DNA of 64,000 nucleotides from Lachnospiraceae bacterium C7. Lineage in GTDB: Bacteria > Bacillota > Clostridia > Lachnospirales > Lachnospiraceae. Both the position numbers and the translations under genes were made by a program. Location: positions 1 through 64,000 of the forward strand of contig FOPE01000003.1 in NCBI GenBank assembly GCA_900113385.1, written 5' to 3'. Shown piece by piece: positions 1 to 64,000 of the stretch (its first letter is position 1; each line of letters opens with the position of its first letter). Below the pieces are notes generated by a model. It did not search any database and was not told the DNA's origin. It saw only the letters and a program-made list of their open reading frames with translations.

Positions 1-4
1 ATAA

Positions 5-76
5 TCCTCGATAGCTCAATGGTAGAGCACTCGGCTGTTAACCGAGTTGTTGTAGGTTCGAGCCCTACTCGGGGAG
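5..76 (+). tRNA. tRNA-Asn (GUU)
   Basis: A cloverleaf can be drawn by eye. The 7-bp acceptor stem pairs 5-11 with 69-75 (one T-G pair), the anticodon GTT sits in CTGTTAA, the T-loop is GGTTCGAGCC and the discriminator is G. No CCA is encoded. It is the first of three closely packed tRNA genes that end at one terminator, so they are probably co-transcribed from a promoter left of the window. Confidence 0.95.
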
Positions 77-92
77 TTTTTTTAACTAATAC

Positions 93-164
93 GGCTCCGT
101 GGTCAAGCGGTTAAGACATCGCCCTTTCACGGCGGTAACACGGGTTCGATTCCCGTCGGAGTCA
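93..164 (+). tRNA. tRNA-Glu (UUC)
   Basis: The acceptor stem pairs 93-99 with 157-163 (one G-T wobble). The anticodon loop CTTTCAC gives TTC, and the T-arm is GGGTTCGATTCCC. The discriminator is A and no CCA is encoded. It lies 16 bases after tRNA-Asn. Confidence 0.95.
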
Positions 165-171
165 TATATTT

Positions 172-242
172 GGTGACTTAGCCAAGTGGTAAGGCGTGGG
201 TCTGCAACACCCTGATCGCCGGTTCAAATCCGGCAGTCACCT
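172..242 (+). tRNA. tRNA-Cys (GCA)
   Basis: The acceptor stem pairs 172-178 with 235-241. The anticodon loop TCTGCAAC gives GCA, and the discriminator is T, the usual identity base of tRNA-Cys. CCA is not encoded. It is last in the cluster, directly before the terminator. Confidence 0.95.
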
Positions 243-245
243 TTT

Positions 246-276
246 AAGATCAAGTTTTTACTTGGTCTTTTTTTTA
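246..276 (+). terminator. Terminator of the tRNA cluster
   Basis: GATCAAG and CTTGGTC pair (one T-G) around the loop TTTTTA and are followed by eight T. This is a typical intrinsic terminator just after tRNA-Cys. Confidence 0.85.
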
Positions 277-1497
277 TGCTTTCATGTAAGATATCAACAG
301 TTTTGAAAGAAAGTCTACAATTTATCAAAATTTATTCTACTTATTAACATATATTGTTGAAAAATAAATTCTTCAACAAAAATGGCAAAAATTATCACAT
401 ATCAGTTTAAATTTTATCAAGTATATTAAAATATAATATAAAATATAGGTTGTAAAAAATACAAAATATAAGCTGTAAAAATTAGATTATAAATGACAGT
501 TTATGACAGAAAATTATATTATGTAGAATGTTTACATAGATTTTAAGAGGTATTTTTACATAAATATTCATTTAGATATTCATTTGGATTGAAAAATGAT
601 TTGAATTTTTTAGAAATTCTTTTAATTCCAATAGAATGTATGATAAAAATTTTTGGGAAAGGTTTAATTAAATAAATGCAAAAATCAGCATCAATTTCGG
701 TTAAAATGAATTAATTTTGCGACAATTTTGTTAAAAAAAGGAAGTATTTGACCGATTAATATTATGATAGGTTTTGTATAGTAATATTATACAAAAAAGC
801 TGACTTATTTTTGTGAATGATTCTGAAGGAAATTGATTGACTATGAATGATTCTGATTTTATAATTATTAACATAAATTAGACTTATGTATTTATATATA
901 GTTTGAGTTATGTATGCTAATTAGAAGTTAAGTCTTATGTAGATAAGGTTTGGCGTCGGTATACAGCATAGAAACAGGACATATAATTGAAATGATTACA
1001 GTGTTTTAAATTGTATTTATAAGATTATGTTTATAGGATTATGTTTATAGGACTATGTTTATAGGATTATATTTATAGGATTATATTTATAGGACTATGT
1101 TTATAGGATTATATTTATAGGATTATGTTTATAAGATTATATTTATAAGAGCATAATTATTAGATGATATTTGTCAGAACATATCTTGAGCAATTTAACG
1201 ACATAAAGCAGATTATAACTAAATGCCAGAATTAATTAAATGATTGTTGTGTATTAAAGAACACAAAAATTATAAAGAGCACAAAGATCATAAAAATCAT
1301 GAAATCAATAAAAATCATAAAAATATAAAAAATATGAAAATAATGATAATCATGAAAAACATTAAAAGTATAAGCTTGGCATTTGGTCTGGGGAGAGATA
1401 TTTTTTTGAAATCTGTGTAATCAATTCCAATAATTTAACGGTAACAAATTAGTATTAGTAGATGTTTATTAGCATAGGAGTAACGGAGAAAAGATTT
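277..1497. other. Gene-free AT-rich stretch
   Basis: About 1.2 kb without a convincing coding region on either strand. It is very AT-rich and full of short imperfect repeats. The clearest is a 14-bp tandem array at 1019-1144; further down (about 1260-1350) come irregular ATCATAAAA-type runs. A weak promoter-like pair (TTGGCA, 17 bases, TATTTT) starts at about 1377 and could serve fruR. No RNA family is recognised here. Confidence 0.6.
1019..1144. repeat. Nine tandem copies of a 14-bp unit
   Basis: Nine uninterrupted units of the form ATA(G/A)GA(T/C)TAT(G/A)TTT fill exactly 126 bases, followed by a partial unit ATAAGA. Units differ only at the degenerate positions. There are no spacers, so this is a minisatellite-like tandem array and not a CRISPR. 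Because 14 is not a multiple of 3, it is unlikely to be part of a gene. It ends about 350 bases before fruR. Confidence 0.95.
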
Positions 1498-2244
1498 ATG
1501 TTAGCTGAAGAGAGATTCGCAAAAATTTTATCTATTGTAGAAAAAAATGGAAGTGCAACGATTGCAGATTTGATGTCTGAATTAGAGGCATCAGAGTCTA
1601 CAGTTCGTAGAGATTTAAATACGCTTTCTGCAAAGGGGTTGTTGACAAAAGTTCATGGAGGTGCTATTGCAAAAAATTCGACCATTAAGACAATGGACGA
1701 TAACTACAATAGTAGATCTAATTTGAACATGGAAGATAAAATTATTATTGCTAAGTATGCAGCTTCCTTAATTAAGTCAGATGATTTTGTGTACATCGAT
1801 GCAGGAACAACTACATCACTTATCATTGATTTTCTTGAAGAACCAGGAACTGTTTTTGTTACAAATGCTGTAGAACATGCAAGGCGATTATCTCAAAAGG
1901 GATATACCGTCTATATCTTAGGCGGGGAGTTCAAAGCAAGTACTGAAGCAATTGTTGGGGAAGAAGCGATAGAGACCTTAGACAAATATAATTTTACTAA
2001 AGGGTTCTGGGGAACTAATGGAATTTGTGTTTCAAGAGGAATAACAACACCAGAATTTAAAGAGGCAATGGTTAAAAAAGCAGCATTAAAGAATTGTGAA
2101 GAAAGATTTATTGTTGCTGACCAAAGTAAATTTTCAGAAATATCAAGTGTTAAATTTGCTGATTTTGATGAAGTTGAAATTATTACAACGAATTTACAAC
2201 AGCAATCACTTAAAAAGTATAAGAATATCATGGAGGTTTCGTAA
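1498..2244 (+). CDS. fruR: DeoR-family regulator of the fructose operon (FruR-like)
   Basis: A 248-aa transcription regulator of the DeoR family. The N-terminus has a DeoR winged helix (IADLMSELEASESTVRRDL), followed by the DeoR sensor domain with DAGTTTS and a Lys-rich end typical of sugar-phosphate sensing. The ATG at 1498 is preferred over an upstream in-frame ATG (1462) because a GGAG lies just before it and the protein then starts MLAEERFAKI, the usual beginning of this family. The stop is 2 bases before fruK, so it heads the operon. By family precedent it represses the fruK-fruA genes and responds to fructose-1-phosphate; the effector is inferred. Confidence 0.9.
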   Translation: MLAEERFAKILSIVEKNGSATIADLMSELEASESTVRRDLNTLSAKGLLTKVHGGAIAKNSTIKTMDDNYNSRSNLNMEDKIIIAKYAASLIKSDDFVYIDAGTTTSLIIDFLEEPGTVFVTNAVEHARRLSQKGYTVYILGGEFKASTEAIVGEEAIETLDKYNFTKGFWGTNGICVSRGITTPEFKEAMVKKAALKNCEERFIVADQSKFSEISSVKFADFDEVEIITTNLQQQSLKKYKNIMEVS

Positions 2245-2246
2245 TT

Positions 2247-3161
2247 ATGATTTATACAGTAACATTTAACCCATCATTAGACTACATTGTATCTGTTGAT
2301 CATTTTAAAGCAGGTCAAGTTAATAGAACAACAGATGAAATTATTTTTCCAGGAGGAAAAGGAATTAACGTATCTATTGTTTTAAAAAATTTAGGATTTG
2401 AAAGTACTGCATTAGGCTTCATGGCCGGATTTACAGGTGATGAAATTTGTAGATTGCTTGAAGAAAAAGGTATTACAACAGATTTTATTCATGTAAAAAA
2501 AGGCTTATCAAGAATCAATGTAAAAATGCGCTCAGATGAAGAATCTGAAATAAATGGACGTGGTCCTGAAATTATGCAAGAGGATATAGACAAATTATAT
2601 AGACAATTAGATAAGCTAAAAGATGGAGACACACTTGTTTTAGCAGGTAGTATCCCAAGTGTTATGCCTGAGTCAATGTACATGGACATAATGAAATACT
2701 TAAAAGATAAAAAAGTAAACATTGCAGTAGATGCAACAAAAGATTTACTTGTAAATGTTTTACCATATCACCCATTCGTAATTAAACCTAATAATCATGA
2801 ATTAGGTGAAATCTTTGGCGTAGAAATAACTACAAAAGATGATGTAGTTAAATATGCTAAGAAATTACAAGAAAAAGGTGCTAGAAATGTGTTGATTTCA
2901 ATGGCTGGAGATGGTGCAGTTTTAGTAACTGAAGATGGTCAAGAGTTTAGAGCTGAGGCACCAAAGGGAGACCTTAAAAACTCAGTAGGAGCTGGAGATT
3001 CAATGGTTGCAGGATTTGTAGCAGGATACATGACAAAGAAAGATTATTTTGAAGCATTTAAGATGGGTGTTTGCACAGGAAGTGCTAGCGCATTTTCTGA
3101 GGAATTGGCTACAAAGGCAGAAGTAGAAGCCTTGTTAGATAAAAGTAAGGACTTATTTTAA
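2247..3161 (+). CDS. fruK: 1-Phosphofructokinase
   Basis: A 304-aa PfkB-family sugar kinase that turns fructose-1-phosphate into fructose-1,6-bisphosphate in the cytosol. It starts MIYTVTFNPSLDY and has the PfkB signatures FPGGKGINVS near the N-terminus, KPNNHELGEIFG in the middle, and the catalytic NSVGAGDSMVAGF near residue 250, whose Asp is the base. Length is normal. GGAGG precedes the ATG, and the gene lies between the DeoR regulator and the fructose EIIABC. That context favours FruK over the related tagatose-6-phosphate kinase LacC. Confidence 0.94.
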   Translation: MIYTVTFNPSLDYIVSVDHFKAGQVNRTTDEIIFPGGKGINVSIVLKNLGFESTALGFMAGFTGDEICRLLEEKGITTDFIHVKKGLSRINVKMRSDEESEINGRGPEIMQEDIDKLYRQLDKLKDGDTLVLAGSIPSVMPESMYMDIMKYLKDKKVNIAVDATKDLLVNVLPYHPFVIKPNNHELGEIFGVEITTKDDVVKYAKKLQEKGARNVLISMAGDGAVLVTEDGQEFRAEAPKGDLKNSVGAGDSMVAGFVAGYMTKKDYFEAFKMGVCTGSASAFSEELATKAEVEALLDKSKDLF

Positions 3162-3173
3162 GGAGGTAGTAAA

Positions 3174-5273
3174 TTGAAGATTAGAGATCTTTTAGCTAGT
3201 GAGAGTATTAATCTCAAAGGCTCAGCTACGAGCAAAGAAGATGTTTTAAATCAAATGGTTGATTTAATGGCTAAAAGCGGAAAGATTAACGATGTGGAAA
3301 CATATCGTAAAGGTGTTTTTGCCAGAGAAGATGAATCAACAACAGGTATAGGAGAGGGCATTGCTATCCCTCATTGTAAGTCTGAGGCTGTTAGTAAACC
3401 AGGACTTGCAGCAATGATTTTACCAGATGGTGTAGAATTTGATGCATTAGATGGTCAGCCTGTAAACTTAATTTTCTTAATTGCAGCTCCAAATACAAAA
3501 GATAATGTACATTTGGATGTATTAAGTAAATTGTCGACATTACTTATGGACTTAGATTTTACAGATAGTTTAAGAAAAGCTTCATCGGTTGATGAATTTT
3601 TAAATATTATTGACAGAGCAGAGGCTGATAAGGATGAAGCTGAAGACGCAAAAGAAAAAGCAGAACAGCAAAATGCAGCAAATGGTTCAGGATATACAGT
3701 ACTTGCAGTAACTGCTTGTCCAACTGGAATTGCACATACATATATGGCAGCTGAATCATTAGAAAAACACGCAGCAGAAAGAGGAATTTCAATTAAAGTT
3801 GAAACAAGAGGCTCAGGTGGGGCAAAACATGTTTTAACAGATCAAGAAATTAAAGATGCTACAGCCATTATTGTAGCTGCAGATACAAAAGTACCAATGG
3901 ATAGATTTGATGGAAAACCTCTTATTCAGGTAAAAGTAGCCGATGGTATTAATAAAGCTGATGAGTTATTAGATAAAGCTATTAAAGCTGAGGCTCCAAT
4001 TTTTAAAGCTTCAGAATCAAACACTTCAGAAGTTGAGGAAAGTGGTTCAGAAGGAATTGGACGTGCTGCATACAAACACTTAATGAGTGGTGTATCTCAT
4101 ATGTTACCATTCGTTATTGGTGGTGGTATCATGACAGCAATTGCATTCTTAATTGATACAATTTGTGGCTATGGCACAACAGGTGGATCAAACTTTGGTA
4201 GTATGGTTCCATTATCTGCATTATTTAAATATATTGGTGGACTTTCAATGGGACTTATGGTTCCAGTTTTAGCAGGATACATTGCATATTCAATTGCTGA
4301 TAGACCAGGACTTGCAGTTGGTTTTGTAGGTGGTATGTTAGCATCATCAGGTAACAGTGCGTTATTGAATTTTGCTGGTATTTGGCCAGGACATTGGCAA
4401 GGAGCAGGAGATGCTAAACAGTATATCTTTGAATTACACGGAGTACAAAAAGTTATAGCTGACTTCGCTTTCCAGAATACAGGAAATACAATTTCTGGAT
4501 TCTTAGGTGGTATTGCAGCAGGTTTCCTCGCAGGAGCAATTATTTTATTCTTAAAGAAGATTACAAATGGGTTACCAGCTTCATTAGACGGAATTAAACC
4601 AACATTAATTTATCCATTCTGTGGAATTTTAATTATGGGTATTGCAATGTGTTTCGTATTAAATCCAGCAATTGGTTACATCAACACATTATTAAGTGAC
4701 ATGCTTAATGGATTATCAAAATCAGGAATGCTTACATTATTAGGATTAATCTTAGGAGCAATGATGGCTATAGATATGGGTGGCCCAATTAATAAAGCTG
4801 CTTACGTATTTGGTACAGGAATGCTTGCACAGGCAAATAACTACTTAGCAAGTGGTTTAACACATTCAGATCCTAAGGTTCAAGCTTGTTATATTGCAAT
4901 GGCTGCAATCATGGCAGGTGGTATGGTTCCACCAGTAGGAATCGCAATTGCATGTAAATTATTCCCTAAGAAATTTACAGAAGCCGAAAAAGAAACTAAG
5001 GTTTCAAACTTAATTATGGGATGTGCATTCATTACAGAAGGTGCAATTCCATTCGCAGCAGCAGATCCAATTCATGTTATTCCATGTACTTTAGTTGGTG
5101 CAGGTATTGCAGGTGGACTTTCAGCAGCATTTAAATGTACACTTATGGCACCACATGGTGGAGTATTTGTTTTTGCAACAGTAGGTAAACCACTATTATA
5201 CATCCTTGCATGGTTAATTGGTTCAATTGTTACAGCAATTTTACTCGGATTTATAAAAAAGGATGCAAAATAG
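3174..5273 (+). CDS. fruA: PTS fructose transporter, fused EIIA-EIIB-EIIC
   Basis: A 699-aa membrane permease that imports fructose as fructose-1-phosphate. The domain order is EIIA (about 1-150, phospho-His67 in IAIPHCKS), EIIB (about 172-270, phospho-Cys182 in TACPTGIAHTY) and EIIC (about 295-690, Gly-rich multi-spanning segments such as FVIGGGIMTAIAFL). An acidic, charged linker joins A to B. Translation starts at a TTG, placed by a strong AAGGAGG 6 bases upstream; no ATG fits. It lies 12 bases behind fruK in the same operon. Confidence 0.95.
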   Translation: MKIRDLLASESINLKGSATSKEDVLNQMVDLMAKSGKINDVETYRKGVFAREDESTTGIGEGIAIPHCKSEAVSKPGLAAMILPDGVEFDALDGQPVNLIFLIAAPNTKDNVHLDVLSKLSTLLMDLDFTDSLRKASSVDEFLNIIDRAEADKDEAEDAKEKAEQQNAANGSGYTVLAVTACPTGIAHTYMAAESLEKHAAERGISIKVETRGSGGAKHVLTDQEIKDATAIIVAADTKVPMDRFDGKPLIQVKVADGINKADELLDKAIKAEAPIFKASESNTSEVEESGSEGIGRAAYKHLMSGVSHMLPFVIGGGIMTAIAFLIDTICGYGTTGGSNFGSMVPLSALFKYIGGLSMGLMVPVLAGYIAYSIADRPGLAVGFVGGMLASSGNSALLNFAGIWPGHWQGAGDAKQYIFELHGVQKVIADFAFQNTGNTISGFLGGIAAGFLAGAIILFLKKITNGLPASLDGIKPTLIYPFCGILIMGIAMCFVLNPAIGYINTLLSDMLNGLSKSGMLTLLGLILGAMMAIDMGGPINKAAYVFGTGMLAQANNYLASGLTHSDPKVQACYIAMAAIMAGGMVPPVGIAIACKLFPKKFTEAEKETKVSNLIMGCAFITEGAIPFAAADPIHVIPCTLVGAGIAGGLSAAFKCTLMAPHGGVFVFATVGKPLLYILAWLIGSIVTAILLGFIKKDAK

Positions 5274-5332
5274 TTAAAAATAGTTTATAATAGGATATGA
5301 AACACTTTTGTTACATAGGAGGAAATTAATTC

Positions 5333-5590
5333 ATGAAAGAGTTTAAGTACACAATCAAAGACGAAATGGGTATCCACGCAAGACCAGCTGGATTATTCGT
5401 AAAAGAAGCTGCTAAGTTTCCATGTAATGTTACAATTACAAAAGATGGAAAAGAAGTAGACGCTAAAAGAATTTTTGGTGTTATGAGCCTTGGTGTTAAA
5501 TGTGGTCAGGAAATCACATTAAAAACTGATGGTGACCAAGAAGATGAAGCTATTTCATCATTAAGCAAATTCTTAGAAGAAAACTTATAA
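5333..5590 (+). CDS. ptsH: HPr phosphocarrier protein
   Basis: An 85-aa general PTS carrier that passes phosphate from EI to the sugar-specific EIIA. The catalytic His15 is in MGIHARPAG. In Bacillus-type HPr the HPrK-dependent regulatory serine is residue 46 of the KSIMGVMSLG segment; here the matching segment is KRIFGVMSLG, so position 46 is Arg. The protein should therefore take part in sugar transport but should not form P-Ser-HPr for CcpA-type catabolite control. An AGGAGG ribosome site precedes the ATG. Having ptsH directly behind fruA couples the general PTS to fructose induction. Confidence 0.95.
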   Translation: MKEFKYTIKDEMGIHARPAGLFVKEAAKFPCNVTITKDGKEVDAKRIFGVMSLGVKCGQEITLKTDGDQEDEAISSLSKFLEENL

Positions 5591-5644
5591 TTTCAAATCT
5601 AAGAACAAGATTGAATATTTAATAAGCATGATTAACAAGTAGGA

Positions 5645-5695
5645 TTTATCCCAGTGGGGAGGCTAGTTTAAGTATAGTTTCGTTGCTGGGATAAA
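5645..5695. other. Long-arm hairpin between ptsH and ptsI
   Basis: A perfect 10-base inverted repeat (TTTATCCCAG at 5645-5654, CTGGGATAAA at 5686-5695) encloses 31 bases in the 226-base ptsH-ptsI gap. No T-run follows, so it is not a classical terminator. It could be an RNA structure that sets the ptsH/ptsI ratio or a processing site. No known family is recognised. Confidence 0.5.
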
Positions 5696-5816
5696 CTTAT
5701 TGAGGTGTACTAGATTTTAACTCTAATTAGTACATTAACTAAAATTTTGTTTAAAACAGAAATTGTTTTGATAATAATAAAAACAACAGAGTAATAATAT
5801 GAATAAGGAGAAGCAT

Positions 5817-7439
5817 ATGGTTATCGAAGGAAAAAGTGTCTTCAGTGGTATTGCCATTGGTAAGCTCTCAATCTTTAATAAAAAAGATAATACTGTTAAA
5901 AGAACAGCAGTAGAGAATACAGAAGCAGAAGTTAAGCGTTTTGAGGACGCAAGAGAAGCTGCAAAAAAACAGCTTGCAGGTATTTATGAAAAAGCTGTAA
6001 AAGAAGTTGGTGAAGTAAACGCACAGGTTTTTGAAGTTCACCAAATGATGTTAGATGATTTAGATTATGTAGAATCTATTACAAATATTATTGAATCTCA
6101 GAAATTAAATGCAGAATATGCAGTTGCCACAACAGGTGACAATTTCGCGGAAATGTTCTCACAGATGGATGATGATTACATGAGAGGAAGAGCTGCAGAC
6201 GTAAAAGATATCTCTAATCGTGTAATTTCTATTCTTCAAGGAAATTCTATCGATGCAGATTTAGCTGATGAACCAGTTATTTTATTAGCTGATGATTTAG
6301 CTCCAAGTGAGACAGTTCAGTTAGACAAATCTAAAGTACTTTCATTTGTTACAAGACATGGTTCAACAAATTCACACACAGCTATCTTAGCTAGAACAAT
6401 GAATATCCCAGCATTAATCGGAGTAGATTATCCAGAAGATGCAAATGGAAAAATGGGTATCGTTGATGGATTTGAAGGCAAAATTATTATTGATCCAGAT
6501 GAGGCTACTTTATCAGAATATACAGTAAAGAAAAAACAAGAAGATGACAAAAAACGTCTTCTTCAAGAGCTTAAAGGACAAGATAATATCACACTTGATG
6601 GAAAAAGAATTAACTTATACGCTAATATCGGTGGTGTAGGTGATGTCGCTTCTGTTCTTGCAAATGATGCAGGCGGAATTGGTCTTTTCAGAAGTGAGTT
6701 CTTATACTTAGAATCAGAAGATTTCCCTACAGAGGAAGCTCAGTTCGTAGCATACAAAAAAGTTGCAGAGACTATGGCAGGTAAAAAAGTTATTATCCGT
6801 ACACTTGATATTGGTGCTGATAAACAGGTTGATTACTTCGACTTAAAGAACGAAGATAACCCTGCATTAGGATATAGAGCTATCCGTATTTGCTTAGCTC
6901 AACCAGATATCTTTAAGACACAGCTTAGAGCTATTTTAAGAGCTAGTTACTATGGAAACATTTCAATTATGTTCCCAATGATCATTTCAGTTGATGAAGT
7001 ACATCAGATCAAAGAGATTTTAGCAGAAGTTAAAGCTGAGCTTGATGCACAAGGAATCCCTTATAAGAAAGATATCGAAATTGGTGTCATGATCGAAACT
7101 CCAGCAGCAGTTATGATTAGTGAAGAGTTAGGTAAAGAAGTTGACTTCTTCTCTATCGGTACAAACGACTTAACACAGTACACACTTGCTATTGACCGTC
7201 AGAATCCAAAACTTGACAATATTTACGATTCACATCACCCAGCTATCTTAAAGATGCTTAAGATGATCGTTGATAATGGTCACAAAGGTGGCGCATGGGT
7301 TGGTATCTGTGGAGAGCTTGGTGCTGACACAACTCTTACAGAAACATTCCTTAAAATGGGATTTGATGAATTATCAGTTAGCCCATCAATGATTCTTAGA
7401 GTTAGAGATAAGGTTCGTTCAATTGATACAACAAAATAA
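5817..7439 (+). CDS. ptsI: PTS enzyme I (phosphoenolpyruvate-protein phosphotransferase)
   Basis: A 540-aa cytosolic enzyme that transfers phosphate from PEP to HPr. The phospho-His is His187 in GSTNSHTAILAR, and the PEP-domain Cys498 is in GICGELGAD; a family motif SIGTNDLTQYT is also visible. An in-frame ATG exists at 5799, but AAGGAG lies between it and the ATG at 5817, so the downstream start is chosen (MVIEGKSVFSGIAIG). It is the last gene of the fructose/PTS cluster and is followed by a strong terminator. Confidence 0.95.
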   Translation: MVIEGKSVFSGIAIGKLSIFNKKDNTVKRTAVENTEAEVKRFEDAREAAKKQLAGIYEKAVKEVGEVNAQVFEVHQMMLDDLDYVESITNIIESQKLNAEYAVATTGDNFAEMFSQMDDDYMRGRAADVKDISNRVISILQGNSIDADLADEPVILLADDLAPSETVQLDKSKVLSFVTRHGSTNSHTAILARTMNIPALIGVDYPEDANGKMGIVDGFEGKIIIDPDEATLSEYTVKKKQEDDKKRLLQELKGQDNITLDGKRINLYANIGGVGDVASVLANDAGGIGLFRSEFLYLESEDFPTEEAQFVAYKKVAETMAGKKVIIRTLDIGADKQVDYFDLKNEDNPALGYRAIRICLAQPDIFKTQLRAILRASYYGNISIMFPMIISVDEVHQIKEILAEVKAELDAQGIPYKKDIEIGVMIETPAAVMISEELGKEVDFFSIGTNDLTQYTLAIDRQNPKLDNIYDSHHPAILKMLKMIVDNGHKGGAWVGICGELGADTTLTETFLKMGFDELSVSPSMILRVRDKVRSIDTTK

Positions 7440-7489
7440 TTTTTATGAATAGTATTTTATATTAGAAGTACTAATCAAGAAGATAAAAT

Positions 7490-7530
7490 AAGGCCATTTC
7501 CTAGATGTTTGTCTAGGAGATGGCTTTTTT
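7490..7530 (+). terminator. Terminator after ptsI
   Basis: GGCCATTTCCTAGA pairs with TCTAGGAGATGGCT around TGTTTG and is followed by six T. It closes the fructose/PTS transcription unit. Confidence 0.88.
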
Positions 7531-7657
7531 ACTGCATTTTGTTATGATATAATCAAATTTGTAGAGACGTAGATAGAAAATTAAAATGCAGATAAAAAAA
7601 TTATCAATGCATTTCAACAAAAAAAGAAATAGGAAAAGGAAAGAGGTAAGGCATAAT

Positions 7658-8398
7658 ATGAGAATAATGATAATCCGTCATGGGGATCCAAATTATGAAA
7701 TTGATTCATTAACTGAGCAGGGATGGAAAGAAGCCCAGTTATTAGCAGATAGAGTAAAAAAGTATAACGATAAATATAACATTAAAGATATTTATGTATC
7801 GCCATTAGGAAGAGCCCAAGATACTGCATCTAAAAGTTTAGAGGCACTTGGAAGAACAGCAACAACATGTGAGTGGTTAAGAGAATTTGCACCAAGAATA
7901 GACCGACCGGACACAGATAAAAAGAAAAATGCATGGGATTGGTTGCCACAAGATTGGACAAAAATACAAGAGTTTTATGATGTTGATAAGTGGTTTACAC
8001 AAAAAAACATGATTGAAGGCGAAGTAGATAAAGAATATAAATGGGTATGTGAAGAACTTGATAAATTGTTAGCAGACCATGGATATGTTAGAAATGGAAA
8101 AAATTATGATGTAGTAAAGGGAAATGAAGATACAATAGTTTTTTTCTGTCATTTTGGTTTGGAATGTGTTTTGTTAAGTCATTTATTAAATGTTTCACCA
8201 ATGATCTTGTGGCATGGATTTTGTGCTCCAACTTCTTCAGTAACATTTTTGTATACAGAAGAAAGAAGAAAAGGAATTGCTTCATTTAGAGCAAATTGTT
8301 TTGGGGATACATCTCATTTATATGCAGCAGGAGAAGAACCATCATTTTCGGCGAGATTTTGCGAAAGATATGAAAATGAAGATGAAAGACATGATTAA
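7658..8398 (+). CDS. Histidine phosphatase family protein
   Basis: A 246-aa member of the phosphoglycerate-mutase-like superfamily. It starts MRIMIIRHGDPNY with the catalytic RHG motif (His8). A second histidine sits in the later segment FFCHFGLECVLLSHLL, as expected for the branch-2 acid/base region. The ATG at 7658 is chosen because AGAGG precedes it and the RHG motif is then at the usual place. An ORF extending 24 codons upstream is Lys/Asn-rich and has no ribosome site. The substrate is not known; phosphosugars and nucleotides are typical. It stands alone between a terminator and a repeat-containing gap. Confidence 0.85.
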   Translation: MRIMIIRHGDPNYEIDSLTEQGWKEAQLLADRVKKYNDKYNIKDIYVSPLGRAQDTASKSLEALGRTATTCEWLREFAPRIDRPDTDKKKNAWDWLPQDWTKIQEFYDVDKWFTQKNMIEGEVDKEYKWVCEELDKLLADHGYVRNGKNYDVVKGNEDTIVFFCHFGLECVLLSHLLNVSPMILWHGFCAPTSSVTFLYTEERRKGIASFRANCFGDTSHLYAAGEEPSFSARFCERYENEDERHD

Positions 8399-8437
8399 AT
8401 TTTACAGTTAGCGTAATAAAAATATATTATAAAAGGT

Positions 8438-8497
8438 ATTGCAAAAAGTATTGCAAAAAATATTACAAAAAATATTACAAAAAGTATTGCAAAAATT
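8438..8497. repeat. Five tandem copies of a 12-bp unit
   Basis: Five contiguous units of the form ATT(G/A)CAAAAA(G/A/T)T lie between the histidine phosphatase and the next gene. They are uninterrupted and noncoding. The unit is close to one helical turn plus one base. No function is recognised. Confidence 0.9.
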
Positions 8498-8557
8498 GGA
8501 TAAACGATTATAAAAGCTATAATTTCACAAGTAAAACAAACAATTTATTCTAAAGTT

Positions 8558-8566
8558 TGCTATAAT
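8558..8566 (+). promoter_or_regulatory. Extended -10 promoter for the coiled-coil gene
   Basis: TGCTATAAT is a perfect extended -10 element. The matching -35 region is poor, which extended -10 promoters tolerate. It lies about 70 bases before the chosen ATG at 8635. Confidence 0.5.
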
Positions 8567-8634
8567 ATACATTGGGTATATTAAGTTAGAAAGAATAAAA
8601 GATGGGGAATATTTTTAATAAGAGGAGAAAAAAG

Positions 8635-10056
8635 ATGAGTGCACAAGATAACACAGAAAAAGTTTTAAAAAAGTTGCATGTCGCAATATCGAAAGGTACT
8701 GTATACGAGAGAGAGCCAAGCAAAGTTATTGTTGATAAGCAACAGATGATAGAACTTTTAAAAGAATTGAACAAATGCATTTACGATATAATGGACGAAT
8801 ATGAACTTACAAAAGCTGGTCGAGATAGAGCAGAAAGAGAGTTCAAAAAACGTAGTGAGGAAATTGTTGTAGATGCTAATCACAAAGCAGAAGATATATA
8901 TGCAGCATCTGTATTATATACAGATGAAGCTTTAAATAGTATACAAGATATTATGCAAAGAGCGCAGGATTCTGTTTCACGAGTTTATAAACAGATGGAT
9001 GAAAAATTAACAGAGCAGAAGCGAATTGTTAAAAGTAATCAGCTAGAATTAAAGACACAGCTAGAAGGTCTTGTAGATACGGACAAATATCTTAAGCTAA
9101 TTGAAGAGCGTAATAGAGAAATAGAAAAAGCTAGACAACTTGCTGCTTCTAAGAAAAAGGTTAGAAAAAAAAGACCTACACCATCTATTTACGCAAATAG
9201 ACAAACTGAGATAAAGGTAAATCCTGCTTATTTTGAAAAATTAGGAATGCCAATGGAAGAGGTAAAAGAACGCTATATAAATAACTATGGTAAAAATTAT
9301 GCGACAGGTTTTGATAAAGCTTATCATGGTTATGATGACGAGATTTCAGAATATAATCAAGAATATGAAGAAGGATTAAATGATTTTTCAGGTGATGAAT
9401 ACGTTTTTGAAGATAATTCTGATTTTAAATTAGAAGACTTTAGAGAAGAAGAAAGAGCTGTTTTACCACAGGCACAACCAGATATAAAAATAAATAGAAA
9501 TTCAGCATATTTCAAGCAAAAACAAGCTGAAAGCCAACAACTAGATAGAGAAGCAGAAGAAGCAGAAAAAAAATCTCAATTAAATAAAAATGAAAAAGAA
9601 AATAAAAATAGAATTGAGATAACAAATGATATTAGAAAAACAGGCATAGAAAATATAGAATCGGAACCTAATAAAACAAAAGTAGCAGATAAAGAAGAGA
9701 TAAAAACACAAAAACAAAGTAAAAAAGCAACAACTAAGAAAATAAATACAAATAGAAGAGATGAAATTTCTTCTAAATCTAGAAAAGAAAAGGCGTCTGA
9801 AATTGCAAAAAGAAAAAGCAAAGAACTTACAGAACGAGATAGAGAACTTAAAGAAGCAAGAGAGGCTAGAGCAAGAAGACGCGAAGAAAAACGTAAGAGA
9901 TTGCAGCAACCTATTGAGAGTTTAGACTATGATGACGATGAATTAAAAAGTGACCAAGGATTTGATGAATATTTTATGAAACAACTAAAAAAAGAAGAAG
10001 AAATAGCAAATCAATCTTTGGCAAGTGAGATACAAAAACTTATGAAAAACAGCTAG
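8635..10056 (+). CDS. Coiled-coil protein with a charged low-complexity tail
   Basis: A 473-aa cytosolic protein without a recognised catalytic motif. Residues about 10-190 form a long predicted coiled coil, with heptads such as ELNKCIYDIMDEYELTKAG and a DivIVA/V-ATPase-subunit-H-like feel. The middle is acidic, and residues about 300-440 are very rich in Lys, Glu, Arg and Asn, hence disordered or helical. The start at 8635 is chosen because AGAGGAG lies just upstream; an in-frame ATG at 8602 has no ribosome site. A cell-division or scaffold role is possible but is only inference from the coiled coil. Confidence 0.75.
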   Translation: MSAQDNTEKVLKKLHVAISKGTVYEREPSKVIVDKQQMIELLKELNKCIYDIMDEYELTKAGRDRAEREFKKRSEEIVVDANHKAEDIYAASVLYTDEALNSIQDIMQRAQDSVSRVYKQMDEKLTEQKRIVKSNQLELKTQLEGLVDTDKYLKLIEERNREIEKARQLAASKKKVRKKRPTPSIYANRQTEIKVNPAYFEKLGMPMEEVKERYINNYGKNYATGFDKAYHGYDDEISEYNQEYEEGLNDFSGDEYVFEDNSDFKLEDFREEERAVLPQAQPDIKINRNSAYFKQKQAESQQLDREAEEAEKKSQLNKNEKENKNRIEITNDIRKTGIENIESEPNKTKVADKEEIKTQKQSKKATTKKINTNRRDEISSKSRKEKASEIAKRKSKELTERDRELKEAREARARRREEKRKRLQQPIESLDYDDDELKSDQGFDEYFMKQLKKEEEIANQSLASEIQKLMKNS

Positions 10057-10063
10057 TTAAGAC

Positions 10064-10092
10064 TTGATAAAAGATATAACAACACTTATAAT
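10064..10092 (+). promoter_or_regulatory. Promoter of the YbhJ-like hydratase gene
   Basis: TTGATA and TATAAT are separated by exactly 17 bases. The expected transcription start is near 10099, so the RNA would begin just before the hairpin at 10110. Confidence 0.65.
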
Positions 10093-10109
10093 CTTTTTTA
10101 AATGAGATT

Positions 10110-10148
10110 ACAGTTCAGTTTATTAGTATATTAAACTGAACTGTTTTA
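10110..10148 (+). terminator. Perfect 13-bp hairpin with T tail in a gene leader
   Basis: ACAGTTCAGTTTA and TAAACTGAACTGT pair perfectly around a 9-base loop and are followed by TTTTAT. It can end transcripts of the preceding gene. It also lies downstream of the promoter at 10064 and 29 bases before the hydratase ATG, so it is part of that gene's leader too. Confidence 0.75.
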
Positions 10149-10176
10149 TAATAAGTTTTTAGAGAGGAAGAACAAT

Positions 10177-12468
10177 ATGAAATTATATGAAAATGGTGCA
10201 TTTTTAATTAAGGGAAAAGAAATTGTAGTAGATGCTCCAAATGCTTTATCTGAAGTTAAAGCAAAAAGTGGAAAAGATATTACAAGAGATGAAGCAAAGA
10301 AAGAAACAATTGCTTACAATATTTTAAAAGAGCATAACACATCTGATAGCATGGATAAGCTCAAAATTAAGTTTGATAAATTAACATCTCATGACATAAC
10401 ATATGTGGGAATAATTCAAACAGCTAGGGCTTCTGGATTGGAAAAATTTCCTATTCCATATGTTTTAACTAATTGTCACAATAGTTTGTGTGCAGTTGGA
10501 GGAACAATTAATGAAGATGATCACATGTTTGGTTTAACAGCGGCAAAAAAATATGGTGGAATTTATGTGCCACCACATCAGGCGGTTATTCATCAATATG
10601 CAAGAGAAATGCTTGCAGGTGGTGGACAGATGATTTTAGGATCTGATTCTCATACAAGATATGGTGCACTTGGCACAATGGCTATTGGAGAGGGAGGTCC
10701 AGAACTTGTAAAACAATTACTTAATAGGACATATGATGTTAATAGACCTGAAGTTGTTGGAATTTATTTAAAAGGAGAGCCAATGAAAGGTGTTGGTCCA
10801 CAGGATGTGGCCTTAGCTTTAATTGGAGCAACTTTTGAAGAAGGATTTGTTAAAAATAGAGTAATGGAATTTGTTGGACCAGGTGTAGATAATTTAAGTG
10901 TCGATTTTAGAATTGGTGTAGATGTTATGACAACAGAAACAACCTGTTTGTCTTCAATCTGGAAAACAGATAATAAAGTAAAAGATTTCTTAGGTATTCA
11001 CGGAAGAATTGGTGATTATAAAGAATTAAATCCAGGAGAAGTTACTTATTACGATAGATTCATTGAATTAGATTTAAGTAAGGTAAAACCTATGATTGCA
11101 ATGCCATTCCATCCAAGTAACACATACACAATTGAAGAATTAAATTCAAATCTTATGGATATTTTAGATGATTGTGAAAAAAGAGCGAATGTAAGCTTTG
11201 ATGGAAAAGTGAAACTAGATTTAAAGAGCAAAGTAAGAAATGGAAAGTTATATGTTGACCAAGGAATTATTGCAGGTTGTGCAGGTGGTGGCTTTGAAAA
11301 TATTTGTGATGCAGCAGATATTTTAAAGGGAGCATCTATTGGATCAGACGAATTTACATTAAGTGTTTATCCAGCATCAACTCCAATATACTTAGAATTA
11401 GTTAAAAATGGAGCTGTAGCAAATTTATTAGCTACAGGCGCAATAGTAAAAACTGCATTTTGTGGACCTTGTTTTGGAGCAGGAGATACTCCAGCAAACA
11501 ACTCATTTTCTATTCGTCATTCAACTAGAAACTTCCCAAATAGAGAAGGTTCAAAAGTTCAAGATGGACAGATTGCATCAGTTGCACTTATGGATGCAAG
11601 ATCTATTGCAGCAACAGCCGCAAATGGCGGATATTTAACATCCGCAACAGATATTGATGTCAATTATAGTAAACCAAAGTATTTCTTTGATAAAACAATA
11701 TATGAAAACAGAATTTTTGACAGTAAAGGAAAAGCAGATAGTAGTGTAGAGCTTAAATTTGGACCTAATATAAAAGATTGGCCAAAAATGAGTCCACTTC
11801 CAGAAAATTTAATGCTTAAAGTAGTGTCAGAAATTCATGATCCAGTTACTACAACAGATGAACTTATTCCATCAGGAGAAACATCTTCATATCGATCAAA
11901 TCCTTTAAAATTAGCAGAATTTGCATTATCGAGAAAAGATGCAAAATATGTTGGACGTGCAAAAGAAATTCAAAAAGCACAAAAAGCAGTAGAGTCAGAC
12001 ACTTGTCCAGGAGAGGTCGTAGAGGAATTGAAACCTATTATGGCTGTTGTACACAAGGAATTCGAAGGTGTTGATAGAAGTAATTTAGGATTTGGAAGTA
12101 CGATTTTTGCAGTAAAACCAGGTGACGGTTCAGCGAGAGAACAAGCTGCATCATGTCAGAAGGTTCTTGGCGGATGGGCAAATATTGCAAATGAATATGC
12201 AACAAAAAGATATAGAAGTAATCTTATAAATTGGGGAATGATACCATTTTTGATTGATAAAGGTGAGTTGCCATTTAAAAACTTAGACTACATTTTTATA
12301 CCTAACATTAGAAAATCAATTGTAGAAGGTAAAACAGAAATTGAGGCATTTTTAATAAAAGATGGTAGTAAAAAGTCTTTTGTTCTAAGAATGGATCCAC
12401 TAACAGATGATGAAAAAGATATTATCCTTAAAGGTTGCTTAATAAATTATTATAGAAGCCAAATGTAA
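10177..12468 (+). CDS. Aconitase-family hydratase (YbhJ-like)
   Basis: A 763-aa protein of the aconitase superfamily, close in length and style to the uncharacterised E. coli hydratase YbhJ. The cluster-ligand pair is seen as [11 protein letters not shown] third Cys lies in [15 protein letters not shown], where classical aconitases have a SCTN-type motif. The substrate-binding segments [12 protein letters not shown] and [14 protein letters not shown] are clear. It probably carries a 4Fe-4S cluster and hydrates or isomerises a carboxylic acid, but the changed SCTN motif and lack of citrate-cycle neighbours argue against assuming citrate. It has a good ribosome site (GAGAGGAAG) and lies 10 bases before the next gene, so the two are likely co-transcribed. 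Confidence 0.82.
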
Positions 12469-12478
12469 AGGAGAAAAT

Positions 12479-13852
12479 ATGACAACGACTGAGAAAAACG
12501 AAAAGGGAGAATTAAATCGATATTTTAAAATAGGAGCGACTATTTTTATAACATTAGCTTGTGTAATTATGTTTTTCTTTGTTTTATTGAGATTTGATGG
12601 ATTTACAGATTTATCTGCAAAACTTATTGGAACAGCGCAACCTATTATAATTGGATTAGTTATAGCATATGTTTTAAATCCAATTATGAAGTTTTGGGAA
12701 AGACAAATACATAAAGTTACCATTAAACGCGTAAAAAATGAAGCAAAAATAAAAAAAATAGATAGGGGATTAGCTGTAACTGCATCCATTATTTTTTTCT
12801 TGTTAGTGATTGGACTTTTACTTGCTGCAATTGTACCAGCAACAATTGAAAGTATAACTAATTTAATACAAAAACTTCCATCAGAAACAAGAGACTTTAG
12901 CAATTGGGTAACAGATATTGTTAGGTCTAATAAACAACTTAGCGATATAGCACAAAATACTGTAAATAGAATTACGACTGAAATGGAAAAATGGGTTCAA
13001 GGAGACTTGATTTATCAAAGTCAAAAATATATTACAGGAATTACGAGTGGAATTTTAAGTGTATTCCAAGTACTCTTGAATTGTTTTATTGGTATAATTG
13101 TAGCGATTTACGTAATGACAATTCAAGAACAATTAACAGGACAAAGTAAAAAATTAATTTATGCAATTTTTAAACCTAAAAAAGCCAATATTATTATAGA
13201 AGTAGTAAGACATTCAAATTCTATTTTTGGAGGTTTTATAACAGGAAAAATTATTGATTCTGCAATAATGGGTGTTATTTGTTATATAGGTTGCTTGTGT
13301 TTGAGTATTCCTAATGCAATGCTTGTAGCTGTAATTGTAGGTGTTACAAATATTATTCCATTTTTTGGACCATTTATTGGTGCAGCGCCATCACTGTTAA
13401 TTACAGTAATAGAAAGTCCAATTCATGCATTATATTTGCTTGCTTTTGAAATTGTATTACAACAAGTAGATGGAAATATTATCGGACCAAAAATTTTAGG
13501 AAATTCTACAGGATTATCTTCTTTTTGGGTTATGTTTGCAATCCTTATCTCAGGCGGAATGTTTGGTTTTATTGGAATGCTTTTAGGTGTACCGGTTTTT
13601 GCAGTAATATACTATATTGTAACGCAACTAGTAAATTATATGTTAAAGCATCGTAAACTGCCAACTAATACGGAACGGTACATTGAGATGTCTAGTATAG
13701 ATGAGCAAAGTAACGAGCTTTTATATGAAAAAAATGAAAACCAAAAAGCATCAAATACATTATCTAGTAAAGAAAAATTTTTGAAAAAAGAATTGAAAAA
13801 TTTTCAAAAAAACAAAGATAATAAAGATGAATCAAATTCAAACAAAAAATAA
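12479..13852 (+). CDS. AI-2E/PerM-family membrane permease
   Basis: A 457-aa integral membrane protein. N-terminal helices (about 20-40, 50-75, 95-125) are followed by a soluble amphipathic region and then four or more helices from about 195 to 385. Family hallmarks are the GVTNIIPFFGPFIGAAPS segment and the C-terminal GGMFGFIGMLLGVPVFAV. The tail after about 395 is Lys/Glu/Asn-rich. Relatives include TqsA and putative Na+/H+ antiporters; the substrate here is unknown. AAAGGAG precedes the ATG, and the gene follows the hydratase closely. Confidence 0.85.
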   Translation: MTTTEKNEKGELNRYFKIGATIFITLACVIMFFFVLLRFDGFTDLSAKLIGTAQPIIIGLVIAYVLNPIMKFWERQIHKVTIKRVKNEAKIKKIDRGLAVTASIIFFLLVIGLLLAAIVPATIESITNLIQKLPSETRDFSNWVTDIVRSNKQLSDIAQNTVNRITTEMEKWVQGDLIYQSQKYITGITSGILSVFQVLLNCFIGIIVAIYVMTIQEQLTGQSKKLIYAIFKPKKANIIIEVVRHSNSIFGGFITGKIIDSAIMGVICYIGCLCLSIPNAMLVAVIVGVTNIIPFFGPFIGAAPSLLITVIESPIHALYLLAFEIVLQQVDGNIIGPKILGNSTGLSSFWVMFAILISGGMFGFIGMLLGVPVFAVIYYIVTQLVNYMLKHRKLPTNTERYIEMSSIDEQSNELLYEKNENQKASNTLSSKEKFLKKELKNFQKNKDNKDESNSNKK

Positions 13853-13873
13853 ACAAAATTTTATACTAAAATG

Positions 13874-13918
13874 AGCATGAATGAGTGGAAAAAAATTCAC
13901 AAAATTCATGCTTTTTTT
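13874..13918 (+). terminator. Terminator after the permease gene
   Basis: AGCATGAAT and ATTCATGCT form a perfect 9-bp stem followed by seven T. Confidence 0.85.
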
Positions 13919-13929
13919 GCGCACTTGTT

Positions 13930-13958
13930 TTGACATCTTATAGCGCCTATGTTACACT
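13930..13958 (+). promoter_or_regulatory. Sigma-A promoter of the TPR/AAA+ gene
   Basis: A perfect TTGACA is followed after 17 bases by TACACT. The leader to the TTG start at 14140 is about 175 bases and holds two small hairpins (around 14061-14087 and 14094-14110). Confidence 0.75.
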
Positions 13959-14139
13959 AACACTAGATAATTAGCTAAAGTGTGCTATTTATTAGAAATT
14001 ATAGACAGTAACGCTGACACTTTTGCACAGAAAATGATTTTATGTTTTTAAAAGTAAATGTTATTGTCCATATTTTTTAGGACAATAAACAGATCTGCTT
14101 TGGCAGATATCAAATAACATATACGTGGGGTGACAGGAA

Positions 14140-17127
14140 TTGGATAAATATGAATACAATTTAAAATTGGATGAGATAAGAAATTTATACGCTGATGGAA
14201 AATATGAAGCGGCATCTAAAATTGCAGATGACATTAATTGGAATAAAGAAAAAAATGTTAATACTTTAGTAAAAGTAGGAGACATTTACGAAAAATTAGG
14301 AAGATTAAAGGATTCAAAGGAAATTTTAGTCTTAGCTTATAATCGATCACCATTAGGAAGAATGATTATTTATAAATTAGCAAAGTTGGCATTAAGATTA
14401 GAAGATTTTGATGCGGCTTGCGAGTATTATGATCAGTTTGTAGAAATTGCACCAAATGATAATTTAAAATATATTTTAAGATATGAAATTAAGAAAGCTA
14501 AAGGAGCTTCAGTAGAAGAACTTATTCCTATCTTAGAGTGTTATAAAGAGCAGGAATACACAGAAGAATGGGCTTATGAGTTAGCTTACTTATATCATAA
14601 AGCTGGTATGATTCAGAAATGTGTAGCAGCTTGTGATGAATTAGTCCTTTGGTTTGGCGAAGGTCCATATGTAGAAAGAGCTTTAGAGCTTAAGATAATG
14701 TACCATCCTTTAACTAAGAAGCAGGAAGAAAAATATAAAAAGTTCCACTTAGAAAGAGATGATATAGAAGAGATTGAGGAGTTAGTTTCAAAAGAGGAAA
14801 AAGTAAAAAACGAATCAGAACCTCAATCCGCAGAAAAAGAAACAACGTATGACACAAATGCATTAAAAGAAAAAATAGAAGAAAGCATTAAAAACATTAA
14901 AGAAGCAAAAGATAGGGAGGCTGTATCAGCTAATTTAAAGGAAATCCAAAAGCTAGTTGAAAATATTCCTTATTTAAAATTTATACAGGTTGATGAAGAT
15001 TCTCAGGAAAACAAGAAATACATCGAAACAGATGAAGAAATCGATGGTTCTTTAAAAGTTAATTTTAAAGAATTATTAGATGAAGAAGATGACGGTCAAT
15101 TAAGTCTTTTAACAGAAAAAGAGACAGATGATGAAAATATTGAAGGTCAGATGAGTATAGAAGATGTATTAGGTGAATGGGAAAAAACAAAACGTGCAGC
15201 AGAGGCTGCATTAGAAGATGCATCAAAGAGAAAATTGAAATCATCAAAAGCAAGAGCATTAAATAAAGCAGAGGATGTTTTAGGAAGACTTAATGCAATT
15301 ATTCCAAAACTCGAAGAAGGATATTCTCCAAAAGAGTTATTAGAAAGAGAGTATTTGCAGGATGATTATAAATTAGTTCAAGCAGCAAGACAACATAATC
15401 TTGGAGTAGAACTAGATCCTGATAAAATAAAAGCTGCTCAAGAGGAAAAGGAAAACGAAAAAGTTCAAGAAGCTCTTAAAGCAGAAAGAAAAGCAGCTGG
15501 AATCTATAAAGCAGATGATGTTACAGATCAAAAGAAAGCTCAAATTTTAGAAGAAGCAAAGGAAGCAAGTGAGAATGTAGAAGAAATCGATGTTGCTGAA
15601 TTTGTAGATGAAAATGATGTAGAGCAGACAGACGAAAATGAATCAGAGTGGGATATTTCGGACGAAAGTGATAAAACACAAGATTCAGATGAAAATTCTA
15701 TAGAAGAGACTGATGAAAGTAACAACACAAAAGATTCTGAAAAAGTAGAAATCGAAGATAAGGTTGAAACTGTTGAAAAAGATGAAGAAGCACAAGATGA
15801 TTCAAAAGTTGCCAAAACACAGGAAACAGATGAATTAAGTAAAGCAAATGATAAAGTGGAATCTGAGACAGAGGCTGAAAGTAAAAATGTTTCGACAGAT
15901 AATGAGCCTGAGAAAGAAGATAAGGAATCATTAGTTAAAGATTCTGATGCAAAGAATACAGTTGAAACAGCAGAAGAAGATAAGACTTCTGAAGATGTCA
16001 AAGAAGAAGAAAACGACGAATCTGATAAGGATGAAGAAAGTCCAAAAGAAAATAGTGTAAATGAAGAGCAAACAATTGGTGAAGAAGCTTGGAACGGACT
16101 TAAATCAATGTTTGATTCTGTATTTGGAGATACACCTAATAAAGATGGAGAAACAGCAGCAGAAATCATTGGAAGAAATGATGAAATTGCAGATAAGACT
16201 GGCGTGTTAGTAGATTTTGATGCTCCTAAAGGAAGCCCAATGAGTGTTGAATCTCAAGTTACAAAACCACTCCCATCTAAAGCTGAATTACAAAAAGAAA
16301 AACTTAAAAAAGCAAAAGCAAATAATAAAGCTAAGTCTAGAGACAAAAAGAAAAAGGTTGTAGTTAAAGAGTTAACTAGAGAACAAAAAGCAATCTTTTC
16401 ATATTTTGTACCTATTGATGGTATGGAAGAACAGTTATGTTCAACACTTACAGGACTTTCAAATAGACTTAATGCAACAACATCAGCTAACACTGGTAAC
16501 TTAATTGTTCAAGGTGACAGAGGTTGTGGAAAAACAGTTCTTGCAACAGGTATAATAAAAGTTTTACAGGAAGAAACAGGTAAACCAAAGGGTAGAGTTG
16601 GTAAAATCCAATCTTCTGCACTTAATAAAAAAGATATAAATAAACTAATCAGAAAAGTATCTGGTGGATGTTTAATTATAGAAAATGTAAGCGAACTTAC
16701 AAAAAATACAGCAGTGGCTCTTTCATTATTAATGGAGCATGATAAATCAGGTATGTTAATTGTATTTGAAGATACTCCAGAAGGAATTGAAAAAGCATTT
16801 ACATTAGAACCAGCATTAGAGAAAAAATTCTCACAAAAGGTTGAAGTTCCAATGTTTACAACAGACAATTTAGTATCATTTGGTAAGGCTTACAGCACAG
16901 AGTTAGGATATGCATTAGATGAAATGGCTATTCTTGCTCTTTACAACAGAATAAGTAACATACAAAGACTTGATCAAGCAACAACCATCTCACAAGTAAA
17001 AGAGATAATTGATGAAGCAATCGAAAATGAACAACGTGGAGGAATTAAAAAAGCTATTAGCAATTTTAGAACAAAACGTTATACAGATGATAATCGTATC
17101 ATCTTAAGAGAAAGGGATTTTGAGTAA
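14140..17127 (+). CDS. Large TPR - acidic linker - AAA+ ATPase protein
   Basis: A 995-aa cytosolic protein. Residues about 1-190 are TPR-like helical pairs (repeated Ala/Tyr-rich helices such as YNRSPLGRMIIYKLAKLA). Residues about 200-450 are helical and charged. About 487-650 is an extremely acidic Asp/Glu/Ser/Lys linker. Residues about 755-960 are an AAA+ ATPase with Walker A in QGDRGCGKTVLATG (near 790) and a degenerate Walker B CLIIENVSEL (near 845), where Glu-Asn replaces the usual Asp-Glu. The start is a TTG behind GGGGTGACAGG; no in-frame ATG fits. It precedes glgB, but co-function is not shown. The cellular role is unknown; TPR plus AAA+ suggests an assembly or remodelling factor. Confidence 0.8.
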   Translation: MDKYEYNLKLDEIRNLYADGKYEAASKIADDINWNKEKNVNTLVKVGDIYEKLGRLKDSKEILVLAYNRSPLGRMIIYKLAKLALRLEDFDAACEYYDQFVEIAPNDNLKYILRYEIKKAKGASVEELIPILECYKEQEYTEEWAYELAYLYHKAGMIQKCVAACDELVLWFGEGPYVERALELKIMYHPLTKKQEEKYKKFHLERDDIEEIEELVSKEEKVKNESEPQSAEKETTYDTNALKEKIEESIKNIKEAKDREAVSANLKEIQKLVENIPYLKFIQVDEDSQENKKYIETDEEIDGSLKVNFKELLDEEDDGQLSLLTEKETDDENIEGQMSIEDVLGEWEKTKRAAEAALEDASKRKLKSSKARALNKAEDVLGRLNAIIPKLEEGYSPKELLEREYLQDDYKLVQAARQHNLGVELDPDKIKAAQEEKENEKVQEALKAERKAAGIYKADDVTDQKKAQILEEAKEASENVEEIDVAEFVDENDVEQTDENESEWDISDESDKTQDSDENSIEETDESNNTKDSEKVEIEDKVETVEKDEEAQDDSKVAKTQETDELSKANDKVESETEAESKNVSTDNEPEKEDKESLVKDSDAKNTVETAEEDKTSEDVKEEENDESDKDEESPKENSVNEEQTIGEEAWNGLKSMFDSVFGDTPNKDGETAAEIIGRNDEIADKTGVLVDFDAPKGSPMSVESQVTKPLPSKAELQKEKLKKAKANNKAKSRDKKKKVVVKELTREQKAIFSYFVPIDGMEEQLCSTLTGLSNRLNATTSANTGNLIVQGDRGCGKTVLATGIIKVLQEETGKPKGRVGKIQSSALNKKDINKLIRKVSGGCLIIENVSELTKNTAVALSLLMEHDKSGMLIVFEDTPEGIEKAFTLEPALEKKFSQKVEVPMFTTDNLVSFGKAYSTELGYALDEMAILALYNRISNIQRLDQATTISQVKEIIDEAIENEQRGGIKKAISNFRTKRYTDDNRIILRERDFE

Positions 17128-17164
17128 CAGGTTTTAAAAAGAAAGTGTATTGGAGGAGAGTTAC

Positions 17165-19069
17165 ATGAGTAATTTTACGGAGCTTGACAGCTACTTATTT
17201 GGGCAGAGTACCCATTATGAGATTTACAAAAAATTGGGAGCTCATTTTGGGATTTCCAAAGGGAAGAAGGGAGTTTATTTTGACGTATGGGCTCCACATG
17301 CAAAAGAAGTTTTTGTTATTGGAGAATTTAACGATTGGAATGAAACATCCCACGAAATGATTAAACTTGGAGAAAAGCAATCAGGAATTTTTGAGCTTTT
17401 TGTTGAAGGGGTAAAAGAAGAAAGTTTATACAAATATCTGATTATTACTCAAGATGGAAGAAAGCTTTATAAAGCTGATCCATATGCAAGTTATGCAGAA
17501 CTACGACCAGGAACAGCATCTGCTATTTATGATACCAGTAAGTTTAAGTGGACAGATAAAAAATGGATGTCTGAAAGAGAAAAAAAGACAGAAGATGATG
17601 TATATAAATCACCTATGGCTATATATGAATGTCATCCAGGTTCATGGATGCGTCATCCAGGTAGAGAAGATGATGGATTTTATACATATGAAGAGCTGGC
17701 AGAAAAACTTATTCCTTATGTAAAAGATATGGGCTATACACATATTGAATTAATGGGAATATCAGAATATCCATTTGATGGTTCTTGGGGATATCAAGTT
17801 ACAGGTTATTTCGCACCTACATCTAGATATGGTAAACCAGATGAATTTGCAAAGTTTGTAAATGAATGTCATAAAAATGGAATTGGTATAATATTAGATT
17901 GGGTACCAGCCCATTTTCCAAAAGACGCACATGGACTTGCAGATTTTGATGGAGAACCTTTATATGAATATGCCGACACACGAAAAGGTGAACATCCAGA
18001 TTGGGGGACAAAGATTTTTGACTACAGTAAAAATGAAGTTAAAAATTTCCTAATAGCAAGTGCACTTATGTGGGTTGAACAATATCATATAGATGGACTA
18101 CGAGTAGATGCAGTAGCGTCAATGTTGTATTTAGACTATGGAAAACAAAATGGCCAATGGGTACCAAATATATATGGTGGCAATAAAAACCTTGAAGCGG
18201 TAGAATTTTTTAAGCACATTAATACAGTTGTTTTAGGACGTAATCATGGAACAATGATGATAGCTGAAGAATCAACAGCGTGGCCAAAGGTAACAGGTAA
18301 AGCACCAGATGATGGTCTAAACTTTACTTTTAAGTGGAACATGGGATGGATGCATGACTTCCTAGATTACATGAAACTCGATCCTTATTTTAGGAAAAAT
18401 AATCACAATAAAATGACATTTGCAATGAGTTATAACGAAAGTGAGAAGTATATTTTGGTATTATCTCATGACGAAGTAGTTCATTTAAAATGCTCCATGA
18501 TTAATAAAATGCCAGGTCTTGAAGGTGACAAATTTAAAAACTTAATGGCAGGTTATGCTTATATGATGGGACATCCAGGTAAAAAGCTTTTGTTCATGGG
18601 TCAAGAATTTGCTCAACTTCAAGAGTGGAGTGAAAAAAGAGAACTTGACTGGTATTTGTTAGAAAATCCAAATCATAAAAAGATACACGATTGGTTTAGA
18701 GAACTTTTACATATTTATAGAGAAAATCCTGCAATGTATGAGTTAGATCATTCATGGGAAGGATTTGAATGGATAAATGCAAATGATGGAGATAGAAGTA
18801 TCTTTAGCTTTGTTAGAAAAAGTGAAGATGGAAAAAATAATTTGCTTTTCGTAATAAATTTCACACCAGTAGAGAGATTAGATTATAGAGTAGGTGTTTT
18901 AGAGAACAAAACATATAAACTTATACTTAATAGTGAAGATCCTAAATTTGGTGGCAAACTTACTAAAACTAAAAAAACATATAAAGCTGAGAAAAAAGAG
19001 TGCGATAATAAAGAATATTCATTTGCATATCCTTTAGCAGCATATGGAGTGGCAGTATTTAAATATTAA
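17165..19069 (+). CDS. glgB: 1,4-alpha-glucan branching enzyme (GH13)
   Basis: A 634-aa glycogen branching enzyme. An N-terminal CBM48-like domain (FDVWAPHAKEVFVIGEFNDW) precedes the GH13 barrel. The catalytic nucleophile is in DGLRVDAVASMLYLDY, the acid/base in MIAEESTAWP and the third acid in LSHDEVVH. The C-terminal all-beta domain is complete. The start at 17165 is chosen because GGAGGAG lies 6 bases upstream; a TTG five codons earlier overlaps that site. No other glycogen gene is nearby. A long imperfect hairpin with a T-run follows. Confidence 0.95.
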   Translation: MSNFTELDSYLFGQSTHYEIYKKLGAHFGISKGKKGVYFDVWAPHAKEVFVIGEFNDWNETSHEMIKLGEKQSGIFELFVEGVKEESLYKYLIITQDGRKLYKADPYASYAELRPGTASAIYDTSKFKWTDKKWMSEREKKTEDDVYKSPMAIYECHPGSWMRHPGREDDGFYTYEELAEKLIPYVKDMGYTHIELMGISEYPFDGSWGYQVTGYFAPTSRYGKPDEFAKFVNECHKNGIGIILDWVPAHFPKDAHGLADFDGEPLYEYADTRKGEHPDWGTKIFDYSKNEVKNFLIASALMWVEQYHIDGLRVDAVASMLYLDYGKQNGQWVPNIYGGNKNLEAVEFFKHINTVVLGRNHGTMMIAEESTAWPKVTGKAPDDGLNFTFKWNMGWMHDFLDYMKLDPYFRKNNHNKMTFAMSYNESEKYILVLSHDEVVHLKCSMINKMPGLEGDKFKNLMAGYAYMMGHPGKKLLFMGQEFAQLQEWSEKRELDWYLLENPNHKKIHDWFRELLHIYRENPAMYELDHSWEGFEWINANDGDRSIFSFVRKSEDGKNNLLFVINFTPVERLDYRVGVLENKTYKLILNSEDPKFGGKLTKTKKTYKAEKKECDNKEYSFAYPLAAYGVAVFKY

Positions 19070-19162
19070 AAAATAGTTTATGTACTTATATAATGTAGTT
19101 GTTATATATTGTGGCTATTTAACAGTTTAGCTATTTTATAATATAGTTATTTTACAATAAGA

Positions 19163-19248
19163 AAGTCGTTAATTACTTTTAAAGATATATATGTCTATAA
19201 TTCACAGATTGTTATTATATATATCAGAAGGTAGTTGACGGCTTTTTT
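19163..19248 (+). terminator. Terminator after glgB
   Basis: AAGTCGTTAATTAC pairs with GTAGTTGACGGCTT, with a few G-T pairs, across a long AT-rich inner stem (GATATATA / TATATATC). Six T follow. It lies within the 337-base gap between glgB and the next gene; the remainder holds only the sigma-D-like promoter noted separately. Confidence 0.75.
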
Positions 19249-19261
19249 GTTATGCATTTAT

Positions 19262-19288
19262 TTATAAAATAGGGACAGTAGTCGATAA
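19262..19288 (+). promoter_or_regulatory. Sigma-D (sigma-28)-like promoter of the FliK-like gene
   Basis: TTAT, 15 bases, GTCGATAA. The -10 closely matches the flagellar consensus GCCGATAA and shares GTCGATA with the flagellin promoter at 28340. The -35 matches only partly. It lies about 120 bases before the chosen start. Confidence 0.5.
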
Positions 19289-19406
19289 AGAAAATATCAA
19301 AGTGCGTAAAAACTTAAGGCACGGATTCTAGAATTAATGAAAATATTAATTTGAAATGAAAAGTATGATTAGTAATAAAGAAGTTGATAGAATGGAGAGG
19401 TGCGCC

Positions 19407-22400
19407 ATGAAAATAGACTTAACATCATATATTGATAAATCCAAGAAAAATGTTGGTGAAGAAAACGACATTTTAGGCTTGATAAAAAATAACGAAAACG
19501 TATCAGATACAAGGTTCATTAATGCATTTAATTATGACGCTACTAAAACAGATAAAACTGATACTATAGACGCTTCAAATTTTTCTTATGGAAAAAATGG
19601 TTTGAAAAATCAAGAAGAAGAAAAAAGTTTAGCGGAAAATATAGAAAAGGGAATATCAAATTATAGTGACAATCATAAAAATGAAATGGCAGTCATTGCA
19701 AACACGGTATCAAAAGAAGACCTAAAAGAAATGCAAAAAAATGGTTATTCCATAAATGATACAGATGTACATACAATAGTTACAGTTACTGACAAAATTA
19801 AGGCTGTAATGGCACAAGCAGGGGTAGATGTTTCAAAAGTATATGGAGATACTTTATCTAAAGAACAATTAGAAAAGATTACTGGAAATAAAGCTCTTGC
19901 AACTGAAATTGCAAATGATTTAAAGAAAAAAGATCTGCCAGTAAATACGGAGGTTGTGTCGAAATCTATTGATGCTTATGAAAAAGCTTTGGATTTGGGA
20001 AAGCTAGATAATTCTACAGTGTCATATATGGTGAAAAATGGATTAGAGCCAACTATTAGTAACTTATCAATGGCTCAATCAAGTGCAGGAATCAAAAAAG
20101 ATGCATCAGAAACAATGACTGAGTCCCAAAAGGAAATGTTAAATCAGTTATCAGGACAAATTGAAGATTTTTTGCGTAATAATGGATTTACTGTCAATGA
20201 AAACAATGTAGAAGAAAGTAAAGAAATGGTAGCAAATGGAATAAGTTTGACAAAGGAAAATTTAGCATATCACAAACAACTTTTGGGTTATGAAACACCA
20301 AACGAAGAAAATATTATTAGTCACATTACAGAATCTATAAAAGATGGAAAAAATGCGACAGATGCATATCTTTTGCCAGGATTTTCCTTCTCAGAAAGAG
20401 CATTATCAGCAGCATCTACAGTTTCAAATGCAACAGACGAAGACATTGCGTACATCGTAAATGAAAGTAAGGCTGTTACAATAGAAAGTCTATCTGAGGC
20501 AATAGAACAACGTCAAATAGAAGCGGCAGAAAATTCAGATATTGTAAATAAAAGAAACAAGGCAAAAGAGCTAGTGGTTGAGGTTCAAGAGGGAAAAATA
20601 ACTAATCAAAATCAAGAAAAATTTATAACAGAAAAAAGAAAACTTGAAGAAACAAGATTAGCCATGACAATAGAAGCTAATTATAAATTACTAAAAAGTG
20701 GATTTACTATAGAGACTAAACCGCTAGAACAAGTGGTAGAAAATTTAAAAGAATTAGAAAAAGAGTATTATGGTACAATTTTTAAAAAAGAAAATGTATC
20801 AGATCAAGAAATACAAAAATATAAAGATATTAATTTAGCAATAGAAGAATTAAAAACACAGCCGGCTAAAGTCCTTTCTGTTCAAAATTTAGATCCAACA
20901 GTGGCTGAATTGCAAAAGACAGGAGAAAGGATTAAGGCAGAATACAAAATTATCAACGAAAAATATGAGCAACTTATGACAAAACCTATGGCTGAGTTAG
21001 GAGACAATATAGAAAAAGCTTTTCAAAATGTTGATGAGATATTATTAGACTTAGGGTATGATTTGACAGAAGATAACAAGAGAGCGGTAAGAATTTTAGG
21101 GTATAATTCAGAAAAAATAAATAGAGAAAACATCGAAACTATAAAAGAAGTAGACTCAGAGGTGCAAAAGGCGTTTAAACAATTTAGCCCTTCAGTTACA
21201 GTTGAATTAATAAAACAAGGCATTAATCCATTAGATATGAAGATGTCAGAATTAAATTCAACTATGGAATCCATAAAAGCTGAAATTGGCTCTGAAGATA
21301 AGGATAATTTCAGTGAATATTTGTGGAAATTAGAAAGAAGCAATAAAATTACGGAAGAAGAAAGAGAATCATATATTGGAATATATCGCTTGATTTCCCA
21401 GGTTAATAAAGAAGGTGGCAGTGCTGTTGGTGTAGTATTAGGCCAAGGCAGTGATGTAACAATGCGAAATTTACTTGGAGCTATAAGAAACAAAAATAAA
21501 AGAGGCATGGATTATACAATAGATGATGACTTTAATGGAATAAATAGTAATATCAATGATCCTATTGATAAACAAATAGAAAATGGAATCGAAGAAAATC
21601 AACGAAAAAAATTGCGAGAACGTTTTGAAAAAAATCAAATTAAGGAATCATTAGATATATTAAAAGATACAACTAAATTAAGCCAATCATTTATGGAAAA
21701 ATGGGAAGATATGCCATTAGAACAGCTAAAAGATGCACTGAATAAAGAAAAAAATGAAATGGCAGAATCTAACAAAGAGTTACAACAACAGTATTTTGAA
21801 AATGTTTCAGAAGAATATACTAGAGTACTTAACACGAAAGAAGACGTATATTCAATGCTAGAAAAATATGATTTACCTTTGAATTTAGTAAACATAGAAG
21901 CAGCTAGAGAATTGTCAAATCCAACAAAGCTTTTTAAAAAATTGTTTGGGGATTTAAAAGAAAAAACGTTAGAAAAATTAGGAAAATCTATTAAGTCTTC
22001 CGAAGAAATGGCAGATGCGATGGAAGATTTGGCGGATTTAGCAGAACATGCTATGGACAATATGATATACGAAGACAAGACGGCAACAGCTGAAGGTTTT
22101 AAAGTATATAGAATGCTTGGTTCGGCATTTAAGATTATGGCAAAACAAGCATCAGAGGAATCATATGTAATACCAATGGAAACAGAAAATGGAATTGCAG
22201 GAGTATCTCTAAAAATTCTCAGAGGAACAGAAGATAGGGGATTAGTAAGTATAATATTTGATGTAGAAAATAAAGGAAAAATTGCAGCAAAGTTTGCAGC
22301 CAACAAAGAAAAGGTAACTGGTTTTGTAGCCACAGACAGTAACGAACTTTTAGACGATATCAACAGTAAACTACCAGACATTGTTGATAAAATCAAAGAT

Positions 22401-22568
22401 ATTTCAGAAGATGTGGATATTAATGCTGTGTACTCAAAATATGTTGATACTTCAGGATTTGATATAGAAAATGCTGAAAACAATAATATAGTTACAAAGG
22501 AAAATGAGTTGCAAACAAAGAAATTATATACCATTGCAGAAAGTTTTATTTTTACATTTTCATTATAA
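19407..22568 (+). CDS. Large helical protein with FliK-like C-terminus (DUF6240-like)
   Basis: A 1053-aa protein, almost entirely helical and charged. Residues about 150-620 contain at least six degenerate copies of a unit of the form 'hydrophobic..NG(h)x(h)TxxNLxx', for example MVKNGLEPTISNL, MVANGISLTKENL and ELIKQGINPLDMKMSEL. The C-terminal 170 residues (VIPMETENGIAGVSLKILRG, then VSIIFDVENKGKIAAKF) resemble the folded C-terminal domain of flagellar hook-length proteins. The sigma-D-like promoter agrees with a flagellar role, but this stays an inference. The ATG at 19407 is used because GGAGAGGTG precedes it; an ORF extending 17 codons upstream lacks a ribosome site. I believe the repeats correspond to DUF6240, a Lachnospiraceae family. 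Confidence 0.7.
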   Translation: MKIDLTSYIDKSKKNVGEENDILGLIKNNENVSDTRFINAFNYDATKTDKTDTIDASNFSYGKNGLKNQEEEKSLAENIEKGISNYSDNHKNEMAVIANTVSKEDLKEMQKNGYSINDTDVHTIVTVTDKIKAVMAQAGVDVSKVYGDTLSKEQLEKITGNKALATEIANDLKKKDLPVNTEVVSKSIDAYEKALDLGKLDNSTVSYMVKNGLEPTISNLSMAQSSAGIKKDASETMTESQKEMLNQLSGQIEDFLRNNGFTVNENNVEESKEMVANGISLTKENLAYHKQLLGYETPNEENIISHITESIKDGKNATDAYLLPGFSFSERALSAASTVSNATDEDIAYIVNESKAVTIESLSEAIEQRQIEAAENSDIVNKRNKAKELVVEVQEGKITNQNQEKFITEKRKLEETRLAMTIEANYKLLKSGFTIETKPLEQVVENLKELEKEYYGTIFKKENVSDQEIQKYKDINLAIEELKTQPAKVLSVQNLDPTVAELQKTGERIKAEYKIINEKYEQLMTKPMAELGDNIEKAFQNVDEILLDLGYDLTEDNKRAVRILGYNSEKINRENIETIKEVDSEVQKAFKQFSPSVTVELIKQGINPLDMKMSELNSTMESIKAEIGSEDKDNFSEYLWKLERSNKITEEERESYIGIYRLISQVNKEGGSAVGVVLGQGSDVTMRNLLGAIRNKNKRGMDYTIDDDFNGINSNINDPIDKQIENGIEENQRKKLRERFEKNQIKESLDILKDTTKLSQSFMEKWEDMPLEQLKDALNKEKNEMAESNKELQQQYFENVSEEYTRVLNTKEDVYSMLEKYDLPLNLVNIEAARELSNPTKLFKKLFGDLKEKTLEKLGKSIKSSEEMADAMEDLADLAEHAMDNMIYEDKTATAEGFKVYRMLGSAFKIMAKQASEESYVIPMETENGIAGVSLKILRGTEDRGLVSIIFDVENKGKIAAKFAANKEKVTGFVATDSNELLDDINSKLPDIVDKIKDISEDVDINAVYSKYVDTSGFDIENAENNNIVTKENELQTKKLYTIAESFIFTFSL

Positions 22569-22572
22569 AATT

Positions 22573-22612
22573 AAAAGTCGGTATTGGATTATTTGTCCAT
22601 TACCGACTTTTT
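22573..22612. terminator. Bidirectional terminator between convergent genes
   Basis: AAAAGTCGGTA and TACCGACTTTT form an 11-bp perfect stem with A- and T-runs on the outer sides. It works for the + strand gene ending at 22568 and the - strand gene ending at 22632. Confidence 0.88.
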
Positions 22613-22631
22613 ATAGTTTAAGTATTGTCTT

Positions 22632-24350
22632 TTATTTTAATTTCTTAGAAATAACAGCCCAAGTACTGTCGTTTTCAAAACCTAATTTCCAAAATGCTGC
22701 ACCAGCTAATTGATTATCTGTTACGACATTTAATTTAGCATTTAAAGATTTATTATCTTCAATCCACATTTTGTATGAGGTATTGTCTTGTTGATATTCA
22801 ATATAATATTGAAAGTCGTCTTTAAGCCATTTCTTTTTGGCTTTTGTTGTATTAAGTAACTTATCTATTGAAGAAATACCACATGTTTTGTTAACTTTAT
22901 AATCAGCATTTGTAAGTTCAGAATCATCAGTTGAATCAGCACTCCATAATCTTGTGTAAAGAGGAACGCCCATAATAATTTGTTCTTTAGGAACATATTT
23001 TAGAGTGTTTTTAATTCCTTTCTTAACCCAAGGAAGAGAGGCTGTTGAACCAGCTTCATCGGAATTAGTAGTATGCTCATCATAAGCCATAACACAAATG
23101 TAGTCTGCAAAGTTGGATTGCTCTTTTCTATTGTAAAAAGCTGTATAAGCTGAAGGTACATAGTTATCAACAGATAAAACAATATGATTATCCTTACATC
23201 TTAGAGAGAGTTCTCTAATAAATTGGATATAACTATCACCAACTTTTTTGCCATTTAAAGATTCAAAGTCAATATTAATACCATCAAGATTGTATTGAAT
23301 TGCACTAGAGACAATTTGATTAACCAAATTTTGTCGAGTACTAGTATGTGTAAGTACATAAGTGCTATCAATATTTGGATTTTCAAGATTGCTTACTAAA
23401 GCCCAAACTTCAACTTTATTTTTGTGACAGTAGTTAACATAATCAGTACTTGCTAAACTTTTAATATTTCCATTGTTATCATTAACATAGAACCAAGTAG
23501 GTGAAATTACATTTACCCCTTTTGTGCTAGATAAAACAGAAGATATTTTTGAGTTAGCACTTTGTGAAGTGACTTGATGCCAAGCCATGTTAATAGTAAA
23601 ATTACGACTTAGATGTTTGAATTTTTCAGGTGATTTACCACTTTTTAGTGTGATATTTTTGATATTGGACAAAGAGCCAGATTTTATATAACCAATAATA
23701 CCATCTTTGGTCATGACTTTAGTCCATTTTGTATCCTGAGAAATTACAAAAAGAGAATCGTTGGCTTTAATCTCCTTCATAATAGGACTTTTAATTCCAC
23801 CACGTACACGAACTTCAGTATTGTGTTTACTAATTGCTGTTTTAGTTTTTCCAAATTTAGAAGTTACAGTAATTCTTGCAGGATTTTTAAAATATTTGTA
23901 TGTAAAAGTAGAATATTTTTTAGCAAAATCAATATTTACATAGCATTTGTTACCTGAAAGAATTACGATTTTATTCTTGAATTCTTTAGTATCGCGATTA
24001 ACATCATAGTTTTTAGAGTCAGGTGAAACCATGATTAAATCAGAAGCTGTAGTATAAATTAGCTTATTTTCATTAGAATCCCAATAAAATCGTGCATTAA
24101 GATGATCGTGAAGAAATGAATAATCCAAATATACAGAACCATCAATTAAAGAAGCTTGATTCTCCTGTAGGTTACAGTCAAGTAAAATAGCAACTTGTGC
24201 ATCAGTTAAAAGACTGTATTGTTTAGCAACATCAGCTTTTTCATGACTAGGAGAGTATCTTTTGAATAAGAATGAACCAACAAAAAATACTATCACAAAT
24301 AAAATAGCTAATGCAGGAAACAATGTTTTTTTTGAAATTTTGTTTTTCAT
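22632..24350 (-). CDS. Membrane-anchored GH18 hydrolase with SH3 domain
   Basis: A 572-aa exported or anchored enzyme. The N-terminus has Lys residues and one hydrophobic helix (about 10-30), without a clear cleavage site. Then come a copper-amine-oxidase-N/stalk-like domain (about 50-165), a bacterial SH3 domain (about 170-230, TEVRVRGG...IIGYIKSGSLSN) and a GH18 barrel (about 245-570). The GH18 catalytic motif is DGINIDFE, and YICVMAYDEH is also typical. Relatives such as YaaH/SleL cut peptidoglycan N-acetylglucosamine links, often in spores. The start at 24350 is chosen for AAGGTGG upstream and because the leader then begins MKNKISKK; the ORF extends 23 codons further with no ribosome site. 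Confidence 0.88.
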   Translation of the reverse strand: MKNKISKKTLFPALAILFVIVFFVGSFLFKRYSPSHEKADVAKQYSLLTDAQVAILLDCNLQENQASLIDGSVYLDYSFLHDHLNARFYWDSNENKLIYTTASDLIMVSPDSKNYDVNRDTKEFKNKIVILSGNKCYVNIDFAKKYSTFTYKYFKNPARITVTSKFGKTKTAISKHNTEVRVRGGIKSPIMKEIKANDSLFVISQDTKWTKVMTKDGIIGYIKSGSLSNIKNITLKSGKSPEKFKHLSRNFTINMAWHQVTSQSANSKISSVLSSTKGVNVISPTWFYVNDNNGNIKSLASTDYVNYCHKNKVEVWALVSNLENPNIDSTYVLTHTSTRQNLVNQIVSSAIQYNLDGINIDFESLNGKKVGDSYIQFIRELSLRCKDNHIVLSVDNYVPSAYTAFYNRKEQSNFADYICVMAYDEHTTNSDEAGSTASLPWVKKGIKNTLKYVPKEQIIMGVPLYTRLWSADSTDDSELTNADYKVNKTCGISSIDKLLNTTKAKKKWLKDDFQYYIEYQQDNTSYKMWIEDNKSLNAKLNVVTDNQLAGAAFWKLGFENDSTWAVISKKLK

Positions 24351-24467
24351 TGCAAGATCCACCTTGTTTTTATTTAGTTTTAAAAACATACAAATCCTAA
24401 AATATTCTAATAGATACAAAAATACAGAGAATATAGTAAGGATTAGGTATGTATAATTCTAAATTTT

Positions 24468-24476
24468 ATTATAACA
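24468..24476 (-). promoter_or_regulatory. Extended -10 promoter of the GH18 gene
   Basis: On the minus strand TGTTATAAT is an extended -10 element about 120 bases before the chosen start. The -35 region is weak (TTTCTT). Confidence 0.45.
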
Positions 24477-24496
24477 TACAAAGTTGCAATAAGAAA

Positions 24497-24534
24497 TAAA
24501 AAAGACTATCCCGGCAAAAGGACAGTCTTTTTTG
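24497..24534. terminator. Terminator downstream of the kinase/P-loop unit
   Basis: AAAAGACTATCC and GGACAGTCTTTT pair, with one mismatch, around CGGCAAAA. A-runs and T-runs flank both sides. It lies after the minus-strand gene ending at 24646 and before the GH18 promoter. Confidence 0.8.
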
Positions 24535-24645
24535 TGTCTTTTATATAATTGTACCATCAATAACTTTTCAGGAAGGCATTGAGCACCTTACAATATTGGT
24601 ATTCCTTGTTTTGCATATAAGATTTAGTGGTATATTTTTTCCTCA

Positions 24646-25284
24646 TTATATTGAAAAATCTTTAAGCAAAGCCTGGAAAAATCTCCATTCATTGGAGGTT
24701 AGTTGAAACGGATTTTGGATAAAGGGAACAATATCTAAAGAAACCTGATATTGTTTATAGAAATTTTTTGCATTGTCCTTTAGACCTAGATTATCTAGAA
24801 AAGAAATGTTTCTACGGATTTTTAATTCTTTTAAGTGTTTTTTGTTTAAGTTTTCACCTCTAAAAGAAGAAAAAATAAAGTTAATGAAGTTATGATAATA
24901 AGGTCCTTTGGTTGGATAACTATGACCAAGGACAAAATGTATATCATTTCTCCAAAATTCTGGAAGCGTATATTGATTGAGAACGCCCATATCAAGAACG
25001 ATGTAATCATATCCAAGAGAAAGAATCTCTGGAAGATGATTGAAAGTAACATTTTGATGGATTGTAATACCCATATAATTGAAACATCCACCTGAAGATG
25101 GATTTTTTCCTAAAAACGATATTTCATTTGTTGCATTTAATTCAACATACGCTGTTTTTTTTCGACATTTGCTAGATAAAAAATTGCAAAGCGCAAGTGA
25201 AAAATGAGTTGTGCCAGAATTACGTTCATAGCCACATACAGCAATTGTTTGTGCTATTTTTTTCTTTTTACGAAATCCAAAAAT
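24646..25284 (-). CDS. Degenerate P-loop (ParA/CpaE-like) domain protein, -1 frame to the kinase gene
   Basis: The open frame codes for about 212 aa and looks like a second copy of the C-terminal domain of the neighbouring kinase: KIAQTIAVCGYERNSGTTHF here against IKKIAVVGASKGCGCTHF there, followed by similar beta-strands. The P-loop has no Lys, so ATP hydrolysis is doubtful. No ATG or GTG begins this frame before the P-loop; an ATG-only reading (25074) would cut the P-loop off. Two starts fit: an ATT at 25284, 8 bases after GGGAGG, or -1 frameshifting from the kinase gene at a run of seven A (25263-25257) just before the kinase stop. A sequencing or natural indel in the A-run is the third option. 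Function unknown; probably works with the kinase. Confidence 0.6.
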   Translation of the reverse strand: MFGFRKKKKIAQTIAVCGYERNSGTTHFSLALCNFLSSKCRKKTAYVELNATNEISFLGKNPSSGGCFNYMGITIHQNVTFNHLPEILSLGYDYIVLDMGVLNQYTLPEFWRNDIHFVLGHSYPTKGPYYHNFINFIFSSFRGENLNKKHLKELKIRRNISFLDNLGLKDNAKNFYKQYQVSLDIVPFIQNPFQLTSNEWRFFQALLKDFSI

Positions 25285-26603
25285 CTTTTTTTCCTCCCTT
25301 CAAGTTGAAGCACCTGAGAAAAAAATTCTTCTTTCTTCTGATTTGATAGAAATAAATCTGAATCATAATCATATGGAAAAACAGGAGCTTTGAAAAATTT
25401 TGCAATTGGTAGTGAATCCTTAGAATTGCCAAGATTACATATAAATTTCAATTTGTTGCTGTTAATATTTGAAATTAATGGTGAAAAATTTTCAATAGCA
25501 TCATTGAATAGCCATTCTCCCCTTGGAAAAATAAGCAGGATTAGATCATAATTTTTTAGCTCATGGACGGAAAAAGAAGAGCCAAAATCATAAATTCCAT
25601 ATTGGAAAGAAATAGAATCAATTTTGATGCCAGGACCATAGTTTGGAAGTCCATTAAAGCACTTATAAGATATAACACCTTCATTTTCTTTTGAATTAGG
25701 GATGTGGTTAGAAAGATTAAGTAAGGCATTAGTGTTGTTTTTTTCAAAATAAAGTGCGTTATAACCCAAAAAATTCAAACATGATGTAGCAGAAATTGAA
25801 AAATGAGTGCAGCCGCAACCTTTAGAAGCACCAACAACTGCAATTTTTTTAATGAGATGCATCTGACTTGAATTATTAAAACTAGCCATTAGTGCGTTCA
25901 AAAACTCATCTACCGTTTCATAACGACAAGTTGGATTGAAGTCTATAGCTTTATAAATTGAATGTATGGATTGTTGATAAATAGAATCTTCCACAAAACC
26001 AAGCAGATATTCAAAAAGTTTTCCTAAGGTATACACATCTGATTGTATCGTGATTTTTTCCCCAGAAAAAAGCTCTGGAGCAGAAAATTCTTCATTACCT
26101 AATAGATTTAAAGAGTTATCCAAAGAGTTTAAATTTGACAGACCAAAATCAATAAGTTTAAGCTGATTATTAACAACATAAATATGTTCAGGTTTAAGAT
26201 CTTGGTAAAAAATAGGTTGTTCTCTTGCAGTGTGTAGATAAGTGAAAATATCACCTAGCTGTTTGCAAAAGGAAATAAATAAACTAGAGGATAATCTTTT
26301 TTGATGAAGTAAAAAATCGCCTAATGTATCTCCACAGATATATTCTTCTATAAGATAAAAATTGTCATTATCTTCTTCAATATCAAAAATAAAAGGGATA
26401 CCTTTGTGTTTTAAAGATTTAAGCAATTTTGCTTCAGATAAAATAGATGAATCTTCTATATTGCCCTTAGGCATAACCTTAATGGCTCGAAGAACATCTA
26501 ATGTAAGATGTTTGGCAAGATATACTGTACTGTAGGCGCCGTGGCCTAACTCTTTTATGATAGAATATTTGCCAAATAAAATGATTTGATTTGTATTACT
26601 CAT
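25254..26603 (-). CDS. Ser/Thr protein kinase with C-terminal degenerate P-loop domain
   Basis: A 449-aa cytosolic protein. Residues about 8-265 are a eukaryotic-type kinase: Gly-loop GHGAYSTVYLAK, ATP-binding Lys in LRAIKVMPK, catalytic loop YQDLKPEHIY (HRD changed to YQD, Asp kept), DFG in LIDFGLSNL and APE-type SAPEL. Residues about 255-449 are a MinD/ParA-like domain whose Walker A reads GASKGCGCTHF, lacking the second Lys. There is no transmembrane helix or PASTA repeat, unlike PrkC. The start has AAGGA upstream. It lies upstream of a Tad pilus locus containing a TadZ-like protein with the same kind of degenerate ATPase and an FHA phosphothreonine-binding protein, so it may control that machine; this is inference. 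It ends in AAAAAAATAG, a potential slip site. Confidence 0.85.
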   Translation of the reverse strand: MSNTNQIILFGKYSIIKELGHGAYSTVYLAKHLTLDVLRAIKVMPKGNIEDSSILSEAKLLKSLKHKGIPFIFDIEEDNDNFYLIEEYICGDTLGDFLLHQKRLSSSLFISFCKQLGDIFTYLHTAREQPIFYQDLKPEHIYVVNNQLKLIDFGLSNLNSLDNSLNLLGNEEFSAPELFSGEKITIQSDVYTLGKLFEYLLGFVEDSIYQQSIHSIYKAIDFNPTCRYETVDEFLNALMASFNNSSQMHLIKKIAVVGASKGCGCTHFSISATSCLNFLGYNALYFEKNNTNALLNLSNHIPNSKENEGVISYKCFNGLPNYGPGIKIDSISFQYGIYDFGSSFSVHELKNYDLILLIFPRGEWLFNDAIENFSPLISNINSNKLKFICNLGNSKDSLPIAKFFKAPVFPYDYDSDLFLSNQKKEEFFSQVLQLEGRKKRFLDFVKRKK

Positions 26604-26638
26604 ACGTGTCCTTTCGGTCAGCGCAACTCATGTATAAG

Positions 26639-26668
26639 TTTATAACATGAATCAATAGCGATACGCAA
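26639..26668 (-). promoter_or_regulatory. Promoter of the kinase gene
   Basis: On the minus strand TTGCGT, 18 bases, TATAAA, with TG one base before the -10. It starts transcription about 40 bases before the kinase ATG. Confidence 0.55.
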
Positions 26669-26861
26669 CCCTTTTTTTGAAAATAATATTATTTTAGAAA
26701 AAATGTTTAAAAAGATAGTAAATGTTGATTCCTTTTAATAAAATTCTCACAATGTTTTATATATATGTTGTAAATTTATATGAAAAATGGTTATAATGGA
26801 ATTTAGAAAGAGATATATTATAAGTGAAAAGGGAGAATATTTTTTTCGCAAATCATATATC

Positions 26862-26890
26862 TTTACATCAATCAATCATTTTATTATAAT
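26862..26890 (+). promoter_or_regulatory. Promoter of mecA
   Basis: TTTACA, 17 bases, TATAAT. It lies in the 375-base divergent gap (26604-26978) between the kinase gene and mecA; the rest of the gap is AT-rich with no further recognisable gene. A weak sigma-D-like match (TAAT, 16 bases, GCCGATTG) lies closer to mecA, ending near 26941. Confidence 0.7.
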
Positions 26891-26978
26891 GGATATAATT
26901 TAGGCGAACATATAATAATATCATATGAAAAAGCCGATTGGTGTAAGTTAATTTAAGATAGCAAAGGAAGTGTGAATA

Positions 26979-27875
26979 GTGAAAATCGAAAAAGTCAATG
27001 ACAATCAAATTCGTTGTACATTAACAAAGGAAGATTTAGATAGTAGAAAAATTAAGTTAAGTGAATTAGCATATGGATCAGACAAAGCAAAAGGTCTTTT
27101 TAGAGATATGATGCAACAAGCAAATACAGAATTCGGTTTTGAAACAAATGATATTCCATTAATGGTAGAAGCTGTGCCACTTTCAGGTGGTAATATAATT
27201 TTAATGATAACAAAAGTAGATTATCCAGAAGAGTTAGATACACGTTTTTCCAAATTCTCAGAGACAGGAGAAGAAGGGGATGTCGATTATGAAGACAAGT
27301 TTTCAGCTACAGTTCAGGGTGTAGATGACATATTAGACATGTTTAAGAAAATGCATAAAGAAGTTGCAAATGATATAAATGATGCGAAAAAAGATAAAGA
27401 TATTGTACAAGTTGATACAGATATTATAGAAGCTAACTCATTTGATAAGAAGAAAGCAGATATTGATAGTATAATTGATAATATTATTAAAAATACAAAG
27501 GCTTCTGAAAAAAATGAAGTCGAAGATGATGATATAGATATTAATTTGGCAGAGGATTTTAAAGCTGCAGATATTTTAGTTGATGTTGTAAAAATGTTTG
27601 AGTTTGATTCATTAGAAGCTGTAGTTAGATTATCTAAAGTAGTTAAAGATGTATATCATGGAAGTAGCTTCTTATATAAGAATAAACAAGATAAGCATTT
27701 TCATTTAATAGTACATAAAAACTCTCATACACCAGAAGAGTTTAATAGAATCTGTAATACTATAGCTGAATATTCTAGAATAGAGACATATACTCAAGCT
27801 GTTGATGCATTTTATAAAGAACATCAAAAATGTATTTCAGAAGGGAATGCTATTGAAACATTAGCAGAATTATAA
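26979..27875 (+). CDS. mecA: Adaptor protein MecA
   Basis: A 298-aa adaptor that hands substrates to the ClpC unfoldase. The N-terminal substrate domain begins MKIEKVNDNQIRCTLTKEDL, the middle is an acidic linker (about 95-190), and the C-terminal ClpC-binding domain (about 195-298) includes the FDSLEAVVRLSKVV and HFHLIVHKN stretches. It starts at GTG behind AAGGAAG. Regulated proteolysis of competence, sporulation or motility factors is the known family role; the substrate here is unknown. It stands alone and ends at a terminator shared with a converging gene. Confidence 0.92.
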   Translation: MKIEKVNDNQIRCTLTKEDLDSRKIKLSELAYGSDKAKGLFRDMMQQANTEFGFETNDIPLMVEAVPLSGGNIILMITKVDYPEELDTRFSKFSETGEEGDVDYEDKFSATVQGVDDILDMFKKMHKEVANDINDAKKDKDIVQVDTDIIEANSFDKKKADIDSIIDNIIKNTKASEKNEVEDDDIDINLAEDFKAADILVDVVKMFEFDSLEAVVRLSKVVKDVYHGSSFLYKNKQDKHFHLIVHKNSHTPEEFNRICNTIAEYSRIETYTQAVDAFYKEHQKCISEGNAIETLAEL

Positions 27876-27947
27876 TTTTTATTGCTAATTTTATATATGA
27901 AATAGAATTTAAGATTTAAGATAATATAAAACGAAAAAATATAAAAT

Positions 27948-27990
27948 AAAAAGACTGATAATATGGAAATCCACATATCAGTCTTTTTTA
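27948..27990. terminator. Bidirectional terminator, mecA / DUF1858 gene
   Basis: AAAAAGACTGATA and TATCAGTCTTTTT form a 13-bp perfect stem between two converging genes. Confidence 0.9.
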
Positions 27991-28013
27991 ATATAATAAA
28001 TTTCTTTGACTTA

Positions 28014-28223
28014 TTAAGCTAAGTCATGAGATAAGAATTCATTAATATCATCTACTAAGTCATCTGCATCGATGCCGTGAACCATAGCAGCTTCGGCGAT
28101 AGTCTCCATTTGTGATGAAGGGCAGCCAAGGCAGTGCATACCAATACCTAATAATAAGGGGGTGATATTTGCATCAATCTGTAAAAGTTCACCGATCATA
28201 GTGTCTTTTGTTACTTTAGCCAT
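28014..28223 (-). CDS. DUF1858 small protein with CxxC
   Basis: A 69-aa protein with a hydrophobic middle helix and the segment MHCLGCPSSQMETIAEAA. The CxxC and the length match DUF1858 (ScdA-N-like) proteins, which are common in anaerobes and thought to act in redox or Fe-S related processes, but no reaction is established. AAGGAGG precedes the ATG. It is a single-gene unit between a terminator and its own promoter. Confidence 0.88.
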   Translation of the reverse strand: MAKVTKDTMIGELLQIDANITPLLLGIGMHCLGCPSSQMETIAEAAMVHGIDADDLVDDINEFLSHDLA

Positions 28224-28268
28224 TTTAAAATCCTCCTTTGATTTTTAAAACAATGTTACATAAGACTT

Positions 28269-28298
28269 ATTATAGTATGATTTATAGGAAAAAGTAAA
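28269..28298 (-). promoter_or_regulatory. Promoter of the DUF1858 gene
   Basis: On the minus strand TTTACT, 18 bases, TATAAT, about 45 bases before the ATG. Confidence 0.55.
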
Positions 28299-28339
28299 TA
28301 GTAAGCAGGGATTTTATTGTTTTTTTATAGGTGCGAATA

Positions 28340-28367
28340 TAAGAAAAGAATATATTAGAGTCGATAT
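28340..28367 (+). promoter_or_regulatory. Sigma-D (sigma-28) promoter of flagellin
   Basis: TAAG, 16 bases, GTCGATAT, against the Bacillus consensus TAAA-N14-16-GCCGATAT. The leader to the ATG is about 80 bases and contains three GGA motifs (28392, 28416, 28444), the last within the ribosome site, which would allow CsrA control; that part is speculative. Confidence 0.65.
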
Positions 28368-28453
28368 TATAAGCAGACAAAGATCAGACAAGGATAGTCG
28401 GTTAAGAAATAGCAAGGATGCAGGTAGCCAATGTGGCGAGATAGGAGAGATAT

Positions 28454-29932
28454 ATGAAGATAAACCACAATTTGTCTGCGGTAATTAGCAACAATCAACT
28501 AAAAAGGATTGAACAGAATTTGGCGGCATCAACCGAAAGACTTTCGACAGGTTACAAAATTAATAAGCCAGGTGATAGTCCAGCTGGTCTAGCAATTTCA
28601 CATAGAATGCAGACACAAATTGACGCAATTAATCAAGCAAGTGATAATACTTCAGCAGGAATCTCTGTTATGCAAATAGCAGACGGAGCACTTAACGAAG
28701 TTAGTAGTGTTTTGCAGAGAATGAGAGAACTTTCAGTTCAAGCGGCCAGTGACTCGAATACACCTGAGGATAAAAAAGCAATTCAGGCAGAAATTCAAAA
28801 TTTAAAATCAGAAGTTGATAGAATTTCCACAGACACAGAGTATAATACAAAAAATTTATTAGATGGTTCTGCAGATCAAAAAAGTTATGCATATCAATAT
28901 GATGCTTCAGGAAACAGAATAGCAAGTACACAAACAGATAGATTATATGTGTCAGATGCTGTAGAGGTTGGCACATATAAATATAAGATTAAAGAAGAAG
29001 CTCAAAAGGCTAATATAGGTTTAGCTCTTGATCCACAGACGGCAAGCCAAGATACAAGTGCAATTGGCGTGGATGGTTCAATTGATATTAATGGATCATC
29101 AGTGGAAATTAAGGCTGATATGACAGTGGCTGAAGCATATGAAGCTTTTAGAAATGCAGCAGAAATTGGAGAGGCAGTTATTAATCCTGACACTCAAAAA
29201 TTGGAATCAGTAGAGTATGGAACAGCACATCAGCTTAGCATAACATGTTCAAGTCCAGATGTAGCAACAAAATTTTTCAGTGGAACATTTAACCCTGTAG
29301 ATGCGTCGGACCCAACAGGAAACGTGGTGTTTGAATCATATGAAGATGATTCAACAGCAGGAAAAAATGTTTCTATAGAATTAGATACAACAGGAATTAA
29401 AGGTTTTGACGTGAATGCAACTGTTTACACAGATGGAAATCGTGTTACAGTAACTGACATAAGTGGTTTTAAAATTGAATTGCTTAATAGTGCAGCTGCT
29501 AATGAAAAAATTGAAATTGATGTAACAGATATTGGAAAAATGAAATTACAGGTAGGCGGAAATCAGTATCAAGAGATAGCTGTAAGAATACCAGAAATTT
29601 CAACAAAATCATTATATATAGATAACTTAAATGTAGTTACAGTCAATGGTGGTGGATATGCAATTTCTGCATTAGACAAAGCCATTGAAAAAGTTTCATC
29701 AACAAGATCAGGAATAGGTGCGGCACAAAATAGGTTAATCCATGCACAAAATTCTTTAGAAGAATCAGATGAAAATATGACAGGAGCATTTTCTACGTTA
29801 ATGGATACCGATATGGCGGAGGAAATGACTAAATATACAGAAGAAAATATTTTGAATCAAGCAACAATTTCAGTTCTATCACAAGCAAATGATATGCCAC
29901 AACAGATTTTATCATTATTAACAAGTGGCTAA
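28454..29932 (+). CDS. fliC: Flagellin
   Basis: A 492-aa filament subunit. The conserved N-terminal D0/D1 region (MKINHNLSAVISNNQLKRI, then LSTGYKINKPGDSPAGLAIS) and C-terminal D1/D0 region (RSGIGAAQNRLIHAQNSL, ending ILSLLTSG) are typical. Residues about 140-400 are a variable surface domain rich in Thr, Asp and Gly. There is no signal peptide, as expected for type III export. The ribosome site is AGGAGAG. It is followed by fliS and has a sigma-D promoter. Confidence 0.96.
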   Translation: MKINHNLSAVISNNQLKRIEQNLAASTERLSTGYKINKPGDSPAGLAISHRMQTQIDAINQASDNTSAGISVMQIADGALNEVSSVLQRMRELSVQAASDSNTPEDKKAIQAEIQNLKSEVDRISTDTEYNTKNLLDGSADQKSYAYQYDASGNRIASTQTDRLYVSDAVEVGTYKYKIKEEAQKANIGLALDPQTASQDTSAIGVDGSIDINGSSVEIKADMTVAEAYEAFRNAAEIGEAVINPDTQKLESVEYGTAHQLSITCSSPDVATKFFSGTFNPVDASDPTGNVVFESYEDDSTAGKNVSIELDTTGIKGFDVNATVYTDGNRVTVTDISGFKIELLNSAAANEKIEIDVTDIGKMKLQVGGNQYQEIAVRIPEISTKSLYIDNLNVVTVNGGGYAISALDKAIEKVSSTRSGIGAAQNRLIHAQNSLEESDENMTGAFSTLMDTDMAEEMTKYTEENILNQATISVLSQANDMPQQILSLLTSG

Positions 29933-29986
29933 AATAAAAAAGAGTTGGTTAGAGAAAATTAAAGGATATGAAATGGGAGGTCAATT

Positions 29987-30460
29987 ATGACACAAGAAAA
30001 AATTCAAGAATTTACTAGAAGATTAAGTCAATGTAACAAGAGTGAAATGGTTTTGATTAATTACGAAATTGCATTTACATTTATGGATGATGCTAAAGAA
30101 GCATTAAATCAGAACAATCACGATGAATTTAAAAACAACATTCAGAGAGCTCAAAAATCAGTACTTGAATTAAAGAAAGCTCTAAATTTAGATTTTGAAA
30201 TAGCAAAAAATCTAAATGAGATATATATTTATGTAAACAAAAAGCTTTCTGAAAGTTTATACAAACAAGAAAGTGAGCAAATTGATGAGGCAAGAGGATT
30301 GCTTAATCGATTATATGAAAGTTTTGCAGTTGCTGCAAAAGAAGATACGTCTGAGCCACTTATGGAAAATGCACAAAAAGTTGTGGCAGGAATGACATAT
30401 GGCAAAGACGATTTAACAGAGACATATACTAACGATTCCAATCGTGGGTTTTTAGTATAA
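29987..30460 (+). CDS. fliS: Flagellin chaperone FliS-like protein
   Basis: A 157-aa helical protein 54 bases behind flagellin, with AATGGGAGG before the ATG. The segment ALNLDFEIAKNLNEIYIYVNKKL and the C-terminal GMTYGKDDLTETYTNDSNRG match the FliS pattern in Clostridia. FliS binds the flagellin C-terminus and stops early polymerisation. It shares the sigma-D unit with flagellin and ends at a strong terminator. Confidence 0.85.
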   Translation: MTQEKIQEFTRRLSQCNKSEMVLINYEIAFTFMDDAKEALNQNNHDEFKNNIQRAQKSVLELKKALNLDFEIAKNLNEIYIYVNKKLSESLYKQESEQIDEARGLLNRLYESFAVAAKEDTSEPLMENAQKVVAGMTYGKDDLTETYTNDSNRGFLV

Positions 30461-30481
30461 AATATTTTTTCTCTTCTTATT

Positions 30482-30519
30482 GCGCCAGTAGATGAAAGTC
30501 TATTGGCGCTTTTTTTCTT
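30482..30519 (+). terminator. Terminator after fliS
   Basis: GCGCCA(A/G-rich)TAGA pairs with TCTATTGGCGC around TGAAAG and is followed by seven T. Confidence 0.9.
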
Positions 30520-30609
30520 TGATTATCAAGGGATGTAAGAAAAAGGGCAAGAAACACTCAAAAAACATTGTTACATTTTCACAAAACAAAAGAAATTGAA
30601 AAAAAGCTA

Positions 30610-30638
30610 TGGACAAATAAAAAAAATCTTGGTATACT
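30610..30638 (+). promoter_or_regulatory. Promoter of the Tad pilus locus
   Basis: TGGACA, 17 bases, TATACT. The start point near 30645 leaves only about 20 bases to the ATG at 30664, which excludes the longer upstream reading of the first gene. Confidence 0.75.
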
Positions 30639-30663
30639 CGCAAGTGCAATCGAGGTGATGCAA

Positions 30664-31191
30664 ATGAATGTAAGTAATGCATCGGATCTTATTCTTTTTT
30701 CAGTTCTAATTATGTTTCTCATAATAGCAACAATCCAAGATTTTAAAAATTATAAGATAAAAAATTATTTAATAATGATAGGCATTTTTACAGGTAGCCT
30801 TTTGAATATTTTAACGAAAGGCACAAATCACAGTGTTTATATTCTAATAAACATTATATTCCCAATAATTATTTTATATTTAATATATGCCATTGGTGCT
30901 GTAGGCGCAGGAGATGTAAAGCTTTTTGCATTATGTGGCAGTTTTATAAGCAGAAAAGAACTTTTAAATTTAATAGTAATATCTTTTGTTATCGCGGCAA
31001 TTTTTTCGGTGATAAAGTTAGTTTATACAAAAACATTGATTCAAAAAATGAAAAATATAATATTTTACGTAAATGAGATTTTATCGGGAAATATACAAAG
31101 TTATAGCAGAGATATGAAGGATAATAGGAATTTAATACATTTTTCTCTACCAATTCTTATTGGGGCAATGATAACAAAAATTTGTATATGA
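30664..31191 (+). CDS. A24 prepilin peptidase, first of two in the Tad locus
   Basis: A 175-aa multi-spanning membrane protease (five or six hydrophobic helices). The two catalytic Asp of A24 peptidases fit in IATIQDFKNYKIKN and in VGAGDVKLFAL (GxGD motif). It lacks an N-methylase domain, like CpaA/TadV. It would remove leader peptides from Flp and the TadE-like pseudopilins. The start follows GAGGTG, and the promoter lies immediately upstream. The gene begins the Tad operon; a second A24 gene is at 38217. Confidence 0.88.
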   Translation: MNVSNASDLILFSVLIMFLIIATIQDFKNYKIKNYLIMIGIFTGSLLNILTKGTNHSVYILINIIFPIIILYLIYAIGAVGAGDVKLFALCGSFISRKELLNLIVISFVIAAIFSVIKLVYTKTLIQKMKNIIFYVNEILSGNIQSYSRDMKDNRNLIHFSLPILIGAMITKICI

Positions 31192-31215
31192 AATTAAAAC
31201 AAAAGGTGGTTTGAA

Positions 31216-32241
31216 ATGAAAAAGATTAAATTAGGAATTTGTACTAATAATGATGAGTATGGAACAAGATTTCATAATTATGTAATGAATCATCAAAAAA
31301 ATAAAATAGAGTGTTTCATCTTTAGTAGTGTTGAAAAAATTCAAGAATTTACAGCGGAAAAAAATGAAAAGCTAGATGTGATTGTTTTTTCTTCATTAAA
31401 AAATGATGATTTAATAATAATAAAAAATATCTCAGGGAAAAAATTATATTTGTATGATGAAGATGAGGACATTAAAGAAATAAAAGACATGAAAATTATC
31501 GATAAGTTCCAAGAAGTTTCAAAAATAATTGATGAAATTTTCAAGGAAACAGAAGATGAAATATCAATAGTCCAGGAAGATATTTTGTTAACCGATGAGC
31601 CAAGAATAATAGGTATTTATTCTTTATCAGATTCACAATTGCAACTTTCTATGGCTGTTACAGTGGCTAATATTTTAAAAGATACAGAAGAAGCTTTACT
31701 AATTGATCTTCAAGAAAACAGCGGATTATCTGAATGCTTTTCCCAGGAAAATGAAAATATAATGGGCCTTGAAGATGTGCTTATAATGGCACAAAATAAG
31801 AAGATATCAAGAAAAAGAATGTATTCTTGCATCGGAAACACAGAGTATTTCGATTATATTTATCCACTAAAAAACAGTTCTTATTTATCAGAAATTGAAA
31901 AGGATGTTTGGGATGGCTTAATAAAACTTATAGCTAGAAAGTTATCATATTCTACTATAATTGTTAATTTAGGTAGCCGATTTAGTGGCTTTTTTCAGCT
32001 CCTTAGCCAGTGCAGTGAAATATATTTAGTAGGTAAAAAATCAAAATTAAAAGAAATTCGAGAAGAATCTTTTAAAGGAGAACTAGAAAAAAATAATCAG
32101 TTAGAAACTCTGAAAAAAATAAGTAGTATCGAAATTCCAAGATACAAAGATTATGAAATTTCTGCAAGTGATTGTATAAATCAGTGGAAATGGAGTGAGT
32201 TTGGAGATGATTTACGAAAAAAAATCGTAGGAGCAAATTGA
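31216..32241 (+). CDS. TadZ/CpaE-like pilus localisation protein
   Basis: A 341-aa protein. Residues about 1-115 are an atypical receiver-like domain (alternating strands and helices, no clear phospho-Asp pocket). Residues about 130-330 are a MinD/ParA-like fold in which Walker A is lost (IIGIYSLSDSQLQLSMAVT has no Lys), while the strands TEEALLIDLQE and YSTIIVNLGSRFSG remain. TadZ marks the cell site where the Tad machine is built. The gene lies 1 base before cpaF. The same degenerate ATPase type occurs twice next to the kinase at 24646-26603. Confidence 0.75.
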   Translation: MKKIKLGICTNNDEYGTRFHNYVMNHQKNKIECFIFSSVEKIQEFTAEKNEKLDVIVFSSLKNDDLIIIKNISGKKLYLYDEDEDIKEIKDMKIIDKFQEVSKIIDEIFKETEDEISIVQEDILLTDEPRIIGIYSLSDSQLQLSMAVTVANILKDTEEALLIDLQENSGLSECFSQENENIMGLEDVLIMAQNKKISRKRMYSCIGNTEYFDYIYPLKNSSYLSEIEKDVWDGLIKLIARKLSYSTIIVNLGSRFSGFFQLLSQCSEIYLVGKKSKLKEIREESFKGELEKNNQLETLKKISSIEIPRYKDYEISASDCINQWKWSEFGDDLRKKIVGAN

Positions 32242-32242
32242 T

Positions 32243-33468
32243 ATGAATTTTAAAAAAAATAACTACTCAATGCTATATGATTTGGCAAAAAAAGCTGTTA
32301 TGGATAGGCTAGATTTTTCAAGAGAAATGGATGATGAAGAAATAGAAAATATCATAGCTGAAGAAGTTGCTAAATTAGCAGTAGATAAAGAGATAAAATT
32401 AAAAGAAAGAGCAAGCTTAGAGAAAAATATCTTCAATTCTTTGAGAAAATTAGATGTACTTCAAGAATTAATAGACAATCCTCATATAAGTGAAATAATG
32501 ATTAACGGTCCTAAAGATATTTTTTATGAAAAAAATGGTAAAATCGTAAAATCAGATCAATGTTTTGCTTCGGAGGAAAAATTACAAGATGTAATTCAAC
32601 AAATAGTTGGAAAACATAACAGAGTAGTAAATGAATCAAGTCCCATAGTAGATACAAGATTACCAAACGGTTCCCGAGTGAATATAGTTCTTTCCCCAAT
32701 TTCTTTGGACGGCTCTTCAATATCTATAAGAAAGTTTCCAGATAAACCCTTAGAAATGCAAAGTTTAATAGAGAAAAATTCTTTAACAGCAGAAGCAGCA
32801 GAATTTTTGAAGTTATTAGTTAAATCACGATATAACATATTTATATCAGGCGGTACAAGTTCAGGAAAAACTACTTTTTGAATGCATTATCTAACTATAT
32901 TAATAATGACGAGAGGATTATAACAATTGAAGATTCTGCTGAATTACAGATACAAGGAATTAGCAATTTAGTACGATTAGAGACTAGAAATGCAAATATT
33001 GATGGCGTGACTCCTATAACTATTAGAGATCTAATTAGATCAGCGCTTAGAATGCGACCAGACAGAATTATTGTTGGCGAATGTAGAGGAGAAGAAACCT
33101 TAGATATGCTCCAAGCCATGAATACCGGACATGATGGAAGTTTATCAACGGGACATGCTAATTCGTGCCGTGATATTTTAGCTAGAATTGAGACTATGGT
33201 TTTGATGGGGATGGAACTTCCGTTACCTGCTATTAGATCACAAATTGCATCTGGTATAGATATAATAGTTCATTTAGGACGTTTAGCAGATAAAACTAGA
33301 AGGGTAATAGATATTTCTGAAGTGAATGGAATTGAAGATGGAGAAATACAATTGAATCCACTTTATGTTTTAGACGAAGAAAAGAACCTTATAAAAAAAG
33401 GTAAATTAATTCATAAGGAAAAAATCTATGGAGTTGGACTGCAGGAGGAATTAAAAAAATATGAGTAA
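32243..33468 (+). pseudogene. cpaF: CpaF/TadA secretion ATPase, frameshifted in Walker A
   Basis: The secretion ATPase that powers Tad pilus assembly, about 409 aa if read through. The first frame (32243-32881, 212 aa) ends GGTSSGKTTF then TGA at a run of five T. The -1 frame resumes at once with LNALSNYINNDERIITIEDSAEL and runs to 33468, with the Walker B region RPDRIIVGECRGEE and HIS-box-like GSLSTGHANS. Joined, GKTTFLNALSNY is what CpaF proteins normally have, so one T is missing or a -1 frameshift is needed. The break forms TTGA, where TTG could act as a restart codon, but a protein split inside Walker A would hardly work. All other parts look intact, so the lesion is recent, an assembly error, or recoded. 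Confidence 0.85.
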
Positions 33469-34201
33469 TTATAACGAGTATATTTTTACCAAAAAAGATA
33501 AATTAATAAATTTTGCATCAGCAATAGTTTTGGCAATTGTAATTGCATATCTTTTTTATAATTCGCCAATTGCATTAGTTGTGACTCCAGGCTTTTATAT
33601 TTTTATTAAGAAGTTTTTGATGAAATATAGAATTAATCAACAAAAAAAAGAGGTAGAAAAAGAATTTGTAGATGGAATGCAGTCTGTTTGTACTTCGCTT
33701 TTAGCTGGATATTCATTAGAAAATGCATTTAAAGAAGCTGAGACAGAATTGAAATTACTTTATGGTGAGAATGCAATTATGGTTGAAGAATTTCGACAAA
33801 TCAACCAATCGGTTGAACTTAATATACCGCTAGAAAAGATAATAGAAGATTTTGCATTAAGAAGTGGTTCGGAAGAAATTGTAAGCTTTTCAGAAGTCTT
33901 TTCCTATGCAAAAAGAGGTGGCGGTGACTTTGTAAAAATCATTGAAACAACAACGATGCATATTCGAGAAACCATAGAAACACATCGAGAAATAGATATT
34001 TTAGTTGCCTCTAAAAAATATGAGCAAAATATTATGAGTGGAATTCCAATTTTTATAATGGCTTATTTAAGAGTGTCCTCAGGTGATTATCTAAATGCAC
34101 TTTATCACAATGTGGCTGGAGTGCTTTTTATGACAGTTTGCTTAGGAGCTTATGGAGCGGCATTTTATTTGGCAGATAAAATTTTGCAGATAGAGGTGTA
34201 A
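33461..34201 (+). CDS. tadB: TadB, Tad pilus inner-membrane platform protein
   Basis: A 246-aa T2SSF-family protein. Two N-terminal hydrophobic segments (about 15-50) are followed by the cytosolic helical domain (EFVDGMQSVCTSLLAGYSLENAF, then EVFSYAKRGGGDFVKIIE) and two further helices at about 190-240. It lacks the longer N-terminus of proteobacterial TadB. Its ATG overlaps the cpaF end by 8 bases, so translation is coupled. It should form the platform together with TadC. Confidence 0.85.
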   Translation: MSNYNEYIFTKKDKLINFASAIVLAIVIAYLFYNSPIALVVTPGFYIFIKKFLMKYRINQQKKEVEKEFVDGMQSVCTSLLAGYSLENAFKEAETELKLLYGENAIMVEEFRQINQSVELNIPLEKIIEDFALRSGSEEIVSFSEVFSYAKRGGGDFVKIIETTTMHIRETIETHREIDILVASKKYEQNIMSGIPIFIMAYLRVSSGDYLNALYHNVAGVLFMTVCLGAYGAAFYLADKILQIEV

Positions 34202-34202
34202 C

Positions 34203-35408
34203 ATGGAAAGAAAAAAGATTATTAAAATACTTCTTTTCGCAATAATAATTGGACTTTTTGCCGATATAATCTCATTTATAGGAAGTGATTCTATAAAATT
34301 AAAGAGAAATGAAATTGGCGAAGGAAGTACAGAAGTAGACGTATCTTTAAATGCAAAGGATACACTAAAAAACTATAAATACAAAATTAATATACAGGAA
34401 AAGAATTTAACAAAAAAAGAAAAGAAAGCAATTTTTAAAAAAGCAAAAAAAGAGATAGACTCAGGTTTTTGCAGTGATAAAGAAGATAAAAATCATGTAA
34501 CAAAGACTGTAAATCTTCCAGAAAAACTTGTTGATGGAAAGATTCAAGCTGAGTGGACTTTTGACAGATATGATGTAATAAATCCCAATGGAACATTAAT
34601 TTATAATAAAATTTCTAAAAAAGGTGACATTGTTACGGCAAAAGTTGAATTAACATGTGGAAGCAATCAAGAAGAATACAGTTTTGCTTTTGTTGTTTAT
34701 CCACGTAAGCTTAGTAAAAAAGAAGAACTTATCCAGAAAGTAAACAAATATTTTGTGGATGAACAAAAGGATTCTAAATCAGAAAGTGTAAAACTTCCTA
34801 GTAAGATTGGAAATACAAAATTAAAATGGAAGAAGCCTATTAACTTTTATGCGCTAAAGATTTTAGGATTTTCCGTAGTTGTAATTTTTCTCTTAAGGTT
34901 AAAAGATTTAGAGGATAGTAATAATAAGAAAAAGGAACATGAATTAAATCTAAGATTAGATTATCCAAAAATAGTAAGTAAGTTATCAATTTTATTAGGC
35001 TCAGGAATGTCAGTTTCTCAAGCTTGGAATAAAATTGCTGTTAAATATTTAGAAGAAAAAGAAAATAATGGCAAAATTAGGCCAGGATATGAAGAACTTT
35101 TAAAGGCTAACCGAGAGATAAAAGACGGTGAATCTGAGAAAGTTGCGTATCAAAAGTTTGGTGAAAGGGCTGGGATTCCAGAATATAGAAAATTTTCTAG
35201 AATATTAATCCAAAATATGCAAAAGGGTTCTAGAGGTTTAAGCCAAACACTTGAAAATGAGGCAATTGCTTCATTTGAAGCTAGAAAAAATCTAGCTAGG
35301 AAATTAGGTGAGGAAGCAGGAACTAAACTTCTTTTACCTATGATGATAATGATGGGAATAGTGATGGCAGTGGTTATAGCCCCAGCCATATTCACTTTTC
35401 AAATATAA
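34203..35408 (+). CDS. tadC: TadC-like platform protein with an added ectodomain
   Basis: A 401-aa protein. A membrane helix at about 8-26 is followed by roughly 185 residues predicted outside the cytoplasm (Lys/Glu-rich, beta-strand pattern, GSTEVDVSLNAKDTLKNYKY), a second helix at about 218-236, the T2SSF cytosolic domain (LLGSGMSVSQAWNKIAVKYL, FSRILIQNMQKGSRGLSQTL) and a C-terminal helix (MMIMMGIVMAVVIAPAIF). Classical TadC lacks the ectodomain. In a Gram-positive it could guide pilin through the wall zone; that is inference. It starts 1 base after tadB. Confidence 0.82.
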   Translation: MERKKIIKILLFAIIIGLFADIISFIGSDSIKLKRNEIGEGSTEVDVSLNAKDTLKNYKYKINIQEKNLTKKEKKAIFKKAKKEIDSGFCSDKEDKNHVTKTVNLPEKLVDGKIQAEWTFDRYDVINPNGTLIYNKISKKGDIVTAKVELTCGSNQEEYSFAFVVYPRKLSKKEELIQKVNKYFVDEQKDSKSESVKLPSKIGNTKLKWKKPINFYALKILGFSVVVIFLLRLKDLEDSNNKKKEHELNLRLDYPKIVSKLSILLGSGMSVSQAWNKIAVKYLEEKENNGKIRPGYEELLKANREIKDGESEKVAYQKFGERAGIPEYRKFSRILIQNMQKGSRGLSQTLENEAIASFEARKNLARKLGEEAGTKLLLPMMIMMGIVMAVVIAPAIFTFQI

Positions 35409-35466
35409 ATTTCCATAAAAGTATGTGGATTAGTAAAAACTGATCCAAAAGAAAGGAGAAAAAAAT

Positions 35467-35655
35467 ATGAAATTTATGAATCAAATTAAAAACCATTTTG
35501 TAGGATTTTTAAGAGAGGAAGACGGTGTAGGTGTTGTAGAATTAATTTTAATTCTTGTAGTCTTAATCGGTTTAGTATTAATTTTCAAAGATCAACTTAC
35601 ATCTCTCGTAAATAAAATCTTTAAAAACATTTCAGACAAAGCAAGTTCAGTTTAA
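35467..35655 (+). CDS. flp: Flp-type pilin
   Basis: A 62-aa type IVb prepilin. A short basic leader ends in EEDG, and cleavage after this Gly would give VGVVELILILVVLIGL with Glu at +5, the hallmark of pilins cut by A24 peptidases. The hydrophobic helix is followed by a short tail ending DKASSV. AAAGGAG precedes the ATG. It is probably the major pilus subunit, being small and centrally placed among the tad genes. Confidence 0.88.
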   Translation: MKFMNQIKNHFVGFLREEDGVGVVELILILVVLIGLVLIFKDQLTSLVNKIFKNISDKASSV

Positions 35656-35657
35656 AA

Positions 35658-37214
35658 ATGATAAGAAAAGCAAAAGCAAGCATAACAATATTTTCGGCAC
35701 TTTCTTTAATGCTAGTGGCAGCAGTTACATTTTCGTTACTTGAAGCTGCTAGGGTGCAGGAGGTAAGAAAAGTTGCAAGAATGAATTCAAATGCAGCAGT
35801 AGAATCTGTATTTGCAGAATACAATACTCCACTATACAAAAAATATAATCTGTTAGGTTATTGGGCAGGAAGCGCAAAAGGTAGAATGTCCATGGCAGGA
35901 ACAGAGGTGAAGTTAGAAGATTATTCAAACGAATCGTATGGTATCAAACCTCTTTTTATTCTAAAAAATCCAATTGACTTAATTCACATGAAAACCAAAG
36001 CAAATGTAAATGGTTATTCACTTATTACAGATGATAATGGAATGGCCTTTGTTAATGCAGTTTCTGCATATGAAAAGCAAAATTTGCCAGAAAATGCAGC
36101 AAATGAAATTTTTAAAAAATATAGTGAAATAAATCAATCATCAGATAAGAATAAAATGGAAAAAGATATATCAGATGGTTCAGATGCAATTGATGATCCA
36201 AAGCAATATGCCAAGGATCATGACATACCTTTGACTAAAGAAGAAGCCGAAAATGGAAATGCTTCAGAATCTAAAGAACAATCAGATAATCAAGATAGTC
36301 AAGAAGAAAATCAAAAGAAAGAAAATCCACTTAAAGCGCTTAAGGATATCAAAGATAGAGGTATCCTTAGCGTTGTGGTTGAAAAACCAGGTGAAATTTC
36401 TAAAAATGAAATTGATACATCAGATATGGTATCAAATAGGAAATTAGAAAAAGGAACAAAACCTTTGTCAACATCGAAACAATGGTATAACAAAGTAGCC
36501 TTAGAACATTATATTACAAGTAAGTTTTCAAATTTTAAGGACCCTAGAGTAGATGGAGCGCTTCAATATGAACAGGAATTCATTTTATGTGGAAAAAACA
36601 GTGACGTTGAAAATTTAAAAAGTACTATAAATAAAATATTATTAACACGTCAAGCAGCTAATATGGCAGCAATTGTCAAAGATCCTCAAAAAATGGCAGA
36701 AGCAGAAGCTCTTGCTACAACGTTAGCGGGCATAACTTTAAATCCAGCGATAATAGAATGCGTAAAATGGGGACTTATAACAGGATGGGCTTATGGAGAA
36801 AGTATTCTAGATGTAAGAACATTGTTGTCTGGAGGAAAAATATCTCCTATAAAAAGTTCAAGTCAGTGGACACTTAGTTTAAGTGGACTAGGTTCTTTGG
36901 CTAATGGTTCTATCAAAGCAAAGGATTGCAAAAATGGCATGGATTACAACGAATATGTTGCAGCCATGTTGGTATTGAAGAATCAAGGAAATATAGCAAT
37001 GAATGCTATGAGTTTAATGGAAAAAAATGTTAAAAGTGAAAAAGGCTATGAAAATTTTAAAATGGATAATGTTGTTATAGAAATGAATGTAGATTACACC
37101 TATAGCCATAATCCAGTATTTCTAAGCCTTATACCAATGAAACTTGGTAACATAAATTGTTTCGAGTATACAGACAGCGCCTCATATTCATACCTGAAAA
37201 ATTGTAAAAAATAA
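35658..37214 (+). CDS. DUF5702-like Tad-associated surface protein
   Basis: A 518-aa protein with an N-terminal hydrophobic helix (ASITIFSALSLMLVAAVTF) preceded by basic residues, as in TadE/TadG pseudopilins, and a large extracellular part. Residues about 175-225 are Asp/Glu/Asn/Gln-rich and probably disordered. It starts 2 bases after the flp stop and has no ribosome site, so translation must be coupled to flp. I read it as the DUF5702 family found in Clostridial tad clusters; a minor pilin or tip role is likely but unproven. Confidence 0.7.
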   Translation: MIRKAKASITIFSALSLMLVAAVTFSLLEAARVQEVRKVARMNSNAAVESVFAEYNTPLYKKYNLLGYWAGSAKGRMSMAGTEVKLEDYSNESYGIKPLFILKNPIDLIHMKTKANVNGYSLITDDNGMAFVNAVSAYEKQNLPENAANEIFKKYSEINQSSDKNKMEKDISDGSDAIDDPKQYAKDHDIPLTKEEAENGNASESKEQSDNQDSQEENQKKENPLKALKDIKDRGILSVVVEKPGEISKNEIDTSDMVSNRKLEKGTKPLSTSKQWYNKVALEHYITSKFSNFKDPRVDGALQYEQEFILCGKNSDVENLKSTINKILLTRQAANMAAIVKDPQKMAEAEALATTLAGITLNPAIIECVKWGLITGWAYGESILDVRTLLSGGKISPIKSSSQWTLSLSGLGSLANGSIKAKDCKNGMDYNEYVAAMLVLKNQGNIAMNAMSLMEKNVKSEKGYENFKMDNVVIEMNVDYTYSHNPVFLSLIPMKLGNINCFEYTDSASYSYLKNCKK

Positions 37215-37244
37215 ATTAAAAATTAGTTTATTTTTTATATTAAG

Positions 37245-37432
37245 GCAGGTGTATACAGGTGCACTTCAAAAATCATCTCAAAATACATCTAAATAATACA
37301 AAACCAAGCTATCACTGGTTTAAAAAATTATAAATTATAACAAAGAAAGGAAAAATCTCTCTCAATATTATGTACGCAAAAAACAATAAAAAATACAATA
37401 ATATAAAATTGAAGGCACCTGTATACACCTGC
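37245..37432. repeat. 18-bp inverted repeat around the start of the TadE-like gene
   Basis: GCAGGTGTATACAGGTGC at 37245-37262 has its exact reverse complement at 37415-37432. With a one-base bulge (A at 37263) the match continues through CTTCA. The loop of about 150 bases contains the ribosome site and the ATG at 37370 of the next gene, and the second arm lies within its codons 16-21. Each arm also has a GTATAC centre. It may be a translation-controlling RNA structure or a pair of regulator sites. Confidence 0.85.
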
Positions 37433-38176
37433 AAAAAAGGATCATTAACACTTGAGGCTGCTGTCATAATTCCTTTTGTAGCAGCATTTTTAGTGAGTAT
37501 ACTTTTCTTCTTTCGGGTACTGCAAGTGCAAACAGCAGTCCAGGAAAGCCTAACTTATTCAGCAAGAAAAAGTGCCGCTACATCTGTTGTAACAGAAAAA
37601 AGTGCTGTAAATTTAAGTATGGCAAAAGGGTATTATTTTTTCCACGTATCACGATATCAAGCGGCAAGAAAGTACATAGATGGAACTTGGGTAGCTACAA
37701 GTTTCGCAGGAAGTGACTGTTCACAGGAATATATTGATTTAAAAGTAAATTATGATGTTAAATTACCCGTTAGTTTTTTTAATATAAAAAAAGTGACAGT
37801 CTATCAAGGAATAAAACAACGCCGATGGGTTGGTGATAAGCCACATAAAAAATCAGAAGATGAGGACCCCTATGTGTATATTACAAAAACTGGATATGCA
37901 TATCATTCCACGTCTAGTTGTAGTCATATAGATTTAGGTATATCGCAAATTACAAAAAGTCAGTTGGAATCAGCTAGAAATCAGTCAGGTGGAAAATATC
38001 ATAGATGCAGTAAGTGCGGAAAAAAAGTCAAAAATGCTAATGTTTTTTACATAGCAGACTATGGAACAACGTACCATACAGATATTAATTGTAGTGGTTT
38101 AAAAAGGAGTGTTTCTAAGGTAAGACTTTCAGAAGTGGGAAATAGAACTCCGTGTAAACATTGTTATTCGGAATAA
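37370..38176 (+). CDS. TadE-like pseudopilin with a C-terminal Cys/His tandem motif
   Basis: A 268-aa protein. The leader ends CKKG, followed by SLTLEAAVIIPFVAAFLVSI with Glu at +5, a TadE-type prepilin cut site. The C-terminal 110 residues hold two copies of a motif with spaced Tyr-His, Cys and CxxC: YAYHSTSSCSHIDLG...HRCSKCGKKV and TTYHTDINCSGLKRS...RTPCKHCYSE. These look like metal-binding ribbons or disulfide-stapled knobs displayed outside the cell. The ribosome site (AAAGAAAGG) is rather far from the ATG, and the start lies in the loop of an inverted repeat. Confidence 0.78.
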   Translation: MYAKNNKKYNNIKLKAPVYTCKKGSLTLEAAVIIPFVAAFLVSILFFFRVLQVQTAVQESLTYSARKSAATSVVTEKSAVNLSMAKGYYFFHVSRYQAARKYIDGTWVATSFAGSDCSQEYIDLKVNYDVKLPVSFFNIKKVTVYQGIKQRRWVGDKPHKKSEDEDPYVYITKTGYAYHSTSSCSHIDLGISQITKSQLESARNQSGGKYHRCSKCGKKVKNANVFYIADYGTTYHTDINCSGLKRSVSKVRLSEVGNRTPCKHCYSE

Positions 38177-38216
38177 AAAGTAACTTATAAACAAAAGAAA
38201 GATAGAGAGGAATAAA

Positions 38217-38759
38217 ATGAGTAATTTATCTACATTGTCAACTTTAGCAGAGATGACAACAATGACAGGAATGACAAAATATTTAGTGATACCAATTATA
38301 TTATGGATCACTTCAAGTGTATATTTGGCACTAATGGCATATAGTGATGTAAAAACAAAAGAAATACCAGTTAAGATATCGATTGGATTTGGAATTGCAG
38401 GAATAGCTTTAACATTATTTTCAAGTATGATTTTTAGCTATGGTTCAGTTTCATATTTCTTTAAATCTTTCTCTAGTTATATAATTTTTGCATTAATTCC
38501 AGGAGCAATAGTATTTGCAGTGGCTTATTTCACTGGACAAGCTGTAGGATATGGAGATGCAATAGTTATTACAGTTTTAGGAATTCTCATGGGTGGAAAA
38601 GGTGTTTTCTCATTGGTGCTTTATGCAATTTTTATTGCAGGTTTTATGGCTCTTGTAGAAATTTTTATATTAAAAAAAGATAAGAAATTTGAAATGCCAT
38701 TTGTACCATTTTTATTCGTGGCATATGTAATGGCAAATGCAGCAGGTTTCTTATTCTAA
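38217..38759 (+). CDS. Second A24 prepilin peptidase
   Basis: A 180-aa membrane protease with about six hydrophobic helices. The catalytic Asp motifs are MAYSDVKTKEIPVK and the GxGD in AVGYGDAIVITV. It differs strongly from the A24 protein at 30664, so it is not a recent duplicate. The two may serve different substrates (Flp against TadE-like proteins). AGAGAGGAA precedes the ATG. It follows the Cys/His pseudopilin by 40 bases. Confidence 0.82.
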   Translation: MSNLSTLSTLAEMTTMTGMTKYLVIPIILWITSSVYLALMAYSDVKTKEIPVKISIGFGIAGIALTLFSSMIFSYGSVSYFFKSFSSYIIFALIPGAIVFAVAYFTGQAVGYGDAIVITVLGILMGGKGVFSLVLYAIFIAGFMALVEIFILKKDKKFEMPFVPFLFVAYVMANAAGFLF

Positions 38760-38878
38760 TTTATTGCGCACAATATATAAAAACAAACTAATATATTAGA
38801 CGCAAAAAAGTAGAAATCTTAGATTGAATTTTTGAAATTTGAGAGATTTACTGTTAACAAATTTTCATAATTCATAGG

Positions 38879-38908
38879 TTGCGTGTTACAGTTGTAGCAC
38901 GCAATTTT
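38879..38908 (+). terminator. Strong hairpin inside the Tad locus
   Basis: TTGCGTGTTAC pairs with GTAGCACGCAA (one T-G) around the tetraloop AGTT and is followed by TTTTAT. The short T tail suggests partial termination or an RNA-stabilising role between the second A24 gene and the small TadE-like gene. Confidence 0.6.
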
Positions 38909-38933
38909 ATAAATGAATGACATGAGATGGTAA

Positions 38934-39227
38934 ATGAAAAATAGAAGAGAAAAAGTGATAGAGATGGTAAAACATAAAAATATACTTAAAAAAGTTAAAA
39001 ATATATTTAAAAAGGATTTAAAAGCTAAGGGTTCATACACAATAGAGGCAGCAATCCTAGTTCCACTATTAATAGTTGTTTTTATGACAAGTATAAAACT
39101 TGGAATCACACTATATCAAGAGATTGAGAGTGAGAAAGAAGATCAAAAGATTGTAAATATGTGGGAAGTAAAAGATTTTTACTTTGTAGAAGCGGGAAAA
39201 AGCCTAATAGATGAAAAAAATCTCTAA
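38934..39227 (+). CDS. Small TadE-like pseudopilin
   Basis: A 97-aa protein. A very basic leader ends LKAKG, followed by SYTIEAAILVPLLIVVFMTS, again with Glu at +5 after the Gly. The tail is charged. It fits a TadE/TadF-type minor pilin. The start is uncertain: ATG 38934 (weak GATGG upstream) or an in-frame ATG at 38964. It lies 40 bases before the FHA gene. Confidence 0.72.
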   Translation: MKNRREKVIEMVKHKNILKKVKNIFKKDLKAKGSYTIEAAILVPLLIVVFMTSIKLGITLYQEIESEKEDQKIVNMWEVKDFYFVEAGKSLIDEKNL

Positions 39228-39267
39228 ATTTAAAGGAAAGGAGAAGCTTGTTTAAGCAAAGAAAAAA

Positions 39268-40527
39268 ATGGATAATGAAATGATTCAAAGCGTAAAATAT
39301 GAGCGAAATGTAACAGGAAGTTTCCTGAAAATGCCAGTAATAAAGGATAAATCCATAGATGAAAAGTTTTTTTTGAAAAATAAAATAAAAGGTTCATTAG
39401 AAGCTAAAAAATGTTTTATAGATGGAGTGGGTGAGTATTGGTATGACATTACAGGGATGCAATCCTTGAATAATTACATAAAAATTAAAAAGCTTGATTT
39501 AGATTTTTATAAAAAGCTTGTACTTACAATCTGCGAAGAGATTGAACATTTAGAAAGTAATCTTCTTGATCAAAATGCACTTGTATTGAACCAAGAGTTT
39601 ATCTATATTGCAGGGCAGAATGAAAAAATAAAATTCACTTTTTACCCAGGCTATGAGAGTGGAGTGGCAAAAAATTTCATAAATCTAATTGAATTTATTA
39701 TGAAACAGATAGACCATGAAAATAAGGAACTGGTAGAATTTATCTATAACATTTATGATAAATTGCAGGAAAATGAATACAGCGTGTTAGAAATAAAGAA
39801 GTATTTACTTTTAGAAAAACCTAAAAAAATTGATGAGCAAAATGAAAAATTAATTGTAGAAGATTATACGGCTCAAAATTTTAAAAAGGCAAACAAAACT
39901 ATAGAAACAAGGCCAAAAACTATAACAACAAAAGAATTATATAAGGGCGATACTATTAAAAATGAGAAGAAAGAAAAAGATGAAGCTAAAGAGACTAGTA
40001 ATAGTTGTAGCAAAGTCAAAAAAATAATTTTCGATTTTTTAGGCATTAGCGAACCAGAAAAAAAGCCTAAAAATAAAAGTAGTTTTAAGAAGAACAAACC
40101 AAAATTACAAATGCAAAAAAACTGGAAAACCCCTGAAAATCAAGAACCTATAACACCTATATATCCAGACATGGAAATAGAAGAAGAGACATATACTGCA
40201 TGTAAAACAGTTTGCTTAAGTGATTATAGGGAAAAGCCGGAGGGCCGTCTTTTATATGAAGGTTTAGATAATCTAAAAGATATTTTATTAGATAAAAAAA
40301 CGTGCACAGTAGGAAAAAATCCAGATGCAGATGTTAGAATCGAAAAAGAAACTATAAGTAATTTTCATTGTCAAATATCTGAAAAAAATGATAATTATTA
40401 TATAGAAGATTTGAACTCTACCAACGGAACAAAGGTAAATGGAGAACTTCTACAATATAATAAAAAGGTGAAACTTAAAAGCAATGATATTATTCACTTT
40501 GCTGATGCAAAATATAGATTTTTGTAA
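39268..40527 (+). CDS. FHA-domain protein of the Tad locus (DUF6382-like N-terminus)
   Basis: A 419-aa cytosolic protein. Residues about 1-185 form an N-terminal domain that I read as DUF6382 (FDGVGEYWYDITGMQ-type region). A Lys/Glu/Pro-rich linker follows (about 190-320), and the C-terminus is an FHA domain (about 335-419) with CTVGKNPDADVRIEKETISN, FHCQIS and DLNSTNGTKVNGE. FHA domains bind phosphothreonine, so the natural partner is a Ser/Thr kinase such as the one at 25254-26603. GGAG lies unusually far (about 25 bases) upstream, with a GCTT/AAGC mini-hairpin between it and the ATG. It is the last clear gene of the Tad locus. Confidence 0.85.
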   Translation: MDNEMIQSVKYERNVTGSFLKMPVIKDKSIDEKFFLKNKIKGSLEAKKCFIDGVGEYWYDITGMQSLNNYIKIKKLDLDFYKKLVLTICEEIEHLESNLLDQNALVLNQEFIYIAGQNEKIKFTFYPGYESGVAKNFINLIEFIMKQIDHENKELVEFIYNIYDKLQENEYSVLEIKKYLLLEKPKKIDEQNEKLIVEDYTAQNFKKANKTIETRPKTITTKELYKGDTIKNEKKEKDEAKETSNSCSKVKKIIFDFLGISEPEKKPKNKSSFKKNKPKLQMQKNWKTPENQEPITPIYPDMEIEEETYTACKTVCLSDYREKPEGRLLYEGLDNLKDILLDKKTCTVGKNPDADVRIEKETISNFHCQISEKNDNYYIEDLNSTNGTKVNGELLQYNKKVKLKSNDIIHFADAKYRFL

Positions 40528-40630
40528 AATGGTACAAATTTAATTTTGTTATTACCCAGTTCTTGATAATAGGTAAAATTATAATTATAATTTACTTATA
40601 GGACAAAAAATATGATAACTGAGGTGAAAA

Positions 40631-41692
40631 ATGAACAATATCAGGAGCGAAAATAGTTTTTTTAACATATTAAAAGATGAAGGATTTTTGCCAATTGATA
40701 TTGGTAAAGGTCCTCATTTTCAAGCACTTTATCGGGTAAGTGCAAATGGAGATACTAATTTTTTTGTAGTGGTTCACGGATATGAAATGCCAGAGTTGAA
40801 TATAAATGAGTTTTGTGAGGTTGAATATAAGTGCAAAGAGATAGGAAATTATGGCTTGAATGCAAAAAGCAATGTGCAATTTTTTATAGCAGACAGGAAT
40901 GGCAACAGATTAAAGGAAATTAGTGTTTATCTAGAAAATGCTTGGGGAGTCGATTTGCAAAATGGAGTTCTTGTAGTGTATGAAAATCAAAGAGAAGATT
41001 TTTGCGGATTAAGACGTAGATTAGATCAAATCGATTATTTGAAAGAAAAAAATAAAATGGATTTGGGAATTTTAAAAACAGAAATTCCTATAGTGACTTA
41101 TGGATTAATAGCTATTAATGTAATAATTTTTATTATTTACGAATTAATTGGAAATACAATGAATACAGAATTTATGTGGAAACACGGAGCGTCAAGCGTA
41201 TATGATGTGGTATATAATCATGAATTCTGGAGATTATTTACTAGTATGTTTTTGCATTTTGGAATAGCTCATTTAACTAATAATATGATAATGTTATTAC
41301 TTATAGGTGAAAAAGTAGAGAAGGCTCTAGGAAAAATCAATTATTTAATACTATATATTTCTGCAGGGTTAGGAGCTTCTGTAATATCATGCGGATATGA
41401 TTTCTTGACAGATAACCTAGTTATTTCTGCAGGAGCATCTGGTGCGATTTTTGGAGTTTTTGGAGCATTATTATATATTGTATTTTGCAATAGAGGAAGT
41501 AACAAAACAGTATCATATACAAGGGTTATGGTTGTAATTATTTTATGTATATATTCTGGATTTGCGTCAGTTGGAGTGGATAATGCAGCTCACATCGGTG
41601 GATTGATTGTAGGATTTATCGTATCGACTTTATTATATACAAGCAATAAACGCAAATACTCGAGGAGAAGATATCCACATAAAGTAGCGTAG
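40631..41692 (+). CDS. Rhomboid intramembrane serine protease
   Basis: A 353-aa protein with a soluble N-terminal domain (about 1-140) and six to seven membrane helices. The catalytic Ser270 is in AGASGAIFG and His321 in NAAHIGG, the rhomboid dyad. HEFWRLFTSMFLHFGIAHL is also a family signature. GAGGTG precedes the ATG. It cuts membrane proteins; the substrate is unknown, although its place next to the Tad locus could be meaningful. Confidence 0.9.
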   Translation: MNNIRSENSFFNILKDEGFLPIDIGKGPHFQALYRVSANGDTNFFVVVHGYEMPELNINEFCEVEYKCKEIGNYGLNAKSNVQFFIADRNGNRLKEISVYLENAWGVDLQNGVLVVYENQREDFCGLRRRLDQIDYLKEKNKMDLGILKTEIPIVTYGLIAINVIIFIIYELIGNTMNTEFMWKHGASSVYDVVYNHEFWRLFTSMFLHFGIAHLTNNMIMLLLIGEKVEKALGKINYLILYISAGLGASVISCGYDFLTDNLVISAGASGAIFGVFGALLYIVFCNRGSNKTVSYTRVMVVIILCIYSGFASVGVDNAAHIGGLIVGFIVSTLLYTSNKRKYSRRRYPHKVA

Positions 41693-41769
41693 AAGGTTGA
41701 TTTTAAGGCAAAAATTAAATATACTAAAAGTAGTAGGTGTTATAGAAAAAATATTGGTGAGGTGCTTTT

Positions 41770-42771
41770 ATGAAAGTGAAAATTTATTATGGGGGAAGAG
41801 GATTATTAGATGACCCTACTTTATATGTAGTTACAAAAATGGAAACAGTTCTTAAAGAATTAAGGGTAGATGTTGAAAGATTCAATATATATGAACACAA
41901 AAGTGAAATAGCAACACTTCCACAGACTTTTAAGGATGCAGATGGAATTATTCTTGCAACTACAGTAGAATGGTTAGGAATAGGTGGATATATGCAGCAG
42001 TTTTTAGATGCTTGTTGGCTTTATGGAGACAAGAGTAAAATACCATCTATTTATATGCAACCAATTGTTATGTCAACGACATACGGAGAACGAGAAGGTG
42101 AAATGACATTATCAAATGCCTGGGAAATTTTAGGAGGATCACCATGTCCAGGACTTTGTGGATATGTAGATGATTTAGCAACTTTTAAGATGAACGAAGA
42201 CTATAATCTTATTATAGAAAAAAAGGCAGAAAGCTTATATCGTGTAATATCTCAAAAAGTTAAAAATCTTCCTACAAGTAATCAAGCTGTAAAACAGAGT
42301 GTTTTAAGGACTCAGTCACTTAACCTTACTCCACAAGAAAGTGAACAATTGTCTAAATATGTATCAGATGACACATATGTAAAAAAACAAAAAGAGGATA
42401 TTGAAGAATTAGCTTCGATGTATAAGAATCTTTTAGGAAGAGACGAAACTATAGAAAATGAGCCTTATACAGATGAATTTAAAAATCACTTTGTACCACA
42501 AAGTGGATTTAGCGCATCGTATTTGTTTTTGATAGAAGGAATAAATAAGCCTCTTTTTATAGAAATTAATAATGCAAATATTGATATTTCATATGGTAAA
42601 AAAGACGATGCAGATGTAGTTGTAAAGGTTTCTACTAATGTATTAGATAATATTTTATCTGGAAAAATGACTTTCCAAAGAGCTTTTATGACAGGTGCTG
42701 TAGCTGCTAAAGGCAATTTTAAAACGTTAAAAATGTTAGATTCTATTTTTAAATTAGAAGTTTTAGCATAA
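41770..42771 (+). CDS. Flavodoxin-like domain fused to an SCP2-like domain
   Basis: A 333-aa cytosolic protein. Residues about 1-160 have a flavodoxin/NADPH-reductase-like alternation, with DADGIILATTVEWLGIGGYM as the loop that usually holds flavin. The C-terminal part (about 225-333) resembles an SCP-2 sterol-carrier domain (ADVVVKVSTNVLDNILSGKM, FQRAFMTGAVAAKGNF). The fusion suggests a flavoenzyme acting on a lipid-like ligand, but neither cofactor nor substrate can be seen directly. GGTGAGGTG precedes the ATG. Confidence 0.72.
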   Translation: MKVKIYYGGRGLLDDPTLYVVTKMETVLKELRVDVERFNIYEHKSEIATLPQTFKDADGIILATTVEWLGIGGYMQQFLDACWLYGDKSKIPSIYMQPIVMSTTYGEREGEMTLSNAWEILGGSPCPGLCGYVDDLATFKMNEDYNLIIEKKAESLYRVISQKVKNLPTSNQAVKQSVLRTQSLNLTPQESEQLSKYVSDDTYVKKQKEDIEELASMYKNLLGRDETIENEPYTDEFKNHFVPQSGFSASYLFLIEGINKPLFIEINNANIDISYGKKDDADVVVKVSTNVLDNILSGKMTFQRAFMTGAVAAKGNFKTLKMLDSIFKLEVLA

Positions 42772-42850
42772 ATAATAAACATTACAAAGATTATGGCAAT
42801 AATCGAAGTCAAGGATGACAAAAGAGTTAAAGAAAAGAGGAAATTTGAGA

Positions 42851-43276
42851 ATGAAGGACAACAATTGTATTTTTTGCAAATTAGCAAATGGAGACATCCC
42901 AACAAATTCAATTTATGAAGATGAAGATTTTAATGTGATTTTAGATGCATCACCAGCAACAAAGGGACATGCGCTTATTTTACCAAAAAATCATTATGCA
43001 AATATTTATGAAATAGAGCCAGAATTACTTGGCAAAGCTGCTAAGCTTGCTCAAAAAATCATAAAAAAAGAGAAAGATATTTTAGGATGCCAAGGATATA
43101 ATTTAGTGCAGAATAATGGAGAAGTAGCCGGCCAAACAGTGTTCCATTTTCATATGCATTTAATTCCTAGATATGAAAATGAAAAGGAAGATACAACAGG
43201 ACTTGTAGAGTGGGAGCAACGTAATATTGATCCAGAAGAAATGCAAGAAATTTGTAAAAAGATGAAATTAAACTAA
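42851..43276 (+). CDS. HIT-family nucleotide hydrolase
   Basis: A 141-aa protein of the histidine-triad family (Hint/HinT type), which cleaves phosphoramidate links of AMP-lysine and similar nucleotides. It has CIFCKLANGDIP at the N-terminus and the triad FHFHMHLIPR. The start at 42851 is supported by AGAGG and by MKDNNCIFCK as the normal beginning; an upstream in-frame ATG (42815) adds an unlikely Lys/Arg extension. Confidence 0.93.
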   Translation: MKDNNCIFCKLANGDIPTNSIYEDEDFNVILDASPATKGHALILPKNHYANIYEIEPELLGKAAKLAQKIIKKEKDILGCQGYNLVQNNGEVAGQTVFHFHMHLIPRYENEKEDTTGLVEWEQRNIDPEEMQEICKKMKLN

Positions 43277-43362
43277 TACGTTTCAGATAAAATGACCACA
43301 GCTTTTAAGTAAAGTGTAGTTGAGGGAAAGAGATTTAAAAGTAAAAATAATAAATTATATAA

Positions 43363-43402
43363 AAAACGCACCATAGCTATTAAGCTTAGGTGCGCTTTTT
43401 TT
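43363..43402 (+). terminator. Terminator after the HIT gene
   Basis: CGCACC and GGTGCG form the outer stem, with AGCT repeats pairing inside, followed by seven T. Further right (43431-43446) is a perfect 16-bp palindrome, ATACTTCATGAAGTAT. Confidence 0.8.
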
Positions 43403-43509
43403 ATATGGGTTAATATACAAAACTCATATAATACTTCATGAAGTATTTATATAATAATTTATAAAATATTTATATAACAATTTTTATAGATATTCTATTA
43501 TTTAAATAG

Positions 43510-44577
43510 TTATTTTGCAGTTTCTTCTATTAAAGAGATAACTGTTCCAATAGAATCGACTTGACCGCTATTTTCCATTGCTTTGATATATTTATCTCTG
43601 TTTTCAAAAGTATCTTTTACTGTATCTAAAAGAAGTTTATCTGTAAGAGTTTCTTCTTCAAGAACAACAGAAAAACCTTGTTTTTTAAAGGACTTAGCAT
43701 TTAAAATTTGATCGCCACGGCTTGCAGCAGCAGAAAGTGGAATCAAAATATTTGGCTTTCTAAGGGCAAGAAGTTCACAAATTGAGTTGGCACCTGCTCT
43801 TGAAATTACGATATCACAAAGAGCAAACATATCAGTAAGTTCCTTGTTTGCATACTCAAACTGAGAGTAACCTGTTAAACTATCAAGTTCTGGTTTAAGA
43901 TTACCTTTACCACAGAGGTGAATAATATTAAATTTTTCAAGAAGTTCTGGCAAAACATTTCTTACAGCTTCATTAATAATTCTAGATCCTGAACTGCCAC
44001 CTACAATAAGAAGAACTGGCTTATCATGATTTGGAAAATTACAATATTTTAATGCCTTTTCAGGAGAACCACCAAAAAGTTCTTGTCTAATAGGAGAACC
44101 AGTTAAAACGGCTTTGTCCTTAGGTAAATATTTCATTGTTTCTGGGAAGTTGCAACATACCTTTTTGGCTCTTGGAATTGCAATTCTATTAGCTAATCCA
44201 GGAGTAATATCAGATTCATGAATAATAGCAGGAACGTGGCAAATTTTTGCAGCAAGTACAACAGGAACAGAAACAAATCCACCTTTAGAAAACACAATAT
44301 TAGGTTTAATTTTTCTAATTAAATGTATTGCTTGGAAGAATCCTTTTAATACTTTAAATGGATCTGTAAAGTTTTTCCAGTCAAAATATCTACGTAATTT
44401 TCCTGAAGAAATTCCATAATACTTAATACCTTGTGCTTCAATAAGTCCTTTTTCCATACCAGCATATGAACCAATATAAGAAATATCATATCCGGCCTCT
44501 TTAAGTGCTGGCATAAGGGCAATGTTAGGTGTAACATGTCCAGCAGTACCACCACCGGTCATAATAATTTTTTTCAT
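43510..44577 (-). CDS. murG: UDP-GlcNAc transferase MurG (lipid II synthesis)
   Basis: A 355-aa GT28 enzyme that adds N-acetylglucosamine to lipid I at the inner face of the membrane. The Gly-rich loops MTGGGTAGHVTPNIAL and LIVGGSSGSRIINEAV, and the nucleotide-binding ISRAGANSICELLAL with KPNILIPL, are typical. It stands alone on the minus strand, outside any division-and-cell-wall cluster. Confidence 0.95.
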   Translation of the reverse strand: MKKIIMTGGGTAGHVTPNIALMPALKEAGYDISYIGSYAGMEKGLIEAQGIKYYGISSGKLRRYFDWKNFTDPFKVLKGFFQAIHLIRKIKPNIVFSKGGFVSVPVVLAAKICHVPAIIHESDITPGLANRIAIPRAKKVCCNFPETMKYLPKDKAVLTGSPIRQELFGGSPEKALKYCNFPNHDKPVLLIVGGSSGSRIINEAVRNVLPELLEKFNIIHLCGKGNLKPELDSLTGYSQFEYANKELTDMFALCDIVISRAGANSICELLALRKPNILIPLSAAASRGDQILNAKSFKKQGFSVVLEEETLTDKLLLDTVKDTFENRDKYIKAMENSGQVDSIGTVISLIEETAK

Positions 44578-44652
44578 AGTTTAATCCTCTTTTCTTATTT
44601 ATAGTAGTAATGGATAAAAATCCGAAGTAATTGTCAGTTTTTTGCTTATATC

Positions 44653-44681
44653 ATATTACAACTTTATACAAAAAATGGCAA
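44653..44681 (-). promoter_or_regulatory. Promoter of murG
   Basis: On the minus strand TTGCCA, 17 bases, TAATAT, about 70 bases before the ATG. Confidence 0.45.
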
Positions 44682-44738
44682 GAAAACACAATTTAATAAA
44701 AAAGAACTCTTAAAATTTTATAAATTTTTCGCTATATC

Positions 44739-44767
44739 TTGAATAATATCCTCCGGATTGTTATAAT
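44739..44767 (+). promoter_or_regulatory. Promoter of pgi
   Basis: TTGAAT, 17 bases, TATAAT, with TG one base before the -10. It is about 40 bases before the pgi ATG. Confidence 0.75.
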
Positions 44768-44807
44768 TTAAACGAATTCGTGAAAGCAAATAAAGGAGTG
44801 TTTTATA

Positions 44808-46160
44808 ATGAGTAAAATTACATTTGATTATTCTAAAGCATCATCTTTCATCAGTGATGAAGAAGTTTCATACATGGCGAAACTTACAAATGATGCAAAA
44901 GAACAGCTAGTATCTAAAACTGGCGCAGGAAATGATTTTTTAGGATGGATTGATTTACCAGTAGCTTATGACAAAGATGAGTTTGCTAGAATCAAAAAAG
45001 CTGCCAAAAAAATCCAGTCAGATTCAGAAGTATTTGTAGTAATTGGAATCGGTGGTTCTTACCTTGGAGCAAGAGCTGCAATTGAATTTTTAAGACATGG
45101 TTTCTACAACAACATTTCAAAAGAATCTCGCAAAACTCCAGAAATCTATTATGCAGGAAATAGCATTAGTGGATCTTACTTAAAAGGTCTTATTGATGTA
45201 ATTGGAGATAGAGATTTCTCAGTTAATATTATTTCTAAATCAGGAACAACAACAGAGCCATCAATCGCATTCCGTATTTTCAGAGAAATGTTAGAAAATA
45301 AATATGGTAAAGAAGGCGCTGCAAAACGTATTTACGCTACAACAGATAAAGCTAAGGGAGCTTTAAAGAGCCTTGCTACAGAAGAAGGATATGAGACATT
45401 TGTAGTACCTGATGATGTAGGTGGACGTTTCTCAGTTCTTACAGCAGTAGGTTTACTTCCAATCGCAGTAAGTGGTGCTGACATTGACAAATTAATGGAA
45501 GGTGCAGCAGAAGGAAGAAAACTTGCATTAGAGAGCAAATTTGAAGATAATGATTCATTAAAATATGCAGCTGTTAGAAATATCTTATTAAGAAAAGGTA
45601 AAACAGTTGAAGTACTTGCAAACTATGAGCCAAGCTTCCATTATGTATCAGAATGGTGGAAACAGTTATACGGCGAAAGCGAAGGAAAAGATCAAAAAGG
45701 TTTATTCCCAGCTTCAGTTGATTTAACAACAGATCTTCATTCAATGGGACAGTTCATTCAGGACGGAGCTAGAATCATGTTTGAGACTGTATTAAACCTT
45801 GAGAAAGCTAGAGAAGAAGTTGTTATTAAAGAAGATAAAGACAATCTTGATGGACTTAACTTCTTATCAGGAAAAACAATGGACTTCGTTAACAAGAGCG
45901 CTATGACAGGAACTGTTTTAGCTCATACAGATGGAAACGTACCAAACTTAATGGTTAACATTCCAGAACAAAACGAGTTCTATCTTGGAGAATTATTCTA
46001 TTTCTTCGAGTTTGCAGTTGGTGTAAGTGGATACTTATTAGGAGTAAATCCATTTAATCAGCCAGGTGTTGAAAGCTATAAGAAGAACATGTTCGCATTA
46101 CTTGGAAAACCAGGTTATGAAGAATTAGGAAAAGAATTAGATAAAAGATTAGGAAAATAA
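44808..46160 (+). CDS. pgi: Glucose-6-phosphate isomerase
   Basis: A 450-aa glycolytic enzyme interconverting glucose-6-phosphate and fructose-6-phosphate. Signatures are [32 protein letters not shown], and [19 protein letters not shown] near the catalytic His. The length matches the shorter Gram-positive type. AAAGGAG precedes the ATG. It is a single-gene unit with its own promoter and terminator. Confidence 0.96.
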
Positions 46161-46195
46161 TTTTTTTCTATCGGTAAATACATTATATATAGAAG

Positions 46196-46231
46196 AAAGA
46201 GGTTATCTACTTTGTAGATAGCCTCTTTTTT
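46196..46231 (+). terminator. Terminator after pgi
   Basis: GAGGTTATCTAC pairs with GTAGATAGCCTC (one T-G) and is followed by six T. Confidence 0.9.
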
Positions 46232-46684
46232 GTTGTGCAAACTGTACAAAATTTGACGTTATTTTTACAAAAAAGGTTAGTTCAAACTAACATATAAATT
46301 TTGCAAAATTAAATTTATAACATAGGGCTTAAGGGCATGAAAATACAAGAAAAAATATTACAAAAGTATTACAAATAAGGTCACAACTTCGCAATACTTT
46401 AAAACCTACTTTTTTTGTGCATATTGCCCAATAAAATATTGGAAAAAGATGCCGGTAATTGAACAAAATACTTAAGAAACACCCAGTTTATAAGGGTGAG
46501 AAGGGTTTCATAAAAATATCTTAGGTAAAATAATTTGACTAATTTGACAAAAAAAATGCTGTCTGATATACTTTGCACAGTAACAAATTTGTAATAATTG
46601 AAACACAAAATTCAAAAACGAAATATAAGTGTAACAGTTGAACGGATAACATAAACTACAAGTTACACCGTATGGAGGTAAAGT
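46232..46684. other. Long noncoding leader region before the secreted hydrolase
   Basis: About 450 bases with no gene. It contains a small hairpin GTTAGT/ACTAAC (46275-46290), the promoter at 46544-46572, and an inverted repeat GTGTAAC (46629-46635) / GTTACAC (46662-46668) that ends just before the ribosome site. The last could be an RNA hairpin in the roughly 100-base leader or a regulator site. Confidence 0.55.
46544..46572 (+). promoter_or_regulatory. Promoter of the SleB-like hydrolase gene
   Basis: Perfect TTGACA, 17 bases, TATACT, about 105 bases before the ATG. Confidence 0.8.
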
Positions 46685-47947
46685 ATGAAGCTTAACAAAA
46701 AAGTGATAGGAAGTATGACAGTACTTAGTTCACTTTGTGTTATGACTACAGTAGCAGCGATGTCTAGCACTGATAACTTTAAATTGAATACAAACAGTAA
46801 TAAAGTTGTCGCAGTAGCATACACTGACACTAACAAAGGAAGAGCAGGCGTTAGCGCTGGGTTCGCAAGAACATCCGTTAAAGCGGAAAACAATAATGGA
46901 ATCAGCGTTAAAGATTTGGGACTTGAGATGGTTAGCTCTTCGATGACTAGCGGACAGTTGACAGAATTAAGTCTTACAGCAGAAGAGAAAGAATGGTTAA
47001 ATTGTGCAATGCCAAATGTTGACGATTATCTTTGTGTTCGTGCTGATAAGAATCAAGACTCAGAAATTGTTGGAAAATTGTATAGAGGCAACAAAGCCAC
47101 AGTTGTTGAAAAAGGCGACGTATGGACAAAGATCACATCAGGTAACTTGACAGGATACGTTAGAAACGATATGTGCGTTTTTGGAATCGATGCTTACAAT
47201 TTTGCAAAAGCTAATTGTGAAACAGTTGCAACTTCAAAAACAGAAGGACTTAGAGTTCGTGCAACACAAGATGTAAACGGACAGATTTCTACAGTTGTAG
47301 ATAATGGAGCACAGTTAACAGTTGATACAGCAGCTCAAACTCAAGATGGTTGGGTAGCAGTAAAAGTTGGCGATGCAACATGTTTCGTAAGTAAAGAATT
47401 TGTAGATGTTACTATGAAAACAGGTAACGGAGTGACTCTTGAAGAAGAAGCAGCAGCTCAGGCAGCAGAAAAAGCAGCTAGAGAACAGGCTGAGCAGGCA
47501 GCAGCAGCAAAAGCTGCAGAAGAAGCCTCTAAAGCAGAACTTTCAGAATCTTCAAGCAGACAGCAATCTACAACAACTAGAACACAGGGTAGTGCACTTG
47601 CAGCAAACGCTAGTGACGTAACATTACTTGCAGCACTTATTCAGTGTGAGGCAGGTGGAGAAAGCTATGAATGTCAACTTGCAGTTGGTTCAGTAGTTGT
47701 TAACCGTGTTCATAGTGGATATGGCGGAGGAACTCTTTACGGAGTTATCTATCAAAGAGGTCAATTTGGACCAGCTATGACAGGTAAACTTGAAAGAACT
47801 CTTGCTAAAGGACCAAATTCTACATCAGTTAGAGCAGCTCAAGAAGCATTAAGCGGAGTTGACAATGTAAACGGATGCAGAAATTTCAGAGATACTTCAT
47901 CATCAAACCGTAGTGGTATTGTAATTGGTGGAATGGTATTTTTCTAA
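46685..47947 (+). CDS. Secreted cell-wall hydrolase (SH3 + SleB-like)
   Basis: A 420-aa exported protein. The N-terminus is a signal peptide (KLNKKVIGSMTVLSSLCVM and on to about residue 27). Two SH3-like domains follow (about 110-165 and 180-245, with VDDYLCVRADKNQDSEIVG and EGLRVRATQDVNG). An Ala/Glu-rich helical linker (about 250-300) leads to a C-terminal hydrolase-2 domain like SleB/CwlJ, with the catalytic Glu in LIQCEAGGESYECQLAVG. SleB-type enzymes are lytic transglycosylases, used in spore germination or vegetative wall turnover; here a vegetative role is as likely. TATGGAGG precedes the ATG. Confidence 0.9.
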   Translation: MKLNKKVIGSMTVLSSLCVMTTVAAMSSTDNFKLNTNSNKVVAVAYTDTNKGRAGVSAGFARTSVKAENNNGISVKDLGLEMVSSSMTSGQLTELSLTAEEKEWLNCAMPNVDDYLCVRADKNQDSEIVGKLYRGNKATVVEKGDVWTKITSGNLTGYVRNDMCVFGIDAYNFAKANCETVATSKTEGLRVRATQDVNGQISTVVDNGAQLTVDTAAQTQDGWVAVKVGDATCFVSKEFVDVTMKTGNGVTLEEEAAAQAAEKAAREQAEQAAAAKAAEEASKAELSESSSRQQSTTTRTQGSALAANASDVTLLAALIQCEAGGESYECQLAVGSVVVNRVHSGYGGGTLYGVIYQRGQFGPAMTGKLERTLAKGPNSTSVRAAQEALSGVDNVNGCRNFRDTSSSNRSGIVIGGMVFF

Positions 47948-48041
47948 GAAGTAAGTAAATTTAGTTTTTCTAGAGGTAGTAGGCTAGAAAACAAGATTTA
48001 GCATAAATTTTAATTAAACATGTAGTAAAAGTAGTAGTTTA

Positions 48042-48077
48042 AAAGAGACTTGTCCTATAAGGGCGGGTCTCTTTTTT
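48042..48077 (+). terminator. Terminator after the hydrolase gene
   Basis: AAAGAGACT and GGTCTCTTT pair, with inner TCC/GGG pairing, and six T follow. Confidence 0.85.
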
Positions 48078-48234
48078 GCCTTGCAAATGGGGTATATATG
48101 GGTTAAAATACTAATGTTACCATAATGATAATATTTTTTGAAAAAAGGTAGCAAAACAATAACTTTATGAAAATAGTTGGGAAATTTTAAGCAAAAGTAA
48201 ATATTGAAAAATATAATTAAAGAGGAGAAATATT

Positions 48235-49221
48235 ATGAATTTAAAAGGTCGTAGTTTTTTAAAGATGATGGACTTTGCTCCAAAAGAGATAGAATATTTA
48301 ATTGATTTAGCAGCAGAACTAAAGGACCAAAAGAAAAAAGGGATTAAACACGAGGAACTTTCAGGCAAAAATATTGCGTTAATTTTTGAAAAAACATCTA
48401 CTAGAACTCGTTGCTCTTTTGAAGTTGCGGCACATGATTTAGGAATGCACGTTACATACCTTGATCCATCTGGATCCCAGATTGGAAAAAAGGAGAGTAT
48501 TGCAGACACTGCAAGAGTACTTGGAAGAATGTATGATGGTATTGAATATAGAGGATTTGCACAAGAGATAGTAGAAGATTTAGCAAAATATGCTCAGGTT
48601 CCGGTATGGAATGGATTGACAAATGAATCGCATCCAACACAGATGATTGCTGATATGCTTACCATAAAAGAGCATCTAGGCGGTCTAAAAGGAGTGCGTT
48701 TTGTATATATGGGTGATGCCAGATATAATATGGGCAATTCCCTAATGGTTACTTGTGCAAAATTAGGAATGGATTTTGTCGCATGTACCAACAAAAAATA
48801 TTTTCCAGAGGAAAAATTGGTAGACTATTGTAGAAAAATAGCAAAAGATACAGGAGCTTCAATTACATTAACAGAAAATGTTAAAGAGGCTACTACTGAC
48901 GCAGATGTAATATATACAGATGTGTGGGTTTCCATGGGAGAGCCTGACGAAGTGTGGAAAGAAAGAATAGAGGAACTTTTACCATACCAGGTTAATGAAA
49001 AAGCATTTGAAAATGCAAAAGATTCAGCAATCTTTATGCATTGCTTACCAGCTTTTCATGATTTAAATACAACGATTGGAAAGCAGATTTATGAAAAATT
49101 TGGACTTAAAGAGATGGAAGTCACAGACGAAGTCTTTGAGAGTCCTCGTTCAGTGGTTTTTGATGAGGCAGAAAATAGAATGCATACAATCAAAGCAGTT
49201 ATGAAGGCAACATTAATGTAG
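48235..49221 (+). CDS. argF: Ornithine carbamoyltransferase
   Basis: A 328-aa enzyme making citrulline from ornithine and carbamoyl phosphate. The carbamoyl-phosphate motif is [17 protein letters not shown], the ornithine loop is close to [10 protein letters not shown], and the catalytic Cys is in [16 protein letters not shown] precedes the ATG. No other arginine gene is nearby, so biosynthetic and catabolic forms cannot be told apart from context. It is probably the first gene of a unit continuing with birA. Confidence 0.94.
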
Positions 49222-49233
49222 GAGATGAAATAG

Positions 49234-50214
49234 GTGAAGGCAGCATTATTACGAGCGTTAAAACAAGCAAAGGGAGAATATATATCAGGTCAAGAAATTA
49301 GTGATATTTTAGGCGTGTCGAGAACTACAGTTTTTAATACAGTAAGTGCTCTTAGAACAGATGGATATGAAATAGAATCTGTAAAAAATAAAGGATATTT
49401 ATTAAAAAAAGTGCCAGATATTATTAAAGATTATGAAGTTGAAAGCATACTAGAAACACAGTGGCTTGGTAAAAAAGTAGTTTATGAGGATTCAATTGGA
49501 TCTACTAATACCCTAGCTAAGGAACTAGCAGATAAAGGTTACGATAACGGAACAGTAGTAATAGCAGATCACCAAGATAATGGTAGAGGTCGAAGAGGCC
49601 GAAGTTTTGTATCTCCAAAGGGTGTTGGAATTTTTATGAGTATGATTCTAAAGCCTGCGTTTACACCAGAAGTAGCACCGATGCTTACATTAGTATCAGC
49701 ACTTTCAGTTTCAAAAGCCATAGATAGCGTAACTGGTGAAAAAACACAGATAAAATGGCCAAACGATATAGTTTTAAATGGCAAGAAAATCTGTGGGATT
49801 TTAACAGAAATGAGTATGCAAACAGATTATATCAACAATGTAGTTATAGGAATAGGAATTAATGTGAATAACACTCAGTTTTCTGAAGAATTGCAAGATA
49901 TAGCAGGCTCAATATATTTACAGACAAATCAATTAAATCACCGAGCTGATATAATTGCTCAGACACTTTATTATTTTGAAAAATATTATAATGTTTTTCT
50001 AGAGACTAATGACTTAAGCGGCTTAGTACAAGAATATGATTCTAAGTTAGTTAATTTAGAAAAGAAAGTAAAGGTACTTGATCCAAAGGAGCCATATGAA
50101 GGTGTTGCAAAAGGTATTACGCAAACAGGTGAATTGATTGTTCAAACAAATAAAACAACAAGCTACGTTTCAAGTGGCGAAGTATCAGTGAGAGGAATGT
50201 ATGGATATGTCTAA
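49234..50214 (+). CDS. birA: Biotin operon repressor / biotin-protein ligase
   Basis: A 326-aa bifunctional protein. The N-terminal winged helix (YISGQEISDILGVSRTTVFN) allows DNA binding. The catalytic domain has the biotin-AMP loop GRGRRGRSFVSPKGVG and the segment KWPNDIVLNGKKICGIL, and the C-terminal SH3-like cap is present. It attaches biotin to carboxylases and probably represses biotin genes. It starts at GTG behind TAGGAGATG, 12 bases after argF. Confidence 0.95.
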   Translation: MKAALLRALKQAKGEYISGQEISDILGVSRTTVFNTVSALRTDGYEIESVKNKGYLLKKVPDIIKDYEVESILETQWLGKKVVYEDSIGSTNTLAKELADKGYDNGTVVIADHQDNGRGRRGRSFVSPKGVGIFMSMILKPAFTPEVAPMLTLVSALSVSKAIDSVTGEKTQIKWPNDIVLNGKKICGILTEMSMQTDYINNVVIGIGINVNNTQFSEELQDIAGSIYLQTNQLNHRADIIAQTLYYFEKYYNVFLETNDLSGLVQEYDSKLVNLEKKVKVLDPKEPYEGVAKGITQTGELIVQTNKTTSYVSSGEVSVRGMYGYV

Positions 50215-50560
50215 TAGTAATGTAGATAATGAAGTAGTACTTTGCGGTGCAAGTTCATACAACAAAAAATATTATTTAAATCAAAATTTTACAAGTTTAC
50301 CTCAATCAATACAAGACGAACTTAGAATTATGTGCGTACTTTACACAGAAGAGGTAGGAGGAGTTCTAGAGTTAGTATTTGATAAAAATGGAACTTTAGA
50401 ATTCAAAACATCTTCAAAAGAGGGGGATCTTTTGTATGATGATATAGGTAGTATTTTAAAAATAAAACAATTACAAAAAACAAAAATTGATTTATTAGAA
50501 TCGCTTGAATTATATTACAGGGTCGTAATCTTAGGAGAGGGTTTTGATCAGGAGGATTAG
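50201..50560 (+). CDS. Small conserved protein, DUF6145-like
   Basis: A 119-aa acidic protein with no catalytic motif. It begins with a [20 protein letters not shown] stretch and has the core [17 protein letters not shown] recall this as DUF6145, found between birA and coaX in Lachnospiraceae. It overlaps birA by 14 bases and coaX begins 4 bases after it, so all three are translated together. The start could also be ATG 50207. Function unknown. Confidence 0.72.
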
Positions 50561-50564
50561 AGAA

Positions 50565-51359
50565 ATGGTTTTAACAATTGATGTCGGAAATACTAACATT
50601 ACGGTAGGGGTCTTTGATCGTGATGAGGACAAAATGGAGGCAACATTCAGAATAACAACTAAAATGCCTAGGACGTCCGACGAGTATGCTATGGTTTTAT
50701 CAACACTTCTAGAAAAGAACAATATTTCAGTTCATGAAATTCATGATGCTATAATATGTTCTGTAGTGCCTAAAGTTATGCATTCTCTAGAAGGAGCGTT
50801 GATTAAGTATTTTGACATTCAGCCAATTGTAGTGGGGGCTGGAATAAAAACAGGAATACGAATAGCAACAACAAATCCGCAACAAGTAGGCGCAGATAGA
50901 ATAGTGGATGCAGTAGCAGCTTACGAAATATATGGTGGTCCAGTACTTGTATTAGATTTTGGAACAGCAACAACATATGACCTTGTAGATGGAAATGGAA
51001 CATTTTTGTGTGCAGTAACAGCACCGGGACTTAGAATTTCAGCTCAGGCTTTATGGGAGGAAGCGGCCAAACTCCCAGAGATTGAAATAAAGCTTCCAGA
51101 CACAATTATGGCAAAGGATACAGTTGCAAGTATGCAAGCAGGCCTTGTGTATGGACAAATTGGCCAGACAGAGTATATAATCAAAAAAATAAAAGAACAA
51201 GCAGGCATTGATAATATCAAAGTAGTTGCAACAGGCGGGCTTGGAAGAGTAATCGCAGAAGAGACAGATAGTATTGATGTTTACGATAATACCCTAACAT
51301 TAAAGGGAATTTATCGTGTTTATAAAAAACAAAACAGAAAAAAAGCAATTAACAAATAG
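50565..51359 (+). CDS. coaX: Type III pantothenate kinase
   Basis: A 264-aa kinase for the first step of coenzyme A synthesis. It has the ASKHA-fold motifs [28 protein letters not shown] and [13 protein letters not shown]. The ATG at 50565 is chosen because AGGAGG precedes it; an in-frame TTG 7 codons earlier overlaps the preceding gene. It sits between the DUF6145-like gene and dusB. Confidence 0.95.
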
Positions 51360-51389
51360 TATTTATAATTAGATTTAGAGAGAACGAAT

Positions 51390-52403
51390 ATGAAACAAAG
51401 TCAAATTCAGCCGCTTAAAATCGGCAATGTAACATTACCTAATAATTTGATTTTAGCACCAATGGCAGGAGTTACAGACCTGCCATTTCGTTTGCTTTGC
51501 AAAGAGCAAGGAGCAGGCCTTTTATGCATGGAAATGGTAAGTGCTAAAGCTATTTTATACAAAAACAAAAATACAAAGGCTCTTTTATCTATTGATAAAA
51601 GAGAAAATCCTGTATCATTACAGCTTTTTGGCTCTGATCCAGATATTATTGCGGATATAGCACATCAGATAGAGGATTTGCCATTTGATATATTAGATAT
51701 AAATATGGGATGTCCAGTTCCTAAAATTGTTAACAATGGTGAAGGATCAGCTCTTATGAAAAATCCTAAATTAGTTGGAGAAATCATAGAAAAAACAGTA
51801 AAAGCCATTAATAAACCCGTAACAGTCAAGTTTAGACGAGGTTTTGACGAAGAACATATTAATGCAGTGGAAATTGCAAAAGTTGCAGAAGCATCTGGAG
51901 CATCGGCAGTTGCAGTGCATGGACGTACAAGAGAACAATACTATGCAGGAAAAGCAGATTGGGATATTATTCGTCAAGTAAAAGAAGCAGTATCAATTCC
52001 AGTAATAGGAAACGGAGATCTTTTGACAGCTGAAGATGTAATTGCAATGAAAGAGCAAACAGGTTGTGACGGTTTTATGATTGCTAGAGGAGCTCAAGGT
52101 AATCCTTGGATATTTAAACAAATTTTACATTATTTTGAAACGGGAGAGCATCTTGCAAAACCGGACATTAAAGAAGTAGCAAAGATGATATTAAAGCATG
52201 CAGAAATGATGGTAGACTTCAAAGGTGAGTATACTGGAATGCGCGAAATGAGAAAACATGCGGCCTGGTATACAGCAGGTTATCACAATTCCTCTAAACT
52301 TAGAGTGAAATTTAATGGAGTCGAGTCATATGATGATTTAAAAAGACTACTTGATGCAGAAATTTTAAGCCCAGCAGATACACAATATTTTCCAGAGAAA
52401 TAG
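51390..52403 (+). CDS. dusB: tRNA-dihydrouridine synthase (DusB type)
   Basis: A 337-aa FMN enzyme that reduces uridines in the tRNA D-loop. The signatures are LAPMAGVTDLPFRLL at the N-terminus, NMGCPVPKIVNNGEGSALM with the catalytic Cys, VHGRTREQYYAGKADW and IGNGDLLTAED. Length is normal. It follows coaX by 30 bases, a common arrangement in Clostridia. Confidence 0.95.
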   Translation: MKQSQIQPLKIGNVTLPNNLILAPMAGVTDLPFRLLCKEQGAGLLCMEMVSAKAILYKNKNTKALLSIDKRENPVSLQLFGSDPDIIADIAHQIEDLPFDILDINMGCPVPKIVNNGEGSALMKNPKLVGEIIEKTVKAINKPVTVKFRRGFDEEHINAVEIAKVAEASGASAVAVHGRTREQYYAGKADWDIIRQVKEAVSIPVIGNGDLLTAEDVIAMKEQTGCDGFMIARGAQGNPWIFKQILHYFETGEHLAKPDIKEVAKMILKHAEMMVDFKGEYTGMREMRKHAAWYTAGYHNSSKLRVKFNGVESYDDLKRLLDAEILSPADTQYFPEK

Positions 52404-52438
52404 CTTTTTTTTAAGCATAGCGTAAGAAAGTAGTCCGC

Positions 52439-52467
52439 TTGACATTGAAATAATAATCATATACAAT
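52439..52467 (+). promoter_or_regulatory. Promoter of greA-lysS
   Basis: Perfect TTGACA, 17 bases, TACAAT. It is in the 110-base gap between dusB and greA. Confidence 0.75.
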
Positions 52468-52513
52468 AATCTAGTTAAACTAGGTACATTATAATAAAAG
52501 AAGGGTAAAATAT

Positions 52514-52996
52514 ATGGATAAGAAAAACATTTTGACTTACCAAGGTCTCAAAAAACTTGAAGATGAACTCCAAGATTTAAAAGTTGTAAAACGTAAAGAA
52601 GTAGCACAAAAAATTAAGGAAGCTCGTGAACAAGGCGACTTATCCGAGAATGCTGAGTATGATGCTGCTAAAGATGAGCAGCGTGACATCGAAGCTCGTA
52701 TCGAGGAAATCGAGAAAATCCTTAAAAATGCAGAAGTCGTAGTAGAAGAAGAAGCTGATACAACTACAGTTAATATTGGTTGCCAGGTTAAAATCTTAGA
52801 TTGCGAATTTGAAGATGAATTAACATACAAAATCGTTGGTTCAACAGAAGCTAACAGTTTAAAAGGAAAAATCTCAAACGAGTCACCTGTAGGTAAAGCC
52901 CTACTTGGACACAAAGTTGGAGATACAGTAACAGTAGAAACACAGGCTGGAGATTTACAGTACAAAGTACTTGAGATTCAGCGTTCAATGGAATAA
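52514..52996 (+). CDS. greA: Transcription elongation factor GreA
   Basis: A 160-aa factor that rescues backtracked RNA polymerase by stimulating RNA cleavage. The N-terminal coiled coil has the acidic tip motif EQGDLSENAEYDAAKDEQ. The C-terminal FKBP-like domain has SPVGKALLGHKVGD. AAGGG precedes the ATG. It is followed by lysS after 36 bases, a classical greA-lysS pair. Confidence 0.96.
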   Translation: MDKKNILTYQGLKKLEDELQDLKVVKRKEVAQKIKEAREQGDLSENAEYDAAKDEQRDIEARIEEIEKILKNAEVVVEEEADTTTVNIGCQVKILDCEFEDELTYKIVGSTEANSLKGKISNESPVGKALLGHKVGDTVTVETQAGDLQYKVLEIQRSME

Positions 52997-53032
52997 AAGC
53001 AGAGATATTTCTGCTTAGAATCGGAGGAAATT

Positions 53033-54622
53033 ATGGCCCAGCAGAAAAATGGACAGCAGAACGGCGGACAGCAAGATCTTAATCAATTGCTTCAAATCCG
53101 TCGTGACAAATTAAAAGATTTACAAGAGAGAGGAAAGAATCCTTTCGAGATTACTAAATTTGATGTAACACATCATTCAGTTGATGTAAAAGACAACTAT
53201 GAAACTTTACAATTTGAAGCACCTGTTGATGAAAATGGTAAAAGTATCGTAGTACCTATGGAAGAAATTCCAGAAGGTAAATTAGTTGCAATTGCAGGAC
53301 GTATGATGTTTAAACGTGTAATGGGTAAAGCATCTTTCGCAAATGTACGTGATTTAAAAGGCGATATTCAGATTTACATTTCAAAAAATGATCTCGGCGA
53401 AGACTCTTATAAAGATTTTAAGAAATATGATATAGGTGATATCGTTGGAATTAAAGGTTTTGTTTTCAAAACAAAAACAGGTGAAATCTCAATTCACGCA
53501 AAAGAAGTAACTCTTTTATCTAAGAGTTTACAGATTTTACCAGAAAAATTCCATGGTTTAACAGATACTGATATGAGATACCGTCAGAGATACGTTGACC
53601 TTATTATGAACCCAGAATCAAGAGATACATTTGTTAAACGTTCTCAGATTATTAGAGAAATTCGTAAGTTCTTAGATGGTAGAGATTTCATGGAAGTAGA
53701 AACACCTATGCTTGTTCATAATGCAGGTGGTGCAGCTGCTAGACCATTTGAAACTCATTACAATTCATTAAGCGAAGACGTTAAACTTCGTATTTCTCTT
53801 GAATTATACCTAAAGAGACTTATTGTTGGTGGTATGGAAAGAGTATACGAAATTGGTCGTGTATTCCGTAATGAAGGTGTAGATACTCGTCACAATCCAG
53901 AATTTACACTTATGGAATTATACCAAGCATACACAGATTATGAAGGTATGATGGAACTTACAGAGAGCATGTTCCGTCACCTTGCTCAGGTTGTATGTGG
54001 TAGCACAACAATTACATACCAAGGAACAGAAATTGACCTTGGAAAACCATTCCGTAGATTATCAATGACAGAAGCTGTCAAAGAGGAAACAGGAATCGAC
54101 TTTGATCAAGTTCAGACTGATGAAGAAGCAAAACAACTTGCAGCAGAACATCATTTAGAATATTTAGAGCACCACAAGAAAGGTGATATCTTAAACTTAT
54201 TTTTTGAAGAGTGTTGTGAAGATAAGATGATCCAACCTACATTTATTACAGATCATCCACTTGAAATTAGTCCACTTACAAAGAAAAAACCTTCAGATCC
54301 TACTAAAGTAGAGCGTTTTGAGTTATATATCTATGGACGTGAAATGTGTAATGCATACTCAGAGCTTAATGATCCAATCGATCAGCAGGAACGTTTCGCA
54401 GAACAAGATAAATTAGCTGATTTAGGTGATGATGAAGCTCAACATACAGATGAAGATTTCTTAAATGCACTTAGTGTAGGTATGCCTCCAACAGGTGGTA
54501 TCGGATACGGAATCGATCGTCTTGTTATGTTATTAACAGATTCACCTGCAATTAGAGATGTACTTCTCTTCCCAACACTTAAGAGTACTGCAAACCGTAA
54601 GGACTCAGAGAACGAGAAGTAA
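53033..54622 (+). CDS. lysS: Lysyl-tRNA synthetase, class II
   Basis: A 529-aa enzyme charging tRNA-Lys. An N-terminal OB-fold anticodon domain is followed by the class II core: motif 1 near [21 protein letters not shown], motif 2 [20 protein letters not shown], and motif 3 [14 protein letters not shown]. It begins with a short Gln/Gly-rich stretch. It ends soon after motif 3 (RKDSENEK). It is the last chromosomal housekeeping gene before the integrative element. Confidence 0.96.
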
Positions 54623-54671
54623 ATCCATAGCGATACAATAGGCACCAAAAACTACTCATATTTACAATAAG

Positions 54672-54700
54672 TTGATTGGGTTTATATGGACCTATATAAA
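54672..54700 (+). promoter_or_regulatory. Promoter of the ParA/ParB/RepA unit
   Basis: TTGATT, 17 bases, TATAAA. It lies in the 292-base gap after lysS. Transcripts would start near 54707 and meet the hairpin at 54824 before the first gene. Confidence 0.55.
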
Positions 54701-54823
54701 TGTATATGGACAACAATTCAAAAATAAAATGACACTCTATGGACTGTTTAAGACCCAAATAATAGGTCAAATTTATTATTAATGTATCTGGAACGGTCGG
54801 TTCATTTAGAGAGAGCTATTAAA

Positions 54824-54867
54824 GCTCCGTATTTTCTATTAAGAAAATGCGGGGCTTTTTCTTTTTT
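54824..54867 (+). terminator. Strong hairpin terminator / possible attenuator before the element's first gene
   Basis: GCTCCGTATTTTC pairs with GAAAATGCGGGGC over 13 bp around TATTAA and is followed by TTTTTCTTTTTT. The upstream GAGAGCT (54811-54817) can pair instead with AAGCTC of the left arm, which would give an antiterminator. It may end lysS read-through or control the element genes that start 47 bases later. Confidence 0.8.
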
Positions 54868-54914
54868 CAAAATTTCTAACAGAACATCTGAGACAAAATG
54901 ATTGGAGGCTTCAG

Positions 54915-55391
54915 ATGGAATCAAATAATAATTCACCACCAAACTTGGATAAATATCTTGTCGGAAGAGAACATCACTACATGACATATCAAGATGGAGC
55001 TAGAGAATATAGTTTGCCCTATTGGGGATTCGTTAATTTGGCAAAAGAAGCTGAGGCAAATATTACTTTAAGGAAAACTGCAATCGTTGATATGGATAAA
55101 TTAGAAAAATATATAGAAAAGAATTATGTGGATAGTAATTATCCAGGAAAGGAGGCTAACATGCCTAGAGGAAGAAAGAAAATTGAAAATATAGATGAAT
55201 TAGTAAAAAACGGAAAAAAGAAATATGTGAGATATACAGAAGGAGCACAGCTTTATTCTATGGGCCTTCATACGTTTCAGAATCTCGCAAAAGATGCTAA
55301 CGCAATAAGAAAAGTAAAGGGAGTAGTTCTTGTTAATACTGAAAAGATAGATGCATTTATAGAGTCATTTGAGGAGGGAGGACGTTATTAA
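54915..55391 (+). CDS. Tandem DUF6462-like DNA-binding protein of the element
   Basis: A 158-aa protein made of two related halves. HYMTYQDGAREYSLPYWGFV...NLAKEAEANITLRK and KYVRYTEGAQLYSMGLHTFQ...NLAKDANAIRKVKG have the same spacing and an excisionase/MerR-like helix-turn-helix look, each ending in a 'vDmdKlekYi' type helix. I read each half as a DUF6462 unit. A strong internal AAAGGAGG with ATG at 55161 lies between the halves, so the second half (76 aa) can be made alone. TTGGAGG precedes the first ATG. It sits one base upstream of parA and probably regulates this unit. Confidence 0.75.
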   Translation: MESNNNSPPNLDKYLVGREHHYMTYQDGAREYSLPYWGFVNLAKEAEANITLRKTAIVDMDKLEKYIEKNYVDSNYPGKEANMPRGRKKIENIDELVKNGKKKYVRYTEGAQLYSMGLHTFQNLAKDANAIRKVKGVVLVNTEKIDAFIESFEEGGRY

Positions 55392-56176
55392 TGTGTAAGG
55401 TAATTGCAGTTGCAAATCAAAAAGGTGGGGTTGGAAAGACTGTAACTTGTGTGAATTTAGGAATTGGACTTGCTAGAGAAGGAAAAAAAGTATTGATGAT
55501 TGATGCTGATCCTCAAGGTTCATTGACAATAAGTCTAGGATGTGATGAACCGGATAGTCTAGATTATTCATTGGCTACAGCAATGATTAATATTATCAAT
55601 GATGAAGAAGTTGATGTAAAACATGGACTCATCCATCATGAGGAAGGCGTAGATATTTTACCAGGCAATATTGAATTATCAAGTTTGGAAATAACTTTAA
55701 CTGGAGTAATTAGTCGAGAAACAATTCTTAGAGAATATGTAAATAAGGCAAGAGATATATATGATTACATAATTATCGATTGTATGCCTTCGCTTGGAAT
55801 GATGACTATAAATGCTTTGGCTTGTGCAGATTCCGTTTTAATACCTGTACAAGCTGCATATTTGCCTGTTAAGGGATTACAACAGCTAATTAAGACAATT
55901 GGTAGGGTTAAGCGTCAATTGAACCCTCATTTGGCTATAGAGGGCATTTTAATCACTATGGTTGATAATAGAACAAATTATGCAAAGGATATAGCTTCAC
56001 AAGTATATGCAGTTTATTCATCTAGCATAAATGTATTTCCAATTGAGATTCCTTTATCTGTTAGAGCTGCAGAAATAAGTGCATCTGGCAGTAGTTTATA
56101 TGTTTATGATCCAAAAGGAAAAGCAGCATTTGCTTATACCGCGCTAATTAAGGAGGTAATGAGTCATGCCAAGTAG
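55391..56176 (+). CDS. parA: ParA-family partition ATPase
   Basis: A 261-aa protein that moves or segregates DNA with ParB. It has the deviant Walker A NQKGGVGKTVTCVNLG (Lys11 and Lys16), switch motif MIDADPQGSLTISLG, and IIDCMPSLGMMTINAL as Walker B. It has no N-terminal DNA-binding domain, so it is the Soj-type. Its ATG overlaps the preceding stop (TAATG), with GGAGGGAGG upstream. Such parAB pairs open many Clostridial conjugative elements of the Tn1549/CTn group and stabilise the excised circle. Confidence 0.94.
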   Translation: MCKVIAVANQKGGVGKTVTCVNLGIGLAREGKKVLMIDADPQGSLTISLGCDEPDSLDYSLATAMINIINDEEVDVKHGLIHHEEGVDILPGNIELSSLEITLTGVISRETILREYVNKARDIYDYIIIDCMPSLGMMTINALACADSVLIPVQAAYLPVKGLQQLIKTIGRVKRQLNPHLAIEGILITMVDNRTNYAKDIASQVYAVYSSSINVFPIEIPLSVRAAEISASGSSLYVYDPKGKAAFAYTALIKEVMSHAK

Positions 56177-57077
56177 AGTTGGTAAGAAAGTAAAACTCGC
56201 CAGTGTAGATGAATTATTAGGTGTTCCAAGTGTAGAAGGAACAGTAGATCTTGATGTGATGACAATATATCCATTTGAAAATCATCCTTTTAGAGTTGTG
56301 GATGATGAGGATATGGATGATTTAGTTGAGAGCATAAAAGAAAATGGTATCTTAACTCCAGTACTTGTACGTCCGGATGATCAGGGCACCTATGAAATGA
56401 TATCTGGTCATAGAAGACTTCATGCAGCCAAAAAAGTAGGGCTTAGAAAAATTCCAGCAATTATCAAAGAAATGACTAATGATGATGCAACAATTGCTAT
56501 GGTAGATGCCAATATGCAGCGTGAAGAAATTCTTCCAAGTGAAAGAGCCTTTTCGCTAAAAATGAAAATGGATGCAATGAATCATCGTGGTAGTCGCTCA
56601 GATTTAACTTTGTCGCATGATGCGACAAAGTTAGTATCGGCTGAAAAAATAGGTGCAGAAGTAGGGCTAGGACGTTCACAAGTGCATAGATATATAAGAT
56701 TGACATATTTAATTCCACAGTTATTAGACTTAGTAGATGCTGGAAGATTAGCATTTGCAGTTGCTGGTGAGATATCTTATTTGAATCATAAATATCAGCA
56801 ATGGATCTTTGAATATATTCGTGAGAATGGAATGATTAAGCAGGAACAGCTCATGGATTTAAGAGCCTATAGAGAAGATGATTCTCTTACACAAGAAAAA
56901 ATGATAGACATCTTGATTAAAAGTAGAGCAACACCACAGACAAGAAAGAAAATAACTTTTTCTGAGAGGAAGCTTAATAAGTATTTTCCAGCTTTTTACT
57001 CTCAAACTGAAATTGAAAATATCATGATAAAACTATTGGAACAATGGAAGGAAGCACAAGAAAGTGAGGATGCATAA
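56166..57077 (+). CDS. parB: ParB-family partition protein
   Basis: A 303-aa centromere-binding protein. The N-terminal CTPase/ParB domain has NHPFRVVDDEDMDDLVESIK and SGHRRLHAAKKVGLRKIPAI. The central helix-turn-helix is EKIGAEVGLGRSQVHRYIRL. The C-terminal part is charged. It overlaps parA by 11 bases. A perfect 29-bp palindrome (56605-56633) lies inside the gene just upstream of the helix-turn-helix codons and may be its own binding site. Confidence 0.93.
   Translation: MPSRVGKKVKLASVDELLGVPSVEGTVDLDVMTIYPFENHPFRVVDDEDMDDLVESIKENGILTPVLVRPDDQGTYEMISGHRRLHAAKKVGLRKIPAIIKEMTNDDATIAMVDANMQREEILPSERAFSLKMKMDAMNHRGSRSDLTLSHDATKLVSAEKIGAEVGLGRSQVHRYIRLTYLIPQLLDLVDAGRLAFAVAGEISYLNHKYQQWIFEYIRENGMIKQEQLMDLRAYREDDSLTQEKMIDILIKSRATPQTRKKITFSERKLNKYFPAFYSQTEIENIMIKLLEQWKEAQESEDA
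56605..56633. repeat. Perfect 29-bp palindrome inside parB (candidate parS)
   Basis: The arm TAACTTTGTCGCAT and its exact reverse complement flank a single central G. It encodes LTLSHDATKLV within ParB, in a Ser/Asp-rich linker before the helix-turn-helix. Fourteen perfect pairs are very unlikely by chance in coding DNA. ParB-binding centromeres are palindromic and often close to parAB. Confidence 0.9.
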
Positions 57078-57078
57078 T

Positions 57079-57444
57079 ATGATGGATTATTTTTATGGAA
57101 CCCAAGCAAAACAATTTGCATCAGTAGAGATACCCAAGGAACTTTTAACAGGGAAGAATTTCTCTTCCCTGTCTCCATCCGCAAAGATGCTATATGCGGT
57201 TATGTTAGATCGGATGAATGAAGCATCAAAACACAATTGGTTTGATGAAGAAAATAGAGTTTATATTATCTATCCATTAAATCAGATAAAAGAAGATATT
57301 AATTTTTCTAAGCATACAATAATTGATTGTATGACTGAGTTAGAAAATATCGGACTTATATATAAGCTACAGATAAAAGGTAAGCCAAACAAAATATACG
57401 TGAAAAATTTTAATGAACGAAAATTATTTCAACATGTTGGGTAG
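57079..57444 (+). CDS. RepA_N-type replication initiator, short form
   Basis: A 121-aa protein that matches only the N-terminal domain of RepA_N initiators: MMDYFYGTQAKQFASVEIPKELL, LSPSAKMLYAVMLDRMNEAS, then a winged-helix end IGLIYKLQIKGKPNKIYVKNF. It is similar over its whole length to the first part of the following RepA. The start at 57079 is preferred because GAGGA lies 8 bases upstream; a GTG at 57064 overlaps parB. It may regulate or compete with the full RepA. Confidence 0.8.
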   Translation: MMDYFYGTQAKQFASVEIPKELLTGKNFSSLSPSAKMLYAVMLDRMNEASKHNWFDEENRVYIIYPLNQIKEDINFSKHTIIDCMTELENIGLIYKLQIKGKPNKIYVKNFNERKLFQHVG

Positions 57445-57458
57445 TGCAAATATTGCAC
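57444..57458. promoter_or_regulatory. Dyad GTGCAA-ATA-TTGCAC before repA
   Basis: A perfect 6-bp dyad separated by ATA, starting at the last base of the short initiator gene. Its TTGCAC half also occurs in the twin operator at 58490 and 58524, so the same ribbon-helix-helix regulator might bind; this is inference. Confidence 0.4.
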
Positions 57459-57509
57459 CACTGAACGTTATAGAGATATATAGAACATCATTGAAGGGAG
57501 GAAATGAAA

Positions 57510-58457
57510 TTGGGCGAAAAAATAATTTTTGATTATTTCAAAGGTCAAGAATCAGAAATGCTTACCTTCTATAGAATACCTAAATTGTTATTTACAAACG
57601 ATTATTTCAAACAGCTTTCTGTAGAATCAAAGGTATTGTACGGATTAATGCTAGATAGAATGTCATTATCGTTAAAAAATAAGTGGTTTGATGCCGAAAA
57701 TAGGGCATATATATACTTTTCACAACAAGATGCAATGGAAATGTTAAACTGCAAGGAAAATAAAGCAGGAAGCTTATTTAAGGATCTTGAAGCCATAGGT
57801 TTAATAGAGAGAAGAAGACAGGGCCAAGGCAAGCCAGCTATTATCTATTTGAAGAATTTTGTGCAGGAAGAAGCTTCTAGTCAGACATGGGAAAAATCAA
57901 TGTCTGAGAATGTGGATAATGTTTCAGACATGGGAAAAACCAATGTCAAGACATTTGAAAAACCAATGTCTAGAGATGGAAATAATCAAAGTCTAGACAT
58001 GGGAAAAACCAATGCTAATTATAATAATATAAATAATAATAATTTATATATAACTAATCATATCAATCATCAAGATACAAGATTGAACGATGAGTATAAA
58101 GCATACTCAGAAATAATTAGCGATAATTTGGAACTTGAGATCATGAAAGAGCGTTATCCTCATGACAAAGAAGTAATTGACGGTATTTACGATTTGATTT
58201 TAGAGACGGTTCTTTGCCAAAAAGATTCTATTTGGATTGCTAAAAATGAATATCCAAGAGAACTAGTTAAGTCAAAATTCTTAAAACTTGATAGTTCACA
58301 TCTTGAGTATGTCATGGATTGTTTAAAGCACAATACAACAAAGATTAGAAATATAAAAGGCTATGTTCTATCTGCACTGTTTAATGCACCAACAACGATC
58401 AGCAGCTATTATCAGGCAGAAGTAAATTACGATATGGCTTATGGCGCATTTGACTAA
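57510..58457 (+). CDS. repA: RepA_N replication initiator of the element
   Basis: A 315-aa initiator. The N-terminal RepA_N domain (about 1-115) has LTFYRIPKLLFTNDYFKQL, ESKVLYGLMLDRMSLS and IGLIERRRQGQGKPAIIYLKNF. The middle (about 120-195) is low-complexity and is encoded by iterons. The C-terminal domain (about 210-315) resembles DUF6017, with MKERYPHDKEVIDGIYDLI and IRNIKGYVLSALFNAPTTI. The TTG at 57510 is chosen because it is 8 bases from GGGAGG; an ATG at 57504 is only 2 bases away. RepA_N proteins start replication of plasmids and of excised conjugative elements. Confidence 0.88.
   Translation: MGEKIIFDYFKGQESEMLTFYRIPKLLFTNDYFKQLSVESKVLYGLMLDRMSLSLKNKWFDAENRAYIYFSQQDAMEMLNCKENKAGSLFKDLEAIGLIERRRQGQGKPAIIYLKNFVQEEASSQTWEKSMSENVDNVSDMGKTNVKTFEKPMSRDGNNQSLDMGKTNANYNNINNNNLYITNHINHQDTRLNDEYKAYSEIISDNLELEIMKERYPHDKEVIDGIYDLILETVLCQKDSIWIAKNEYPRELVKSKFLKLDSSHLEYVMDCLKHNTTKIRNIKGYVLSALFNAPTTISSYYQAEVNYDMAYGAFD
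57881..58070. repeat. Four intragenic iterons plus AT-rich stretch in repA (candidate origin)
   Basis: Four copies of a roughly 23-bp unit, AGACAT - GGGAAAAACCA - ATGTCT, lie at 57883-57905, 57927-57947, 57949-57971 and 57995-58015, with small changes in copies 1, 3 and 4. The ends of each unit are inverted (copy 1 has TCAGACAT and ATGTCTGA). Copies 1 and 3 are read as ..TWEKSMS / TFEKPMS and copies 2 and 4 as DMGKTN, that is, in a different codon frame, so DNA rather than protein is conserved. A very AT-rich run (58014-58070) follows. RepA_N replicons are known to carry their origin as repeats inside repA. Confidence 0.85.
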
Positions 58458-58481
58458 ACTAGAAAAGCTAATTGATAGCAT

Positions 58482-58540
58482 TTGACATTGTTGCACAACA
58501 CTCATATAATAAAACTATAGAGAGTTGCACAACACTCATA
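58482..58540 (+). promoter_or_regulatory. Consensus promoter with twin 17-bp operators
   Basis: TTGACA, 17 bases, TATAAT: a perfect sigma-A promoter at 58482-58510. Two identical copies of GTTGCACAACACTCATA lie at 58490-58506 (between -35 and -10) and 58524-58540 (just after the expected start). Each contains the dyad GTTG-CA-CAAC. They are 34 bases apart, about three helical turns. The arrangement predicts strong repression by a dimeric regulator, most simply the ribbon-helix-helix protein encoded directly downstream. Confidence 0.85.
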
Positions 58541-58550
58541 GGAGGTCAAT

Positions 58551-58985
58551 ATGCCAAGAATAAATTTATCAGTTAGCCAGGAGCTTTATGATCGACTTAA
58601 GGAAGTTGCAGATAGCAAATATTTAAGTGTAAATTCTATGATTGTAAATGAATTAGAGAAGAAATACTCTAAGACACAAGTATATGATTATAGTGTTGCC
58701 ATGGAAGCCTTAAAAAGAGAATCTGAGGCAATGGATGTTGAGTTTACATTATCTGATTTACCATCTTTTAAAAACGTAGATCAGGTGGTTATAGAAAAAC
58801 AATTAGAAGAATCTGCAGCTTCAATTAGAGCAAGACTTGGAAAGATTTATAATGAGGCAGTTCGCAATGGCCAGATTGACGGAGTTGTAAGGGCAGTAAT
58901 TGAAAGAAATGGTGTAGAAGAAAACAAAACTATTGCGAGAGCTGCAGTTTATGTTAACAAGATAAACAGTCTAAAAGAGAGGTAG
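58551..58985 (+). CDS. Ribbon-helix-helix regulator
   Basis: A 144-aa protein. Residues 1-45 (MPRINLSVSQELYDRLKEVA, SVNSMIVNELEKKY) form a ribbon-helix-helix DNA-binding domain; the rest is helical and charged. AGGAGG precedes the ATG. The very strong promoter with two operator copies in front suggests autorepression. In other conjugative elements such proteins control copy number, partition or transfer. It is followed closely by a membrane protein gene. Confidence 0.82.
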   Translation: MPRINLSVSQELYDRLKEVADSKYLSVNSMIVNELEKKYSKTQVYDYSVAMEALKRESEAMDVEFTLSDLPSFKNVDQVVIEKQLEESAASIRARLGKIYNEAVRNGQIDGVVRAVIERNGVEENKTIARAAVYVNKINSLKER

Positions 58986-58991
58986 ATGTTT

Positions 58992-59426
58992 ATGGGTGAG
59001 TGGGATGATAAAAGACCAACAAGCTTATCGGATGACATCGGGGGACCAGCGTGTGGACTTATAGTTTCACTAATTATCTGCATATTTTCAGCAATTGTTG
59101 GAGTAGTAGGATTTTTGCTTATAAGAATTGATATATTAAATTCCATGCTTATTAGTACAATGCCAGTTTTATTGCTTTCAAAACAGGGATGGGACTGGAG
59201 AGTATATTTAGGAATGTATATTGCAACAGCAGTAATCACTTACTTACTTGAGTATAAGTTTGTTGTGGTACGTGTTATATGCAGTATATTTGGATGCTTT
59301 ATAGTTGTTTTCTTTTGTTATGATTTTAGAATTCATGATTCACGCAATGTACAGCTTATTACTATGGGGATTGGACTTGCAATATCAATATTTTTAAATA
59401 TTAAGTTTTGGAAGGAAATAGTTTAA
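58992..59426 (+). CDS. Small membrane protein of the element
   Basis: A 144-aa protein with a short acidic N-terminus and four to five hydrophobic helices (about 22-50, 55-70, 78-90, 95-115, 120-138). No family is recognised. The ATG at 58992 is used since AGAGAGGT is 9 bases upstream; the ATG at 58986 is too close. It is likely co-transcribed with the ribbon-helix-helix gene. Confidence 0.65.
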   Translation: MGEWDDKRPTSLSDDIGGPACGLIVSLIICIFSAIVGVVGFLLIRIDILNSMLISTMPVLLLSKQGWDWRVYLGMYIATAVITYLLEYKFVVVRVICSIFGCFIVVFFCYDFRIHDSRNVQLITMGIGLAISIFLNIKFWKEIV

Positions 59427-59587
59427 ATCGCATAATTGTTCGTCAATCTGAAACTTTAGGCAGAGGATATAATATACTGGTATAACCATAAAGTTTAGTT
59501 ATTATATATTGATGATAAGCAGATTACAAATCAATGATATTCGAGTTATTGTAACCAATTTTTAGGCATGTTATTATTAGAATGGAC

Positions 59588-59619
59588 AAAGGAGTAAGTA
59601 AAGAACTTACTTCTTTTTT
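59588..59619 (+). terminator. Terminator after the membrane protein gene
   Basis: AAAGGAGTAAGT pairs with ACTTACTTCTTT around AAAGA and is followed by further T. It lies in a 290-base gap together with a second hairpin. Confidence 0.8.
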
Positions 59620-59645
59620 CTTTTGCAAAAGAATATCCGGTAACT

Positions 59646-59683
59646 AGCGTCAGCTTACATTTTTGTAGGTCTGGCGCTTTTTT
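59646..59683 (+). terminator. Second hairpin with T-run, 33 bases before the DUF5688-like gene
   Basis: AGCGTCAGCTTAC pairs with GTAGGTCTGGCGCT, with one bulge, and is followed by six T. Two terminator-like hairpins in tandem suggest insulation, or attenuation of the following gene. Confidence 0.75.
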
Positions 59684-59716
59684 AGTATTCAAAATAATAA
59701 CAGAAATGAGGTTAAG

Positions 59717-60790
59717 ATGATGAATTACGAAGAATTCAAAGATAATGCAATTCAGGATATCAAAGATACTCTTACAGACAGAGGACTTACTGTTGAAGCG
59801 GATATTCGTCATGTAGATAAATTAAATGATGGTTATGATGCAGTAACAATTAGACCAGAGAACAGCTCTATTGGGGTAAATGTCAATTTGAATCAGCTAT
59901 ATGAAGCTTATTCAAACGGTCATGAGTATGATGATTGCATTGAACATGCTGCCGATTTGGCGGAGAATGGACTAAAAAATGCTCCAGCATATGATGTAGA
60001 TAAGTTAAATGATTATTCCCAGATGAAGGATAAACTTTCTATGGAAGTTGTTTCATCAGAAAGAAATGCAGAAATGCTTGCAAACGTTCCTCATGAAGAT
60101 ATGGAAGATATGTCAGTAGTATATCGTTTTATGTTAGGCGGAAATGATAAGGATGGTATTTCAAGTATTCTTATTACAAATGAGCTTTTGGATCAATATG
60201 GTGTAACACCTGAACAGCTTCACAAGGATGCACTAGAAAATGCCCCTGAGCTTAGACCTGCGGTTATTAAAGGAATGACAGAAGTAATGGTCGAGATGAT
60301 GGGAAAAGATCAGGCTGAAATGATGGGATTCACATCAGTACCAAAAGATGAGCCAATGTTTGTAGCTACTACACCTGATAAGGTGCAGGGCGCAGGTGTT
60401 CTTGCATATCAGGATTTTATGGATCAGGCTGCGGAAAGATTAGGTGGTGATTTCTTTGTTTTACCTTCATCAATCCATGAGGTTTTGCTTGTAAAAGATG
60501 ATGGTAACTTTGGACGGAAAGAGCTTGAAAATATGGTAAAGGAAGTAAACGCTACTCAGGTTGCTCCGGAAGATAAACTTACTGATAGTGTTTATCATTA
60601 TGATTCTAAAGCACATGTATTCGAACTTGCTGAAAAGTTTGAAAGCAGAGAAAAGGAAGTAGATATTGATTCTGTAGATAAAGGATCAGTACTTGCTGAT
60701 TTAAAAGCAAAGAAGGATGAAATCGCAAAGAAACCAAAGAAAGATGCAATTAATAAGGGAGCAAAATCTAAAGGTGATGTAGCTCTTTAA
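59717..60790 (+). CDS. DUF5688-like element protein
   Basis: A 357-aa acidic soluble protein. It begins MNYEEFKDNAIQDIKDTL and contains the VYRFMLGGNDKDGISSILIT and FFVLPSSIHEVLLVKDDG segments that I associate with DUF5688, common in Clostridial conjugative elements. The tail is Lys-rich. No catalytic motif is seen. ATGAGG precedes the ATG; a second ATG follows immediately, so the start may be 59720. Function unknown. Confidence 0.8.
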   Translation: MMNYEEFKDNAIQDIKDTLTDRGLTVEADIRHVDKLNDGYDAVTIRPENSSIGVNVNLNQLYEAYSNGHEYDDCIEHAADLAENGLKNAPAYDVDKLNDYSQMKDKLSMEVVSSERNAEMLANVPHEDMEDMSVVYRFMLGGNDKDGISSILITNELLDQYGVTPEQLHKDALENAPELRPAVIKGMTEVMVEMMGKDQAEMMGFTSVPKDEPMFVATTPDKVQGAGVLAYQDFMDQAAERLGGDFFVLPSSIHEVLLVKDDGNFGRKELENMVKEVNATQVAPEDKLTDSVYHYDSKAHVFELAEKFESREKEVDIDSVDKGSVLADLKAKKDEIAKKPKKDAINKGAKSKGDVAL

Positions 60791-60799
60791 TATTTTTAT

Positions 60800-60838
60800 A
60801 TACCAGCTTATGGAGAAATCTGTAGGCTGGTATTTTTC
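60800..60838 (+). terminator. Hairpin with T-run before the Cys-rich gene
   Basis: ATACCAGCTTA pairs with TAGGCTGGTAT and is followed by TTTTTC. It is directly in front of the next ribosome site. Confidence 0.75.
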
Positions 60839-60851
60839 TTGGAGGAATCAT

Positions 60852-61034
60852 ATGGGAATAGATAAACACGTAAGTAGATATGGAAAGGGAGATAGCCTAG
60901 AAAATTTTGAATCTAAGGAAGTAATGCCTTTAAATTGTAAAACACCTTGTACATATGGGAGAACGAAGCCATTTTGTTTTCCTTGCATGAAAAAAATATT
61001 GAATGAGTCAAAAAATACACAGTTGGGAGGATGA
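60852..61034 (+). CDS. Small Cys-rich protein
   Basis: A 60-aa protein. Four cysteines in LNCKTPCTYGRTKPFCFPCM make two CxxC-like pairs, suggesting zinc binding. The start is chosen for GGAGG 6 bases upstream. Its stop overlaps or touches the next gene's start region, so the two are coupled. No family is recognised. Confidence 0.65.
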   Translation: MGIDKHVSRYGKGDSLENFESKEVMPLNCKTPCTYGRTKPFCFPCMKKILNESKNTQLGG

Positions 61035-61036
61035 AA

Positions 61037-61450
61037 ATGGAAGATATAAAAATCAGAATAGAGCTTAATCCGGCTAAAGATGGAATCATTGCTTTCCCAA
61101 AGGATACAAGGATAGGAAGTAATAAAGCTTTGGTCATTGGTACAAATGGAACTTATCGAATCGTAGATGCAGATGAGATGGATAAGATAATGGAAGAACT
61201 TGGTGATGATCGCATAGGTGCACCAATTGGAAGTGACTACATTATGTGTATGAATGCAGACAAGATTGTAAAGGCTGATGGGGGTTCGTACTTTATTGGA
61301 AGTGCTCTTGTAATGAAAATTGATACTACTGGAATGGTAGTAGATCTAAGGGATGATGATATTAAACAGATTGAGTGTCTGTTTGCAAGTAGAATAGTTA
61401 CATTAACAGCTAAAGGAGAAAGCTTTTCAGCCTATGAACTTGATTACTAG
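61037..61450 (+). CDS. Element protein of unknown function
   Basis: A 137-aa protein, mostly beta-strand by pattern (IKIRIELN, ALVIGTNGTYRIVDADEM, YFIGSALVMKIDTTGMVVDL). No family is recognised. The ATG at 61037 is placed 6 bases from GGGAGG; the ATG at 61031 directly abuts that site. It lies between the Cys-rich gene and pcfB in the transfer unit. Confidence 0.65.
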   Translation: MEDIKIRIELNPAKDGIIAFPKDTRIGSNKALVIGTNGTYRIVDADEMDKIMEELGDDRIGAPIGSDYIMCMNADKIVKADGGSYFIGSALVMKIDTTGMVVDLRDDDIKQIECLFASRIVTLTAKGESFSAYELDY

Positions 61451-61473
61451 ATTTTTAAAGGAGGTAAGCAAGT

Positions 61474-61959
61474 GTGAATGAAGAAGTATCAGATAGATCT
61501 GTAAGACTTGCAGGAAGGACAACTAAAATTACTGCAGTAACATTATATAGATTATTAAGAGCAGCTTACAGGCATCACGTCCATAAGAAAATGGAAAAAG
61601 GAATGAAACCTCTCGGAGAGCAGTCTGTAAAAACACTTATTAAACAAGGCCAGGGAGCATCAAGTATGGATGTTAGTGGTGAAAGCATAAAGGACTTTAA
61701 AAGGATTGCTAATAAGTATGGTGTGGATTTTGCTATCGTAAAAGACAAAGATGTAAAACCATCTAGATATACTGTTTTCTTTAAGGCAAAAGATGCTGAT
61801 GCTATTGGTCAGGTACTAAAAGAGTATTCTAAGAAAATTGTAAAGAGACAGGAAAGAAAGAATAGGCCAAGTATCTTACAACGACTTAAGAAACTTAAAG
61901 CTATAATTGCTAAGAGATCGCATAAGGAAAAAGAAAAGAAAAAGGAGCAAGTATTATGA
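61474..61959 (+). CDS. pcfB: PcfB-family conjugation protein
   Basis: A 161-aa protein of the PcfB/DUF3801 family. The N-terminus has VRLAGRTTKITAVTLYRLLRA and the middle IANKYGVDFAIVKDKDVKPSRYTVFFKAKD, which are the family's core. The tail is extremely Lys-rich. In pCF10 conjugation PcfB acts with the coupling protein PcfC. It starts at GTG behind AAAGGAGG, and its stop overlaps the ATG of the coupling protein gene (ATGA). Confidence 0.88.
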   Translation: MNEEVSDRSVRLAGRTTKITAVTLYRLLRAAYRHHVHKKMEKGMKPLGEQSVKTLIKQGQGASSMDVSGESIKDFKRIANKYGVDFAIVKDKDVKPSRYTVFFKAKDADAIGQVLKEYSKKIVKRQERKNRPSILQRLKKLKAIIAKRSHKEKEKKKEQVL

Positions 61960-63713
61960 ATACAAAAACGAAAAAGCTGCTTATCTTAAATATTCCTTAT
62001 GTACTTATAGGTTTGCTTTGTACTAATCTTGGGGAAGCCTGGAGAATATCCTGGGGAAGTAATATGTCTGAAAAGATGCAGGGACTAATATTGTATGGAG
62101 GTTTTAAAGAAGCCTTCTCAAACATTTTGCCTAGTCTTAATCCCTTAGATTTGGTAGTTGGAATTTGTTGTGGTCTTGCTCTTAGACTTGCAGTTTATCT
62201 AAAAGGTAAAAATGCGAAGAAATATAGGCATAATAAAGAATATGGTTCAGCTAGATGGGGAACTAAGGAAGACATAGCACCATTTGAAGATCCGGTTTTT
62301 CAGCAAAACATCATTCTATCTCAAACAGAAAGAATGATGATGAGTGGAAGACCAAAACAGCCCAAATACGCAAGAAATAAAAATGTACTTGTTGTAGGTG
62401 GTTCTGGATCAGGTAAAACAAGGTTTTTTATTAAACCCAATTTGTTACAAATGCATTCAAGTTATGTTGTGACAGATCCAAAAGGAACTGTAGTAAATGA
62501 AGTAGGTAATGCTCTTGTAAAGAATAACTATCGCTTGAAGATATTTAATACCATAAACTTTAAGAAAAGTATGCATTATAATCCATTTGCATATATTCAT
62601 TGTGAAAAAGATATCTTGAAGCTTGTTACAACACTTATTGCTAATACAAAAGGTGAGGGCAAAGGCGGTGATGAATTCTGGGAGAAAGCAGAAAAACTGC
62701 TATATACAGCACTTATTGGATATATTTACTATGAGGCTTCTGAGGAAGAAAAAAACTTTACAACTCTTCTAGAAATGATCAATGCAATGGAGGTTAGAGA
62801 AGATGATGAAGAATTTAAAAATCCAGTAGATATTCTATTCGATGAGCTTGAAGCTAGAGATTCAGATCATTTTGCTGTAAGACAATATAAAAAATATAAG
62901 TTAGCTGCAGGAAAGACTGCAAAATCTATTTTAGTTAGCTGTGGTGCAAGACTTGCGCCTTTTGATATTGCTGAACTTAGGGAAATTACATCTTATGATG
63001 AATTAGAGTTAGATACTCTTGGAGAGAAGAAAACAGCTTTGTTTCTTATCATGTCAGATACAGATGCAACCTTTAATTTTTTAATATCTATGATATATAC
63101 ACAGCTTTTTAATTTACTTTGTGAGAAGGCAGATGATGTATATGGTGGAAGACTTCCAATTCATGTAAGATGTCTAATCGATGAGGCGGCAAATATTGGT
63201 CAGATACCTAATCTAGAAAAACTAATGGCAACAATCAGAAGTAGAGAAATATCTGCAGCATTAGTACTTCAAGCAAAATCACAGCTTAAGGCAATATACA
63301 AAGACAATGCAGATACTATTATTGGTAACTGTGATAGTCAAATATTCTTAGGTGGCTCAGAACAGACTACGCTTAAAGATCTCAACGCAATTCTTGGTAA
63401 AGAAACAATTGATATGTATAATACAGGAGAATCAAGAGGGCAGAGTCAGAGCTATAACATGAATTATCAAAAACTCGGACATGATCTAATGAGTATTGAT
63501 GAACTAGCAGTTATGGATGGAAGTAAATGTATTGTACAAGTAAGAGGCGTAAGACCTTTTTTATCAGATAAATATGATTTAACGCAGCATCCGAATTATA
63601 AAGATACAGCGGATGCAGATAAAAAGAACTGGTTCGATATAGAAAAGTTCTTATCACATAAGTTAATACTAAAAAAAGATGACGTTTATGACGTTGTCGA
63701 AATGGAAGATTAA
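61956..63713 (+). CDS. VirD4/TraG-type coupling protein
   Basis: A 585-aa membrane ATPase that recruits the relaxase-DNA complex to the type IV secretion channel. Two N-terminal membrane helices (about 8-26 and 62-82) are followed by Walker A VVGGSGSGKTRFFIKPN (Lys154), IVTDPKG-like VTDPKGTVVNE, and Walker B-like RCLIDEAANIGQIP. The end is complete. Its translation is coupled to pcfB, the usual pcfB-pcfC arrangement of Tn1549-type elements. Confidence 0.93.
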   Translation: MNTKTKKLLILNIPYVLIGLLCTNLGEAWRISWGSNMSEKMQGLILYGGFKEAFSNILPSLNPLDLVVGICCGLALRLAVYLKGKNAKKYRHNKEYGSARWGTKEDIAPFEDPVFQQNIILSQTERMMMSGRPKQPKYARNKNVLVVGGSGSGKTRFFIKPNLLQMHSSYVVTDPKGTVVNEVGNALVKNNYRLKIFNTINFKKSMHYNPFAYIHCEKDILKLVTTLIANTKGEGKGGDEFWEKAEKLLYTALIGYIYYEASEEEKNFTTLLEMINAMEVREDDEEFKNPVDILFDELEARDSDHFAVRQYKKYKLAAGKTAKSILVSCGARLAPFDIAELREITSYDELELDTLGEKKTALFLIMSDTDATFNFLISMIYTQLFNLLCEKADDVYGGRLPIHVRCLIDEAANIGQIPNLEKLMATIRSREISAALVLQAKSQLKAIYKDNADTIIGNCDSQIFLGGSEQTTLKDLNAILGKETIDMYNTGESRGQSQSYNMNYQKLGHDLMSIDELAVMDGSKCIVQVRGVRPFLSDKYDLTQHPNYKDTADADKKNWFDIEKFLSHKLILKKDDVYDVVEMED

Positions 63714-63750
63714 AGCTTTAGGAAATGCTTAGCAGTTCTTAAGGCTTTTT
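63712..63750 (+). terminator. Hairpin with T-run after the coupling protein gene
   Basis: AAAGCTTTA pairs with TAAGGCTTT, with weaker inner pairing, and five T follow. It lies 112 bases before the Maff2 gene. Confidence 0.7.
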
Positions 63751-63862
63751 CTTATATGGCCATATTTTCAAAGTCAGTCGACGGGCTTTGATTGTAACTA
63801 AACTCCCTTTGATCTGGGAGAAAGATTTATATCACACAAATAATAAACGGAGGAATTTAATT

Positions 63863-64000
63863 ATGGCATTTTTTAACAGTGCAGTAGGAACACTGCAGAC
63901 AGTAGTAATTGCTCTTGGAGCTGGTCTTGGAATTTGGGGAGCTGTCAATCTTCTTGAAGGTTATGGCAATGATAATCCAGGTGCTAAGTCACAGGGAATG
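63863..64000 (+). CDS. Maff2-family small membrane protein (cut by window end)
   Basis: The first 46 codons of a gene that runs off the window. It starts MAFFNSAVGTLQTVVIALGA and continues GLGIWGAVNLLEGYGNDNPG, as in Maff2 proteins of Clostridial conjugative elements, which come directly after the coupling protein and before the VirB6-like gene. One membrane helix is seen. ACGGAGG precedes the ATG. Confidence 0.9.
   Translation, partial: MAFFNSAVGTLQTVVIALGAGLGIWGAVNLLEGYGNDNPGAKSQGM

Follow-up and report, generated by a model that had tools for sequence, protein, structure and literature searches.

Many Gram-positive plasmids are driven by RepA_N initiators, which are present on many ICEs as well; the described systems are cited here from excerpts of the respective papers. 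In plasmid pSK41, four Rep boxes are located inside rep and the in-gene origin was shown by experiment, the C-terminal domain of its Rep binds DnaG and copy number is controlled by antisense RNA (PMC5703833). RepA_N iterons are described as semi-palindromic, converging on an A tract (PMC7145576). RepA_N genes are also found on many ConjTn1549 and on streptococcal Tn5252-family ICEs; ConjTn1549 elements carry ParA as well, and maintenance of the excised form was proposed (PMC4701971). For TnGBS ICEs, Guerillot 2013, which PMC4701971 and PMC5704250 cite, reported replication of the excised element, and Weaver 2009, as told in PMC7145576, speculated about other activities of the RepA_N proteins of conjugative transposons. 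In the PLE satellite of Vibrio cholerae, the RepA_N domain and the origin covary as modules (PMC8263062, PMC7145576).

The DNA analysed here is a stretch of 64,000 nucleotides from Lachnospiraceae bacterium C7 (the window) that contains a repA gene of the RepA_N type (Table 1). Four repeats of about 23 bp with inverted ends, which an earlier note on this DNA had seen inside repA, are real: they differ from the 23-bp unit AGACATGGGAAAAACCAATGTCT by 1 to 3 mismatches, and no match turned up when the window was dinucleotide-shuffled 100 times. A degenerate fifth copy fills the array, the spacing of the copies being 43/23/23/23 bp. Counted from the repA ATG, the copies start in frames 1, 2, 1, 0 (the weak copy) and 2. 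The distribution given in the earlier note, two copies in each of two codon frames, is therefore right for the four strong copies and the weak copy occupies the third frame; because a pitch of 23 bp shifts the frame at each step, successive copies pass from one codon frame to another. The unit is a semi-palindrome in which the inverted ends GACATGGG and CCAATGTC flank AAAAA, with one mismatch between the arms. The pattern GACATNNGAAAAANCAATG was found at exactly the four strong copies and nowhere else in the assembly (91 contigs, 2,844,513 bases), and the same pattern read backwards, as control, had 0 occurrences. The AT-rich run noted behind the repeats is present, with a GC content of 0.15 over the 75 nt past the last iteron versus 0.32 elsewhere in repA (300 nt preceding the patch excluded); the use of AAT codons was no higher in the patch (9 of 10) than elsewhere in the gene (8 of 9).

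Table 1 Features of the RepA_N replicon and its surroundings in the window.
Feature	Position	Strand	Basis
attL, 19-bp direct repeat inside lysS	54555..54573	+	partner at C90:101793-101811
parA (55391-56176) and parB (56166-57077)	55391..57077	+	Pfam
small RepA_N-only protein, 126 aa from GTG	57064..57444	+	PF06970, E 7.9e-22; relatives start at residues from ATG 57079
23-bp palindrome across the small RepA stop codon, candidate operator	57440..57462		same place in relatives; putative function
repA, 317 aa: RepA_N (residues 21-95 in Pfam), linker, DUF6017 (195-314)	57504..58457	+	Pfam, structure model
coding region of the predicted recognition helix (residues 85-98)	57756..57797	+	model; residues 84-87 covary with iteron bases
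iteron 1	57883..57905	+	match to AGACATGGGAAAAACCAATGTCT, 1 mismatch
iteron 2	57926..57948	+	match to AGACATGGGAAAAACCAATGTCT, 1 mismatch
iteron 3	57949..57971	+	match to AGACATGGGAAAAACCAATGTCT, 2 mismatches
iteron 4, degenerate, third codon frame	57972..57994	+	copy at equal array step in close relatives, e.g. L007, L011, L014
iteron 5	57995..58017	+	match to AGACATGGGAAAAACCAATGTCT, 3 mismatches
AT-rich run, candidate DNA unwinding element	58018..58070	+	low GC; putative function
DUF6017 C-terminal domain, presumed replisome recruitment	58086..58445	+	Pfam; function by analogy with the pSK41 C-terminal domain
coupling protein (VirD4/TraG type), conjugation module	61956..63713	+	Pfam

The array is located between the two domains of RepA, in a stretch predicted to be disordered. 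The N-terminal domain (NTD) was identified as PF06970 with E 2.6e-25 and 88.5 bits (cut-off 30) and the C-terminal domain (CTD) as DUF6017, PF19481, with E 1.6e-42. The structure model was of moderate quality (mean pLDDT 65, pTM 0.39); residues 123-192 had a pLDDT <50, consistent with a disordered linker, and helices were modelled at residues 74-81 and 85-98, of which the latter is the presumed recognition helix. The NTD matched the solved RepA chains 4pt7, 4pql, 5kbj and 4pta, and one of these structures, 5kbj, is a Rep-DNA complex. All eight Foldseek matches at E <= 0.001 were of the NTD type, with an rmsd of about 8 in the NTD overlay, and no match was reported for DUF6017 at this threshold; the term DUF6017 was not found in the literature searched.

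For comparison, 204 ORFs encoding RepA_N and DUF6017 were collected from regions hand-picked among the matches listed, a set that is not exhaustive; 195 of them were unique and 175 remained after dereplication. At least three iteron copies were detected in 149 of the 175 genes, and 26 had fewer. A register filter (palindrome/A-tract) dropped 10 of the 149, leaving 139 genes for the covariation analysis, and the iterons of 10 of these were re-registered against the family mean. In the 139 genes the spacing was exactly 23 bp in 520 cases, the next commonest value being 43 bp with 17 cases; 132 genes used three frames and 7 used two. In the family mean, AGAAGTGTGAAAATCAAACTTCA, the ends are conserved and the centre is rich in A; the arms vary, being alike within one gene and unlike between genes. 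In 127 genes the GC content of the 75 nt past the last iteron was below that of the remaining gene, and in 133 the GC3 was lower. In-frame peptide repeats were seen in the linkers of a few relatives (L118, L112 and L099).

Next to the arrangement of the repeats, their constraint was analysed. The best out-of-frame repeat of each linker was compared with 200 shuffles that preserve the protein and the codon use of the gene. 135 of 175 linkers were above all 200 shuffles (102 at lag 23, 23 at lag 46), and 40 fell short of beating every shuffle; control segments of equal length exceeded all shuffles in 1 of 175 NTDs and 0 of 175 CTDs. A smaller, earlier set of 86 genes had given 59 linkers, 0 NTDs and 0 CTDs. 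Furthermore, at conserved degenerate residues the same codon was used with a frequency of 0.77 inside iterons versus 0.45 in NTD and CTD, and of the 1275 gene pairs compared, whose domains are 50-90% identical, 1261 had the higher value in the iterons; gene pairs are non-independent and local codon bias was uncontrolled. Counted by gene, the sign holds in 126 of 127. Between the window and its relative L007, 24 of 27 codons were identical in iterons versus 90 of 182 in NTD and CTD. Both tests strongly support the proposal that selection acts on the DNA itself; the codon comparison addresses the check suggested in the earlier note, whether the DNA of the repeats is conserved where the peptide changes. 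An origin of the repeats at the level of the peptide was rejected, since synonymous shuffles remove the signal and synonymous sites are conserved inside the iterons.

Mutual information (MI) was determined between half-site bases and 228 protein columns (114 NTD + 114 CTD; 2280 tests) in the 139 genes. Linker residues were excluded because they trivially mirror the iteron DNA; a first run with 71 genes had included them, and L101, L130 and L048 were removed by hand. The eight highest raw MI values all came from residues 84-87, the start of the predicted recognition helix, and after APC (background) correction four of the five top values came from residues 85 and 86 and the other one from residue 89. 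R85 was accompanied by G at d7 in 82% and K86 by G at d5 in 85%, D86 by C at d5 in 66% and D85 by C at d6 in 69%, pairs which we take to be in line with side-chain chemistry. When overall NTD identity was allowed for, residues 86 and 85 ranked first and second of 223 columns, followed by wing residue 105 and CTD column 267 (L267); covariation was further seen for the CTD columns L260 and W244. Since CTD columns also covary and gene pairs are non-independent, shared ancestry is not fully removed from these values.

The residue-base preferences were then applied to held-out genes. Among 44 RepA_N ORFs outside the training set, 38 had a sufficient repeat score and 26 were unique by residues 84-87 and consensus; close kin remain among the latter (L027/L036; L283/L284/L291). 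23 of the 26 have other C-terminal domains and include plasmid genes, with hosts such as Staphylococcus, Mammaliicoccus, Enterococcus, Lactococcus, Latilactobacillus and Lactiplantibacillus. Residues 84-87 ranked the true iteron at a mean percentile of 0.84 (26 genes) or 0.81 (23 genes), a value reached by 0 of 2000 permutations; 150 sets of four other NTD columns, applied to the 23 genes as control, gave a mean of 0.51 and a maximum of 0.65. L117 and L299 failed, and L286 and L303 were weak. The code is not yet usable as a site finder: trained on 113 genes with <60% NTD identity to the window, it placed the iteron centres at ranks 768, 318, 88, 401 and 1895 of 63977, and the family average alone did better (90, 35, 15, 53 and 961). 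Trained on 138 genes, with close relatives in and the window gene out, it placed the window iterons at ranks 1-6. A second RepA_N+DUF6017 gene of the same host, on contig C46, has the helix ASQK and a different iteron, which is, as a single case, what a code that keeps elements apart would lead one to expect. In sum, RepA as the predicted reader of the iterons, a role suggested for it before, is well supported by residue-base covariation, held-out ranking and homology to solved RepA NTDs.

The replicon is part of a larger element. This element spans 47.2 kb between two copies of a 19-bp direct repeat, one inside lysS at 54555 and the other at 101793 on contig C90, and in it parA, parB, the small RepA_N-only gene, repA, an RHH gene and the coupling protein gene follow each other. 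Rightward ORFs on contig C90, ten in L131 and ten in L307, were scanned, and conjugation genes were assigned by Pfam families; they include T4SS genes, a MobA/VirD2-type relaxase and a Tn916-type tyrosine integrase. Judged by its att repeats and its predicted integrase, relaxase, coupling protein and T4SS genes, the element is an integrated ICE, in agreement with the conjugative nature claimed for it before. When rejoined, lysS was found uninterrupted in 3 of 59 other genomes of the genus (G034, G052 and G035 with 72, 71 and 65% identity); in the window's own genome the match was split into two parts that share the att repeat, and in G054 into two parts separated by about 42 kb. lysS was located near repA in 12 of the 35 loci L007-L041, six of which have a RepA of another C-terminal type. 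lysS is split by the ICE: the body of LysS ends in a short tail coded past attL, and an ORF for the C-terminal tRNA_bind domain (PF01588, E 4.3e-25) is left beyond attR at C90:101786-102301 (L307:17786-18301); another tRNA_bind ORF is located within the element (L307:11864-12301). The ICE also carries defence cargo (L131:13364-18128, L307:2052-11184), comprising BREX BrxA, BrxB, BrxC, PglZ and BrxL, a GmrSD-type enzyme and an ApeA-like HEPN protein.

In the small RepA_N-only protein the helix residues are SKHT, and the palindrome across its stop codon reads GGTAGTGCAAATATTGCACCACT. For comparison, 23 rows were listed, deduplicated by helix and best palindrome; at least one of them, L008:5414, represents a fragment of repA instead of a small RepA. 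A GTGCA- or GTTCA-type palindrome was centred 9-23 nt past the start of the stop codon in 12 of these 23, among them all eight listed rows with an S[K/R]HT helix; because these eight come from related elements, ancestry may explain part of the agreement. In three rows with an SKRK or SRRK helix AGRAGTGCA...TGCACTTCT was found 15-23 nt past the start of the stop codon, L008 had a palindrome at 37 nt and the remaining rows had none or a weak one. The code trained on RepA did not single out the palindrome in the window (rank 420 of 63977), and two of six half-site positions, d4 and d5, were contrary to its prediction, which amounts to partial support. From its position, the small RepA probably binds the palindrome upstream of repA and thereby regulates repA, a weaker case than that for RepA and the iterons. 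In L008, an Oribacterium relative, a stop codon lies within the iteron region of repA and the frame of the small repA differs from that of the other small repA genes, with both kinds of sites retained. A promoter scan of 56900-58700 gave 10 sites versus 10.1 in shuffles. At 58482-58540, just 5' of the RHH gene (58551), a sigma-70 promoter match (12/12) is overlapped by two 17-bp direct repeats, GTTGCACAACACTCATA (58490 and 58524).

We consider it likely, with a probability of roughly 0.8, that the repeats are RepA binding sites (iterons) which form a RepA_N-type origin inside repA. From the computed repeats, the constraint on the DNA, the residue-base covariation and the ICE structure we infer binding, melting and replication after excision as follows. 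Each 23-bp semi-palindrome would be bound by the winged-HTH domain of RepA, which probably acts as a dimer, and residues 84-87, where the recognition helix begins, would do most of the reading of the bases 3-7 bp from the dyad. Melting would probably take place in the AT-rich run beside the array, and the DUF6017 domain would probably recruit the replisome. Since the array encodes a predicted disordered linker, the DNA beneath it would be free to serve as origin. The ICE would replicate autonomously after excision from lysS, and its replicon (repA and parAB) would most likely retain the excised circle in the cell.

Other explanations were weighed against this one. That the repeats are a by-product of a repetitive or low-complexity linker has next to no chance: the linker is predicted to be disordered, slippage can create repeated peptides and the in-frame repeats of three relatives fit such an origin, but here copies in differing frames encode differing peptides, the signal is lost in synonymous shuffles and synonymous sites are conserved inside the iterons. 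Centromeres commonly consist of short-repeat arrays and parAB is located just upstream of the repA region, so parS sites of the neighbouring ParB come to mind; the iteron bases, however, covary with the recognition helix of RepA, not only in the 139 genes but also in held-out plasmid genes, which makes parS sites very unlikely.

More weight, though still little, is given to RepA binding the repeats solely for transcriptional autoregulation or for the pairing of DNA copies, with replication starting elsewhere. Evidence for a binding site alone leaves the origin function unproven, and the repeats lie within a transcribed gene; against this stand the AT-richer patch after the array in 127 of 139 genes, the separate candidate operator upstream and the in-gene Rep boxes of the homologous pSK41, which are the origin (PMC5703833). 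Finally, the replicon could be a relic or have another role, the ICE spreading by excision and conjugation without replicating itself. The element is integrated in the assembly, both repA and the small repA are broken in L008, and the idea of other RepA_N activities (Weaver 2009 as told in PMC7145576) points the same way. We regard this as improbable, if a little less so, since the element has intact repA, parA and parB genes and intact iterons, synonymous sites in iterons are conserved among relatives and replication after excision was reported for TnGBS (Guerillot 2013 as cited in PMC4701971 and PMC5704250).

With the in-gene origin as preferred reading, we give even odds to a wider one: a transferable code in residues 84-87 would largely set the iteron bases, so that origin specificity and compatibility drift by few residue changes with the array copies following, and two readers on separate sites, RepA on the in-gene origin and its companion on the palindrome at its own stop codon, would constitute a replication control switch. 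With a residue-to-base code derived from genome data, origin specificity and incompatibility would become predictable, and the code is testable because each gene carries both the protein and its target. Further, ICEs of Clostridia would gain a concrete plasmid-like candidate origin, which agrees with the view that an ICE can persist as a replicating circle.

An origin within rep (pSK41, PMC5703833), RepA_N genes on ICEs (PMC4701971) and covariation of modules in PLE (PMC8263062) are already known. The excerpts of the literature searched contained no residue-level RepA_N code, in-gene iterons on such ICEs or RepA_N-only companion with a palindrome; an earlier description is possible, and apparently new are the ICE/DUF6017 setting of in-gene iterons, the inferred code and the companion with its own palindrome. 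Like pSK41 Rep, the window RepA has a winged-HTH NTD, candidate origin boxes in the middle of the gene, a linker and a C-terminal domain, and the origin function of its array is proposed by analogy with pSK41; unlike in pSK41, repA is located on an ICE and a RepA_N-only companion with a palindrome is seen, the copy control of pSK41 being by antisense RNA (excerpts of PMC5703833). A link between the C-terminal domain of pSK41 Rep and DUF6017 was not found. Staphylococcal RepA NTD structures match the window NTD in sequence and fold, and the best repeat lag was also 23 bp in three of four staphylococcal plasmid genes (L296-L298), L299 being without a clear lag. Enterococcal, lactococcal and lactobacillal RepA_N plasmids (L300-L304, L306) have semi-palindromic in-repA iterons with an A-rich centre as well but, unlike in the window, these are 54 or 42 bp apart and in frame in five of the six genes (L300, L301, L302, L304 and L306); L303 of Latilactobacillus gave 23 bp, the out-of-frame spacing of most clostridial genes.

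Among ICEs, the excerpts of PMC4701971 on ConjTn1549, Tn5252 and TnGBS do not mention in-gene iterons. The window iterons fit the semi-palindromic form converging on an A tract, and the ICE resembles the PLE satellite in being integrated and in having a RepA_N initiator with semi-palindromic iterons; in PLE, as far as described in the excerpts of PMC7145576 and PMC8263062, the iterons are noncoding and about 30 bp long and the covariation is not at residue level. In a 518-kb circular record from Monoglobus labelled as plasmid (L295, NZ_OY725736.1), a RepA_N+DUF6017 gene with 23-bp iterons is located beside parB; this record is suggestive of autonomous theta replication of RepA_N+DUF6017 replicons.
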